From: Exobasidium rhododendri
Lineage: Eukaryota; Basidiomycota; Exobasidiomycetes; Exobasidiales; Exobasidiaceae
Direction: 5' to 3'
Assembly (NCBI GenBank): GCA_026210745.1
Contig: CP110632.1
Coordinates: forward strand, 3,719,001 to 3,783,000
Length of the DNA: 64,000 nucleotides
Part shown: positions 1 through 64,000 of the stretch, one piece after another
How the letters are laid out: the number at the start of each line of letters is the position of its first letter
How positions within the stretch are numbered: position 1 is the first letter of the stretch
Translations under genes and position numbers: made by a program
Notes under the pieces: model-generated
Seen by the model: the letters and a program-made list of their open reading frames with translations, nothing else
The model's database searches: none
Told to the model about the DNA's origin: nothing

Positions 1-16
1 AAGGACAGCTGGCTAG

Positions 17-133
17 GTGTGGAGGCTGCGTCCATTCGTCGCCGTCTCCTACCATCACCAATGCGTCATGGAGATCTTCTCAGATGTTCTGCTCAAACGC
101 AAGGGTGAGAGCTACGGCTCTGTGTCTCGTTGA
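17..133 (+). CDS. 3' end of an unidentified gene (partial)
   Basis: An open stretch in frame 2 follows a possible splice acceptor (ctag at 13-16) and reads through to a TGA at 131-133. It ends with the peptide MEIFSDVLLKRKGESYGSVSR. The translation looks like real protein, with mixed hydrophobic and charged residues, but I do not recognise the family. The alternative is a further intron starting at GTGAGA near 107 and ending at ATATTACAG near 172. That would extend the frame to 411, antisense to the neighbouring WBP11-like gene, which is less attractive. The rest of the gene lies outside the window. Exon limits and frame are inferred. Confidence 0.35.
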   Translation: MWRLRPFVAVSYHHQCVMEIFSDVLLKRKGESYGSVSR

Positions 134-259
134 GCATGATTGATTGTATACAATGGTTGGTTGATATTACAGATGTTCTAGGAGATAAGTGCAATACTAG
201 ACTCCACCAGCTTCTTCCCGTTCCGTTCAGGAGCCTCTTCTCGACGGTATCCCCTACTA

Positions 260-1611
260 TCACGACTGGACGCGCTTCATGGAGTGAAGCCTCAGGCTTG
301 TCATCAGGTCCACCTTTTCCTCTAATACTGCGCTCTCGGCTTCTTCTTCTCGATCGGTCGAGAGAGGGCCTGTTGTTGAATCGTCATAACTTTCACTTGG
401 TGCGGCATTGACAGCTGAAGGGAGCCCTCCCTTGGATGCTTTGGCCTTTTGAGCTGCCTGTCGCCTTCGAATCGCAGTAGGAACAAATGCAGTGGCTTCC
501 TTCTTCAGATCTCGCAGTACAGGTGCTGATGTGATGACGATTGCAGGTCGAGGCGGCGGCGGACCAGGCGCACTTGGAAGACTCGAAGCGAGATGACCAG
601 GCACTGACGGCGCAGTATGGACCGATGCAGAGCCTGATCTAGGCATGGGAAAGTGCGCGAGAGGGTGTTGCGCATGTCGTATTGACGGTCCTTGATGGAA
701 GTGGGGCCTGAATTGAAGCGGTGGGGGTGGAGGGAGGGGCGGTCGAACGTAGCCAGACGGCGCAGTCGGAAGGCCCTCTAGCATTGCCCTCGGCGCTGAC
801 GGTGGCGCTGGAGGTGGGCCCTTCGGCATGACTATTCCGTCTTCGTCCGCAGAAGAGTCCTCTCCTCCGTCTTCTGCTTCGACCCTCTCTTCCTCCATTC
901 CCTCTCCTTGATGATGTGCCGGAGGAGAAGGAGGAGGGCCTTCTGGCAAGGCGATGTCTTCATCGTCATCATCGCTTTCATCATCAATTTCTTCGCTCTC
1001 TTCACCGGTTTTCCCATCGCTGCCCTCGCTCTCCTGCCCGGCCATCCTCTCGAATTCTTGCCTTTGTTCTGCCTCCCACTGCTCAGCCGATTTGTCCATG
1101 TACGGCATGCCAGGTGGGGGAGCGCCATGCGGGTTGAAGATTTCATGATAGTAGACACTCCTTCGAGGATCTCGGAGAGGCTGATTTCGTCTTCTTGACT
1201 CTAGCGCTGCCTGCTGCTGCTGCCTCTTCACCTGTTCAGCCTGTTCCTCTGCCTCTCTTGGATACACGAATTTGCGATGCTCTGGATTCTTAGCAAGGTA
1301 CTCTTCCTTTGCCTCCTTGATTCGTTGGCACTCTGCTTGTAGCACGGCCAGCTCCTCTTTTTCAGCATCGCTGCGTGTTTTCTTCTCCTGCAGTGCTCTG
1401 ATCTCCTTCTCAATCCCTCGGGTGTCCTTCTTCACCAACGTCACCTCTCTTGTTTCCTTCCTTTTCTCCCGATTCTTCTTGAGCTCTCGAGCTCGAGCCG
1501 CTTTCCCTGTTCAGTCATGTAATAAGCACAGGGGACTATGCACATAAGCTCAGCCTGAAAATACTCACGATGCGCATCTATCGGGTTCGAGGATTTCTTC
1601 TTGGACACCAT
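260..1611 (-). CDS. WBP11-like pre-mRNA splicing protein
   Basis: Two exons, 1569-1611 and 260-1506, joined across a 62-nt intron with a GTGAGT donor, give about 429 residues. The first exon encodes MVSKKKSSNPIDAH. The junction restores the basic stretch RKAARARELKKNREKRKETR, typical of the Wbp11 N-terminal domain. Further on are a long charged coiled-coil segment, the element HEIFNPHGAPPPGMPYMDK, an acidic Glu/Asp/Ser stretch and several proline-rich runs (PPPSPP, PPPAPP, LPPPPPL). WBP11 family proteins are nuclear and bind WW domains and PP1 in spliceosomal complexes. The first exon is only 43 nt and easily missed. The C-terminus (from about residue 405) does not look family-like, so an unseen 3' intron or a different end is possible. 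Its 3' end converges on the partial gene at the window start. Confidence 0.85.
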
Positions 1612-2040
1612 TCCAGAGACGACGTGCAGACAGGGTTGCAGCATCCCATCCTCCACTACCATCAGACTTGAAACATGAAGCCACTGAGAATCTCATGCTA
1701 CCACGTGTCCGCGATTTGACTTTTGCCTAGATTCGAGGTTAAATTACCTTTCCGGCCGCGACGCCCGACTGTTCTATTGTCAGGTCCTAGGAAAGAAATA
1801 GCAATTGTCATCATTGTCTTCTCAAAGCGTCCACACTGCATCTATACCTCGTCGTCCAGAGCAAAGTGACTGATAACGTTTGACACCCCTTCCACTCCGT
1901 CACGCATTACAGACACGATACTAGAATACACCTACACTGCAAAGAACAAGGTAACACAGCTAGATTGAGTCGACCTGATCGTCATCTCTCTCCTCGCTAT
2001 TGTGGGAACGACAGTAGCATAGAGTAAGCGGCACACCTAC
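1612..2040. promoter_or_regulatory. Divergent intergenic region between the WBP11-like gene and the M16 protease
   Basis: The 429 bp between two divergent start codons should carry both promoters and 5' leaders. I see no coding frame, repeat or clear TATA box. Confidence 0.4.
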
Positions 2041-5000
2041 ATGCTAGCTTTCACTAGATCGGCTGCTCCCAGAGGTGTTTCCCGTTCTACCTCGGAGCTC
2101 ATCAAGGCAAGTAGACAGTACGGCACTCTCGTCACACCCTTTATCAGATCATCACCTTCTCCAAAGAAAGCGCTGTCGGCACACTCGACTTCACTTCTCG
2201 CCTCTCGAGTACCTCTGTCAAGGTGAGTACCATGCGGTGGTCGTCCAGCATGCTGAAGACTAAGCTCTCTCCTCCTCTTATAATGCCTAGTGTAATGACC
2301 GGTGCTCTTTCTGCGTTGGCCAGCTCTTCTCGCTCTCTTGCCACAGCCGCTCCCGATCAAACCTTGAATACACACTCTGGAGCTCAACTCGAGAGTCTGC
2401 CACCGGGTTTTGAGATCAGATCGACACTAGGATCAAACCCCGCTCCTGCCCCCTATGCGGTCTACACCAAGCCTCTAGAAGTCTCTTCTCTGGATGATCG
2501 GACCTACCGACTGATTCGACTCGATAATGGACTCGAAGCAATGGTAATTCACGACCCAGAGACCGACAAGTCCAGTGCGGCAATGGATGTTCGGGTCGGC
2601 CACCTCTCTGATCCTATCGAGCTTCAAGGACTTGCTCATTTCTGTGAGCACTTGCTCTTCATGGGGACGGAGAAATACCCTCGAGAGAACGAGTACAGCG
2701 AATTCTTGTCAAATCACTCCGGCAGCTCAAATGCATATACGGGGATGGAAAACACAAATTACTTCTTTGACGTTGGTCACGATCATCTGGAAGGAGCCAT
2801 GGATCGATTCGCGCAATTCTTCCTGAAGCCATTGTTCGATCCAAGCTGTACAGAAAGAGAAATTCGAGCAGTGGACAGTGAGCACAAGAAGAACCTACAA
2901 TCAGATGCCTGGAGGGCATTTCAGTTGGAAAAGAGCCTCAGTGATCCTAATCATCCTTACAGTCACTTTGGAACTGGAAATGCAAAGACACTGTGGGACG
3001 ACCCGAAGGGAAAGGGCATGGATGTCAGGGATGAATTGTTGAAGTTTCACGACCGATTCTACAGTGCAAATGTCATGAAGTTGGTGGTGTTGGGGCGAGA
3101 GCCAATCGAGACACTGTCGCAATGGGTGATTGAGAAGTTCTCAGGCGTCCGCAACAAAGGACTTTCGGCACCCCACTTTCCCTCCAATCCACTCGGAAGC
3201 GAGCAATTACAGACTCAGGTCTTCTTCCGAAGTGTGAAGGATATTCGGATGCTGGATCTCACCTTTCCCATTCCCGATCAAAGTCCACTGTTCCGTTCGA
3301 AGCCTGGTCAGTTTATTTCTCACTTTATTGGGCATGAAGGCCAAGGGTCCATCTTGTCGTTCCTCAAAGCGAAAGGCTGGGCGAGTCACTTGAGCGCTGG
3401 AGCCATGAACGGTGCGGATGGCTTTGAATTCTTCAAAATTTCAGTCGATCTCACTTCCGAAGGACTTCGCAATTACGACAAGGTGGTAGGCGCAATTTTC
3501 CGATACGTAGAGCTGCTAAAAGGCTCTCAAATTCCAGAGTGGTCTTTCAAGGAGGTGCAACAGCTCTGCGATCTAGCTTTCCGCTTCAAGGAAAAGTCTC
3601 CTCCCAGTAGCTACACGTCAGGTCTTTCCAGTCAAATGCAGCTGCCCTATCCTCGTGAATGGGTGCTTTCTGGACCTTATCTCACCCGAGAATACGACCC
3701 GAAGCAGATCAGGGAAGTGGCAGATTGTCTCAGTGCCCAGAATTGCCGTGTCGCAGTCGCCGCTCAATCAATGCCCGACGGAACGAAAGAGTGGGATCAG
3801 AAGGAAACGTGGTATGGGACAGAGTACAAATTGACTCCGATCCCTAGTCAACTGCTCAAAGTGGAAGGGAGTCGAAATGTCGATGAGTATGAAGGTATGT
3901 TTCTGCCAAAGCCAAACACATTCATTCCCTCCACCTTTGATGTCACTGGAGCACCTGCCAAGGGCCAAGAGAAGCCAAAGCCGACCAAACGACCAGTCCT
4001 TGCGTCGCATTCACCCCTTTCTCGCTTGTGGCACAAGAAGGACGATCGTTTTTTCCTGCCCAAAGCCAACATCTTCTTCGCCTTGAAGAGTCCACTTGTG
4101 GACGTCACACCGAACAACGCAGTCAAGTGTCGGATCTTGGTCGAGTTGATCAAGGATGCTCTCACAGAGTATTCGTACGACGCTGAATTGGCAGGACTCG
4201 GCTACAACATCGAGTCACAGTCCAACGCTATTGGTCTTTCAGTTGATGGGTACAATGACAAGCTGCCTGTTCTGGTCAGATACATACTGGAGGAGTTCAG
4301 CAAGTTCAAGGTTGACGATCATGCTCGATTCGACATCATCAAGGATCAAATCCAACGTGGCTACATGAACTTTCAACTGGAAGCACCGTACCAGCATGCC
4401 AATTACTACACGACATACCTGACCGTCGAGAGGATGTGGACGGCAGAGGAGAAGCTTAAAGAGCTGGAGTCGATCACTCCGAACGATGTCCAGCTCTTCT
4501 TGGAGGATATCCGAAAGCGTCTTCACATCGAAATGCTCAGTCACGGCAACATCAGCAGAGAAGAGTCGACAGGTCTGCTAGAAATGACGGAGGACATCTT
4601 AAAGTCCAAATCACTTGCCACGTCGGAGTTGATCTCTGCTCGAAGTCTTCTACTGGAACCAAAGACGAATTACAATTACACCATAGCTGTACCGAATGCG
4701 AAGAACGTCAACTCGAGTATCGAGTACTACACTCAAGTGGGCGATCCAGAGGATGTGCAGCTTCGAGCCACTTTGAGTCTCTTCAGTCAAATGGCGAACG
4801 AGCCCACCTTTGATCAGCTTCGCACGAAGGAGCAACTGGGATACCTCGTCTTTAGTAGCGTTCGAAAGACGATTGGCTCCATGGGATTCCGTATCATCGT
4901 GCAGAGTGAGCGAGAGTCGGACTACCTGGAGAGTCGAATCGATGAATTCTATAGAGTTACGTTCCGAAACGTGCTAGAGAAGATGAGTATGGAAGACTTT

Positions 5001-5681
5001 GAAGCTCAAAAGGAAAGCCTGATACGCAAAAAGATGGAGACGGTGAAGAACCTGTTCGACGAAAGCAGTAGATACTGGTATCACATTCAATACGGATACT
5101 TTGACTTTATGCAGCGGGAAATCGACATTGAAGCCCTGCGATCAGTTTCTAAGCAAGACGTCATTGATTTGTTCATGAAGTACATTTGGCCAGACAGTGT
5201 AGACGGTCGAAGTAAGCTTTGCGTGCACGTCAAGAGTCAAGTGAAAGCAAAGAGAATGTCGGAACGAGCACTAGAAGAGTTTGTTGCGGAGTCGAAGGGA
5301 AAGGAGTGGGAACACCTCATCACTGAAGACACCTTGCAAGCCAAAGGATCCAACATCGAGACGGTCAAGGATGGTATGAAGGAAATCATGTTGAAGGACA
5401 AGGCAGCAGCGAAAACAGATGATCTAATTGCCTTGCTGGAACAATGTGCCGAAGCCCATCCAATGGAAGAAGAGACCAGCCTAGTCCGCAAGAATGAAAG
5501 GGAAGTAGACGTCCTCATCACGGATCCGGTTGACTTCAAAGCTGGTCTAAGACCAAGTAAAGCGGCCGTGCCGGTGAAGAGCTGGATAGAGTTTGCAAAG
5601 GAGCCATTGCCCGAAGACGAAGTCGAGGTGCTCGAAGGTGAAAGCCCGACACCCAGCAAGATTGCCTCAGCAAATTTGTAG
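2041..5681 (+). CDS. STE23: Insulin-degrading enzyme / Ste23-like M16A metalloprotease
   Basis: Exons 2041-2222 and 2291-5681 (68-nt intron, GTGAGT donor, CCTAG acceptor) give about 1190 residues. The inverted zinc motif is visible as HFCEH at residues 177-181. The third zinc ligand is the Glu at 258 in AVDSEHKKN. The rest matches the four-domain M16A clam-shell layout of insulysin (about 1020 residues). The family cleaves small peptides; yeast Ste23 helps mature a-factor pheromone. The extra length is mostly N-terminal: residues 1-85 are rich in Ser, Ala and Arg with almost no acidic residues, like a mitochondrial presequence. The start at 2041 was chosen because the longer unspliced frame begins inside the intron donor, not at an ATG. 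The C-terminus ends SANL, not a peroxisomal signal. It converges with the D-amino-acid oxidase 66 bp away. Confidence 0.92.
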
Positions 5682-5747
5682 GCGCAGAGGTACAGCCTGC
5701 GTGCTTTGCACTCGGATGACTGTGTAGTACTCTCATCATGGGCAGAT

Positions 5748-7187
5748 TTATTCATAGCTCTTGTGTACGTTTCTATTTAGATCGAGACTTGCTAGAGTGC
5801 TTTGAGACGGCAAAGGAGATCTTTGCAGGACTTTGTCAATGTGATCTCTTGCTTCAAACGCAGCACCCCATGAGCACTGGTATCCGAACCCTCCATAGCC
5901 ATACGAGTGGATGACTGCCACTTGGTCCACATCATCACCCCTCTCTAGACGAACACCTTCCTTTCGAGCAGGTCGCAGTCCAACGTTGACGCCGACGATT
6001 TCAACATGACGCTCGACACTGTCTTGCTTTGCTAAAGTAGGCATGACCTCAAGAGCTCTCTTTACAATCTCTCGTGTCGTCTCACTTCGAGGCAGAGTGT
6101 CCCAGTCGTTTGGTAGTCTTGTTCCTCCCACAATAAAGGTCCCATCGCCTCTGGGCAAGATGTACATGTCTCTGAATCCCTTCGCATTGACTCTACTCAT
6201 TCCTGGCCACTTTGGTCTCTTGGCGATAGGCGAATTAGAGACCCAAGGTGAGTTTTCGATGAGCTTCGTCGTACACCACGGCGCATCGATGAGGAGTGTC
6301 TGGCCTCGAACAGGATGAACGCTCTCATCGCCCACCATCTCGATAGCACCAAGGCCAGGTGAGACGACCACTGCGCTTGCTTTGTGCCAGTCTGAAGCTG
6401 AAGAACGAAGTACACCCACGGAGAGATGTGTAAATTCTATCGACGGCGATTCTGAGAGAGAGATGGCCTCTGAGATGCTCCTTACTTTACGACAAAGGCT
6501 CCTTCCTCCAAGCGACAGGAACATCCGATACAGTTGAGGCAAGTAGTGTGGGACAACAAAGTCATACGTGGTGAGAGTGCAACCGTACTGCGTTCCTCTA
6601 GGTAGAGAGGAGGCAGGCAGCTCACGAAACTGTGAGACGGGAGATGGGGCAATGATGACGACGACGATAATACCGATGATGACGATGATAATGACGATGA
6701 TGATGACGATGGCGATGATGACTAGTCAGTGAACCGTGCTAGAGGTCGTAATGCAGCGCCGATTGAATGGACTCACATCTGGATACCAGTCAAGAGCTTT
6801 GAGATTGACATCTTCCTTTTTCTCCCAGTACTCCGTCTGTTGAACCAAGACAAGAGCTTCACTACTCTTGCCTTCCTTTGCACCAAATGAGCTGCTATTG
6901 TCCAATTTCCTCAGGACTTCAAAGGTAATTTTGTCCCGTTGAAGCTGCTTGTCGTCCTTTGCATCGCTGACATGATGAGCACCCGCCCAAGCACTCGCGT
7001 AGGAGGACGGTGCTGCTTTCGAAGAGCCGGGTGAATACGAGTCGAAGTCAAAAGAAGGCAGATCTGCAGCTATGATCGTGACGTTACAAGGTGAAATGGG
7101 ATGGTCTAGCAGAGCTATCGCAGTGCTGAGCCCAATGACACCACCTCCAACAATCGCTACGTGGGGGACCTGCGTAGGTGAGATCAT
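5748..7187 (-). CDS. DAO1: D-amino-acid oxidase (FAD-dependent)
   Basis: Exons 6777-7187 and 5748-6629 give about 430 residues. The FAD-binding dinucleotide fold is at the N-terminus (VAIVGGGVIGLSTA). The C-terminal part has the DAAO signature HSYGYGGFGYQCSWG, and NVGLRPARKEGVRLE carries the arginine that binds the substrate carboxylate in the family. The enzyme oxidises D-amino acids to imino acids with release of H2O2. Most fungal DAAOs are peroxisomal with a C-terminal SKL-type tripeptide, but this one ends KSYE, so import by PTS1 is not supported. The intron is 147 nt, long for this window, and holds a GAT/GAC repeat. D-aspartate oxidase is a close relative and cannot be excluded by eye. 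Confidence 0.88.
6653..6722. repeat. GAT/GAC microsatellite inside the D-amino-acid oxidase intron
   Basis: An imperfect run of gat, gac and gaa-like triplets fills about half of the 147-nt intron. Read on the plus strand it is a low-complexity tract. It is excluded from the coding sequence by the GTGAGT donor at 6771-6776 (minus strand) and the CACAG acceptor at 6630-6634. Confidence 0.7.
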
Positions 7188-7353
7188 GCTGGGAATTCGA
7201 AAGTTAGGAAGATCTAAAATCTGATCGTGTATACATAATTAGGGCGTTCCTCGATCGGCGGGACGAGCTTCAACTTCCTTCTCTCCTTTGTATTTCAGAC
7301 TACGCTGAGCTCATCCTAGAAAGTCCCAGCGCCAGGTAGGCTTTTGTTCCACC

Positions 7354-8724
7354 ATGGCTGGGCAAGCTCGCAGGGGTTTTGCCATGAGCATTGTCGGAGA
7401 GAGCAGCAGTCGTTCTACTGGTCAAACGTCTGATGCACGGGCTCGCCCCCTCAGTAGGAGGGAGGCTTTTGGACATGACGACGATGAAGAGGAAGATGGC
7501 GAAGATGGCATTGGACGACTCAGTGGAGGCAGACGTAATGCTCAGGATGAAGCACTCAAAGGATTCAGCAAAAGGGGTGCAGAGAAGGTCCGAAAGTCTC
7601 CACCTCGTCAAGGGCCGCGAGTCATACAAAAGCAAGCTGATCTGAATTGGATGGAAGAGAGAAAGAGGAGATTAGGACTGGACAAATATAGAAATGAGCT
7701 GGGTAGCCTGACGAGCATGAAGATGCCTGATAGAGCCGGTGTCATGCAGAGTACAGCAGCTTCGACAGAGGATACAGAGATGAAGACTGCATCGGAAAGG
7801 ATGGGTGACGAGGAGCAAAAGATTGGATTGCAGAAGAGAAAGAGGGAGATGAATAGAGAGGAGGAAGAGAGGGGGGAGATACTGCAATTACAAGCAGAAG
7901 CTCAAGGGATCCACAATGTCCAGAATTTTGATGATGGAGGGGACAAGACACCCAAATTATCGCCGGCAGGTGTATTTCGCGATGAGAAGGATATGAGTCG
8001 GGAAGAGAGAGAAGATGCAGCAGCTCGGACAGCTCTCCTATCTGGACAAGGACTTGGCTATACATTGCGCACTAACGTAGACAAAGTCATTCCGATCTCA
8101 GAGGAGGAGGCTTTGAAGAAAGATACTGATTCTAGACCTGAGCCGCCAAGTCTATCAGACTACGCAAAGATGCCGGTGGACGAGTTCGGTGCCGCATTGC
8201 TACGAGGCATGGGATGGAAAGAAGGCATGGGAGCAGGGAAGACTAGGCAAGGCCCGACAAGTGCGCCTGAATTCAAGAAGAGAGCTGCTCTGCTAGGTCT
8301 GGGCGCAAAGGAACGAAAGTCAGACGATAATCAAAGCAATATAAAGGGGAGGATCATGAAGGTAGAACGTCCAGAGAGGCGATATGTGCCACTGCTCCGA
8401 AAAGAACGAGACAATGGAGTAGATGAGCAAGTAGGATCATCATCGCCAGTTTCCTCCCGGTATCGTCGCGAACGGTCACGAAGCCCCACTAGAAGGAGAG
8501 AAGTAGACAATGGCTACGAGCGAGACAATGGAAGGTACCGGGAAAGGTCCAGTCGTGGCGCCGAAGACGATGATTATGAGCGTGAAAGAGAAAGGAGAAA
8601 GAGGCGGGAAAAGGATCGAGGGCAGTACTACGAAAAGGATCCACCTCGAGAGCGAAATAGAGACAGGGCTCGTGAGGGAGACCGAGACCAAGACAGGCGA
8701 AAGGGGAACGACTACAGGCGATGA
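7354..8724 (+). CDS. SPP2: Spp2/GPKOW/MOS2-type G-patch splicing factor
   Basis: A single-exon frame of 456 residues. The segment LSDYAKMPVDEFGAALLRGM, followed by GWKEGMGAGK (about residues 266-295), is the characteristic Spp2/GPKOW G-patch. Spp2 proteins bind and stimulate the DEAH helicase Prp2 before the first step of splicing. Upstream is an acidic and basic low-complexity N-terminus with PPRQGPRVIQKQADLNWMEE. The C-terminal 100 residues are an Arg/Asp/Glu/Ser-rich tail (RRERSRSPTRR and repeats of RERER type). The ATG at 7354 is the first in frame. The gene is divergent from the D-amino-acid oxidase (166 bp apart) and converges with the CRAL-TRIO gene (56 bp apart). Confidence 0.88.
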   Translation: MAGQARRGFAMSIVGESSSRSTGQTSDARARPLSRREAFGHDDDEEEDGEDGIGRLSGGRRNAQDEALKGFSKRGAEKVRKSPPRQGPRVIQKQADLNWMEERKRRLGLDKYRNELGSLTSMKMPDRAGVMQSTAASTEDTEMKTASERMGDEEQKIGLQKRKREMNREEEERGEILQLQAEAQGIHNVQNFDDGGDKTPKLSPAGVFRDEKDMSREEREDAAARTALLSGQGLGYTLRTNVDKVIPISEEEALKKDTDSRPEPPSLSDYAKMPVDEFGAALLRGMGWKEGMGAGKTRQGPTSAPEFKKRAALLGLGAKERKSDDNQSNIKGRIMKVERPERRYVPLLRKERDNGVDEQVGSSSPVSSRYRRERSRSPTRRREVDNGYERDNGRYRERSSRGAEDDDYERERERRKRREKDRGQYYEKDPPRERNRDRAREGDRDQDRRKGNDYRR

Positions 8725-8780
8725 TCAAATCATTGCAGCGACCCTTTATTGTAATACTACATCAATACAATTGGCGGCCA

Positions 8781-11483
8781 TCATCCCTTCCAACCCAAAC
8801 GTCTGCGTAGATGCAGGCCGGTAAGCGAGCTTCTATCTTCCAACTTTAAGGCACTTGTGTTCGAGTGTAAGTGAGGTTTTTTGCCGTGCTTGACGTCATC
8901 GACATGCAGTTTACCCATTCCAGCCAAGGCGAGCACATTCTTCACGTTGATGAAGAGACGATTCCTCCAGTCTCTTCTCGCAACGATGAACAGAAAAAGG
9001 ATAAAGAAAGCGTACCTCTTTCGGAATCCCAGTTGAGCCAATGGTTGAGCTTGCCTCACCTTGTGCTTCTGACCCGCAGCGCCTTCACCCTGATTCCAAG
9101 GTGCATACGAACCATCATCGTTGCGAGTACTAGCCAATCTCAGCTTCTTGTAACGTATATTCGCTTCTCTCCATTCCTCTTCTTGTGGATCTTCATTTTC
9201 TGACTCGCCGCCAGCTCGAAGAGCCCTGACAAACCCCCGATAGGCAGTCAGAGCTTGATTTCTCACCCCTCGATGCATGGAGAGTAGTCGCAAAACAAAG
9301 AGGTACATGAGCGTTCTCATCAAGTCTCTTTTCCTCTTGCGGAACAGCAATCTTTGAGCATCTTGATCATTGGTCGAAGGTCCATACACCGACGACTTCC
9401 TCTTGATTATGTGAGGCCCATTCATCACGGGAAAGGCGGGATAACCGTAAAAGGGATTGGAAGCATTGTAGGGACTGACGTGACCTGGCAGAGCATTGAA
9501 TTTCGTCGTCCGTCTCGAAAGTAGTACGCTTGCCTCCGACAGCGTTTCAAAGCCTGAGATAGGAGGTTCCTCAATGTCAGAGACTTGCAATCTTGGTGAC
9601 AGTAGGTGTTCAGGTTCTATCTCTACCAAGCTATCTTCATCTTGGCTAGACTCCACTCTCCTAGATATTGCATTTTCCTTTTTCCTTTTTTGGTCGCTCA
9701 CTGCGTTGGCTTGCAGCGGAAAGGACTGTCTCCATCTAGCAAAGAAGGCATTCCCTGTACCTGTAGCATCATCTCCGTTCTCCTTCATCTCACCCACCTT
9801 CCCGCTCTTGTCACTTTCCTCGCTACTGCTGTTCTCTTCCTGTGCAGCTAATTCTGACATGGCAAACTTGCCTTGCAGCAGCCTGAAGTCTCTCAAAGAT
9901 CCCTTGCGACTAAGCGGTTCCTCGGATTGGAAGTGGACATTCTTGGCTCCTTGCAAGGTAGTGATGGCTTGAGGGCGTCGTCTCGTCCGGCTTGGGCTGC
10001 TGCCTCTGCTTAAGACAGGTGACTGACCTGGCGTGAATGACGTTACGTCATCTGTAGTCACCCTTCTGTTGACATCAGAACCAGCCCTGCTCCTATTTCC
10101 ACTCATTCCTCTCGTCATCTGTATCTGGTGCAACTTTCTGACAGCTTTGGGTGTCATCTGTAGCATGGAGGAAGAGCTGCTCGCACTCTGTGAAGAAACG
10201 TGTGGATACGAAGCCAGCTCGGAGTGTGGTGTCGGAGTTTGAGAAGCTCGAGGAGTGATGTGCCAGGGTGTATTTGCTGTGCTGTAGAATTCTTCCACCA
10301 AGCTATCAAAGCTGCCAGAGCGGCTCATGGCACGAGATGACCTACCTACAGCAGGTGAGGAAGCGCCAGACATGCCTCGAGGACTACTTGGTGCGCTGTG
10401 ACTCTCCCTCTCTCCACTGTCGTCCCTTGCGCTTCCTGCCTTTACACTATACGAAGCGCCTTGGAGTCCTGGTCTTGCAAACTTTTTCATAACGTCGTTA
10501 GTTTCATCATTGAGGGCAATGTCATATTCTCCCCCCAAAGAACTTGGCAGATGTGACAAATCAAAGTGATCAGGAAGCTCCTTTGTATTTGGAAAAAAGA
10601 TCTTTGCTAATGCCTGTCGCGGTAGCACTCTCTTTGCTAGGGCCCACATGCCAGAATGTACCCAGCCATAATGAACGATGTAGACTGCTCCAATCATACC
10701 AGGAAAGTGATTCTTGAGGAGATCGAGAAGGAACGGTAATAGTTCCAGTTCCAGATTGGCCATTCCAGAAGATTGCAAGGAGAAGATGATGACGATTTGG
10801 ATTGGCTTAGACTCGTTGAGAGGCCTTCCATCGCTAGTAGAGCTCGCAGAATTGACACTACCCTTTGCATACAAATGGGAGAGATACCTTCTTTCACTCT
10901 CCATGCACCCCACAATATACTCCCTGCATTCATCGAGACCTGTTGTGCCGTCTTCTTTTACAGCTCGTTCCAAGCTACCAAGAGAGATGACCCCAATCGG
11001 TCTACCAAGTTTGTCCATGCACGATGTGTTGCCCCAGAACAGAGGAGGTCGAGCTGGCGGCGAAGCATAGAGAGGATGGAGCGAAGACAGAGAGAGCGAG
11101 TCGAGGTCGGTGCGTAATCGCCAAGTCAACGTCGATGTCAGCAAAGAAAGGGCGTTTTGAGTCGAGTATCTTGATCGTCTGTAGAAGCGGAAGAGAGTCG
11201 CTGCAGGGAGGGAGAAGCAAGTGAGCTAATCGCCTGCTCGCTGATCGAGTGGCACTTTTCCCCCTTGCGACTTACAGGGATCATCCAGGAATTGCATAGA
11301 GACTTTGATAGCCTGGGCATCTTCAGACAGACCAAGCTCTTGTAAGACCGCCGGTAAGACATCGTCCACAGCAGCGTCGCGGAGCTCTTCCACTTCCTTG
11401 ATGCAGTCGATGTGCCTTGCTGAGATCTCCTCGTACTTTGATGCCACTGCTAGAGCAGCTGACGAGATTGTTGTGCCAGGCAT
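8781..11483 (-). CDS. CRAL-TRIO (Sec14-like) domain protein with membrane-like C-terminus
   Basis: Exons 11276-11483 and 8781-11200 (75-nt intron) give about 875 residues. The N-terminal helical CRAL-TRIO_N part spans both exons. A CRAL-TRIO lipid-binding fold follows, with IQIVIIFSLQSSGMANLELE, PGMIGAVYIVHYGWVHSGMW and LPSSLGGEYD. The family carries phosphoinositides or other hydrophobic lipids between membranes. A long Ser-rich low-complexity middle follows (residues about 330-640). Near the C-terminus are two hydrophobic stretches, LMRTLMYLFVLRLLSMHRG and YAFFILFLFIVA, each followed by basic residues, suggesting membrane association. The start is the ATG at 11481-11483; the frame is open further upstream but has no ATG there. 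The function is not otherwise identifiable. Confidence 0.75.
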
Positions 11484-13416
11484 GAGTGAAAGCTTACCAA
11501 GTCGTCTAAATTGCACAGGCAAAGAGACCTCGCTTTACCAGCGGCAAGATTGGGATTATCTCACCCTTGTACCTCTGCCCCTCCTTCTTTTCCCTTCTTG
11601 TATCTGTCTGCGTCGTAAGTCCACTGCTGTCCACTGCGATGAAAAAAGGCGATCTCTGTGATTGTGTGGTAGTGGGTGTCCTTGAGCAGGCCCCCCCACT
11701 TCAATGACGGGAGGCTGCACAACACGCCGCTTTCAGAATTTAGACTCAAGGATCTGGCGCTCTTGCACACATTAATGTCACAGGCAGCCTAAGCAAAGCG
11801 CGCGAGTTCCTTCAACGTCTGATCGATACCTGTGTTGAGACTAGATTTAATAAAGGAGCCTTTCACCTGTTCAATTTTCTCCGGCTAAGTCGAGACGCCC
11901 TCTGTTCCGGCTAAATTCAGGATATTGGCCCATATTAGGCTTCTCTCCTCTCCCTCTGCCCTCCTCTTCTTCGGGCATGAGACACCTGTGCTCGGGCAAA
12001 CCTTATCTCTGAATGGCTACAAAGTTTTAGCGAGGAGAGCATCTGCAGAGATGATTGATCAGAGGTATGCCGGAAGTTCGAAGCGTTCAGATGAACGAAG
12101 ACGCTAGCTTTGCAGCGCATATCAGAACGTAGATCTCGGCGAAGGAAGGGGGAGAAAGGCATGCGGACGGTCGACCCTCCGTGTGCTATTTCACACAATT
12201 CAAACGCTTTGTGATAGTCTTTGATACGAATGGCCGTTTGCTTTGCGCATCTTTTTTAGCGAGACGTTGTCTCTTCTTTCACCCCCTGGTAATACACGAT
12301 GTTGCGGTATCGTCAACCTCTTATGCGATCGTCTGTGTACTTAGTTGTGTATCCCATCAACAGGCTAATACTCGCTGTCCAAGTAGTACCGAGATGAACC
12401 AGCACACGCTTATTAGTGGCTCCAATCAATGTATCAGGGGAGCAGAAAAGGGTCTGCTCAATTGTCACTGACCTTACTGTCAATAAGTGGCTCACATGAA
12501 ATTATATGACTCTGTCAAGAGCAGAAGCCCACCTGGAGAGATGAAACAAGCTGGCGAATTAAGCTTTCAGCACACGCAGACTTGTCATCATGAGACGAGA
12601 CTGCACAGGAGTCAACTCGCAATTGCCACGACGAGCGAGTCTGATCATCGATCTCTCCCGCAACATCTTCACTTGCACCAAAACGTTGTAGGACTAGCAC
12701 GGTTGAGTACCAAAAAAAAGTGTACGGTGGTCGAAAATTTTGCTGAAAGAGCCAGCCAATGCTATACTTTGGCGTGAAGCGTAGAACACAGGGAGGGAAT
12801 CTTCTCAGTCCTCTTCGCTCTCATGCAAAGGATCAAAACACATCTTTTGCCTTTCCGACATCTATTCGTACGTCGTATAGGTCGACTATAGATAAGATAA
12901 GGAAGCCACCTACTGCGTCCACGTGGCCTCCGGTATCAGCCCTTCCTCTTTTGCTCTTCCCTCGGCAAGCTCTGCTATGGACAATCGACACTAGCAAACA
13001 AAACCGATGTTGATGGACAAGACAACGATGTTCACCATGCAGGGCATACTCCTCCCAGCACCATCGCAAGAGGGGGATCGCTGTCGTTGGGTTTTGTCGA
13101 GAGGGGGCGTCCGATCGCCCTCCTTTCATGCACTATGTGATCACATATGAGTCAAATTCTGGCACTCTCCCAAGCTTTTTTTAGACTGCTCAAGTGCCGG
13201 CCACCCTCTGTTAAGGAGAGTCTGTGCGAGGTTTTCGTTTCCCAATTTTCCTTCGCGTACCGCCAGCAACTTCCACATTTCCGATTCTTTTGCGTTCGGT
13301 TGAGGCCCTACCGAAACTTTTGAGCTAGATTCAAAAGGCACGAACAAACCTTTCCCTTTCTTCATCTCGACCAAACATCTTTCCAATCAAATTTGTTCGC
13401 TCATACACACATCGAT
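11484..13416. other. Gene-poor stretch of 1.9 kb
   Basis: Only short unrelated frames with no family resemblance occur here, on either strand. I looked for tRNA B-box-like sequence, transposon ends and long repeats and saw none. The right end is the transaldolase promoter, with pyrimidine-rich stretches just before its start. The left end is the 5' side of the CRAL-TRIO gene. A non-coding RNA or a degenerate gene cannot be excluded. Confidence 0.5.
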
Positions 13417-14541
13417 ATGTCCGCTCTTGACTCTCTCAAACAATACACGGCAGGTGAGTGGGTTCACATCGAGCAAGGTTCGAGAAAGGAGATCATAAGG
13501 ATGACACGATATCCTCCTTTCTCCTCCGTTTACCAGTCGTCTCTGACTCTGGTGACTTTGAAAGCATTGACGCTTACAAGCCTCAAGATGCCACCACCAA
13601 CCCTGTGAGTATTCCGTATGTGCTTTTCGTCCTTTTGAACATCGACTGATGCGATTCGCTTCTACTCTCAGTCCCTGATTTTGGCTGCCGTCAAGCAAGA
13701 GAAGTATGGCCGAGTTGTTGATGTTGCCACCAAGTACGCCAAAGAGCACGGTGGTAATGACAAGAAGAAGACTCTCGACCTTGCCTGTGATCGATTGCTC
13801 GTCGAGTTTGGTGTCGAGATTCTCAAGTTGATCCCCGGAAGAGTCTCCACTGAAGTTGACGCCGCCCTCTCTTTTGACAAGGAGGCTACCAAGGCCAAGG
13901 CCAAGCACCTCATTCAACTATACAAGGAGGCCGGTATTGAAAAGGAGCGAGTCCTGATCAAGATTGCATCTACCTGGGAAGGTATTCAAGCCGCTCGAGA
14001 GTTGGAGGCAAACGACGGAATCCACTGTAATTTGACCCTCCTGTTCGGTTTCGGACAAGCAGTGGCCTGCGCCGAGGCTAAGGTCACTCTTATCAGTCCT
14101 TTCGTTGGTCGAATCTTGGACTGGTACAAGAAGGCCGAAGGAAAGGACTCTTACGCCCCCCACGAAGACCCTGGTGTTGTGTCCGTCTCCAAGATCTACA
14201 ACTACTACAAGCAACACGGATACAACACCATTGTCATGGGCGCCTCTTTCCGAAACGTCGATGAGATCACCGAATTGGCTGGTTGCGATTTCTTGACCAT
14301 TGCACCAACCCTTTTGGAGGACCTCAAGAAAAAGACTGGATCACTCGAGCGAAAACTCTCACCAGAAAAGGCAAAGTCGGCTGCAGCACTAGACAAGGTT
14401 TCTTACGTCGACGACCAAGCTGCCTTTGCCTGGGCTTTGTTCAACGACCCAATGGCCTTTGACAAGCTCCACGAAGGTATCCGAGGATTCCACAAGGCCA
14501 ACGAAGACCTCCGAGAGATTGTTCAGAAGAAGCTCCTTTAA
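13417..14541 (+). CDS. TAL1: Transaldolase
   Basis: Three exons, 13417-13453, 13537-13604 and 13672-14541, give 324 residues, the usual length. The 37-nt first exon encodes MSALDSLKQYTA. Splicing then gives VVSDSGDFESIDAYKPQDAT and NPSLILAAVKQ, the conserved transaldolase N-terminus. The Schiff-base lysine is K132 in VLIKIASTWEG. Other conserved elements are CNLTLLFGFGQAVACAEA and ISPFVGRILDWYK. The enzyme works in the cytosolic non-oxidative pentose phosphate pathway, moving dihydroxyacetone between sugar phosphates. Both introns have GTGAGT donors and CAG acceptors. Confidence 0.96.
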
Positions 14542-14833
14542 GTTTGCATTATTTTTGCTTTTGATACATCTCCTATGTTTGTAGCGTAGACTTCTCAAAT
14601 GGAATCTTCTCCCTTCTGCTCTCACGCTCTTTTTCCTTGAGGAGAGTCTCTCGCGATGGGTCGCTGTGGCGCGGATAACGCCCCCTCGTGGAGAGAAAAA
14701 AGGTAATCAATCGTCATTAGCGTACATGCCATCGCTGGTTGTAGATGGATGGGGAAAGGAGTAGAGAGATGAATATGATGTGTGGTGGAGAAGGATGGGG
14801 GATAAGGGGGAGAAACTTTTGAGGCGCACAAGT

Positions 14834-17721
14834 CTATGAATCGTAGCCTGGTACCTTGAATGCTTGACAGTAAGAGAAGTAGTTCTTCATCAACTTCAGG
14901 ATCGCTTCCGGCGGTGACATGGAAACCAACGTAAAGTTCACTTTAGAGAGACCTACTTCTCCAATCAACTTGAAGAGATGGTGGGCAACGGAGCCTGGGA
15001 ACGTGTTTTCCATGTACCATCGATGATGATAAGCTGTCAGTCGTAGGGCAGTCCAGAGACTTCTTTCCACGTCCTTCTGCTCCGTGTAGATTTCCAGTAA
15101 TTTCAGATACGCCTTTGCCGAGAATTTCCCATCGACGCATCTTTGAAAGGCATCTTTTGCTTCTTCTTTGTGATGCAGGCGAAGAGCCAATTCGCCTAAT
15201 ATTTCCCATTCCGTCGAAGTCTTTCGGTACGGTATCGATTGCTGCTTGTAGTGGTTCACTTCTGCTCTCCAGATCGTGTACACTCGTAAGTCTTCGTACA
15301 GCACCATGAACAGATTGTCGAGCCATCTTTCACACAGTCTCTTGTTGCTAAAGGAGAAAGTCGAGTTCAGCTTCGCCACGGTTGTGTCGTTCTGCTCGTG
15401 GTGATCCGTCGGGTTGTCTGCCGTCTTCACTCCGTTGACCGCTGTCGGCACAGTAGAGTCGCTGACAGCAGAAGCGGTAGCGTCGATTGCACTGCTGCCG
15501 TTCTTGGAGGTGGCAACCGTCTGCGCTTGTGCAAGAGCGGGTCTTTCGAGTGGTGGTGTGTCGATCTTGACCGAGGGGCCGTCTTTATTCTTTTGCACTT
15601 TGCTGCTGCCGCTCTTCTCCTTTTCGTCGATTTTGGACGTCGCATCTTTCAGGAACCCATGGATGTGGACCTTTTCTCTCTCGCGGTCTGATTCAGATGA
15701 AATCCTGATGGTAGGAATTGATTGCGATGATCCATTTCCTTCTGTGTTTGACACTCCCAGCGACCTCAGCTTCCCAGCCTCGTCTTCGTTCTCCTTCATC
15801 GAGAGCCCCTCTGTCAAAGAAGTAAGCCCTTCGACCATCGCATCAGACTTTTCAGAAGGTTCACTTGGAACATCCGCTTCCCCTCTCTCCACCTCATCCA
15901 CAGGTGCTATAGCTGTTGTAGAGGCCTTTTCATCAACATCATCATCATCAACAATAAGGTCCCCCTTTGTCGTTTGTGCCACCGCCTCTTGCAGACTAGG
16001 ACTACCGGTCATCGAAACATCATCTCGAGTAGCCTTTTGTGCTCGATACTCTTCCTCCATGACAAAGACTTGCGATCGAGCTCGAAGCAACTCATCCCAG
16101 CCGATCTGAGCCACCAACCTAGTTAGCAGGTCATATGCCTTTGCGAATGTCCCTCGTAGAGCAGGTGCTGGGAGTCTCATCAATGCAACATCAGCATCGT
16201 TACTCTGCCCAACTTCGTCATCCAAGAGACCACTTTCAAGAATGAACGCTTTGATCGGAAGATGTGATCGAGCTGGATTGGGCATCCTGTGCAGGTCTCG
16301 CTCGTTGTATGTGAACATCGGACACGAATTCAGTGTAAAGAGAGCCTGTACAGCCAAAGACGGAGTGATCAGTGAAAGCTGGCCCTTTTCATCTCTTTTC
16401 TCCATGGCTTTCGCTCCACATCGACGCTCACCTCTTCCCAGCTCTCCATCTCAATGTAGCATTCTGTCAGCTTTGCCCAGGTGGAAAACTCGGTGGGAGC
16501 GCAGTTGACACTCCCTTCTGCCAATTTGGTGGCCCACTCCATCTTTCCCTTGCTTCGGAGAAAGTCACACTGAACGTGAAGGAGGGAGTAACTATGCGGC
16601 GTCTCTTTGATGGCGTGATGCATAATCTGCACTGCTTTGATCTCTTCGTTCATGCCCAGGTATGCTTGAGCTACTAACGCAGCCACTTCCGGTTCTCGTG
16701 CGTATAGCTTTTCGAACAAGTTCACCGCCTGCTCGTACCTTTGAGACTCTCCAAAGTACTTCAGTATCCCGGCTGTCAGATGGTTTGAAACGACGGTGGC
16801 CACCTGTATCTCAGGATCCGACCCAAGTTGCCAGCCTTTGAAGAAGAGATTCTCGGCCGCTTGCAGAAACCGGTGTTCTGCGTCTGGGCTACTGATTGGA
16901 TCTAGTTTTCGATAGCCTGCTAATCGATAGTTGGCATCGTCCGCGTATAGAATCGCTCTCAGCAAGGCAGAGAGATACACTTCTTGCCAAATCTCCGGCG
17001 TTGTCTCATGTCGTTCCCCTCGAGCGTCGACAACAAAAGCATCTACGGACCCAGGAATTCGAACCTCAACTCGAACATCGACTCTCGAAAACGCATTGAA
17101 GCAGCTGTGGAGTATTTGGCGTGTCAGTGGTCAATTTGGAGAAGATAGGCCAGCTGCACTTCCTCCTCACCAGTAGGCACCGCTTTTGAGTTTGTACGAC
17201 CCCTTCCCAGAAAACCACGCTGGATTCTGCTCTAATTCATATGTCAAGCTGTTGATGTAGGCTGCTAATGCTGCTGAGCTGGAAGCGTCGACACCAGATA
17301 CGTAATGATATGATCCAATCTGCGTGGAGAACGATTCATGGAGTGCATTAGCCGGCTTGGACGATACTTGCGATACACGGCAGATCCTTCAAGTTTGTTC
17401 ATCTCACATCTTTGCTTCCTGATCGACCTGAAGTCTTAATAGTGTGGACAAGATCCGGTGGGCCCAGCTCCCGGAAAGAACCTGGATCACGACAAAGCGG
17501 TCAGCACAGTAGTTGTGTACGCCTTTTTTTCCCGGCCTTGGAGCTGCTTGTCGAGAGACTCACCCAGTGTTTCTGTTCTCGAGATAAGACTTTCGCCAAT
17601 CTCATACTCGCTGCCATTTACGCAACAGAGGCAAGCACATTAAATTTCTTGATCGTGGCTCCCTTGAAACATTGCATGCCACTCACAAGAACTCTGGCTG
17701 ATTGACGAAAGCGTCTCCCAT
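14834..17721 (-). CDS. ChAPs family exomer cargo adaptor (Chs5-Arf1-binding protein, Bch1/Bud7 type)
   Basis: Six exons: 17687-17721, 17564-17610, 17408-17481, 17171-17319, 16432-17104 and 14834-16345. All phases agree and give about 829 residues. The spliced N-terminus reads through FRELGPPDLVHTIKTSG, YHYVSGVDASSSAALAAYI and FNAFSRVDVRVEVRIPGSVD, all recognisable ChAPs elements. TPR-like helices follow (EQAVNLFEKLYAREPEVAAL, LGMNEEIKAVQIMHHAIKE). ChAPs with Chs5 form exomer, which carries chitin synthase and other cargo from the trans-Golgi network to the plasma membrane. A low-complexity acidic and Ser/Thr-rich insertion of roughly 170 residues interrupts the C-terminal part (about 395-565) before conserved helices resume at NKRLCERWLDNLFMVLYEDL. 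The first three exons are small and would be lost in a simple ORF call. Confidence 0.88.
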
Positions 17722-18159
17722 GCTGCGATTGATGAAGATCGATTCGGAGAATGCTCCTTCCGAGGTGTCTCGTGTGGTCGATTTGCTCTGTTCCTCCTTC
17801 TCAGCTCCAGAGAGAGCCCGAGCGAGCGTTGAATGAGCGCCTTTACCCAAGACCCATAACGCCAGCACTGAACAGGCACGTGTCGTTGACGCGCCCAACT
17901 TTAAATTTTGCGGAAGAGAGTCCTATCTGGAACTAGCGCGAAACCTAAGAAGAGGAGAAAAGCCCCTAAATGAGAAGGCGGAGAGAGACAAGGCTATGCC
18001 TGTAAGTACCGTACTCTCTCCCTGAGTGGCACAATGCATCCCCTCTCCCTGCTACTTCATCTCCATCACACATCGTTCTTGCGAGCCACGCTGTAACGAA
18101 AGATAATAAACCAACGACATTATTCCTCTACATCTGCTACCCCTCCTCCCCCTTTGTCC
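17722..18159. promoter_or_regulatory. Divergent intergenic region between the ChAPs and SAM genes
   Basis: A 438-bp stretch that should hold both promoters. An ATG immediately followed by a GTAAGT donor-like sequence lies at 17996-18007, so a tiny 5' exon of the SAM gene cannot be excluded. No matching acceptor in the right phase was found. Confidence 0.35.
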
Positions 18160-20845
18160 ATGACTCCGTCTCATTCCAAACGAAATTCAGATGTCCAACC
18201 CCTCACAGCTGGCTTTACACCGGGCGGACACATCGTGCCTGGCTATTCGTACCTGACACGTTCTCATTCTCTTATGACGCCATCAAGAAGAAATGTTCCC
18301 AAAGGACTAGCGAGCCCTTCCCTTGATCAATCACAAGCATCCATCACCTCTCCTTCCACGAAAGTGGCAAGTCCAACGATCAAATTGCAGCTTTCAAGCA
18401 GCAACACTTCTCTTCGCGAGAGCTTCTCAAGCCCCAGATTAGTCCGAGCAGAAGTGAATAGTCTGGCACTATCAGAAGCAGTTGCTGAGCTTCCACCCAA
18501 CCCAAAGGTCTGGACGCCTTCGCAAGTAGCATTGTACCTGACGCATGTACTTGGTTTGACTCCCAAACCGATCGTGGAGGATGTGACTGCTTACGTTCGC
18601 AGATCCAGGATGGGCGGCAAGGTATTCTTGAGATTGACAGAGAGGGACCTAGAAGCTGAAGGTCTTAATCTCAAGTGGCGTAAGCTCATGATTGAAGCAG
18701 TCAAGAAATTGCGTAGAGATTGTCTTCGTGGTAGGATTTGGGGCTTTGAAGGAGGTCTACAATGGCCAAGACAAGAGGATGAAGTGGTGATGGAAGACCC
18801 TGAAGTGAAGCATGTACCAATCACAGCGCAAGGGACCCTCAAAAGACTTCGAGATAAAAAGGCGATTCGTAGTATGATATCTAATTTTGAGAATGTGAGG
18901 CAGAACGGGAAGGAGGAAGAGGATGGATTTGTAGCTCTCGGTGGCAGCGGCCTTCGAAGTCGAAGATCCCTGACTTCTCTCCACTCCAACGAGAGCAGCG
19001 ATCCCACTGATAATCGTGGTCAAATGGCACCGATCTATGGAGAAGGATTCGTCAAGGAAAAAGCCGAAAGCTTCACTTCGCTTCAAGATCTTGTATTCAA
19101 GCGAAAAGAAATCACAAAGGAGGAATTGGAAGAACTCTTTGGAAGCCTTTCGGAGCAAGAAACTGAACTTCTTGTGAACGAATTGCAAGCCGACGAAGAG
19201 CTGTTATACTCTGATCAGAAAGGAAATCGAGTCAGACACCAAAGTTCCTGTTCAGACCATTCCAGTGTCAGTGGGGAAAGTGGTCCACTCACGCCGCCAC
19301 CCGTAGGACAGCTCAGCCTCGATTTGAGTCCTTTGAAGCCTGATGTGATCGACTCCATTTTCCGAGAAGACCCACATGAATCTTGCAGTGCAATGGCAAG
19401 CACTGAGGAAGCTGAATACTGCACCATGCCGATGAACCAAGACGTTGTTGAGAACTACGCGGAAGAGGCACTTGAAGCGCTACCTGCAAAGCGCTCGACA
19501 AAAGTTGGAGTGCTAAATCTTTATCGTAGTTCCACCTACGAAGCCGAAGAGTTGGAAGCTCTTGGCCTGCATGTGGGAGAGCCAAGTGATGTAAAATGGT
19601 CCACTGCAAAGAAGATCAGTCGACCACCTTCGCGCGAAGAAGAAGAGGAGAGTCGATCTAGAATGGGCATGCCAGCAGCGAACGACAGCACTCGAGTCAA
19701 AAAGGCAAACACGGACAGCAGCAGCATCCTCATTGCAGGGGACCTCTTCTCCGAAGTTGTGAACGAAAGTAAAGTGGAGCCTAGAATAGAGCACATGCGA
19801 AACATCACAGCGCTCGAAGCGCTCGGCTTGAGCCCATACAAGCCTCTGAGTCCCGGTATGTCTCGTAAGACTTCACAAAAGCGGCACGGCGAAGGAGGGA
19901 AGGGCAACATGCCAGGATGTGTGGAAGGCAAGGCAATACAAACAAGTGACAATGAAAAGGCTACCTTTGGAAGAAGAAGAGGGGCTGATAGCATGCAATT
20001 GGCGGCGATGTTGCAAGCTAGCGGAATCCTCGATGGGCCAGATGTCACGGCGAGTCACCTTTCCGCTGGCGGCAAGAAGGCTGAAGACGAAGGAGAGTGG
20101 GGCACTACAGTAAGCAGGAAAGTCAGTCGAATGGGAACGCTGGCCAAAAATAGCACGAGCGACAGTGACAGCAACAGCAGTGCTCGGGAGGTAGAGGGCG
20201 CTGCCATTCGCATGGCCGAACTCTTTAGCCCTGCCCCATTGGAGCGACTCAACGCAAGCAACCTTACAGAGCTTGGAAGAGAGCAAGGGCAAGACCATCT
20301 CTGCGTCCCTGTCACAACGATAGAAGCGACGGCAGATGGCAAAGGATCGTTTCGAAAGCGTAGCATGATACTCGTCGAAAGAAAACGATTCGAGTCATTG
20401 GCAAGAAGGATGGGTGTGCTGGAGTCACAACTCGCCAACTTGGAAGCCGCTTCCTTGCCTAGCCTTTCTGATCTAGGCAGTCTTGTCGACCGGAGTCCAG
20501 TGTCCCAGAAATCGTCTCTTCGTGCTTTGGCAGACGTCTTTACCATTCCTCCCGTGCCGCTTCACCTGAACGCTGATGTCGGTGAAAGCGTTGGAGAAGA
20601 GCGTGAAAGAGCAAAGCCGAAAAGAGCGTCAGCTAGTGCATGGAGCATTCCTTTGCAGCTGTTTGGCATAATCCCTTCCTATGGTGAGCCTGGTCGATTG
20701 GTATTCCGTGGCCCTTTCCTGCTCTGGTACTTATCTGACTCCTTCTTCTTCTTCAATCCCACCTCTTTCTGACTTAGCATTGGGACTCGGTGCCGGCGTT
20801 GGATTTGTCCTCCTTTCCGAAATGTTGGGCAAATCACGGCCGTGA
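18160..20845 (+). CDS. SAM-domain protein with C-terminal transmembrane anchor
   Basis: Exons 18160-20683 and 20778-20845 give about 863 residues. A SAM domain lies at about residues 115-190 (WTPSQVALYLTHVLGL through LTERDLEAEGLNLKWRKLM). The middle is low-complexity and Ser/Glu-rich. A short coiled coil is near residue 740 (RKRFESLARRMGVLESQLA). The last 68-nt exon replaces a hydrophobic read-through tail with ALGLGAGVGFVLLSEMLGKS, a Gly-rich transmembrane-like helix, so the protein is probably tail-anchored with the SAM domain in the cytosol. SAM domains mediate protein or RNA contacts. No function can be assigned. The start is the first ATG in frame. Confidence 0.75.
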
Positions 20846-21175
20846 AACTTATCCAGAATTGAAAAAGAACAGAACAGAACTCGCCGTCAAGCTCAATACG
20901 ACCATATCGACCTTTCCCCATCTTTTCTTTCCCCCCCCCCATTCCCCTTCCCCTTCCTCATCCTCTTCTTTTCACTTCGCCTCTAACGAACCCCTTTACG
21001 ACCTGTAACGAAATTTTAGATTATCGAGACCTGATTTTAGGCATACGACCATACATTCACGGACTCCCTGAGGCGATTCGGTGTGCTAGCATATTAATGT
21101 TGGGTGACAAGCTTGCCAACGATGTTGTACCGCTTTGTGTAGTAGGACTCTGAGGCGATTCGGTGTGCTAGCATA
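20846..21175. other. Convergent intergenic region with poly-C run and duplicated Dap1 exon copy
   Basis: It lies between the 3' ends of the SAM gene and the Dap1-like gene. It contains a run of ten C at 20931-20940 followed by C-rich sequence, and the downstream copy of an 80-bp tandem repeat (described separately). Confidence 0.6.
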
Positions 21176-21229
21176 TTAATGTTGGGTGACAAGCTTGCCA
21201 ACGATGTTGTACCGCTTTGTGTAGTAGGA
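21068..21229. repeat. 80-bp tandem direct repeat spanning the last exon of the Dap1-like gene
   Basis: Positions 21068-21147 and 21150-21229 carry the same 80 bases, from ctgaggcgattcgg to gtgtagtagga, with a 2-bp spacer (period 82). The right copy contains nearly all of the terminal coding exon and the stop codon of the minus-strand Dap1-like gene. The left copy is an extra, downstream duplicate of it. Confidence 0.95.
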
Positions 21230-21774
21230 AACCTTGGTGATGCATGTGGTGTAAAAATGGTCAGTAGAGAGGCTCCGGATATCTGGCCAGTCGTGCTCCT
21301 CTGCTCACCCAGTCATCTAGCACCTTCAAGTGCTTGGCATCCAAAGAAGAGTAGTCTGAGACGGCGTCTTCCGGCTTTAGAGACGACATCCCTAGTCCTT
21401 TAGAAGCATCCTTACCCGCAAAGATGTGATACCCCTTTCCGGGTTCTGGATTCGAGAAGGAGAAATGCAACCGAGACGCTCATGATGAGCCTCTCATGAG
21501 CTTCCTATCCTTATACACCGGCTACTCACCGTACATCTCTCGCTTCTCAGAGACATCAAAGACGAGGCCTGGTCCAGAAGGAGAAGAGAGAGATGATAGA
21601 GTTGAGACGACCGTCGCCCGGAGCACGCAGTCTTCCCCAGACATCGCCAGACTCACCCTTGATGCAGACATAGACGGGTTTGCTAGCGTCAGTACCGTTG
21701 AATTTGGCCAACTCCTCTGCTGTGAAGGGGTCATCTTTAGGAGGGTGAGTAGGTTTCGTTGTCGGTTCCATCAT
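21176..21774 (-). CDS. DAP1: Dap1/PGRMC-type haem-binding (cytochrome b5-like) protein
   Basis: Four exons, 21657-21774, 21530-21568, 21309-21445 and 21176-21232, with consistent phases give about 116 residues. Conserved parts are DPFTAEELAKFNG, PVYVCIKGLVFDVSEKREMY, the haem-side segment GYHIFAGKDASKGLGMSS (its Tyr corresponds to the axial ligand of PGRMC1) and YYTKRYNIVGKLV. Dap1/PGRMC proteins bind haem and support cytochrome P450 enzymes such as Erg11 in sterol synthesis. No N-terminal membrane helix is visible from the chosen start (ATG at 21772-21774), unlike animal PGRMC1. The frame runs on upstream to 21858. The last exon falls inside a tandem repeat. Exon 2 is only 39 nt. Confidence 0.88.
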
Positions 21775-22041
21775 TGTAAGTTGGACTGTCGCGATTAGTG
21801 AGGCAAGGGTGTGAGGTCGAAGGCTACCATCCCCACACACCCTTGCCCATATCGCCATACCGAATTAGAGTTGTGTTTGTGATATCTAGAAATCGACCCA
21901 CGTGGAGCAACCGGAGAAAGTCTGGAAAGTGACTCTTCCCGGGGTTGGTTCATCTACCGTACTTGATCTATTGAGGATTGGCACGAGCGGGGCTTCTTCT
22001 TTGATCTCCTGACGGGAGCAGACGAGACACCGCTGACGGAG

Positions 22042-23307
22042 ATGGGAGACTCTGGCTATCGTGGTGTGAGTGCAGACCAAGATGGTCGTTATCGAAACAA
22101 AGAGCAAGCACTACTAAAGAAATTGGCGTCTAGTGGTCAATTCCCTGCCCAATTCGGTGAAAAGGTGTTGATGACGAAAGTCAATCTGGAAGTCATCAAA
22201 CCTTGGATCGCTGAAAAGGTAGAAGAACTCTTGGGATTCGAAGACGATGTCGTCGTAGAGTACATCAATGGAATGTTGGAGGATCCAGACAACAGGCAAC
22301 CAGATCCTAAGAAGATGCAGTTGTCGTTGACGGGGTTCTTGGAGTCGAAGACACCTAGTTTCATGGCAGAATTATGGAGACTCCTACTCAGTGCGCAGAA
22401 ATCACTGGGAGGGATCCCGCAGGAATTTGTTGAGAAGAAGAAGCAGGAGATGCGAGAGGCCCGCGAGAAAGACTCTAGTGCAATCATGGGAAGTGGAGCA
22501 GTGCATGATTACCGAGCACAAGGAACCAGTCGACCAGAAGGTAGCAGCCTTCGTGGAAGAGGAGGGGGAGGAGGAAGAGGAAGAGGGAGAGGCGGTGGCG
22601 ATAGGAGCAACAGATTCAACGATCGAGAGTTTAGAGACAAAAACGGCAATACCACTGAGCGAGTACAGGATGGTGGATGGGGAGCAAGACAAGGACCACG
22701 AGGGGAAGAGCTACGTCGGTCTGATCCGTACCCACCTCGCAGAGGGTACGATGAAGGTGACCGCTACGACAATAGGAGCAGAGGGAGATATTACGATGAT
22801 CAACGGAAGTATGACGACGACTACACAAGAAGGACGAGTCGGTCACCGGCAAGGGTAGCAAATCGTAGTGTGACGCCAGAGTTGGGTCGAGACGAGAGTA
22901 CTCGAGAGTCGAAAAGGCACAAAGAGAGAAGCATCACGCCGGACTGGCGAATGAGAAGACGTCGAGATCGATCTCGAAGCTACTCAAGAAGCTATTCGCC
23001 ACCTCCGAGGAGAAAAGCTCGAGCTGCTAGCTCGCGGAGCCCAAGGCCATTACCTCCTTCGAGCCGCCGGGTCAGAAAGAGGAACTCATCAGGGAGCGTC
23101 TCACCGACGCCGCGAAGGAAGGTGTCTCATCGTCGCGAAAGTCATTCCAACAGCCCATCTTCACGATCAAGAAGTCCACCTCTTCGAAGAGTCAGCAGGC
23201 AAAGAAGTACATCTAGAAGTCGGGGCAGAAGCTCCTCGAGTGGCTATTCCTCCTCAAGGAGGAGCGCATCGCCACCACCACCGCAAAGGAAAGATACGTT
23301 GAAGTGA
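22042..23307 (+). CDS. SRRM1/SRm160-like PWI-domain splicing protein
   Basis: A single-exon frame of 421 residues. An N-terminal PWI domain (about residues 25-120) includes VNLEVIKPWIAEKVEELLGF and a conserved stretch through YINGMLEDP and LSLTGFLESKTPSFMAELW. A Gly/Arg-rich segment (GRGGGGGRGRGRGGG) follows. The last 200 residues are rich in Arg-Ser and Ser-Pro pairs. PWI proteins bind nucleic acid and act as splicing coactivators in nuclear speckles. The gene is divergent from the Dap1-like gene (267 bp between starts) and converges with the TPR gene. Confidence 0.88.
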   Translation: MGDSGYRGVSADQDGRYRNKEQALLKKLASSGQFPAQFGEKVLMTKVNLEVIKPWIAEKVEELLGFEDDVVVEYINGMLEDPDNRQPDPKKMQLSLTGFLESKTPSFMAELWRLLLSAQKSLGGIPQEFVEKKKQEMREAREKDSSAIMGSGAVHDYRAQGTSRPEGSSLRGRGGGGGRGRGRGGGDRSNRFNDREFRDKNGNTTERVQDGGWGARQGPRGEELRRSDPYPPRRGYDEGDRYDNRSRGRYYDDQRKYDDDYTRRTSRSPARVANRSVTPELGRDESTRESKRHKERSITPDWRMRRRRDRSRSYSRSYSPPPRRKARAASSRSPRPLPPSSRRVRKRNSSGSVSPTPRRKVSHRRESHSNSPSSRSRSPPLRRVSRQRSTSRSRGRSSSSGYSSSRRSASPPPPQRKDTLK

Positions 23308-23420
23308 AGACACATCAGCGCAAAGTGGCACATCCAAAGGGAGGGGAAGAGAACAAGATCGTTGTCCATGTGATTTCCTCTAAAGCGTACTGTACACTAT
23401 CTAATTTCATCTCTACATTG

Positions 23421-25298
23421 TCACAGTAAGGATGACTCAACTTGAGACCAGAAGTGCCGCTCTTCCATGGTGACTGCTGCTTCCCCTTCTTCGCCGATTA
23501 CTTGTTCCAATAAGCCGGCGCCTTGAGACAGACCCTCAGGATGAAAGAGAAGCCACTTCCAAGTAGGCCCACATTTGCCCTCTAAAAGTCCTCGCTTTAC
23601 ATTGCTACATACCACTTTCACTTCCTGCGCATTGTCATTTAGCACAGCCGATCGCAGGTAGAGGGCTCGAAGAAGGGTCAAGATGGCGTCTACCTCACCA
23701 CGTAAGCTGTCAAGTCCTCCGTGTGGGAAGTTGTACTGGCTCCCCGATGCGGCGCTGCTGCTGCTACTATCCCCCGTCAACAGCCATCCCAACCCAACCT
23801 CAGTGACGGCTTTTCTTCCGTATATTCGCCCATTGTTGAGGAGTTGCTCCCTGGTCTTCTCGCTCAAATTCGGCACTGACTGGTAGAACCGAGCATCACT
23901 ACGAAGAAGAGACAGCACACTCAGACTCGTATAGAGAGAGCAACGCCTTCGAGTCGCGGTAGTCGAAGCGTTGTGTGCGCCCAGTACAGCGGAGGTGCCA
24001 GCTCCTGCAGCAGAAGAAGTGTCAAGTGAATGCAGCGCGGCCAAGAAGAGCTTCGAAGAAGAGCCAAGGAGAGCCCAAGCTTGCTGGCTCAGGGAGGTCA
24101 TGCTTTCTCGCAGCTGATCGTCATCACAAGGGCGCACGTAGAACAGTATGCTACGACTAAGCGTCAAGAGTAAGTCGCCTAGATGCTCCAGATGCTGCGA
24201 GTAGGTCCGGTGCCTGCTTCTTCCCACCGTCGTTGAGAGATCCATCTCCTCACTAGATTGTAGGAGCAGCAAAGAACCGGCTTCTCTAATCGCATCTTCA
24301 CCTGTACTTCGTATAGACTGCTCGACATGGCTCCATTCACCTGTACCAAGTGTGGTCGTCTTGGACAATTCTGCGATCCTTATGTCCAGCGTCGCAAATC
24401 GCAAGGAAGCAACGTTTTCGCTCCACTCGTTATCTGGACTTCTCCTTTCTCCATCGGGAAAAGCTACATAGATGGCCTGAGCCCGTTGTGAGCTTGTCCT
24501 TGATAGCTGTACGATGCCCTGTATTAGACTGGTGTCAGTCACCACGTCTAGTAAAGCAAGCGCTGATAAGTGGAGATTGAACAGTGTTTCTAGTGCTGAA
24601 GCAGGTGTAATGAGAGATGTGGTATACTCTGATCTACTCTGCTTGTCATGATCCACCTCTTCTGCACTCTGTAGAATAGCATCCGGCATCTCCATCTCTG
24701 CTTCTTCGTTGCTCTCCTCGTCTGTTTCTTGCGCCATCTTCTGTCGGTGCAATACCAATTCTTGCCCGTTGATTACGCTGTTGAATTGCATGATAGCCTC
24801 GTTAATGACGTTCACTCTCGCGGCCTCTTCTTCCTTGCTTTGCTCATATTGGTCAGCCAAGGCCAAAAGAGTTACTGCCAAATTGAACTGCACATCGAGA
24901 TAGAAGGCCGATGGCACGTCGTCTGTACTCTCTGTCGGTGAAGTGAGTGAAAGAGACTGCCGATAGAGTGATGCGGATTCCTGCAGCGCTTCGATGCTCT
25001 TTGGCGGCGTGTAGAAGTCAGTCGCTAGTATGAACAGCACCCTTGCACAATTATAAGGAGCATCCTGACTCTTTCGATCGAGCTGCAATGCCCGCCGATA
25101 CATCGCCAAGCTCTTCTCATAGTACTTTTCTGCTTTCCAGCCAATCGCAAACCTCTCGGCCTTCTCCTCCAGCTCCGTACCAGCTTCAAGGGCCGTCTCA
25201 CCATCAGTGTAGAAGTTTGGAGAGACTTGATCCAGTTGAGGTGTCGAGAGAGAAGCCTTTGCAGGCTTAGGCAGCCTTCTATTCGCGCTGTTTGGCAT
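23421..25298 (-). CDS. TPR-repeat protein of unknown function
   Basis: A single-exon frame of 625 residues starting MPNSANRRLPKPAK. Helical repeats near residues 45-175 resemble tetratricopeptide repeats: EKYYEKSLAMYRRALQLDR and APYNCARVLFILATDFY. An acidic region follows (TDEESNEEAEMEMPDAI) and then further Ala/Leu-rich helices. No signal peptide, transmembrane helix or catalytic motif is visible. TPR proteins usually act as scaffolds or cochaperones; no partner can be named. It is divergent from the multi-pass membrane protein gene (262 bp apart). Confidence 0.7.
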   Translation of the reverse strand: MPNSANRRLPKPAKASLSTPQLDQVSPNFYTDGETALEAGTELEEKAERFAIGWKAEKYYEKSLAMYRRALQLDRKSQDAPYNCARVLFILATDFYTPPKSIEALQESASLYRQSLSLTSPTESTDDVPSAFYLDVQFNLAVTLLALADQYEQSKEEEAARVNVINEAIMQFNSVINGQELVLHRQKMAQETDEESNEEAEMEMPDAILQSAEEVDHDKQSRSEYTTSLITPASALETLFNLHLSALALLDVVTDTSLIQGIVQLSRTSSQRAQAIYVAFPDGERRSPDNEWSENVASLRFATLDIRIAELSKTTTLGTGEWSHVEQSIRSTGEDAIREAGSLLLLQSSEEMDLSTTVGRSRHRTYSQHLEHLGDLLLTLSRSILFYVRPCDDDQLRESMTSLSQQAWALLGSSSKLFLAALHSLDTSSAAGAGTSAVLGAHNASTTATRRRCSLYTSLSVLSLLRSDARFYQSVPNLSEKTREQLLNNGRIYGRKAVTEVGLGWLLTGDSSSSSAASGSQYNFPHGGLDSLRGEVDAILTLLRALYLRSAVLNDNAQEVKVVCSNVKRGLLEGKCGPTWKWLLFHPEGLSQGAGLLEQVIGEEGEAAVTMEERHFWSQVESSLL

Positions 25299-25560
25299 CG
25301 TCGTCTTTTTTTTTTGACTACCCGCCTGTTTGCTTGGGAGATTGCAGGTTGCAGGTGCAGGTCAGTGATCAAAAGTCAATCTTCCTCCTCAAGGTGGAGG
25401 GGCGCAAGGCGACGCGCTAGTGCCGCCATTTAAGAATTAAGAATCTGCAGACCGACCGCATGGAAAGTGCATTTCATATGTGCGGAAGGGGGTCTCGTTC
25501 AAGGATGGTAGGACGTTGCGCTTTCCCCCCTTTCCGCCTCTTCACCCAAAACAGGATTCA

Positions 25561-28087
25561 ATGACCCATCCATGGGAGCGACAAGTGTTTGAGCCAGACG
25601 CGGTACCAAGACAACGTAACACTTCACAGCGTAAGGTGACCTTCAAATGCTGCATTAAGATCTTTGCTGCGCTGATTATCGTCTTCAGCATACTGGTGGT
25701 TTCCCTGATCGGAAGGGCGGTGTACGCTGCAAAGATAGACTTTACTTCTGCACATTCAGACTTGAAGCGTGCGAACGTTTCCGGTGTGAGACCACTCGTC
25801 AACACTACAGATCGCTTCGATGTCCTCGCGACGGTCTGGCTAGACGTTACTCAACATTTAGCAACGGGTGGCACGCTTCCAGACGATGTCAAGGTTGTCC
25901 AATACAAATCATGGAACGGTGTGAAACGTAGTGAGGCAATTCTGTATAGCGATCTCCTCGTTCAGAATGCCACAATGCAGTCTAAAGTGCACGCAACTGC
26001 AAGGGTTCGATTGCCCATTGAGCCCTTGTACACACAGGCTCTGGGACCGGCAACACTTCGCGGTACCTTCAAGATTATACCCCACTCTCATCCTGAGGGC
26101 TTGCAGTTCAATGCTTCAGTCTGCACCTATCCAAATTCCCTGCCGGTAGGACCACGCTCACCCAATGCAAGGATGTTGGATGATACACTCTCGCAAAAGC
26201 CAACTTCAATCGAAGAAGCTCTGGAACAATCAGCCATCAGCGTCAATCTTCTTGCTCTCCTCTCGAGTAATTGGCAGACGAGTTTAAACGAGTCACATGC
26301 TCATCTTCGTGATGATATGGGAGTCGACCCCTCCATTTTTGACGGTTCTCCTTCCAATCGTGCATTTGCAAACAGTGGAAGCTCTACTTCTATCTACGCA
26401 AGGAAAGATCATCGTATCCTACTACCGCACATCCGCACTCGGAGCAGAGTGATGCTGATCAAGGAAGAACGGATCCTGCCTATCCCTGAGTACTACAGAA
26501 GGTTCTGGACTTCGAAAGCTAAGATGGCAATCGATTGCTCGGGATTTCTAAATGCAACCTTGAATCATACCTCCGATGGTCGATGTCAACGACCCATCCA
26601 GGATTCCATTTTTGAGAATTGGCTTGACTTTCACAACAGTACTGACGAGAGTCACATTCAAGCATACTATGCACCATATCTAGCACAACAAGCGACTTCT
26701 GCTGCATATCGACATCATCGTACCATCCCTCGATTTCTTCCCAATAAAGACGAAATTAAAGCTAGTCGTAAAGCGGGAGCGAGAAAGGAGGGAAATGGCT
26801 GTCTGGTTCCCCTGCTTGAGATGGATGATTCAAGATCATACTTCCATTTCGACTGGGACGTCTTTTTCTCTGCGCACGTTCATATGCGCTCTTCCTTTGC
26901 CGACACTTTTCATTCTGAAAATTCCGATCAACCTACAGAGGTGCTGTCGAAGGACGATAAATCTGAACTACGGATTAAGGAAAATGCTGCAACGAATATC
27001 ATCTGGAACTTGCAGAGTGAGTGTGTTCGTGACTAGTGTCATAGTAGCAATGTACTAATGGGTGGCACATGAGTAGGCTTTGGTGTTGGCGATCGTGAGC
27101 ACCCAAAAAGCAAGCCATTCCGAGTCTTTTCCTTCATGCTCGCTAATGAGGCTCTTCAATTTGCCATCTTCATTTGTAAGTTTGCTACTCGTTTGCGTTG
27201 CTGGAGGAGTCTATGACGAATGACCCACTCTCTTTTTTTCCTTACTGGCCTTAGTCGACGTCCTTTTTTGGTATACTCGGACCACGACAGAAGGGCTCTC
27301 CCACAAAGCGCAGTATCTCTCTTTGGCTTTCAAGATCATGCAGGTCTTCAACTTGCTACGATTAAAGTCGGAAGATAGCTGGATATCGTTTGACAGCTTC
27401 AGTAGACTCCTGTTCATGGCAAGCCAAGTAGTTCCTTTTGTTCTGCAGCTACAAGTCATGCTTCGCATCGAACACTACCAAGGTCGAATCACTCGCAGGC
27501 CTACTACCAAGAGCGAAAGAGATTCTAGAAGATTGGATAGTCGGCTTGGCTGGTTTCTTTTCATCTCTGTAAGTTCCGCATCTAAATGCTGCTCCTCATT
27601 CCAACCATACCTTCTCCTTCCTTTTGTGGAAGAAAGGAACACTGAACGCCGTCCCTTGTAGCTGGTCGCTCTGCTAGCTCTTCTCCACAGATATGCAACT
27701 TTCACCGACGTCGGCATTCGTTCCGCTCGAGGCTGTCAAGACAGTGCGGGCAGCGAGATGCGGCAAGAAAGCCGTTTCAACTGGGCTATTCTGCAGGAAA
27801 TCGAGAATGCTATATTCGAAAGTAGCATCTTGCTGCAGTTGTCTTTCAACATGCTATCGGGTACATTCGCTGGCAGCTTTAAGATCAGTGCTTACATCAC
27901 TCTCTTCATGCAAGCCACAAGTATCGCCGTGGAACATGTGGAAAGGATAGGTGGTTGGCAGGCTAGTCGAGCACCATTCAAGTTGAGCTCAGCTGTCGAA
28001 CTTCTTCTTTTGCTATGTATAGCAGGTCAAGCCTTTGCTTATCCTGGAGTTTCGCAGGCCATCACAGATGAGGGCCACGATGATTAG
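25561..28087 (+). CDS. Glycosylated multi-pass membrane protein, possibly CLPTM1-like
   Basis: Four exons, 25561-27016, 27077-27175, 27255-27568 and 27662-28087, give about 764 residues. One transmembrane helix is near residues 38-57 (IFAALIIVFSILVVSLIG). A luminal region of about 430 residues follows with many N-glycosylation sequons (NVSG, NTTD, NATM, NASV, NESH, NATL, NHTS, NSTD). The C-terminal third has about five hydrophobic helices. This layout, and an FW-x6-EGLS element at the third-exon start, recall the CLPTM1 family of ER or Golgi membrane proteins. The similarity is weak and the protein is longer than usual, so this is only a suggestion. The start is the first ATG; upstream sequence is open but lacks one in frame. 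Confidence 0.7.
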
Positions 28088-28520
28088 TGAACGATTTTGA
28101 AATATGAAACGTTGCTTTCCTCATTACTAATAAGCACTCATGAACGCTTCACTCCCTAGAATCGTTCGAATGTGAGGATAATATTACCGCATTCCACTAA
28201 CGGCTGCCCTCCTTGGATTGAAGACACATGTCTCCCAAAGACGGCACAATTCTTCCTATCGCGTGTTGATGATCTTCGCCACGTGGCTGATCGGCAAAAT
28301 AGAGGGGCCTGAATGTTATGCACGTATCTATAAAGAAACTCTTTCGATCGTACGAAGCGAAGAGCTGGCTAGCTTCAGTAGTTGCTGTCGCTTTTTTTTT
28401 AGAGTATTGACAACGTGGCTTAAACTTCCAAAGGCTTCGTTTAGGGGACATCTGCGTAACTCCACTTCAGGTATAACAAAGCTTCTCAGGCGCAAATTCT
28501 CTTCTCATCAACTAACTTTC
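28088..28520. other. Intergenic, 3' of membrane protein and 5' of cyclophilin
   Basis: A 433-bp stretch with no supported gene. It should hold the cyclophilin promoter. It contains a run of nine T near 28390. Confidence 0.4.
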
Positions 28521-29354
28521 ATGGCCTTTGCCCCCACTTTTGCTAAACGCTTCACTTCATCAGCTGTGAGTAGCATCGTTCCATACTAGATGATACTGGA
28601 CATGCCACTGATAATGAATCCTCACCCTTTTACGGAAACGTAGAAAATCATGTCTAACGTCTTCTTCGACATTACCAAAGATGGCGCCCCCATGGGCAAA
28701 GTCGTCTTCAAGCTGTACGATGAGTGAGTGCAGCGGTATCGATCTCCTCTCGCCCTACCCACGTACGCCGTCTGACACCCCCCCCCCCCAATTTCTTTCA
28801 GCGTCGTGCCCAAGACCACCAAGAACTTCCGAGAGCTCTGCACTGGTGCCCCTGGCTTCGGTTACGAAGGTTCATCCTTCCACCGTGTCATTCCCCAATT
28901 CATGCTTCAGGGAGGTGACTTCACCGCTGGTAATGGAACCGGTGGTAAGAGCATTTACGGAAACAAGTAAGTGATTCGGTGAGGCTCTGATCACCTCGTC
29001 GTTTCTCCTCCGGCTGACCTGACCCCTTACTGCAGGTTCGAGGATGAGAACTTCCAATTGAAGCACACTAAGCCTGGTCTGCTCTCCATGGCCAACGCCG
29101 GACCCAACACCAACGTGAGTTTTACTTCTCCGATGACTGGATCGGAATGTAGCTGATCTTTGAACGATATATTGTCACTTTAGGGATCTCAATTCTTCAT
29201 CACCACCGTTGTCACTTCTTGGCTCGATGGCAAGCACGTCGTCTTTGGTGAAGTCACTGAAGGTCTGGACATTGTCAAGGCTATCGAAGCTCTCGGCTCT
29301 CAAAGCGGCAAGACCAAGAGCCGCATCACCATTGCCAAGTCTGGTACTGTATAA
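28521..29354 (+). CDS. CPR1: Cyclophilin A-type peptidyl-prolyl isomerase with alternative N-terminal leader
   Basis: Five exons, 28521-28565, 28644-28723, 28802-28966, 29036-29114 and 29184-29354, give 179 residues from the upstream ATG. Translation from the ATG at 28650 gives the standard 162-residue cytosolic cyclophilin. The core has [23 protein letters not shown] and [12 protein letters not shown], the isomerase and cyclosporin-binding residues of the family. Exon 1 encodes [15 protein letters not shown], basic, Ser/Thr-rich and without acidic residues, like a mitochondrial leader. It joins in frame to KIM just before the cytosolic start. In Neurospora one cyclophilin gene makes both mitochondrial and cytosolic forms, and the same arrangement is inferred here. 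Intron 2 has a 12-C polypyrimidine run. Confidence 0.93.
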
Positions 29355-29479
29355 ATCCTACTAAGATCCATTAGAAGAATTATCATGTAGCTTTACTCAT
29401 AAAAGGGGAATGAATCGCACTTTTGATTGCATTTATTAGTGCGCTCTGTGTGAATATGCTATCACAAAGTATCCCTGCT

Positions 29480-30070
29480 TCAATCCCTAGCGTACAAAAG
29501 GTCAAACATGGCTTTGAGTGTGTCCTGATCCATGTCTTCCAAGCCAATCTGAGCGTCGTTTTTGTCGTCTTCTCCTTTGCCTGCGGCTTTCCCTGACATT
29601 TCAGAGGATGCATCACGCTGTCGTATAGTGTTTACGACGCCTTCCTCTGCTACTAAATTTGATGTCTCCCTTCCTTTCCCTTGTGCTTCCCTTACTGTCG
29701 CTGCTTCTGTCTGTTTTTCAGGGTCCTCCTCGTTCAATGATCCGAACTCTTTTTGGAATTGTTTGCTCAAAGCTGCTATTGTTTGTCTCATTTCATCCAA
29801 CTTTGCACCATCTTCTGTTCCTATCTTTCCTTTTCTCAAGCTCTCTATCGGTGAAGCCCTGTTGTCGCTCCTCCTCTCGTTGTGAAAGAGACGTTTCGCG
29901 CTACTCCCCCTTCGATGCAGCTGTAGAGCAATCAGTAGTGCCGTCGTCAGTGCTAAGATCGCTACCAACCAAGACAGTCGAGACTTTTTCGGCGAGAAGA
30001 ATTGGCCATCTTTTACTGGAGCATAGCGGGAGCTCATGTTGGCTTTGCGAGGACGTTGTCGGGTGACCAT
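29480..30070 (-). CDS. Small single-pass membrane protein, unknown
   Basis: Starting at ATG 30070 the frame has 196 residues; an alternative ATG at 30037 gives 185. A transmembrane helix (SWLVAILALTTALLIALQL) is near the N-terminus, after a basic SPKKSR segment and before RRGSS, as expected for a signal anchor. The rest is charged and helical (DEMRQTIAALSKQFQKEFGS) and ends in IGLEDMDQDTLKAMFDLLYA. I do not recognise a family. It lies between the 3' ends of cyclophilin and enolase on the minus strand. Confidence 0.5.
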   Translation of the reverse strand: MVTRQRPRKANMSSRYAPVKDGQFFSPKKSRLSWLVAILALTTALLIALQLHRRGSSAKRLFHNERRSDNRASPIESLRKGKIGTEDGAKLDEMRQTIAALSKQFQKEFGSLNEEDPEKQTEAATVREAQGKGRETSNLVAEEGVVNTIRQRDASSEMSGKAAGKGEDDKNDAQIGLEDMDQDTLKAMFDLLYARD

Positions 30071-30473
30071 GGAGGGTGTTTGAATGGCGGTTTGGCTAAG
30101 AATGAAAGAAGGATTGTAGAAATTAGCGGGTCTTGTCCTCAGGCCCTCCACGTCGGCGGCGGCGCGCTTTTCTTCAGATCTCTGTCGTCCTCCTTTTGTG
30201 ACGCTGCAGTCATGGGGTACAGTCGGATGAAGAGGGGAAAGGTGCGAGATGGAAGGTGGGACGACGATCACCACTATCACTGGACCATGCATACACATCA
30301 CCAAAAAAAAACGATATCTGACCATCACTCTATTTTTATTTATCTCGTGGACTGGCCCGTCCCAGTATTACAGATGGAGACGATCGAGACCACTGAAAAG
30401 TTTACGATAAAAAGCCGTAGCAAACGAAAGAGGTCTAGATTGAGGAGAGCAAGAAAGAGTGCCTATAGGACGT
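30071..30473. other. Intergenic between enolase 3' end and the small membrane protein
   Basis: A 403-bp stretch that should contain the enolase terminator and the promoter of the small membrane protein gene. Short frames on both strands have no family resemblance. A run of eight A lies near 30303. Confidence 0.4.
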
Positions 30474-32333
30474 TTACTTGCGGTTGGCAAGGATCTTGGG
30501 TGTGGCATCACTTTGCGTGAAGCCATCCAATCCGGCATAGATGCAATCGCTTTCTTCTCCTTCGATTCGTAGAAGGGCGTTGTATTTTGCAACTCGCTCT
30601 GTTCGGCAAGGAGCTCCCGTCTTGATGATTCCAGTTCCCAAACCGACAGTCAAGTCGGCAATAGTGACATCTTCAGTCTCACCTGATCGGTGAGAGCACA
30701 TGACACTCCAATTGTCTGACTGAGCAAGTTGAGCAGCTTGGATGGACTCAGAGATTGTTCCGATTTGATTGATCTTGAGCAAAAGACCATTGCAAGCCTT
30801 CTTCTCGATAGCAGTCTTGATTCGAAGTGGGTTGGTGACAGTCAAGTCATCTCCAATGACAGTCACGCCGCTGTGAGCTCGGAAGTAAGTCCAAGCTTCC
30901 CAGTCATCTTGGTCAAAGGGATCTTCAATCGAGACAATGGGGTACTTCTTGATCCAGCTCATGTACAAGTCAGCCAATTCCTTTCCGGAGATCAATTTAG
31001 GATTCTTTTCGTCCTTGAAGTTGAGGTCGTACTTGCCTTCCTTGTAGAATTCAGAGCTGGCAACATCGAGAGCAATCTGGACTTTGTCCGTGTAGCCAGC
31101 CTTACCAATGGCTTCCATTAGCACTTCCAAGACCTCATCGGCACCGTCAATGGGAGGAGCAAATCCACCTTCGTCACCAACATTGGTAGCATCGATTCCT
31201 GATCGAGTTTGAATGACCTTTTTCAGGTGGTGGTAGACTTCCGTTCCAATCTTCATGGCTTCGGTAAAGGTCTGGAAGGGAATGAAAGGAAAAAAAGACA
31301 AGTTGAGTCGCCCACGCCTTTAATTTTACACAGGTGACGTATCTCTACTTGCTCACCTTGGCACCCGTGGGAACAATCATGAATTCTTGAGGAGCAAGCT
31401 TGTTTCCTGCGTGAGAGCCACCGTTGATGACGTTCATGGAAGGTGTAGGAAGAATGTATGGGGCCTTGATACCAGCTAGGGCGGCAATGTGCTTGTACAA
31501 GGCGACGCCAGTCTCTTCGGCACCAGCCTTGGCGACAGCAATAGAGACTCCCAAAATGGCATTGGCTCCCAATTTGGTCTTGTTTGGGGTTCCATCAAGC
31601 TTGATCAAGAAATCATCGACGGCCTTTTGATCAGTCACCTTAAGACCAGCCTTGATAAGTTGTGGTCCAATGACATCGTTGACGTTTGCAACAGCCTTAA
31701 AGACACCTTTAGAGTACGAGTACGGTGATCAGCTCAAGATCAAACGAGACTCTTGTCCTGCATTCCTTCTCACCTTTGCCCATGTAGGCGCTCTTGTCGT
31801 TGTCTCGGAGTTCGCAAGCTTCATGAATACCGGTACTACACAGAAGGAAAAGAAAAAGTATGAGTACAAATCTGACTCTTCAAGATGGAGGAGGAGTCTG
31901 CTCACCTGGCACCACTACAATTCGAAAAAGCAATTGCAAGCAGCACAGAGGCAATGGTCAGTATATGCAGCCTGTCGCTGGATACGAAAAAGTCTTACCT
32001 GGGTACGGCAGCGCGGAAGAGACCTAGTCAAAATTGCTTCGTCAGTTTTCGCTCCCAAACACTTCTCATCCTTTTCGCCTCACCTTTTTCAGTATGAAGG
32101 TCAACTTCGACGGTGGGGTTACCACGCGAGTCCTGCGCAAATGATGAAGAAACTCTTAGTATGTGCCAAAGCGCAGCCTATACTTGGCCTGAATTCATTA
32201 CGTACAAAGATCTGAGCAAAAGAAGCAAAGACGAATGATCAGTATGCAGAACTTTCTACGTTACACTTTCTTCTCTCGTATCTTTCGCAATGCTTCTACT
32301 CACTTGACGTGCAAAGATCTTTTGGATGGACAT
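30474..32333 (-). CDS. ENO1: Enolase, with two microexons
   Basis: Eight exons: 32304-32333 (30 nt), 32206-32211 (6 nt), 32084-32132 (49), 31999-32023 (25), 31906-31914 (9), 31774-31835 (62), 31357-31706 (350) and 30474-31271 (798). Phases agree throughout and give 442 residues, against about 438-440 in the family. The joined start reads [20 protein letters not shown] and then through to [20 protein letters not shown], the canonical enolase N-terminus, which is only obtained with both microexons. Catalytic and metal-site segments are present: SGGS-type loop [41 protein letters not shown] and [15 protein letters not shown]. It converts 2-phosphoglycerate to phosphoenolpyruvate in the cytosol. 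Such heavy splitting of the first 60 codons is notable. Confidence 0.95.
31906..31914 (-). other. 9-nt microexon of enolase
   Basis: The exon TGGTGCCAG completes a Ser codon, encodes Gly-Ala and starts the next Ser codon, giving the conserved PSGAST. The flanks are an acceptor ending GAATTGTAG and a donor GTGAGCAG. The introns on either side are 84 and 70 nt. Confidence 0.88.
32206..32211 (-). other. 6-nt microexon of enolase
   Basis: The exon ATCTTT encodes Ile-Phe, which sits between ARQ of exon 1 and DSRGNP of exon 3. The acceptor is strong (TTGCTTCTTTTGCTCAG) and the donor is GTACGT. Flanking introns are 92 and 73 nt. Skipping it would keep the frame but delete two conserved residues. 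Confidence 0.88.
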
Positions 32334-32782
32334 GCTTGTTGTTGTTACTTATTTTACTTTAGAGGAATGGAAGATCAAGAAGGGCGCTTCTCTTTTGAAT
32401 CACCAGCGGTATTGGAGGCGAGTGAGTTGGAGGAGAAGAAAGGATGAGGAAAGGGCCATCCATCACTCGGTGGGAATTTTCCCGTCCTGCCTGATAACGC
32501 CCATCTCTGTCTTCCTGTCGTTGGCTGGCCTGGGCACGCGCTTCTTCGCACAGACGCTCGAAAACTTATACCTTCTCTCTCGCAGCCCAACGAAAGATAA
32601 AAGCCACATGGCTTGTCGAGGCGCGACTATAATACTTGTGCCCTTTATCTTAGATACAGGACGATAGTGGCGGGGGAGGAGAGCTCGCTCATTGCTTGAA
32701 CGAGTCGAGTAGCGAGAAGGAAAAAACAGCAGCGAGGAGGGTGTAGATTGCATTGACATGATTGCTATCAACGACATGTGTC
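32334..32782 (-). promoter_or_regulatory. Enolase promoter region
   Basis: The 449 bp upstream of the enolase start and downstream of choline kinase hold no supported gene. On the minus strand it has pyrimidine-rich tracts (around 32430-32453), common before strongly expressed fungal glycolytic genes. Confidence 0.45.
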
Positions 32783-35700
32783 TCAAACGGATATGCCCAG
32801 GGCAGCAATCTCCTCACGAAAGAGTTCGACTCGACCCAGTGTGTACCGAAGCTAAATAAAGGGCCACGGAAAGAGGAGAAGCTTTCTTGCGTCAGAATCG
32901 GGTGGCTATAGCAAGAGCACTGACACACAGCAGGGTACTCACGTTGTCAAAGTCCTCTGAACAGCCTGCTACCGATGCTGGTGTTGTTTGATCTGTATCC
33001 ATCAGAAGTATCGTCTCGTCACTTGCGCCTGATCTGTTGAGAACATCTTCCAGCACAAGCTCGATCTGCTCTTTTGCAAATGTAACACCCCAAAGCGCCC
33101 AACTGGCATGACAAGCCATGGAATATATTTCTACTTCTTTCTCCAATCTGTCAATCTCCCGTTCCATGCTTGCCTCCAGTGCGATCAACGAGGATTTCCC
33201 TGTCAGAAGTGGTGATGAAATGGGATTGAGGGTAGGTGAATCGCCTGCTAAGATAGCAGTAGAGGCGACGGTAAAGCTCTTATTTCTACCGCCCAAGATG
33301 TGAGAAGGGCTGGAAGACTGGTCTACTGGCTTTGCTTTCGCGTTCTCCCCTGCTTTCTGTGAGACAGCTAGCGAGCTAGCAGGCAAGATAGAAGGAGGCA
33401 AAATAAGTTCTTCGGTGGGTGGTGGCACGGTTGAACCAGGTAGGTCCATCGTGCTCTGTGATGTCTTTCCCCTCATACGCAACAATCTTCCTTGTTCCAC
33501 GTATGCTCGCATCCATCGACGTCGCTCTTCTCTGGTAGGGTAAGGTAGCAGGTAAGGAGACCAAGAGTCGGTAGGTGAGTGATAATCGAAACGCCACTCA
33601 TGGAAAGCATTGGCAATGTCGTATGCTCTCGGATTGGGAGAGCAGTATTCAAAGTCAATCACGATCAAGCGTTCGTAAGGTGCCAATTTGGTACGACTCC
33701 TTTGTCGCGAAGGCATTCGTCTGGAAGACGTTACTGTCCCACTACGATCTCGGATGTTGTTTGTCGATCCCATTGCCACCTTTTCGCTACTCTGCTCTCT
33801 AGTCATTCTAGGCATCCCGATTCCAACATCTTCACCCTCTCCATCCTTGATAAGCAAAAGATTGCTGTACTGCGTATCGCCGTGTGCCAAGACCCTTTTA
33901 CTTGTTCCATTCATTCTCTCCCATCGTCGGACATGCTTTTTGTAGGCGTCCATCTCTCTCAAGAAGCGCGGAAAATCAATCGATGCGATGGCAAGTAGCG
34001 TCTTCTGAAGGTTCATCAAGGTAAGCCCCAGCTCCAAACTCTTCGTCTTTGGTGGTGGTTCAGCGAGGAAGGGCGAGAAAGGAATGCCCTCCAGATTGGT
34101 GCCTCTGAGTGCCGTTTCACATGCTACCTTTCCTTGCTCGGTCTGCGAGAACTCGTCAACAAGAGCAAAAACTTTGCCCGCTTCCCTTGCCCATCTCTTT
34201 GTTCTTCTCCAGACGCCTGGGTATGGCTGTCGACTAGTGCCAGAATTGCCCCGACTGGTGGAAGATCCTCGACGAGGTTTTGCAGCAGAAGGTGTGTTGA
34301 AGGTATAAGGTGATTGAATATGACCCTTTCTGCTCGCTAGGATTGAATCAGAATAATTCGACGGTCCTAGATTAGGACTCGATAGCAGGTTTTCACTACT
34401 ACCAGACATCATAGAGCCCCCATCTTGAGAATTGTAAGACGTTGCTAGAGAGTCAAAAGAGGTTACAGAGTTATTCCGCTGCTTCACTGAATAGTCTCGA
34501 ATCGCAATCCCTTGAATTTGAGCACCACCGACTCCTGAAGCCGTGATGGACGTATCGGGTACTGCCGAACCGTCGCTAGGTGTCATGGGTGCGGGACTTT
34601 CTCTTGGATTTTGATTCGAGAGCACAGATTTGCCTTCAAAGTAACTACCGACTTGGCCACTTGTACCTCTGCTATTCTTAGATGGCAGAGGTCTATGACT
34701 TCGCGCGAAGAGATGGTTTTCAATACCCCTGCCAAATAAACCGCTGCTGTTCTCACTTCCCGCTCGAAGATCGCCTTGTTCCAATACAGCTCTCATTGTT
34801 TCTAGAGGTACTTCATGTAGCTGCCTCATTCTTCTAGCTACCCACTGCGCTGTACCTTCCCGACCTCTCACCCACAAGCTTCCGTCTTCTCGTATTGTTT
34901 CCCTCCTGTCCCCTAGATCACGCATACCTTCCTTACCGATGGGCTCTGCATCGAAGAATGTCTCTACTCTACCATTTGCAAAGGTACCCAAGATGTGTGG
35001 TCCGATCTCATATAGACTAGAAAGTGTGTGTAAGATGAGCAATTCTGCCCTTCGAGATAGCAATACTTCCGTTCCACTTCCATACACGCGCAATAAGACT
35101 GTCCTCGGACCATTGGCTGACTTCTTCGAGGGTAATTTGTAACTTACGAAGAAGACAGCGTTTGAGAAAGCACCACTGATTCGCTTCAATTCGAGATTGT
35201 CTGGAGATAGAGGAAGAAGGGATGGATCCACATCTTCTTCTGACCATGTCTCCAACTTCAATATCGTACTGAACATTGTCAAAACTTGATCTCTAAATGC
35301 TGATGTTTTGGCTTTGCTGCAAATGGCGAGAGATGAAAGTAGCGTAAGTGCAAGAGCTCAAACAGCATCTTATCGTGGGCACTTACTTTGCCTTCAATCG
35401 CCAGCCCCTCGCGGCCGGCACCCCGTAAGCATGCATGTCTTCTTCATCCTCGTCCTCAAGGTCAAACCCGCTAGGTTCTACTTCTTCTTCATCCTCCTCT
35501 TCTTCAAACTCTTCCCTTTCTTCTTCCTCACGCTCTCCCACCGTTTTCTTTGTATAGCCGTCTACATCAACCTTGCTCTTGTCCTGCGTGAATGCAGATG
35601 AGCTTCTTCTGGCGACAGGCGTCAAAGTACCTCCGAAAGAATCACCTCGAATCGCATTGGCACTACTTAGACCACCTTGCGAGACACTTGTATTGATCTT

Positions 35701-35928
35701 CGGTTCTGTGCTACGCGAAGGTGTAAGTTCGTTAGGACGAGTGGGGTAACCCCAATCATCTAGGGACAGGGAATTTATGTCGCAGTCAGAAGAGTCGTCT
35801 GATCGTGTCGAGGTGTAGCTGGAAGCAGACAAAGCAGGTGAAGGAGACGGGCTGGCGCTGACACTGGAGGTGGGATTAGAAGTAGCAAATTGTTTGTTTT
35901 CTGTCGACGAGATCGATTGAAAAGACAT
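32783..35928 (-). CDS. CKI1: Choline/ethanolamine kinase with long N-terminal extension
   Basis: Three exons, 35387-35928, 32943-35316 and 32783-32851, give about 994 residues, far longer than yeast Cki1 (582). Kinase motifs are AHGDTQYSNLL (from about residue 658, catalytic Asp near 661) and VIDFEYCSPNPRAYDIANAF. The final 69-nt exon adds LRYTLGRVELFREEIAALGI, the conserved C-terminal helix. The enzyme phosphorylates choline or ethanolamine, the first step of the Kennedy pathway. The extra length is a Ser-rich and strongly acidic N-terminus (exon 1, about 180 residues) and a Ser-rich insertion of about 200 residues between kinase subregions. Exon 1 and the body look like separate frames, but the splice AA|C joins them into KAKTSAFRDQVLTMFSTILK. 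Confidence 0.9.
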
Positions 35929-36272
35929 CCTTCTTCTTCGGTCAAGAAGAAAATCAAAAGATGGCGAATAAATCAGAAGAGAAGGTAAGGCAAATGAGTC
36001 AGTGCAAAGGAATGAGAAAAGCGAAAGAGTGATGGAAGCGCGGGTGAGTGTGCAGGAAATGGAAGCACTGCTTTCAAGTTTTGCCCTTCTGTCTCTGGGC
36101 ACCTTTGCCGCTCCTGACGTCAACACACGCTAAGAAACTCAATATATTTGTTCCTCAACGCGCAACGTTGCCTTATTTTCCGTGTTGCCATACCAACCCC
36201 CTTGCTAGTCCATCTCTCTCCTTGGCCTGTTTCTTCTCGCTTTTACGTTTCAATTCTCGAAAGGGAGGGGGA
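35929..36272. promoter_or_regulatory. Divergent promoter region between choline kinase and GPN2
   Basis: A 344-bp stretch. Both flanking frames are open into this region but lack an ATG, so a little coding extension is possible. I see no clear regulatory motif. Confidence 0.35.
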
Positions 36273-37577
36273 ATGCCATTTGGACAGCTGGTCATTGGCT
36301 CGCCAGGATCAGGCAAGACCACCTACTGCGATGGACTACATCAAATCTTGACTGCGTTGAGACGGCCAGTCACGATCGTTAATCTGGACCCTGCCAATGG
36401 ACAGTCTCTTCCCTATCCGTGTGCGATAAACATAGCCAGCTTGATCACTGTCAAAGATGTCATGAGAGAGTTGAATCTAGGTCCTAATGGAGCGATTTTG
36501 TATTGTATGGAATACTTGGAGGAGCACTACGAGTGGTTGGAATCTCGACTAGATCGACTAAGCGACGATGCATATGTGGTCTTTGATCTACCTGGACAAG
36601 TCGAGCTGAGCACAAATCACGGCAGTCTCCGAAGGATATTGGAGAAGTTACAAAAGAAGGATTGGCGGTTGGTTGCAGTGCATCTGCTGGACGCTTCCCA
36701 TATCACAGACGCCTCACGTTACATTTCCCTCCTGCTACTCTCCCTTCGCGCGATGCTCACATTGGAGATGCCTCATGTCAATGTGTTGAGTAAAGTGGAT
36801 CTGCTTGGCAATGCAGCAGCAGCAGCAGCAAATGACAGCGACGGTGATAGCATGGAAGGGAATGATCTCAGCGAAGGAGGAGACGAGGCTGAGTCGAATA
36901 TAGGTGGTCTAGGTGAGTGATATCGTACGAGCAGGTTGTCCCTTTCAGCCCTGACCATACCTCCACCAGCATTCAATCTCAATTACTACACCGAAGTGCA
37001 AGATCTCTCTTACCTTATGCGCCATCTCAGATCATCGCAAGGCCCGCGTAAATCTTCTCGTTTCTCGGAATTGAACGAGAGAATCTGCGACCTCGTAGAG
37101 GATTTTGGCTTAGTCTCCTTTGAGACACTGGCTATTGAAGACAAGCGCAGCATGCTCCGTCTACAGAGAGTACTTGACAAGGCGACTGGATATATCTTTG
37201 TCGCAAGAGAGGGACAGGAGGGCGATGAGCAAAATACACGACAAACTCGTGCAGTAGATGGCGCGTTACGAGAGGGGCAAGTGCCCGGCAACCTTGATGA
37301 CACCACCATGTCGGACAGCATGCCCAGCAATGCAACAAAGAGGGGGACAGCAGCTTCGGCGGCGGCTTTGTTCACCGTTGCTGATCAAGGATCGCCAATG
37401 GGTTGGGGAACAGCGGCAGATGTCCAGGAAAGATGGATCGATCACCGAGAAGAGTGGCAAGATTTTGAGATCAAGGAGAGAAGAGATATGGAGGCGAGGT
37501 GGGAAAGGGCGGGCAAGGAGGAGGGCAAAGATTTTCAGGTGGGTGCGGTGGGGTCAGTCAAAGAGAGAGATCCTTAA
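36273..37577 (+). CDS. GPN2: GPN-loop GTPase 2
   Basis: Exons 36273-36912 and 36970-37577 give 415 residues. The P-loop is GSPGSGKTT (residues 9-17), and the diagnostic Gly-Pro-Asn loop is at 70-72 (LNLGPNGAILYCMEYL). Switch II is DLPGQVEL (about 105-112) and the base-recognition motif is SKVDLL. After the intron comes FNLNYYTEVQDLSYL and the conserved VSFETLAIEDKRSM. GPN proteins help assemble and import RNA polymerases II and III. An Ala6 tract from a GCA repeat and an acidic loop interrupt the domain just before the intron. The tail beyond residue 315 is low in conservation. Confidence 0.93.
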
Positions 37578-37684
37578 TCGCTTCTTGATTGATGCTTGTA
37601 ATATACAAATTGATGAGGAACACCTCTTCCTTCAAGCTTTTGTTTAAAGGCAACTGTAAAATCATATAATACAATGGTTCCTCT

Positions 37685-38051
37685 TTACTCTTGCATCTCC
37701 GCCATCTCAGCATTGATTTCCGCCATCAATTCTTGAATCTCTTGCCGGTGGTTCTGTACAGCAAGATTTTCCTGTTGAATGTCGCTGTCATGTATATTTC
37801 TTCCTTCGACGTTTGCTGTCCTTATGCTCTGATCCCGCCGGACGATGCTTCGCAAAACAGCATTTTCTAGATCTTGAATATGGCCCACCAAATCAGCGAG
37901 TAGACGTTGATTGAAACGAGTTCGGAGTTCTGTCTCGATAGCTCGGACTATATGTGAGCTGTCAAGTAGTCCAGAGGTGACCAATGCTAGAATCTTGACG
38001 AAAACATCGTCGGTGAGGGGCACAACTTCAGCGTGGTAGTGTCCAGAGCTT

Positions 38052-38083
<32 letters not shown>

Positions 38084-38269
38084 GCCAAGGTTGCCGTTCG
38101 ACGGAGTCTGATTCGAAGTGGTGGACGCTAGTGTAGAGCGGGACTGCTGCTGATATAGAGCCATCGCTTCGTCATACTCTTTCCAGTGATTGACTCTCTG
38201 TTCTTGTGCATCTTTGAAAGCTTTCACTGCGTCTTGGATGCTCGAAGGGCCGGCTTCCTGCGTCATCAT
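37685..38269 (-). CDS. Small coiled-coil protein with polyalanine tract, unknown
   Basis: A single-exon frame of 194 residues from the double ATG at 38269/38266. The N-terminus is helical (IQDAVKAFKDAQEQRVNHW). Then comes a run of nine Ala from a CTG/CAG repeat, and a region from VVPLTDDVFVKILALVTSG onward that looks folded. A C-terminal coiled coil follows (HRQEIQELMAEINAEMAEMQ). No family is recognised. It converges with GPN2 (107 bp between stops). Confidence 0.6.
38056..38083. repeat. CTG/CAG trinucleotide repeat coding for polyalanine
   Basis: Nine uninterrupted CTG units lie in the minus-strand coiled-coil gene, read as GCA codons. A shorter GCA repeat codes Ala6 in GPN2 at 36813-36830. 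Confidence 0.85.
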
Positions 38270-38543
38270 GTCTCTCGTTAAGAATGAGGGTTATGGCGAT
38301 GTCGATGTCGAGACGTGCCGAGAATGGACAAGTCGATTCAGAGACACAAAGCGCGTATACTTTTCTCAATCCATCAAGCGTCGGAAGCTCTGAAGGTATC
38401 TGTCTCTGATGCCACAAAGAATGACGGCACTCTGAGCATCAAGGATCTCTCTCTCTCTGTCTCGATAGAGAATGGCTTTGGTCATGCCGGCAGATGGTAG
38501 TTACAAACGAAGAAAACGATTCTCCAGAAGCGAGGGAGCATGA

Positions 38544-40215
38544 GCATGTTGGACATGTAAGAAAAGGAAGGTCAAAAGTGATGAAACAAGACCGACGTGT
38601 GAACGATGCAATGACGAGACGAGGTACTGCTTGGGGTTTGGGGATGAGCGTTCAATGTCTCTCGTGTCGCCAGTACTGCCAGACCGTAGTCCATTCGCAA
38701 GTTCAGTAATCGCATCGGCAATGGAAACCGACGCCCCTGACGCAGACGAATCGCCAAGGATACCAACTGATCTCGCAGAAGATACTTTCGGGATACCAGT
38801 AGAGAGCACTACGCAATTCTCCGAATGGCTGAACTTGCTGTGTGGAGACAATACATCCGATCCGAGCTGGCTTATGCCTGAAGCGATGATGCAGGCTAGT
38901 CCTGTTGCAGAAGCAAGCTGGCTGGCAACCGAAGAATGGAAGACGGCGGCTCGACTTCAACGCTGCGGGACTTATCGCTCGCAGCCTCCCAGTCACATCA
39001 TCATATACCCCATAGCAACAGCAGCAGCAGCAGTAATTAAATCCAAGAGGTTGGGTCCATGCTGGCTGGACAGCTTCGGGCACTTTGCACTTCACAACTT
39101 CAGTATGATGCCCTCTGTCGATTCTTCAACGTTGTCGCCCAATGCTTTCACCTGCTTCCTTCTTCTTTGAACTCATGGCGGCGAGTGTATGCTCAACAAT
39201 GCATTGAAAGTCCTCTAAAACTGAAGCTAACGACGAGCTTGGGTCTTGTATCACTATCGTTGTGTGGGATGATTCTTAAACGACCACTTGCTTATGGTCT
39301 GTACACACAAAGCTTGAAAGTGTGGAAGCAAAAGGTGATCGCGGCCATGGACAGAGAGAGTGTGGTACTCACTGAAATAGAGGCAGTAGAAGTACTAGCC
39401 GGAGTAGTCTTGCTATTTCACATTGAACAATTTGATGTAGGCCTGGCTAGTAATTCTAGTCATTGCATAAACGAGGCCAAGAGGATCATACTTGTAGTGC
39501 TCAGGGGCGATAGTGTGGAGAAGGTATTTATGAGCGCAGGCAGCATATTCCGCTTCTTAGTAAAGACTGTCCTTTGATGGGATACACTAAGCAGAACAGA
39601 AATGTCTGAGATCATAAAATCATGACACTAAGGCCATCTTCGATGCAGCTCATACGTGGGAGGAGGAAGAAGATGTACTGGACTGCTGCCAATGTATCAC
39701 TGGCTGGCCTCTTGGTCTACTCGAAGTTGTAGCTCAGGTGAGACACAGTAAAACCTGTACCACCATCCTCTGAGTAGCTTTTGCGATGGCTCCCTCTGCA
39801 ACGAATCCCACCGTCGGCTCGCAATCACTGCTCCACAGCCTCCCTGTTTTGCCCTTTAAAGGGGAAACAAGACGTCAGCTTTGTTCATCCGTTGTCTGCG
39901 CTCTCCTTGCAAGAACAACAATCAACAGTAGAGCCGGTACGCAAGGAACTATGCTGCAATGCTTGGTTCAAATACGTGCAGATCAAAGAACCACCAAAGG
40001 CGGTACTTGCTCCTTGATTGGACGCATATCTCTAAGTCCACACAGAAACATTCACGACCCCGACGCTTTCCACTATGCCTATCCTCTTCCATTCGTCCCA
40101 AGAGTACACACCACCTTTCGAACGAACAACCCCTACGTGACTCGAAATCGTCAATTGATCTTACAGACTATCATCACGGTAGCCAATTATGAGTACATCT
40201 TGTGCTTGGTTCTTT
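38544..40215 (+). pseudogene. Decayed Zn2Cys6 / Fungal_trans_2 transcription factor
   Basis: From 38544 the frame gives ACWTCKKRKVKSDE and TRPTCERCNDETRYC, a fungal zinc cluster in which the third cysteine (codon 38577-38579) is Ser. A stop (38541-38543) directly precedes it. The same frame runs to 39170. The regulatory-domain pattern then continues in another frame from about 39080 (QYDALCRFFNVVAQ through FRFLVKTVL) to an in-frame TGA at 39575-39577, placed where the domain usually has an aromatic residue before WDTLSRTE. About 50 bp later the match shifts frame again (AIFDAAHTWEEEEDVLDCCQ, then CITGWPLGLLEVVAQ to 39738). Weak traces persist to about 40200. A working gene with unusual introns is possible, but the lost zinc ligand argues for decay. 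Confidence 0.6.
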
Positions 40216-40478
40216 GATCATGCAGGTGCTATTCACCATGAAGTCAGAGATACAGGCGCTTGACCTTTTTTGACGTCTTTCTCCTTAAAGGCATGGAGAG
40301 TTGGGTGGGACACGAGGATCGAAGGCGGACCTAAATCAGGATCGCGCTTTCGGCGGTTTAAGATTGAAATTTTGACAAAAATAACCTTTCAAATTTCTTC
40401 CGCTTAGGTCGGTCATTTCAGGAAGAAGTACGCCTTACGCAGAGAAAGGTAGGAGCTTCCCTCGTCAGCACCAACAGC

Positions 40479-43400
40479 ATGTCGGCAGAAGCGGCGCAGT
40501 GGGATCTGATAGCGGGAGAATGGAGAGGCGAGGAGAGGTCTGATAGTCCAGTCAGACTTGTGCTGGAAGGATCTTATCTCGATATTCTGAACACCAGCCT
40601 CGCCAAGCGACTTCTATCACCATTTCTCCACGCACTTATCTTGACTGAATATCAAAGCTCCACTGCAACGCTGCAAGCATATCGTCTTCAGATCCAAGGG
40701 GGAAAAGTGCAGCCGATCGATGCACTTGCAATCGCTGTCGCATCTCTTCACATCTTCATTCAGCTGAACTGGACAGGACCGGACTTGCCTGAAGATAGCA
40801 TCAACCCAATCACACTCCTTCGTAGAATAAGCCCAGATGCCCTTCCACCTCGTGGAGTCAACCAAGCAGTGGAGAACAGTGGAGACGAAGATGTTAGGCT
40901 CGGCAACAGCCTTACGCAATCGTGTTTGGAGGAGTTGACGTGGAATGGAGAGCCGGCGTATCACCTCTGTCGATCGCCGTTCTTTCTCTTGTTTGCCCTT
41001 CGTCTTCTTGGAGCTTTGCCTAGCGATCTCGTCACTGTCCCTTGGTGGCGACTTCGAGCCTCTTCCATTCACTCCAGGATCCTAGATACCCCAATCATGA
41101 TCTCTGCTTCCATCTTCGCGTCTTTGCAAACCGTCGAGGAGCATTTACTTCTCCTGCAGGCAGCGACTTTGGACATTGAAACAAAAGCACACTGGGGCTC
41201 GCTCTTGGCCCGCCTCTATATCGATAAGGGGCTCACATTGCAGAGAAGTGGTGCCGACAAGGAAGCAAGCGAGCTCTTTGTCAAGGCTGCTGCAGTAAAT
41301 AATTTCAGATACGAAGTCACTGGTGCGCTAGGAAAGAGGACGAAGTTTCAGAGAGAAGAAAAGACGATTTTGGTGTTGCTGGCCGAAAGCTCGTTGCCTG
41401 ACAAGCAGCAGCAGCAGACCAGCACAAAGACAGATAGCATGGAAGAGGAGGAAGAAGCGGCGAGGGAAAAGTATGATGAAGACCCAGCTGGCTTACATTC
41501 GGACAACTCTGGTTGGGATGCAGGCCCGTCCAGCATTCGAGAAGCAGGCATGCCCACCGAGATGAATCTCAACGATGATACTTTGCTAGAGCAGACTCGC
41601 TTCTCTTCGACAAGTGCTTCCGCTGGCTCACTAGCTCACCTAGATGCATCCAATCCGAAGCCTCTTCACCCACTCGATTCTTCCATTCTCCTCTCCCTCA
41701 GTCTCAACATCAATAATGCAGCCCCAGAGAACGGCTTGACATCTTCTCAAATCTCCGCCTTTGTTTCGAGAACTCTAGCACACGCTCGAAATTGGAGTGT
41801 GCATACAATGGGTCTGCTGTTGCGAAGTCGACTAGAAGCACACAGGACCCGGACAGCACAAAGAAGTGTCCTTCAACTTCAAGCGTTGCTAGATCAGATG
41901 CCCACTTCAGACTCTACTTTGTCGGAAAGGATGCTGTACTTTCATGAACTAGACCTGCCATCAACGTGGGAGATGCAAGCAGAACTAGCCAAGAGGTACG
42001 CCGCACTGGGGGTCGTACGAAGCGCTCTGGAAATCTTCGAAAAGATTGAGTTGTGGGAAGAGGCAGTGCAATGCTGGGGTGCTACGGGCAGGCAAGATCG
42101 GGGAATCGAAGTGGTGCGTGATCTTCTCGAGGGTAGAAAAGTAGAAAGCAGTCAAGCCATTTCAGAGAGGAAGCAAGGCGGCAGTACCGAGGTCACGCAA
42201 AACCTCAACAAAGCCAGAGAGGCAAAATTGTGGTGCGTTCTGGGTGACCTGGACATTGAGAAACAGGAGGAGCACTACTTGAAAGCATGGATTGTGTCCA
42301 ATCAACGATCAGCGAGGGCAGCAAGGTCGATTGGCGGACTAGCATTTGCTCGGAATGAGTTTCAAAAGACTATCCTGTGGTTGCGAAGAGGCGTGAAAAT
42401 AAACCCCCTCTACACTAGGAGCTGGTTTGTGTTGGGCTGCGCATACATGCGATTAGATACCACGCAAGCTTACCTAGAAGCTGCACGTTGCTTCAGGAGG
42501 TGCACATCACTTGACGATGAGGACGGTGAAAGCTGGAACAATCTGGCCAGCTGCTATCTTCGCTTGAGTCAATTAGGGCAAGGAGTGTTGCGAGAAGCAC
42601 AATCTTCGGAGAGTAGTGCAAACGAAATGGATGCGACAGAGGTGCTTCAAGGGTTGCAGGAGGATGGAGACAACGAAGACGAAAGCGATCGAGATAGTTT
42701 TCATAGTCGTGACTCTGGCGTGGTCATGGACGGCAGCGACGTGGAAGCAGAGCCGGATGACCTGACAGGCAACGACACCATAGGGTCGACGGCTTTGTCA
42801 AGTGGATCTAATTCTTCTGCCGTCTTCGATGTCAAGCTGTTGGCTCATCGAGCTCTGACAAAGTCGCTTCGATTTTCCTTCGACGATTGGAGAGTGTGGA
42901 ATAATTACATGATCGTCAGCGTCGATTGCGGCCTGATGGGTGAAGCAGTCCGAGCTATGACTAGAATCGTAGATATAAGGCTAGCCAAATCAGGCACGAC
43001 AGAGGAGAACAAGATTGTAGATGTCGCCGTGTTGAATCGTCTGGTTGATGCGGTCACTCGTGCTCCGAGTAAGGAGGAAGACGCTGTTGAAGGAGCGAGC
43101 GCCAGTGAGACCCAACAAGATCATCAAATACGAGAAGCTAATCATAGTCCTCATGAAGGACATGGTCTATACCCATCTCTCTCCAAAGCATTTGAGAGTA
43201 CAATCCTACCAAGAATATCTTCTTCTGCGGCCATTTATCGCGCATATGCTCGCCTCCTGTTCTGGCAAGGTCTTTTCCGGTCTGCCCTACACGCACACCT
43301 GAACGCTTGGCGTGTCTCTTATGGCAGCGATGCGAATGTGCAAGTGACGACTGAGAAGGTTGTCTTTGTAGAAGCCATTGAGGAGTTGAAGGAGTTATGT

Positions 43401-43610
43401 GAAATCTTGGAAAACTTCGGTCACCGCCAGGTCCAAATTGATAAAGATGGCAAAGAATGTCAAGGCAAAGGCAGCAAGGTCGAATTAGCAATGGACAATT
43501 GGAAATTCAAGGCCAGGAGTCTTGTTCGATCGTTCATTGGTAGGACGAAAGACTCCTTTGACGGTGAAAAGGAGTGGGACGATTTGTTGGAGCTGCGTGC
43601 CAGTCTGTAA
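40479..43610 (+). CDS. EMW1: TTC27/Emw1-type TPR protein
   Basis: A single-exon frame of 1043 residues. The core matches the TTC27/Emw1 family: RMLYFHELDLPSTWEMQAEL, LWCVLGDLDIEKQEEHYLKA, ILWLRRGVKINPLYTRSWFV, and the TPR helices LGCAYMRLDTTQAYLEAARC and WNNLASCYLRL. The yeast homologue is essential and linked to cell-wall integrity; the biochemical role is not settled. Two acidic, Ser-rich insertions (about residues 305-400 and 705-785) interrupt the repeats. The gene ends only 37 bp from the Mis12 stop. Confidence 0.87.
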   Translation: MSAEAAQWDLIAGEWRGEERSDSPVRLVLEGSYLDILNTSLAKRLLSPFLHALILTEYQSSTATLQAYRLQIQGGKVQPIDALAIAVASLHIFIQLNWTGPDLPEDSINPITLLRRISPDALPPRGVNQAVENSGDEDVRLGNSLTQSCLEELTWNGEPAYHLCRSPFFLLFALRLLGALPSDLVTVPWWRLRASSIHSRILDTPIMISASIFASLQTVEEHLLLLQAATLDIETKAHWGSLLARLYIDKGLTLQRSGADKEASELFVKAAAVNNFRYEVTGALGKRTKFQREEKTILVLLAESSLPDKQQQQTSTKTDSMEEEEEAAREKYDEDPAGLHSDNSGWDAGPSSIREAGMPTEMNLNDDTLLEQTRFSSTSASAGSLAHLDASNPKPLHPLDSSILLSLSLNINNAAPENGLTSSQISAFVSRTLAHARNWSVHTMGLLLRSRLEAHRTRTAQRSVLQLQALLDQMPTSDSTLSERMLYFHELDLPSTWEMQAELAKRYAALGVVRSALEIFEKIELWEEAVQCWGATGRQDRGIEVVRDLLEGRKVESSQAISERKQGGSTEVTQNLNKAREAKLWCVLGDLDIEKQEEHYLKAWIVSNQRSARAARSIGGLAFARNEFQKTILWLRRGVKINPLYTRSWFVLGCAYMRLDTTQAYLEAARCFRRCTSLDDEDGESWNNLASCYLRLSQLGQGVLREAQSSESSANEMDATEVLQGLQEDGDNEDESDRDSFHSRDSGVVMDGSDVEAEPDDLTGNDTIGSTALSSGSNSSAVFDVKLLAHRALTKSLRFSFDDWRVWNNYMIVSVDCGLMGEAVRAMTRIVDIRLAKSGTTEENKIVDVAVLNRLVDAVTRAPSKEEDAVEGASASETQQDHQIREANHSPHEGHGLYPSLSKAFESTILPRISSSAAIYRAYARLLFWQGLFRSALHAHLNAWRVSYGSDANVQVTTEKVVFVEAIEELKELCEILENFGHRQVQIDKDGKECQGKGSKVELAMDNWKFKARSLVRSFIGRTKDSFDGEKEWDDLLELRASL

Positions 43611-43647
43611 AGACATACTTCTTTTCCAAATAGATATATCCTATTTT

Positions 43648-44679
43648 TCAGCCTTGTTGCAATCGTTTCAGTAGCCTCTGCATGTCACTTGAGTTAGCCC
43701 GATCGCTCTTGCCGTCTTCTATAGTAGTACTTTCGGTCTTTCTCCTCCTCTTGAGACCATCTGACGTTGAAGTCAAGGACAGGTCACCATCTTCACTTCG
43801 CTTATGCTCTTGTATGCTTTGCATTATTCGGTTGATCTCCCAATTGACGTAACCTTCTCTTCCCTTTTCCCATAGTCTCTTTTGAGGCTCACTCGCGCCA
43901 CTATCGTCCATGGCAACCTTTCGATCTTTTGCTGTCGTCTCGTCGTCTTGACCAGTCAGTAGACTCGACCCAAGTGCATCTGTACCTACAAGTGCACGAA
44001 GCGCTTTGAGTAGTGACGAGGCATCCGCACTTAATTTTCTGGCCGATTGAGGTAGTTCAGATGGAAGTTGAGCAGTACCCTCGTCGCTCACAAACAGGAA
44101 AGAAAACACCTTTGCCATCTCCTGTGCTCGAGTGAGGCTTCGTTCAGCCGAAGTATTTGCTAGTCTGAGCTCATGTCGTACCCTCTTCGCTTTTATTACC
44201 CTCTTTTGCAATCGACTCTCTTCAGCATGAAGATTTGCACTCTCGTCCTCTGCCCGCTTTGCCTCTTTCACTCCATCTTTCATTCTTTCCTCGATCGTAC
44301 GCAGGTCCAGCCCTCGGTGGTGTGCCAGGGTCATGTGCCTGGCTTCGCTTGGTCGGATACCAAAGACGTTCTTGACACAGTACAGCTCTAGAACATCAAA
44401 CGTGTGATCCAAAGCATTCTCCATTAACGTCAGAATCGAGTGCATACCCTTTTCTACCTCCATCTCGTCCACTTGTCTTCCCTTTTTGATCCTCTCCTTG
44501 AGCGCATCTTTGGCAAAGTTCTCGAATTGGACAGCAATGTCGTAGAGGAGTTCATTAGCGGCAAAGACGAGAGCATCTATGAATACCCGAGGATGAAAGC
44601 CAAAATGCTCAGTCAGCAGCTCTGAATGTTCATCAACCGACGGCTCGTCGGAAGGGTCAGCAAGACTTCGAGGTGGCAT
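43648..44679 (-). CDS. MTW1: Mis12/Mtw1 kinetochore protein
   Basis: A single-exon frame of 343 residues. The N-terminal part has LLTEHFGFHPRVFIDALVFA, AANELLYDIAVQFENF and LENALDHTFDVLELYCVKNV, followed by FGIRPSE, the family signature. The rest is coiled coil (AEESRLQKRVIKAKRVRHEL) with a basic, low-complexity C-terminus. Mis12 with Nnf1, Dsn1 and Nsl1 forms the complex that joins the inner kinetochore to Ndc80. It is divergent from the proteasome beta4 gene (274 bp between starts). Confidence 0.88.
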   Translation of the reverse strand: MPPRSLADPSDEPSVDEHSELLTEHFGFHPRVFIDALVFAANELLYDIAVQFENFAKDALKERIKKGRQVDEMEVEKGMHSILTLMENALDHTFDVLELYCVKNVFGIRPSEARHMTLAHHRGLDLRTIEERMKDGVKEAKRAEDESANLHAEESRLQKRVIKAKRVRHELRLANTSAERSLTRAQEMAKVFSFLFVSDEGTAQLPSELPQSARKLSADASSLLKALRALVGTDALGSSLLTGQDDETTAKDRKVAMDDSGASEPQKRLWEKGREGYVNWEINRIMQSIQEHKRSEDGDLSLTSTSDGLKRRRKTESTTIEDGKSDRANSSDMQRLLKRLQQG

Positions 44680-44953
44680 ATCGTAGCATTGGTTTGAGCG
44701 GTGCAGCTGTACAGCATTGGAAGGCGCACCAACACTTTCCTCACATTTATAAGAAAGCGCGTCGAGCCGTTCAACGCGGTCATTTCCATCCTGATCTGTT
44801 GAACACGTGTGTAGGTAGGATATCGTAGCTTGCTTTGCCTCGGCCGCGCGGCGTCAGTGCGCAAGGTGAGTGTCGAATCGCTTGAACAGCCTGGAGACGC
44901 TGACCCATTGATCAGGCAAGTCCATCCTTCTTTCCCCTTCACGAACAGCAAAT

Positions 44954-45666
44954 ATGGAGTGTCAATTCGGTATCACAGGAAAGGGGTACACGATCATTGC
45001 TTCCGACTCCAATGCAGCGAGGAGCATTGTCAAGATGAAAGGAGATGAGGACAAGATGAAGGTACTGTCAAAGCACCTTGTTGTAGCATACAATGGAGAG
45101 TCCGGTGAGTGACGAGGGTAGTGTCACCGTATCGAAAGGGAGCTCATAAGTCTACCTACCTTTGCAGGAGACACACTACAATTCTCAGAGTATATCGAGA
45201 GAAATCTAAGGCTATATGGTATCAGGTGAGCAAAATTTCTATCATGTACTTTTAAAATCTCCCCCAGCTGATCATGGTGATTTCTGGTAGGAATCATGTT
45301 GAATTGCGACCAAAAGCAGCTGCGAGCTGGATTCGAGCACAATTAGCCACTTCACTGCGATCACGAAAACCATATCAGGTCAACTTATTGTTGGGAGGAT
45401 TCGACGTTCCTTCCTCCACGCCCTCACTATTCTGGATGGACTACTTGGGAACGTTGGCGGAAGTACCATTTGCGGCACACGGATACGGAGCTATGTTCAC
45501 CATGGGTCTCTTGGACCGATATCATCGACCAGACATGAATCTGGAAGAAGGCCTTGATCTCCTGAGAAAGTGCTCTGATGAATTGAAGAAGAGGCTCATC
45601 GTGGATATGGGCACATGGAAGGTTCGAGTGATCGATCGACAGGGTATCACAGAGGTTACACTTTGA
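44954..45666 (+). CDS. PRE1: Proteasome subunit beta type 4 (Pre1/PSMB2)
   Basis: Three exons, 44954-45104, 45168-45225 and 45291-45666, give 194 residues, the usual size for this subunit. The N-terminus MECQFGITGKGYTIIASDSN lacks the propeptide and catalytic Thr of beta1, beta2 and beta5, as expected for non-catalytic beta4. Conserved parts include GDTLQFSEYIERNLRLYGIR, PYQVNLLLGGFD and AAHGYGAMFTMGLLDRY. It sits in the beta ring of the 20S core. Donors are GTGAGT or GTGAGC. Confidence 0.95.
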
Positions 45667-45885
45667 GGGGGAGAGGGATGTAAGATCTTGACAATACTAA
45701 ATTGAAAACAGTAAAGCATCTTTAGGGGACATCAATGATAGAGTTATCAGCTTTGTCATTGTTTCGCAAGCAGGTGTAATAAGAGGATACAGGGTGTAGA
45801 GAGAGAGATCATCGTACGAGAGAAGAAAGACAAGGCAAGGTAATAAGATTAAGAGTAGTGTAGGGCGTGTTCCAGGTCTCCGCCT

Positions 45886-46885
45886 TCATGCTTGTGGTCT
45901 CTGTTTGTAGAAGCGAGAAAGATCACCGAGAGGAACGTTGATGGGAAATTCGACTGACGCCAGAATTAGGTGAAGCAAAAGCCAGTAACCTGCGACGGTT
46001 GCAACAAATCCGACAGCACCCGTGGCGACCAAGAGCGTGGCAGCATCAGATTTGCCATCGGCGATAGCGAAGTAGGTCGCTCCCAGAAGGCTGAACGTTA
46101 AAGCGACGGAAGTCAAGATGACGACGAGGGCCACGTTGGTCTTGCAAGCCGCAATGGCGAGGAAGAAGACATAGACGGCGAAAAAGATGAGGTACTGCAA
46201 GAGGTAAGGGCAGGGCAGCGATTAAGTCAAACGAAAGTGAGTAAAGTGACGTCAAGATTTGTCTTTACTCACAAGTCCCCTGGAAATCAAGGAAGTCAAG
46301 AAGAAGAAGGGAGAATTTAATCAGCGCTTTCGTTCATCTTGCTTTCTTATTGCAGTACTTTGAGGAAAAAAACACTCACCAGGCTGAATTGAATGCAGGT
46401 CCAGTGGCTCCCAGTGTACCTTGCACGTTGTAGACGGGATCGACCACGAAGGCGAGACTGAACCAGAACGATCCGAAAGAGATAAAGACGAGAGAAGGGA
46501 ATGTGTTTCCCACAATGAATTCAAGGATACCAGACACCCACATTCCCATTCCACCCATTAAGTAGTAGACACCAATTAAAGAAAGCAACGAAGCGGATGT
46601 TGTGCCTCTGAAGCCCATCAAGATTGTCATTGTTGGTGAATAAGTCAACAAGAAGCAAACGATGCCCAACGGTGTGGGATTACCAAACGTCTTGATGTTG
46701 TCACTTTGGCCCCTCGATTTGACACCTGGTTGTAGGTACATTTCCTCGAATTGAGTTGGTGTCAAGGTGATGGAGACTTGACGTCCCAGGTCAGCTCCGC
46801 CCTTGAGCTGTTGCTGAATACCACCGACACCGTCCTCATGATGGTGGCTATTACCGTTCAGCTCAGTCTTTCCTGATTCAGACAT
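45886..46885 (-). CDS. GPR1/FUN34/YaaH acetate-ammonium transporter, with a 7-nt microexon
   Basis: Exons 46380-46885, 46273-46279 (7 nt) and 45886-46194 give 273 residues. The hydrophilic N-terminus ends at FGNPTPLGIVCFLLTYSP, the family NPxPLG motif at the start of helix 1. Six hydrophobic helices follow. The microexon GGGACTT joins GCC TG to TAC and restores AFNSAWGLYLIFFAVYVFFL in helix 5. Without it, joining exons 1 and 3 directly would shift the frame. Family members (Ady2/Ato, AceP, Gpr1) move acetate and related monocarboxylates at the plasma membrane, or are implicated in ammonium export. Confidence 0.92.
46273..46279 (-). other. 7-nt microexon of the acetate transporter gene
   Basis: The exon GGGACTT lies between acceptor CCTTGATTTCCAG and donor GTGAGTAAAG. 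It completes a Trp codon and encodes Gly-Leu. Flanking introns are 100 and 78 nt. Because 7 is not a multiple of three, the reading frame requires it. Confidence 0.88.
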
Positions 46886-48081
46886 GTTGTGAGTGGCTGG
46901 GGGGAGTTGTTACGATGTGAGGGAGACAGAGAAGATGACAAGCGGAAGGACTGGGAGGGAGCAAAGTCAAAAGCGATGATGGTAGGGAAATAAGAACGCA
47001 ACGGTCAGCTTCGATGTTATGAGGATTTGAGCACGCCTTTCCCCAAAATTCCCACATCTTTGCTACTTTCGCTTATTCGCTCCACAAAACACTCTATTCT
47101 TGAAGCTGCTTCCACGTATTGAACGAAACCCTTCCTAGCGGCACTATATCATGCTTAAGAGTGTGGCATCGGCCTCCATCTGATATGGATGGACTCTCTA
47201 ATCATTTGCGAGTGCGGGGTAAAGCAGCAGCAGAAGCACAAGTCTATTAGATCTTGGGGTCATGCCGGTCAAACGGAGCTTATACGATGTAGATTGAAAT
47301 TTGCGCACAGATGCGATTTCTATGTGGTCAAGCGACTGTGTGTACACTGGCCAGCGATAGAGGAAAAGATCAAATCGGCAAATGCTTTGTCTCTCTCCTC
47401 TAGAGCAAAAGGGGCTAGCAAGGGCATCCATTCCCCTTCCTCCCTTTCCTCACTCTGGTCTCATGACTTCCTACCGCATCGCAAAGACTCGCATGCTGCT
47501 AAAGGAAAAGCATAGTAAGCATAGATGCGTGTAGTAGAAATCGGTAGCAGCGTAGCCGTCTTTAAGGCTAAGAATCGGGAGAGGATAAAGTTCAAGCTTA
47601 TTTCGCCCAGTTGTATCTGCGTTTTTCCCCCACATTGACAAGTGAAATACACTCCATTACAATCAACCCCTTGTGACTTCCCCGCAAATCCAATAGTATT
47701 ATCTTACTTCCTATTTTCGTCTCCGAGGATTCAAGGTCATGAGGCCTCCATCCCAGCGCTAAGGCCCAACGAGCCCTGTCGCGCGTTTCGGTACAGTGAG
47801 CCGCGCTAGTCCCAACTCCATGGGGTCACAACGTCGCGATATGGTGTCTTTTTCTAGGCTTCTGCCGCCCGTGCAAAAGGGCAGCGTCAAAAGACAATGG
47901 CATCATAGATGATCATAAGACGTAGTGCTACAAAGCGTCTTTTTGCAGCAGATATGTGAGGAAAGATCTTAGTACAAGCTAATGCGAGCAGAGATAGAGC
48001 AAGCAAAAATGGAAGAAGGGAACGAATGGAGTGGAGAATAGTGAAGGGCAGGGGAGGAGAGGGTTGAGTCGACCCCTTCGA
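46886..48081. other. Intergenic stretch of 1.2 kb
   Basis: It lies between the start of the acetate transporter (its promoter, at the left) and the 3' end of the gelsolin-type gene. Short frames have no family resemblance. A GC-richer block at about 47740-47890 contains local inverted repeats such as ctgcc/ggcag around 47870, and could be structured RNA, but I cannot name one. Confidence 0.4.
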
Positions 48082-51000
48082 CTACACATCCACCCCCTGC
48101 ACGTCCTCCAAGCCTACACCGATGGGCAGAAAGACTTCATCGTTCAACTGCCAGAGTGGAAATTCCATGCAATTCAGTTGTTCCAAGGCAGCCTGCTTCT
48201 CCCAGCAGTTCATTCGCAGCGCTGCTCTCTGCCAGCTCTTTCCATTCAGATGATCATCTTGCCAGTATCGGAAAGCGGTCTTTAGTTCACGAGGTGGTAT
48301 AGAAGGGAAAGCAATGACGTGAATAGGCGCGGTCATCATGGACGGACCACGCACTTTGCAACTCGTCTTGACCATCTTGTCGGCCACTTCAATGCACGTT
48401 TGGATTTCCTTTCTCTTGGATCTGGCACCTGGTCCGATGAGGATGTAGGTCTCGAGAGGTAATTGAAGAATGTGAACACCATCCCTTCGAACGTCGAGGA
48501 GAGAGAATTCACTTTGTTCGACGAGCTTCTTCGTTGAGACTCCTGCACCTCCGTGGATGGAATAGAGACGGGGCACTAGCTCACTCTCTGGCAGCAATGG
48601 TCGAAGTCGATGATGCCAGGCATTCGAGAACGCAGTCGACTTATCGAAGCAAGTCCAGAATAATTCATCTTCTCGGCCTTCCTCGTACTCCGTGATGGAG
48701 GAGGAAGGGAGAGGTGTCGTCCTCTGGTGTATGTTTCCTTGAAGCTGTCGAGCATATTGAAGCGCGATCTGACGAATAGACGAGGTTGCACCTCGACCAT
48801 GCCACACGAAGACGTTCTCCAGGAGAGTTGCGACGGCGCTGTGAGCAGAACACAGACTGGACGATAGCATGTCCACCTGGTCAATGTAAGAAGCCCCTTC
48901 ACAGCCTCGAACATCATACAAGCAATGTCCTTTCGCTTCAAAATCTTTTCTGCTTCCTTCTCTGGTCACGATGAGTCCTCCCAGCATCCTGACCAGCTCA
49001 ACAGACTCGCGACCCTGACGAGCATCAACGACGCCTTCGGCTCGAATTTGCTTGCCAATCTCTTGCACTTTTCTAGCTTCAACGCAGTAGGGATCAGTTA
49101 GTAGTCTAGACATCCGACCAGTACGTGCAAAGACCTTCGTCGCCATCGGTCCACCGTTACTCGTCGCCGTTCTGGTTGCGTCCTTGAAACGTGCGATGAT
49201 GACTTGCGTCTCTGTTTCGTACAGTATTTTCCCTTCTTCTCCTTTCAGAGGCATGGAGGAACCGTCAGGCCCAATACTAAGCACATCTAATGTGACCACT
49301 TTCGGCATGATGTCGTTCTCTCCCGTGGACGAGGGCGAGGATGAGGATGCGAGAACAGAGGAGGTGTCAATCGTGATGTAACTATCCTTGTTCCGCGCAA
49401 TCTTGAGTGTTCCTGTCCTCTCACTCGGTTCCGGGATGTAGGATGATCTGCTTGCCTCATAGGTGGGTGTCTTGACATTTTTGCCTTCCAGTAACGCTTC
49501 TAGTGCTGCCGTCGAGTCCGCAATTCTTCTTTCTGCCGAGTCCGGCATCGAGTCCTTTCGTGAATCGGGGTGGGTAGAGAAAGTGTTCGTGTGAATAGAG
49601 AGCACCGGCACTTTACTGGGAGATCTCGGTCTATCTTGCTCAAACTTTCCAACATCAGTGTAGAAGGCGTCTCTACTCCTTTGCTCTTCAGTACCTTGCT
49701 TGTCTGCTAGTAAGGAAGATTGTTCTTCGACTGGTGAAGACACTGCCATTGCGGAAGATTTGATTGCTCTCTTTGGTTTTGCTCTTCCCTTCGCCAGTTG
49801 CTCCAACGGCTGCGCTACACTGCCTTGGCTCTCTTCAGAAGTTCCTGCGGTGATCTGCTTCCAAGCGAAAGGACTCTGGGACGAGCCCATTCCGGGCAGC
49901 CGAATGGGCGCAACAGACACATTTTCTCTGTCCTCATCAGCACGTTGATTGAAGGCGTACAGATTGCGACTTGGAACGGCAGAGCTCTGCCTCATGCCAG
50001 GCAGCGCGTTCCCGAATTTGTAGGAGCTTTCTCCATCAGGAGTGGGTGAAATTTTCTTGCCCACATCAGGCCACCTAATCTTCACATCGGTCGCTGTGTG
50101 AGAGGGCTCGGGAATAACGGCCTCACGAGCTGAGTATTGACGGGCGGTTGAACTGGTTTGTGGCCCAGGATCCGTACTCGCTCTCTCCTGTGCTTCTCGA
50201 ATTCTCTGCTCCACCATCTTCTTGGACTTCAATCTGGTCAAACTCGCTGTTGGCATTCGATCTAGTGTTTGCTGGGTGACCGGTACAGGTGCAGAAGCGC
50301 CAGCGTCAGCGTTGGAAGGAGGAGAAGTCCTTCTAGAAGATTGTGCATCAGAACGCAATGCGTCCGATGTAGGCGAAAGCATCGAGGAGACTGGATCTGA
50401 TGAGCGAGAGAACGATTCAATTCTGCGGGCCTCTATTGCTCCAAATTGAGATGGAGTCATTTCTTTAGTTTCACCAATCTGACCTGCCTTGAGCGGACTT
50501 GTCGCTCTGTCATTCCGCTGACCTGTATGGGTATCTCTCTGCGTATACCCAGATGTACGATTAGCGATGTCACTGGTTTTCGGTGTACGATGAGCAGTTT
50601 CACTAGACTCGGTGCGAACTGATTGAGGCCGTGCTGCTGTGAAAGCTTTCTCCTTTGGGGTAGAATCAGTGGCAGCGGTAACAGCAGGATTGTATCGAGC
50701 GTTTTGACCACCAGCCCTTGATTCCAAGAAGGAGGCCAATGGCAACCCACCACCCGTCATGCCTGGCATTGGCCTTCTCATAGTATCGTCAATCATGCTC
50801 GCCTCTGGAGGTGCACTCCTTCCATCCCCTTGCAGCTTCCCTAGTCTTGGCCCACTTGCTTTTCCGCCCATGAAAGAGGCCAAGGAGGCCGGTGAGCCAT
50901 CACATCCGGCATTGGCAGTACCTGTCGGCCCAGCAGCTCCACCATATCGGTCTAGCAGCGCATTGCTTCTCCTCGATCCAAAGGAAGGAGTAGACGTCGC

Positions 51001-51336
51001 AGGCTGATAGATCGATTTTGTCGCGGGGAGAGGTAAAGTGACACCTCGTTCACCTGCTGATCTCGGGAAGGTGTCTTCTTTTGAAGTTGTAGGATAGGCA
51101 TTCGACGTGAAGGGAGTGTTGCCCGTAGAGGTCGGAGACAAAATTCCACCACCTATCTGACTCCGCCTGTTTGCCCTATCAACTCGACTCCTACGAATCT
51201 CTTCTTCTAAGTCAGCGGCCGAAGCAGAAGGAGATTTGGCCAGCACATCGATGTGTTCGTCTTCCTCGTCGCCTCTGCCACCGCTTCGATGCCTCTCCTG
51301 CACCTGCGACACCCACTGAGAGAGATTGCCGTCCAT
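48082..51336 (-). CDS. DUF4045/gelsolin-repeat protein
   Basis: A single-exon frame of 1084 residues from the first ATG (MDGNLSQWVSQVQERHR). The frame is open further upstream but without an ATG. The first 650 residues are Ser/Pro/Arg-rich and probably disordered, as in fungal DUF4045 proteins. The C-terminal 430 residues contain gelsolin-like repeats: KVVTLDVLSIGPDG, LYDVRGCEGASYIDQVDMLS, NVFVWHGRGATSSIRQIALQ, PRLYSIHG and TYILIGPGARSKRKEIQT. Gelsolin repeats bind, cap or sever actin, often with calcium. Whether this divergent protein does so cannot be judged. It is divergent from KRR1. Confidence 0.78.
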   Translation of the reverse strand: MDGNLSQWVSQVQERHRSGGRGDEEDEHIDVLAKSPSASAADLEEEIRRSRVDRANRRSQIGGGILSPTSTGNTPFTSNAYPTTSKEDTFPRSAGERGVTLPLPATKSIYQPATSTPSFGSRRSNALLDRYGGAAGPTGTANAGCDGSPASLASFMGGKASGPRLGKLQGDGRSAPPEASMIDDTMRRPMPGMTGGGLPLASFLESRAGGQNARYNPAVTAATDSTPKEKAFTAARPQSVRTESSETAHRTPKTSDIANRTSGYTQRDTHTGQRNDRATSPLKAGQIGETKEMTPSQFGAIEARRIESFSRSSDPVSSMLSPTSDALRSDAQSSRRTSPPSNADAGASAPVPVTQQTLDRMPTASLTRLKSKKMVEQRIREAQERASTDPGPQTSSTARQYSAREAVIPEPSHTATDVKIRWPDVGKKISPTPDGESSYKFGNALPGMRQSSAVPSRNLYAFNQRADEDRENVSVAPIRLPGMGSSQSPFAWKQITAGTSEESQGSVAQPLEQLAKGRAKPKRAIKSSAMAVSSPVEEQSSLLADKQGTEEQRSRDAFYTDVGKFEQDRPRSPSKVPVLSIHTNTFSTHPDSRKDSMPDSAERRIADSTAALEALLEGKNVKTPTYEASRSSYIPEPSERTGTLKIARNKDSYITIDTSSVLASSSSPSSTGENDIMPKVVTLDVLSIGPDGSSMPLKGEEGKILYETETQVIIARFKDATRTATSNGGPMATKVFARTGRMSRLLTDPYCVEARKVQEIGKQIRAEGVVDARQGRESVELVRMLGGLIVTREGSRKDFEAKGHCLYDVRGCEGASYIDQVDMLSSSLCSAHSAVATLLENVFVWHGRGATSSIRQIALQYARQLQGNIHQRTTPLPSSSITEYEEGREDELFWTCFDKSTAFSNAWHHRLRPLLPESELVPRLYSIHGGAGVSTKKLVEQSEFSLLDVRRDGVHILQLPLETYILIGPGARSKRKEIQTCIEVADKMVKTSCKVRGPSMMTAPIHVIAFPSIPPRELKTAFRYWQDDHLNGKSWQRAALRMNCWEKQAALEQLNCMEFPLWQLNDEVFLPIGVGLEDVQGVDV

Positions 51337-51689
51337 TTGAGAAGCGTCGGACGAGGCTCCTGTACTCTTTGGCAACAGCAATGGCGCAGTGCACGATGAG
51401 AAAGGGAGATAGTGCTTTGACTTGGTATGATCCCCCACGCCAACTTCAGGGGCCGTGTTCTTTGCCTGCCCCCCAGTACACTTTTAAAGCGTATACAACG
51501 TACAATCGATTCGAGTCGGAGCTTGCTAGCTTGCATTTCAGCCACACGCAAACTGATGCCCTACTCGCGCACGTGAAGTATAGCCTCCTTTCCTAAATCA
51601 TAATTTTTTTTGCAAAGCTTCTCCCGAGCCAGAGCAGTCTATCCAAGGCCGCACTTGACCATCCAGTGCATCTCAACATACAGTCAACA
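51337..51689. promoter_or_regulatory. Divergent region between the gelsolin-type gene and KRR1
   Basis: A 353-bp stretch with a run of seven T near 51606. It should hold the KRR1 promoter. No other gene is supported. Confidence 0.35.
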
Positions 51690-52959
<1,270 letters not shown>

Positions 52960-53084
52960 CCGTAGGCGTGCACACGATACGCCCTCTTTCTCTTTCTCTC
53001 TCCTACTGTTACTATTGCAATTGTATACATAATTCATTGATCATCGATTTCATCAGACTAGATCTTTGCCATCAGGATTTTACA

Positions 53085-56024
53085 TCAAAAGGGCTGCGCC
53101 TGTCGATTGCCTCTCGTGGGAGATGCTCGATGCAGCTGGACATCATGGCCTTGATTGGGAGAAAAGAAGGATTTGCGGGGAGAGCGGAGTGAAAGAGACC
53201 CTACGCTTGATCGATCACCTTCCCCTGCCTCGCTTCCCTCTGCCCTTTCACTGATGTCACTCAAATGCACGCTGCGATTGCCGCCAGTCGGTGATCTGCG
53301 TCGTGCAAAAGGAGGGGGGTGGAGATGGGACACAGTGCTTGATGGAGCAGCAGACAATCTTGAAGACTTCGACATGGACTCATCACTCGAGATCGTAGGC
53401 TGTGGCGAGACTGCTGGAATTGTATCATCGTCTGCATGCAGTGGAAGGATTGGCGCGGCAATGTGACAGAGGTCCTCGTGATACGCTGGCGCAATGATCG
53501 GCCACATGTCGCTTTCCTTGGTAGCGACCTCCTCTTCCTCCCTCTCTTGTACAGTGTTGCAGCTCATGCGCCTACTAGAACAGACGCTCCATCCCCCCAG
53601 ACTCGGCTCATAAGCAGAATCGACACTGGCTGACTTCCTCCTTGGGAAAGACATGGGATTCCAAGATCGCTTTCTCTGCACCGAGACAGTGTTCACATTG
53701 TTGCGACTGTCGAGAAGGCTCTCCCAGCTGCTACTTCCAGCCATTGGTTGGTTGACGACAATCCAGAGATTGTTGAGGGTGTCCGTTTGCGAAGGATGGT
53801 AGACGTGGTGAAGCTGACTGTTGTGCGTGGTGGCGACGTCGGGATGTAGCGGCTTGGATATGCTTTGATGAGAAGCTGCTGCACCTGGTGAAGCAAGGTT
53901 ATAATTATTGATGGATGTGTGCAGCGTGGAAGAAGCGGAGCTCGCTCTACCGTCTTCTCCGTCGAATGGTGCCGCGTCACGCTGGAATACAGTCTGCTCT
54001 CTTGGCCTATCCTTGCCTGCTAGTGCAGCTATGAGAGTTCCAACGATGAAGAGCAGGAGATAGAGAAGCAGCATGATGAAGAACATGACTTTTTCCTTTT
54101 CCAGAGCTCGAGTGTACGTTCCGATCAAGTTGGACAGGATGCCATGGGAGCCCAGTGCAGAATCTTGCACGGGCTTGATCAAGGCTTGTGTTGCATTCGG
54201 GCTGACCATCAGCAGATCCGCCGGAACAGTCGAGAAGCTCGCTCGAGCATTTACTTGCATCCAGCTTAGGGCGCGCTCAATTCCTGTCACCTTCTGTCCG
54301 ATGATGCAGTCGACGAACGACTGGACAGGCGAGTACAGAGGCGTATTCGCAAACGTATCGTTGATGGCAGTTGCAATACCGTCCATGAATTCGATGAGAG
54401 TGTCGTTCATCGTGGAAGTGGTGGTGTTCACCCATTGAAAAAGGTGGTCATTCAAATCATCTTGAGCTTGCAGGATCGCCGTGTTGCTCTTGTTGGCATA
54501 ATCGAAGGAGAGGTCCTGCATGGTAGCATCCAGTCTCTCCTGCAGGCCGACGACAGAGCTGTCCAGCATATGCTCGAATCGATCTTGGTAGTAATCGCCA
54601 ATCCGATTCACTGCAAAGATCTGTAGCTCAACACTCAGCAATCCAATCGAGCCCATGATCAGCAAGATGATGCCGACTGGGTGACTGATCCATGCCAGCC
54701 ACCATCGAAGGCAGGTCTTTCCACTCCTGGATCGAATTCCCATTCGTTCAGCTGCTTTCAATCCCCAATCAGCGAGCAGAGGATGGGTAGATAGCTGAAG
54801 AAGTGACATGAGTCCTCGATCAGTGATCAGTATCTGTTCCTTCTCTTGTTCTCTAGAGCGTTCAAAAGCCTGTCTTGTTCGTGCAACGTGAGTATTCAAG
54901 CTCCTCCAGCTGTACCACTCTCGGAGCAGGTTGAAAGTTAAGAAGACAAGGCCGACGAAGATCAAGAGGCCAACACCGATGTACTCGACCTTCTTCAGAT
55001 CATTCGCTAGGTCGTTGAGTGGTTGTGTGTCGAGAGAAGCGTTGCAGTAGGAAATTGACTGCATTTCCGGCACCGGCAGCGTAGACTGGTTGAAAGAGAA
55101 ATTGTTGATCGTCGTGTTGACCTGTAGCTTCAAGCTCTCGAATGGCGTTTGTATGAGATCATCTATTCTTGCTTTCAGATCTGCCAGTGTTGGAAGACTG
55201 CTGTTGAGTTGGAGTAAGCTGTCCTGAAGTGTATTGGGAATGGTCACATTGCTGAGCGCACTCAAATCAGGCTGAGGAACGGTGGGAATGGCGACGCTCT
55301 GACCTACGATCTTCAAGATATCGTTAATGCCTCCCAAAGCAGTAGAGAGGGTGGCGTTGATGGCATCGACTGAGCCCTGGATAATTGCTTGAGCTGCTTG
55401 AGCCGCATCGTGTACCGCTCCTGCGAAGAGGGAAACGGCGCTGATCAGGAGCGAGAGACTTGCCTGTACCACGAATTGCAAAACACAGAGGAACAGGCTG
55501 CGATACATGTCCACCAGAAAGACCAGCAGTTCCTCGATAGCTGTGATTCTACGAGTCAAATTCTGCAGGTCAGGGCTTTGGCCTGACAAGAGAGCAAGAG
55601 GGTTTCCATTGCGCTGTACTCACGAAAGAAGCAAGACCTTCCCCAAACCTTGCACAGTGTCATCTACATTTCTTTTTGTGATGCTGTTGAAGTTGTCGGC
55701 AAGGAGATGAGGAAAGGAGGCAAGAGTAGAAGCGGCTTGTTCTGTCCCTCTACACGCACTCCAGAGAGTGTCGTTCGAGCGTTGAACTTCTGCATTGATC
55801 TGGGATCCCGAAATGAGCAAACGGGTGCCGACAAATATGAGCGACACCACTCCATACGAGATGAGGGAAAGAAACAGACGAGCTTTCAGTCCAAGCCATG
55901 GATCAAGACTCCGCATTTCTCCCTCCGTGAAGTGTGAAGATGAACTCTCATGCGGTTTCGCAGTATCTTGATACGACGGAAGGGAGACTGGGGATTCTTT
56001 TGTGGTCGTGCTGAAGAAGGGCAT
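53085..56024 (-). CDS. PRM1: Prm1 plasma membrane fusion protein
   Basis: Exons 55624-56024 and 53085-55548 give about 954 residues. The intron acceptor CTCGTAG gives LLLSITAIEELLVFLVDMYR, restoring the family sequence. Transmembrane segments are near residues 50-75 (FLSLISYGVVSLIFVGTRLL), 150-180, 340-360 (IGVGLLIFVGLVFLTFNLL), 440-465 (VGIILLIMGSIGLLSVELQI) and 640-665. Cysteine and NxT/S sites lie in the extracellular loops (CNAS, NKSN, NTTT, NDTL). Prm1 is pheromone-induced in yeast and promotes membrane fusion of mating cells. The Ser-rich C-terminal 280 residues are cytosolic by this topology and longer than in yeast (661 residues total). Confidence 0.9.
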
Positions 56025-56854
56025 CGATGGGGAGCAATGCTTATAGTGAGGAAGAGGTGAGTGTCAATGGCTCCGATGGAAAGTAGTGCACCTCTGGATA
56101 TCTTCAGTGTATCCCCCCCCCTTTGTTGCCATGAACATTATATTATCTGGGATACTGCGACATTGAGAACAAAGGATTGAATGTGGCTTCACCTCTTCCC
56201 TTTGTTCCTTCCGTTTTGACCTCATTCTTCATCGATTGGGCGCAATATCACCTATCTCTCTGCATCAACAAGCGTGCGGCTCACTCCACAGGCAGAGTCA
56301 CAGTCTATCATCTATTTGTGATTCTTTTGTTGGCCACTTGAACACCTTATCTTACGTTCCGATCATGAGCTATCCCACGAGAGCTCATGCTGACGGGAAG
56401 AAGGGGCACTAATAAAGTTGCAAAAGACCATACACACGTGGGCATTGTCTATGCGTGCGTAACGGAATCACGGCAAGCTAATTTTATCCTGCTGACTTAT
56501 ATAGACTACTGTATTTAGACATCCAGGGCGCGCCTTTTGCAATTTATTGGTGGGAAGCGATCAGCGGCGCACTCGATCACCTTACTCAGTCGGCTTTCCC
56601 TCCCATTCCGATATCATTGTCTTACTCGACCATCGCCTCATCTGTGAACTGACGATTCGGCTCTGAAGAATCGCATAGCGGAAGCAAATTCTTTCTTCAG
56701 GTGGATTGGACAGGATGAAAGACGCTATTTGATTCCGAATAATAGAAGAGACGACAAAAGAACAAGAAAGCCAGTTGCAGCTTCAAGAAAGTCTTTCTTT
56801 CCATCCACGCTGCCCAATTTTGCCCTCCCCTCTACCCTTCGTTGTCAAGCGAAG
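56025..56854. promoter_or_regulatory. Divergent region between PRM1 and the EST1/SMG7 gene
   Basis: 830 bp up to the first in-frame ATG of the downstream gene. That gene's frame is open from 56729, so part of this may be coding through a spliced 5' exon. A run of about eleven C lies near 56113. I found no convincing pheromone-response element. Confidence 0.35.
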
Positions 56855-59638
56855 ATGGAGGTATCAGGAGGAAAGCATCAACCGACAGAGACATCTCAGG
56901 AAACTCGCCTGTCAACTCTACTACGGGAAACAAAGACGCTCAAAGCCAAACTTCGAGCTGAACGTCAGGAGAATAAAGGACAAAGCCACCCTTCGTTGGT
57001 ACTGGCACGAAAGTCGTTGAGAAATGCATACCTCAAATTGCTCTTCAACTTTCCTTTCAGTAGTAGAGGGCGAGGGGTAGATAGCCAGCTATGGATCGAG
57101 ACATCACATCCGGGTGTGCACGTATTTCGCAGTGTCTTGAGTCAGCTAGAAAAGCAAATCAAGACGATACAAAGTGGTGAATCGCACACACAAGGACGTC
57201 GCCAGGACGGTATCAGTAATGGAGAGGCAAACAAGCAGCTAGCACAATTGATGCAAAAGTATGCTCGAGTCGCAGGTCCATTCCGTGCCTACCTTGCCGA
57301 GGAAGAAATGTTCTGGAGGGAATTGGTCGGCAGGATGGTCAGAGTATTCAACATCGAAGAAGCAAAACCAAGTCTCCAATTGCTGGGCATCGTCTGTGAT
57401 AGAAAGGCTGTCCATGACCTCAATAACGATGCCTCGTCGACAGGTTTCGACCGCGTCATTGGAGCAGATGCTGAAGGTGGAGATTTGGAGCTGCAGAGTA
57501 AGGTTCCGGCCAACGCCGCTCGTCTGATGGAAATCATACATAAAGGCTTGCTATGCTGCGGAGATCTTGCGAGGTATAGGGAGTTGTACAAGCAAGATCG
57601 GAAGGATGAGCCACACGTAAAAGGCAATCACGCACATCGAGGAGGTAAAAGGGGAGGAAGGGGAGGAGGACAGGTGAATCGCGTGAATACCCTCTCGTTG
57701 ATTGACAAGGAGAATGCTGGTAAGGACTATACGGTAGCCCGACAATGCTACGAGCAAGCCAGAGCTATTCTGCCTTCGAATGGGCAAGCTTCCAATGCCC
57801 TTGCTGTGCTCGCCATGTACAAGGGCGACCTATTTGCATCCGTCTATCACTATTATCGAGCAATCTGTGTAGTGACACCCTTTGAGCCTGCAGGACCGAA
57901 TCTGGAAGGTATGCTTAGGAGAGTAGTGGAGAATTGGCAAACATCCGGAGAAACACTCCCGACGTTCCAATCCTGGAAAGAACTGGAAAAACAAAAGGAA
58001 TCTTTATTCAGCGATCTCGTTATTTTACATGGACACTTCTACATCTCGACTGAGAAGCCTTTGCCACTCGAGTTTACGCAAACTTGTCACGAGACCATCT
58101 CCTCCCTGCTCACTCGTAAAGCCTTGGCAGCTGACACGATTGTGCAGATTGTGGTGACTGCCATTGCTTCACTGTGGACACGCCGATTATGGAGAGGGAA
58201 AGAGGATGGAGGAATTTCCTCAAGCATCAATTCTGAGCAGCAAATCTTACTGCACCTCGTTGGCTTATTCAAGCTTCTTGCAAAGGTGGGCACCTTGGAG
58301 ACGAGAGATGCAATGGAGGCGTCAAAGACAACGTCTTCCACCGATTTGAGAGAGTCAGACCCTCCTATCAATGTGGCGAATAATATTACTGCCGCCTTTA
58401 GGAGAATGCTGCCCGCACTTCGAATAGCTTCCAAATGGATCAAAAGCCAGCTTGAGTACCTTGAACGGAGCAGAGGATTACTACCCAAAGAGCAAGGCTC
58501 CAGTCAAGAGAACGCAGAGGCAATGTTGCTCTTCTCTGAGCAGAGGAAATTACTAGCATCCGCTATCGGCCAGCTCTGGTCTGAATACGTAAGCTTTTTG
58601 AACATGATCCGATTTGCGTTCCCCTTTGATCAGCTGCCGAAATTAGGAACCGTCGGCCAGAGTGGAATGACTAGTCTGAACTTTGAAGAAGATCGCGATA
58701 TGAAGGGATTCGTTCCTATGAAAAAGGCGATGCTGGTAGATGCAAAGAGCGACGGGGCAAAAGAGAGTCAACTCCATCCCAATGAAGAGCAGCTCATCCG
58801 TATTGCCGACTTACTCATCGACGCAAAGGTCATTGCCGAATTCCCGTCCAGCCCTATCGCCTTTGACAACGTCAAGAACCACTTCTATCTGGTGGAGGAT
58901 GTTGGCGTGACAGTCGAGACAGAGGGAAATGTAGCAAAGGCCGGCGTGACATTGACCGAGGATCAGGTCGTGCCCGCACAGAACGAGGACAGTAAATGGG
59001 AGAATGGGAGTGAAAGTACAGAAGATGCGGTTGACTTGGCCATGAGAGCAGTGGATGAGCGACGTCGAGCGCTGGGAACAAACAGTGCCCAGAATGCAGA
59101 TGGAAGTGAGGAAGAGGAGGAGGATGACGATGACGATGATGGCGAGATCATTCTCATACCTTCTATTGCTTCTGCGTCGCTCCTGGAAAAGCACCAAAGA
59201 AGGACAACAATGAAGCCTATCCACATACCCAGCGCAAATGCCATGGTCGAAAGGCAGAGCAGCAGAGAAGAGCCCTTGACAGCGCAGCATCTCCTGTTGC
59301 AAGTCATCAACGGAACGAAGACGCCTTCCAAAGCTGGCGGCGTTGTAGGAGATTCATTTCCCACAGCGTCTCCTTCGACACCTCAGCCTCAATTGTTGTT
59401 TGGAGGTGTTACTTCCTCTACATCGCAAATTTCCTTTGCGTCTTTAGCTCATCATGGCGGTGCATGGGACGGCAACGAAGCCTTGCATTTCATGAATCAA
59501 CAGCAACAGCAACAGCACAATTCGCAGCAACAATCACAACCACAACAACCTCTCTATCCTTCCGCCTACCCTACCTTTGGATCTACTACACCCTGGGGTC
59601 CCCCCAGCGGAGATCATGGCAGTGCAGACTGGCGATGA
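56855..59638 (+). CDS. EST1/SMG7-type 14-3-3-like and TPR protein
   Basis: A single-exon frame of 927 residues from the first ATG (MEVSGGKHQPTE). The EST1 N-terminal region includes ARKSLRNAYLKLLFNFPFSS and EEEMFWRELVGRMVRVFNIE. It is followed by LLCCGDLARYRELYKQ and the TPR-like YEQARAILPSNGQASNALAV, then LAMYKGDLFASVYHYYRAIC, the strongest family match. SMG5/6/7 proteins bind phosphorylated Upf1 in nonsense-mediated decay; Est1 acts at telomerase. The C-terminus is acidic (EEEEEDDDDDDGE) and then Gln-rich, with no PIN domain, so SMG7-like is the better label. The true start may be upstream. Confidence 0.83.
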   Translation: MEVSGGKHQPTETSQETRLSTLLRETKTLKAKLRAERQENKGQSHPSLVLARKSLRNAYLKLLFNFPFSSRGRGVDSQLWIETSHPGVHVFRSVLSQLEKQIKTIQSGESHTQGRRQDGISNGEANKQLAQLMQKYARVAGPFRAYLAEEEMFWRELVGRMVRVFNIEEAKPSLQLLGIVCDRKAVHDLNNDASSTGFDRVIGADAEGGDLELQSKVPANAARLMEIIHKGLLCCGDLARYRELYKQDRKDEPHVKGNHAHRGGKRGGRGGGQVNRVNTLSLIDKENAGKDYTVARQCYEQARAILPSNGQASNALAVLAMYKGDLFASVYHYYRAICVVTPFEPAGPNLEGMLRRVVENWQTSGETLPTFQSWKELEKQKESLFSDLVILHGHFYISTEKPLPLEFTQTCHETISSLLTRKALAADTIVQIVVTAIASLWTRRLWRGKEDGGISSSINSEQQILLHLVGLFKLLAKVGTLETRDAMEASKTTSSTDLRESDPPINVANNITAAFRRMLPALRIASKWIKSQLEYLERSRGLLPKEQGSSQENAEAMLLFSEQRKLLASAIGQLWSEYVSFLNMIRFAFPFDQLPKLGTVGQSGMTSLNFEEDRDMKGFVPMKKAMLVDAKSDGAKESQLHPNEEQLIRIADLLIDAKVIAEFPSSPIAFDNVKNHFYLVEDVGVTVETEGNVAKAGVTLTEDQVVPAQNEDSKWENGSESTEDAVDLAMRAVDERRRALGTNSAQNADGSEEEEEDDDDDDGEIILIPSIASASLLEKHQRRTTMKPIHIPSANAMVERQSSREEPLTAQHLLLQVINGTKTPSKAGGVVGDSFPTASPSTPQPQLLFGGVTSSTSQISFASLAHHGGAWDGNEALHFMNQQQQQQHNSQQQSQPQQPLYPSAYPTFGSTTPWGPPSGDHGSADWR

Positions 59639-59982
59639 AAGATCCACAGCCGCCAGCACCTACAACAGGCTCTGCACATTCGCCCTATAGATCACCAGTC
59701 TTTTCAAAGCATCTCTTGCCATTCTTACTGAATGTATTCACTGAACCTCGCATGCAAAGACTTTCAAGGTTCAGCGTCCTTGCGGCAAATTCTGCTCGTA
59801 CGACTGAGAAGCACTCATTAATCTTTGCGTGCCGTGCTGGAACGGTTCTTCACAGCTGAAAGAGGCCAAAACGTGTAGAATGAGAATTCCAAGAGTAAAT
59901 GTCTTCTATGATGATGTGTTTGGTGTGTGTCATGGTGAATCTATACGGTCCGATGCAGTCTATTAGTAGAATCGGGTGTCTC
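59639..59982. other. Convergent intergenic region
   Basis: 344 bp between the stops of the EST1/SMG7 gene and the cyclotransferase-like gene. Nothing recognisable. Confidence 0.4.
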
Positions 59983-60615
59983 TCAGGAGTACCACTTTGC
60001 ATCCTTGCCGCTATTAGCAAAGTCGGCGAAATCCCACACTCGAGGCTCCAGAAGATCAATGGAGGCCTTCCACAGATAGACGTTGGCGAATTCCTGAGCC
60101 TGGGTCTTCATCAGTTGAGCGATTCTATTGGTATCGAGCTTTGACAAGATATGACCCATACTTTCATCTCGAGGTCGTTTGTCGTTCGTCAGTGCGGGTA
60201 CAGAATCATCTGCAATGACATTGACGCCCGTGCGAACGTATTCGTCGCCCTCGAATGCGTCCAATTTGATGACATCGCTCGCCGTCAGGCCCCTTGCAAC
60301 TGTCCCCCTCACTGCTTCTGCTACGACCACCGCTGGCGCCTCTTGTGTATTCCCATTGGTGCTGCTCGCGCTGCTCCTTAACTTTTTCATGATGCTGTCG
60401 CTCTGCTCACGTGCGACCATGCCAGGGTAGTCCTCATTTGTGATATGATGGATCACATAGCCAGGTAAGATGGCAGGTTGTATCTGCACATGAGCGCCAT
60501 CATTTCGAATCACGTTGGAAAGGATTCTGGGATGTACGAGCGTGCCGAAGAAGAAGAGTGTGTATGTCCCGTCGTCATTTGCGACGGCAGAAGTGTCGGT
60601 GGGCGATGTTGCCAT
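59983..60615 (-). CDS. Gamma-glutamylcyclotransferase / AIG2-like protein
   Basis: The frame has 210 residues from MATSPTDTS; an ATG at 60639 would add eight. The substrate-binding motif of the fold is YTLFFFGTLVHPRIL (family YxxYGxL). VIHHITNEDYPGMV and the catalytic-region glutamate in LDAFEGDEYVRTGV follow. AIG2/GGCT-fold enzymes release 5-oxoproline from gamma-glutamyl amines or peptides; the exact substrate is unknown. The start was placed inside the frame because the upstream part (His/Thr repeats) comes from a GT-rich repeat. Confidence 0.78.
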   Translation of the reverse strand: MATSPTDTSAVANDDGTYTLFFFGTLVHPRILSNVIRNDGAHVQIQPAILPGYVIHHITNEDYPGMVAREQSDSIMKKLRSSASSTNGNTQEAPAVVVAEAVRGTVARGLTASDVIKLDAFEGDEYVRTGVNVIADDSVPALTNDKRPRDESMGHILSKLDTNRIAQLMKTQAQEFANVYLWKASIDLLEPRVWDFADFANSGKDAKWYS

Positions 60616-60916
60616 TTCCCTCTCCAGACGAAAGGCCATCCCCAGCGATCTCCTATGAGCGTGCGTGTGTGCGTGTGTTTGTGTGTCGCGAAGCAGATAA
60701 GGGAACGAAGGCCAAACTTCCCATGCACGTAGACGGTTCCACGCTAACGAGCGCGCTTGGATCAATTTACTGATTCTGACGTCTTCAGTACAGCCTTGGC
60801 AGGGATGAAGAGGTACGGGCAGAACGAAGAAGGGAGAATTGCAGGCACAGGTAGAGCCAGAAACCCTCCTTCAGTCCCACTTCCTCAAGCAGTCCCCTGT
60901 TCTTTTTTCGACTTAC
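60616..60916. promoter_or_regulatory. Divergent region with GT-rich repeat and possible uORF of the Yvc1 gene
   Basis: A GT/GC dinucleotide-like tract lies at about 60658-60692. An ATG at 60805 opens a 41-codon frame ending at 60930, overlapping the chosen Yvc1 start (60917) in another frame. Confidence 0.45.
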
Positions 60917-63900
60917 ATGCCTCATTTTGAACGGCGGAGGGAGACGAAGGCCAAGCCCGACTCCTTTGAGATCGAAGAGACTTCAGCGGTCGACGACATT
61001 CAGGCCAACTCTTTGCAAGCCCATACTTTGGTATCGCCTCGAAGTATCACTGTCTTGATTCTTAGAATTAGAGCTCTGGTCACTGAATGGATCAAGATTG
61101 AGATCGACGAAGACACCATCACCAGTGCCGAGGGTATTATAAATGAAAATGTAGTCCGGACATTCATGCAGGCGGGGGGTGACCTATGCGATGCTATCCC
61201 CTTTGCGCTTCTGGAGGCTAGAAAAGGTTTTGTCATGTGCGTACAAAGCGAATGGGCAAGGGACGTGCTCTCCAAAAGAGTTCCTCTTCATTAATCTTAA
61301 ATACAACCTCCTCAGGGACGCACGATCCAAGGACTGTACTCTCAATGAGCAAAGAGCATTAGCTTGTGAGATTCTTGCACGAAGGGCAGTGGCTCTAGCA
61401 GAGTCGTCTTCGATGCAAGGTAGGGAAGAGTGCTTGACCAAGCAGTCAACGCACATCAGTCTCAGCAAGAGGTTTGTTCAATTGGAAGAAGACGGGGACA
61501 GAAGTATGCCTACAAGTGCTATGGAAAGTGCAGTGGATCAAAACTGGTGAGTCCTCGTGTTGTCGGGCGAGCATAATGGCTGGATGCTGAGAAGTCGTGT
61601 TTCTGGAACGTAGCGTCATCTTTCTCTCTGGTCCGGAAGCTCAACGATGTGCAGAGGATATCTGGAAAGGAAGTAAGTAGCTCTTCAGCCTGACCGGGAG
61701 ATTAGGACTGATACCAACTGACACGTACTCTCACCAGGACTGACGCAGACGTTCCACCCTTCTGGCCTGGTATTTTTTGAGCCGCATCAGCCAAGCAAGC
61801 CGTCCTTTCTTGGCTGCCTCGACCCGAACAGACTGTCTGTTCCACAGTATTCGTACTATTCCGGACTCATCATTCATATTGCTTTGATTGTCATCTACAC
61901 GTTCAGTACATTGGAATACACTGGACTGGATTATTGGGAAATCGCACTGTGGATCACAGCAGCTGGCTATCTTCTTGATGATCTTACCCGGTGGTTCAAA
62001 ATGCGAAGTCTGGACAAGATCAACTCATTCTGGGTTCTCATTGATCTCAGCACAGATGCTCTCTTTGTCACTTCCTTTGTCATTCGTGTTATCGGCTGGC
62101 TGGAAAGGGACGACGACAAAGCAAGCGGTCATCGATTGCTTGCGTTTCAATTCTTGGCTTGCATCGCTCCGTTTCTGTGGATGCAACTGCTCAAGCTCGC
62201 CGATGGCTTTCAGTACTTTGGCGTGATTCAAATTGTGTTGCTGCGAATGCTGCAGGAGACTGCCGCCTTCTTCTTGCTCTTGCTCTTGACTGCCGTTGGT
62301 TTTGCTCAATGCTTCTTCGCTCTGGACGCAGCCGATAGTCATCGTGTGGAGAATTCTGTTTCGGTGGTGATCAACATGCTCATGGCCGCCATCTTGGGGA
62401 ATCCCGACTTTGACGCACCTGCCGGCAACTTTGGCCAGCCTTTTGGTCTCATCATGTTCTACTTGTATTCCTTCATTACCGTCATGTTGCTGGCCAACAT
62501 TCTCGTCGCCTTCTTTTCGTCAGCTTACGACAAGACAGTCGACAATGCAACAGACGTTTTTCGTGCGTACTTTTGCTCGAAGGTCGTATCAGCAATTCGC
62601 GCGCCCGACGAGTACGTCTACTTGCCGCCCTTTAACCTCATAGAAGCCTTCCTAATTGCACCGTTTGAACCGGTCTTGCCGACAAAGGTATATGCACAAA
62701 TCAACAATCTTGTTCAAGGGTTCCTGTTCATTGTTCCTCTCAGCTTCATCGCCCTCTACGAAAGCCAAGTGCAAGGCAAGGTGGGTCAAAGAATTCGAAT
62801 GGAGATGCTGGACGATCTTCCAGAAGAAAGGACGAGGCGACTAAGAGAAGCATCCGGTCTGAAATCAAGCATCGAAGATCCGACGTTTGACGACGATGAA
62901 ATCCCTGAAAGCGCAAGTAAGCTGTCGGTAAAGGTCACCCTGAGTAGGGAAGAATTTGCTGCAGCGGCAAAAGAGTATGTTCAGTCGCTGACAGAGCCGA
63001 CCGCCTCGGGTTCCCACGTCTATGCAAGAGGATGGAAGTGGGTAGAAGGTGGCAACCCTCCCTTCACAACCCATCTCAGTCGTACGTTTACCTTGCCTTC
63101 GGTAAAGGCCAACAAGAAAGATGACCAAGACGCTGCTTTGCTTGACTCTATGGCCGTAGCGGAAGACGACAACGACGAAGCTACCACTAGTACATCGGCT
63201 GGAATGACCATCAGTGTGACTCAGACTGTATGCTACTCAGCTACGTGGAAAGTTCCTGTTCTCTATCTTGAGGCAACAGATTCGAGTGAGTATCGCCGGA
63301 GTACTGCAAGTTGCGTAGACAATGAACTTTGACTCATCCCTCTCACCTTTTCTCTCACCTTTTCTCTCTCACTTTCTCTATTTGCGTGAGCTAGGCGGCT
63401 CGCCCCTTTCTGTGGAGGACCTTTGTGCTTCGCCCTTGTTCTTGTCAAAGGAAAGTTCCATTCACGCCTCCAGTCAAGTAGCCGATGGGCTGGCCATCTT
63501 TCCTACCATTAGTATGGGCGAGAACCCAGCCAATGGACATGATAGCGCCTATCTTCACCCATGCGAGACTGCAAAGTGGATTGCAACACTCCTGGAGTCA
63601 GAAAGTAAAAGCGATAGCAGTGTGAGCTTCCTCGAATCTTTCATGATGCTCTGTGGCACGGTTGTCGAAATGCGACCAGGCAACAAGGGTGGACTCGACC
63701 ATGGTGATAAGATTCTCACGTTCAAGGTCGGCAAAGAAGGTAAAGACATGGTCATTTCCAAGGTCAAGTTTACAGAGCTGCTTGGGAAGCTTCCCAAAGT
63801 GAAGGTGAGTGACCACTTAAGGACGACTTTGTCGCTTTGCATGACTCTTACTACCTACATCTTTCCTCCCTTCCGCCCGCCTACTCCAGTCCGAGGAGGA

Positions 63901-64000
63901 GGAAGAAAAAGACAATCGTGCAGTGACTACAAAGGATCTTCAGCTTGTCTTGGACGAACTAAAAGCCTTGCGAGAAGAACTGGCAAACGTCAAGTCAGCT
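60917..64000 (+). CDS. YVC1: Yvc1-like TRP vacuolar cation channel (3' end outside window)
   Basis: Exons 60917-61236, 61316-61546, 61614-61672, 61738-63285, 63395-63804 and 63890-64000 (continuing) give at least 893 residues. The N-terminal linker contains AIPFALLEARKGFVMDARSK and ACEILARRAVALAESSS, typical of fungal TRP channels. Hydrophobic helices run from about residue 245 (LIIHIALIVIYTFSTLE) to 550. The pore region is around ILGNPDFDAPAGNFG, and helix 6 is GLIMFYLYSFITVMLLANIL. Yvc1 releases calcium from the vacuole and is mechanosensitive. The soluble C-terminal part of about 340 residues, ending in an acidic coiled coil (LVLDELKALREELANV), is longer than in yeast (675 total). The start is uncertain because the frame is open upstream to 60809 without an ATG. 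Confidence 0.87.

Follow-up and report, generated by a model that had tools for sequence, protein, structure and literature searches.

A predicted six-nucleotide coding microexon in the enolase gene of Exobasidium rhododendri

Can a conserved glycolytic gene rely on an internal exon of two codons, and how would such an exon be spliced? The question is raised by the enolase gene in the window, which is here the whole 64,000-nucleotide (64-kb) stretch of E. rhododendri DNA that was analysed. A sequence-only reading of the window had placed a six-base exon near the start of this gene and had suggested that its inclusion could be regulated.

Gene model and spliced alignment

The enolase gene lies on the minus strand, and its spliced coding sequence (1329 nt, 442 aa, eight coding exons) contains no internal stop. 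Introns 1 to 7 are 92, 73, 60, 84, 70, 67, and 85 nt long, in this order. When the 17.6-Mb genome (4 contigs) was searched by profile, PF00113 (Pfam Enolase_C) matched two exon pieces, both belonging to this gene, and the motifs DSRGNPT and PSGASTG were both rebuilt by splicing. The Pfam match and the two motifs identify the gene as enolase, and its description as a glycolytic gene was sound. The closest protein was the enolase of Acaromyces ingoldii (class Exobasidiomycetes; 87% identity), P0001 (706 aa) and P0002 (674 aa), two long entries with lower identity, being set aside. Immediately upstream of enolase and in the same orientation, a 796-codon open frame (32892-35282, minus strand) holds a choline/ethanolamine kinase match (PF01633). 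The gene model is given below, with slashes at exon borders.

32304..32333, minus strand: exon 1, 30 nt, 10 residues, ending CGT CAA, donor CAA/GTGAGT
32212..32303, minus strand: intron 1, 92 nt, branch-like CTGAT 27 nt from the strong acceptor TTGCTCAG
32206..32211, minus strand: putative 6-nt microexon ATCTTT (Ile11-Phe12), phase 0 on both sides, context TTTTGCTCAG/ATC TTT/GTACGT
32133..32205, minus strand: intron 2, 73 nt, weak donor TTT/GTACGT, branch-like CTAAG 23 nt from the acceptor TTGCGCAG
32084..32132, minus strand: exon 3, 49 nt, 16 residues, beginning TTTGCGCAG/GAC at 32132
31999..32023, minus strand: exon 4, 25 nt, from spliced alignment
31906..31914, minus strand: putative second microexon TGGTGCCAG, 9 nt, phase 2 on both sides, donor GTGAGC
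31774..31835, minus strand: exon 6, 62 nt, from spliced alignment
31357..31706, minus strand: exon 7, 350 nt, from spliced alignment
30474..31271, minus strand: exon 8, 798 nt including the stop TAA

Proteins were aligned to the DNA with a purpose-written spliced aligner, which was run without knowledge of the gene model. The 6-nt exon was recovered with all six queries that carry the dipeptide (6/6), at 32211-32206, and it rebuilds ARQIFDSRGNP; spliced alignment, splice signals, and homology agree here, and the coordinates given previously were exact. P0026, the sole query lacking the dipeptide, gave a direct junction of exons 1 and 3. For the first 28 residues, the alignment score was 119.5 when the microexon was included and fell to 100.7 once either of its splice sites, donor or acceptor, was disabled. 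A score of 119.5 was attained by none of 1000 and none of 2000 shuffles in separate runs (the best of the 2000 reached 114.3). The aligner is permissive: some gap-free 6-nt exon of lower score was found in 127 of 1000 shuffles, and spurious 3' exons of 4 and 11 nt appeared with two of the seven queries, which were taken as artefacts of the divergent C-terminus. It is therefore the combination of score, splice signals, and homology that makes the case for the microexon.

The flanking signals were also searched as patterns. AG-ATHTTY-GT occurs once on both strands of the window, at the microexon. Among 20,000 dinucleotide shuffles of the 171-nt stretch made up by the microexon and its two introns, this pattern was present in 96, YAG-ATHTTY-GTRNGT in none, and YAG-any six bases-GTRNGT in 213. 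An exon of 6 nt between GT-AG introns of 92 and 73 nt lies well below the length of about 27-30 nt up to which internal exons are classed as coding microexons.

The same spliced alignment placed the 9-nt exon (31914-31906) with 7/7 queries; the sequence-only reading had not mentioned it. Its pattern was present in 1 of 20,000 shuffles of its 163-nt stretch. It completes S37, encodes G38 and A39, and begins S40 of PSGASTG, a motif found in all 220 enolases that were fetched. Residue 40 aligns with position 39 of the yeast enolase chains (an offset of one), which we take to be the serine ligand of the second magnesium. Without the 9-nt exon the frame would be kept and PSTG would remain. Exon 4 (25 nt), between the two microexons, was likewise missing from the earlier reading.

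Splice signals and the enolase family

Nine further conserved genes of this genome yielded 38 introns, of which 31 were kept as references. The seven dropped by judgement were the ACT1 intron of 117 nt (at a 10-residue gap), TDH3 (364 nt), PGK1 (189 nt), the first three of PYK1, and YPT1 (182 nt); those of TDH3, PGK1, PYK1, and YPT1 lie next to divergent ends or to terminal pieces that are very short. Thirty of the 31 kept introns measure 60-100 nt, and the remaining one 307 nt.

The microexon acceptor scored 7.1, above 27/31 references (scored leave-one-out), which bears out its earlier description as strong. The GTACGT donor was also correctly reported, but its weakness had passed unremarked: TTT/GTACGT scored 2.7, below all 31 kept references, the lowest of which reached 4.7. 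This ranking is valid for the kept set of 31 only, as four of the seven dropped introns have donors that score below it; with all 38 introns in the model it scored 3.4, with 4/38 lower and 34/38 higher. GTGAGT is the donor in 17 of the 31 references and GTACGT in none. The intron 1 donor, GTGAGT after exon 1, scored above 21/31 references. A CTRAN branch-like site was found in five of the seven enolase introns, introns 5 and 7 having none.

The fetched enolases were the best 120 from each of two overlapping searches (about 8000 scored per search), 220 proteins altogether. At the site between ARQ and DSRGNP, where ATCTTT supplies its two residues, 215/220 carry a dipeptide, four begin just upstream of the site, and one has no dipeptide. 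Among the 203 that fit the first pattern, IF occurred in 107, VY in 53, and II in 20. The 17 outside that pattern comprise 12 with SR in place of AR and the dipeptide present, the four late starts, and P0026.

The four late starts (P0045, P0075, P0083, and P0106) are enolase calls that open with MIIDSRGNP, at a methionine just before the dipeptide; P0075 and P0083 match the corresponding stretch of P0048 (Malassezia caprae). Their starts look as if an intron sits just upstream, near the same site. All four calls would fit an intron near the first position, and intron 1 may predate intron 2.

P0026, from Sympodiomycopsis kandeliae, reads ARQ--DSRGNP and so lacks exactly the two residues of the microexon, while it is otherwise gap-free over the first four 60-column blocks of an alignment with eight others. 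S. kandeliae belongs to the Exobasidiomycetes like A. ingoldii, but to a different order, Microstromatales. On the simplest reading of P0026, the S. kandeliae gene probably has the same microexon, omitted from the gene model; the entry could instead record a true two-residue deletion. Conservation of both intron positions among relatives was read from proteins only. A pattern search of viral contigs returned six matches, none from a relative.

Taken from the DNA and from protein homology, ATCTTT reads as a genuine coding microexon of enolase, and the homology implies that spliced RNA contains it.

Inclusion, skipping and order of intron removal

We consider it likely, at a probability of about 0.85, that ATCTTT is a constitutive coding microexon left between two close introns and included in essentially all productive mRNA. 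The earlier reading had measured the exon against the lower limit for exon definition. This framing was rejected because the introns are short: the flanking introns measure 92 and 73 nt, 30/31 references fall within 60-100 nt, and intron definition would be expected. Splice sites that lie 60-100 nt apart are generally assumed to be paired by the spliceosome over the intron between them. Splicing exon 1 straight to exon 3 would take out 171 nt as one intron, a length beyond the range of those 30 references, and would shorten beta-strand 1.

The proposed course is as follows. Within a conserved coding stretch, two short introns separated by six bases would leave ATCTTT between them, and each would be recognised as an intron. 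Six bases probably leave too little room for complexes on the acceptor and on the donor together, and the two introns would therefore probably be removed one after the other. Intron 1 is suggested to leave first because its signals, donor and acceptor, are strong; ATCTTT would thereby be fused to exon 1, and the weak donor of intron 2 would be used second, then ending a longer exon. Sequential removal would avoid a steric clash of two splice-site complexes on a 6-nt exon. Both this order and the constitutive use of the exon are what we infer from the sequence.

In Caenorhabditis elegans, the need of small exons for PRP-40 rises with flanking intron length, and a very short flanking intron freed one microexon from PRP-40, a result that the authors interpreted as intron definition (PMC8378409, in the part of that source consulted). 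Given this case and the short flanking introns here, a 6-nt exon would be less problematic than exon definition suggests. FF-domain matches were found at two loci of the genome and are compatible with a Prp40 homologue.

The consequences of other splicing were read from the gene model. The exon 1-exon 3 join is in frame, as had been pointed out before, and the lost residues would come from a strand: in the AlphaFold2 model of the A. ingoldii enolase (P0003; mean pLDDT 91.5, with 80 in block 31-40 and 79 in block 41-50), strand 1 spans residues 5-12 and is closed by Ile11-Phe12. In the same model residues 35-56 are coil, and GAS thus lies in a loop. Skipping of ATCTTT would be predicted to move R9 and Q10 towards the positions that Ile and Phe occupy. 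Retention of intron 1 would lead to a stop after 25 residues and retention of intron 2 to a stop after 40.

Regulated inclusion, as had been proposed, would mean that the weak donor makes use of the exon dependent on growth conditions, so that skipping or intron 2 retention lowers or alters enolase. The donor is the single feature that could speak for it: few of the donors measured score lower and few of the acceptors higher, a combination that could favour partial use, and the weakness could mean inefficient use. Skipping in frame would give an enolase two residues shorter, intron 2 retention would end the product after 40 residues, and a 20-nt microexon of Trichoderma Xlr2 is switched by glucose (PMC11121469, as far as the consulted part of the source goes). 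Positive evidence for regulation was not obtained, however. A dipeptide stands in 215/220 enolases and the two-residue-shorter form in just one annotation among the 220; the residues lost on skipping end beta-strand 1; and the combined 171-nt intron would be atypical. The RNA of 32133-32333 folded no better than shuffles (z 0.18; 115/200 shuffles folded at least as well). We regard regulated inclusion as unlikely. Slightly less likely again is the broader proposal that the weak donor acts as a brake on enolase, with inclusion against intron 2 retention or skipping varying with growth state, and that this is kept across Exobasidiomycetes. A hairpin between exon 1 and the microexon, whose near repeat (described below) holds the palindrome AGATCT, was considered and rejected, as the predicted fold had the z-score of 0.18.

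That ATCTTT is always skipped, and enolase made without Ile-Phe as annotated in S. kandeliae, would agree with the kept frame and with P0026, which has exactly that form. It is nevertheless very improbable, since 215/220 fetched relatives carry a dipeptide, the closest (A. ingoldii) among them, splice signals stand on both sides of the microexon, each neighbouring intron contains a branch-like site, and the score falls to 100.7 from 119.5. An error of assembly or sequencing, such as a corrupted exon, could have produced the apparent split; judged from the assembled sequence, this is more improbable still, because donor, branch-like site, and acceptor are present in both introns and the remaining coding sequence is intact. 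A further reading draws on a repeat in exon 1:

32307-32320, minus strand: exon 1 stretch AGATCTTTGCACGT, 13/14 identical to the microexon plus donor AGATCTTTGTACGT (32200-32213)

A GC donor in exon 1 (after KIF, at 32312) would here join 32132 and give MSIQKIFDSRGNP, IF being supplied by exon 1 and the microexon serving as a decoy. The 13/14 copy of microexon and donor in exon 1 speaks for such a site, and the product is in frame. However, ARQIF would be deleted although R9 is invariant in 25/25 aligned enolases. The site scored -1.3 against 3.2 for GTACGT (21-intron model) and was passed over by the aligner when GC donors were allowed; on this score and the aligner's choice the reading was rejected, and its probability is close to nil. 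When the 250-nt region was shuffled 2000 times, seven of the shuffled sequences contained a repeat as good as AGATCTTTGCACGT/AGATCTTTGTACGT; no function was found for the repeat. An origin of the microexon by duplication from exon 1 was not built on: the repeat was noticed post hoc, and a dipeptide at this site is general in enolases.

Constitutive inclusion is thus the reading that we retain, and both microexons would encode needed parts of the enzyme and are probably always included rather than switched. Short introns would let a housekeeping gene be cut very finely, with a 442-residue enzyme relying on a 6-nt exon and a 9-nt exon, one of which sits in the active-site loop. As the frame stays open without them, such exons can be lost by gene finders unnoticed, which probably happened in the S. 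kandeliae enolase entry. Because the enolase microexon is too short for both of its sites to be occupied at once, it is also well suited to testing in which order the introns around such an exon are removed.

Comparison with other short exons

Other short internal exons were found near the 5' ends of genes in the same genome: 14 nt in actin (L018), 16 nt in GAPDH (L019), and 17 nt in triosephosphate isomerase (TPI, L021). First coding exons under 20 nt were found in actin (7 nt), tubulin (13 nt), and TPI (19 nt). A 13-nt piece at the PYK1 start and an 11-nt first exon of YPT1 were distrusted. With 6 and 9 nt, the two enolase exons fall below every internal exon drawn in the nine other genes, the shortest of which has 13 nt if the distrusted PYK1 piece is counted and 14 nt if it is not. 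Like enolase, actin, GAPDH, and TPI are conserved genes of this fungus with short exons towards the 5' end, and enolase is the extreme of this genome's short-exon habit.

Beyond this genome, an enolase microexon was described in none of the literature matches listed (titles and abstract openings of open-licence papers), which does not prove its absence. A coding microexon in a fungus is also known from Trichoderma virens Xlr2; that one is glucose-regulated, 20 nt long, and part of an ascomycete transcription factor, whereas the enolase exon has 6 nt and no sign of regulation (PMC11121469, from the part consulted). The animal microexons that depend on PRP-40/PRPF40A are likewise too short for exon definition, and intron definition has been proposed for them. 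Their dependence on PRP-40 grows with flanking intron length, whereas both enolase flanking introns are below 100 nt (PMC8378409, in the same partial source as above).

A further likeness is with the P450 genes of Phanerochaete chrysosporium, in which exons go down to 6 bp (2 aa); as here, the organism is a basidiomycete with short introns and 6-bp exons (PMC1184071, from the part of the source consulted). P450s form a large divergent family, whereas enolase is a single conserved housekeeping gene with two putative microexons; neither in that part of the source (PMC1184071) nor in our analysis was a function shown for the microexons. Exons of 6 nt are thus, as far as that source goes, already known as a kind from Phanerochaete P450 genes (PMC1184071), and the enolase example adds to them.
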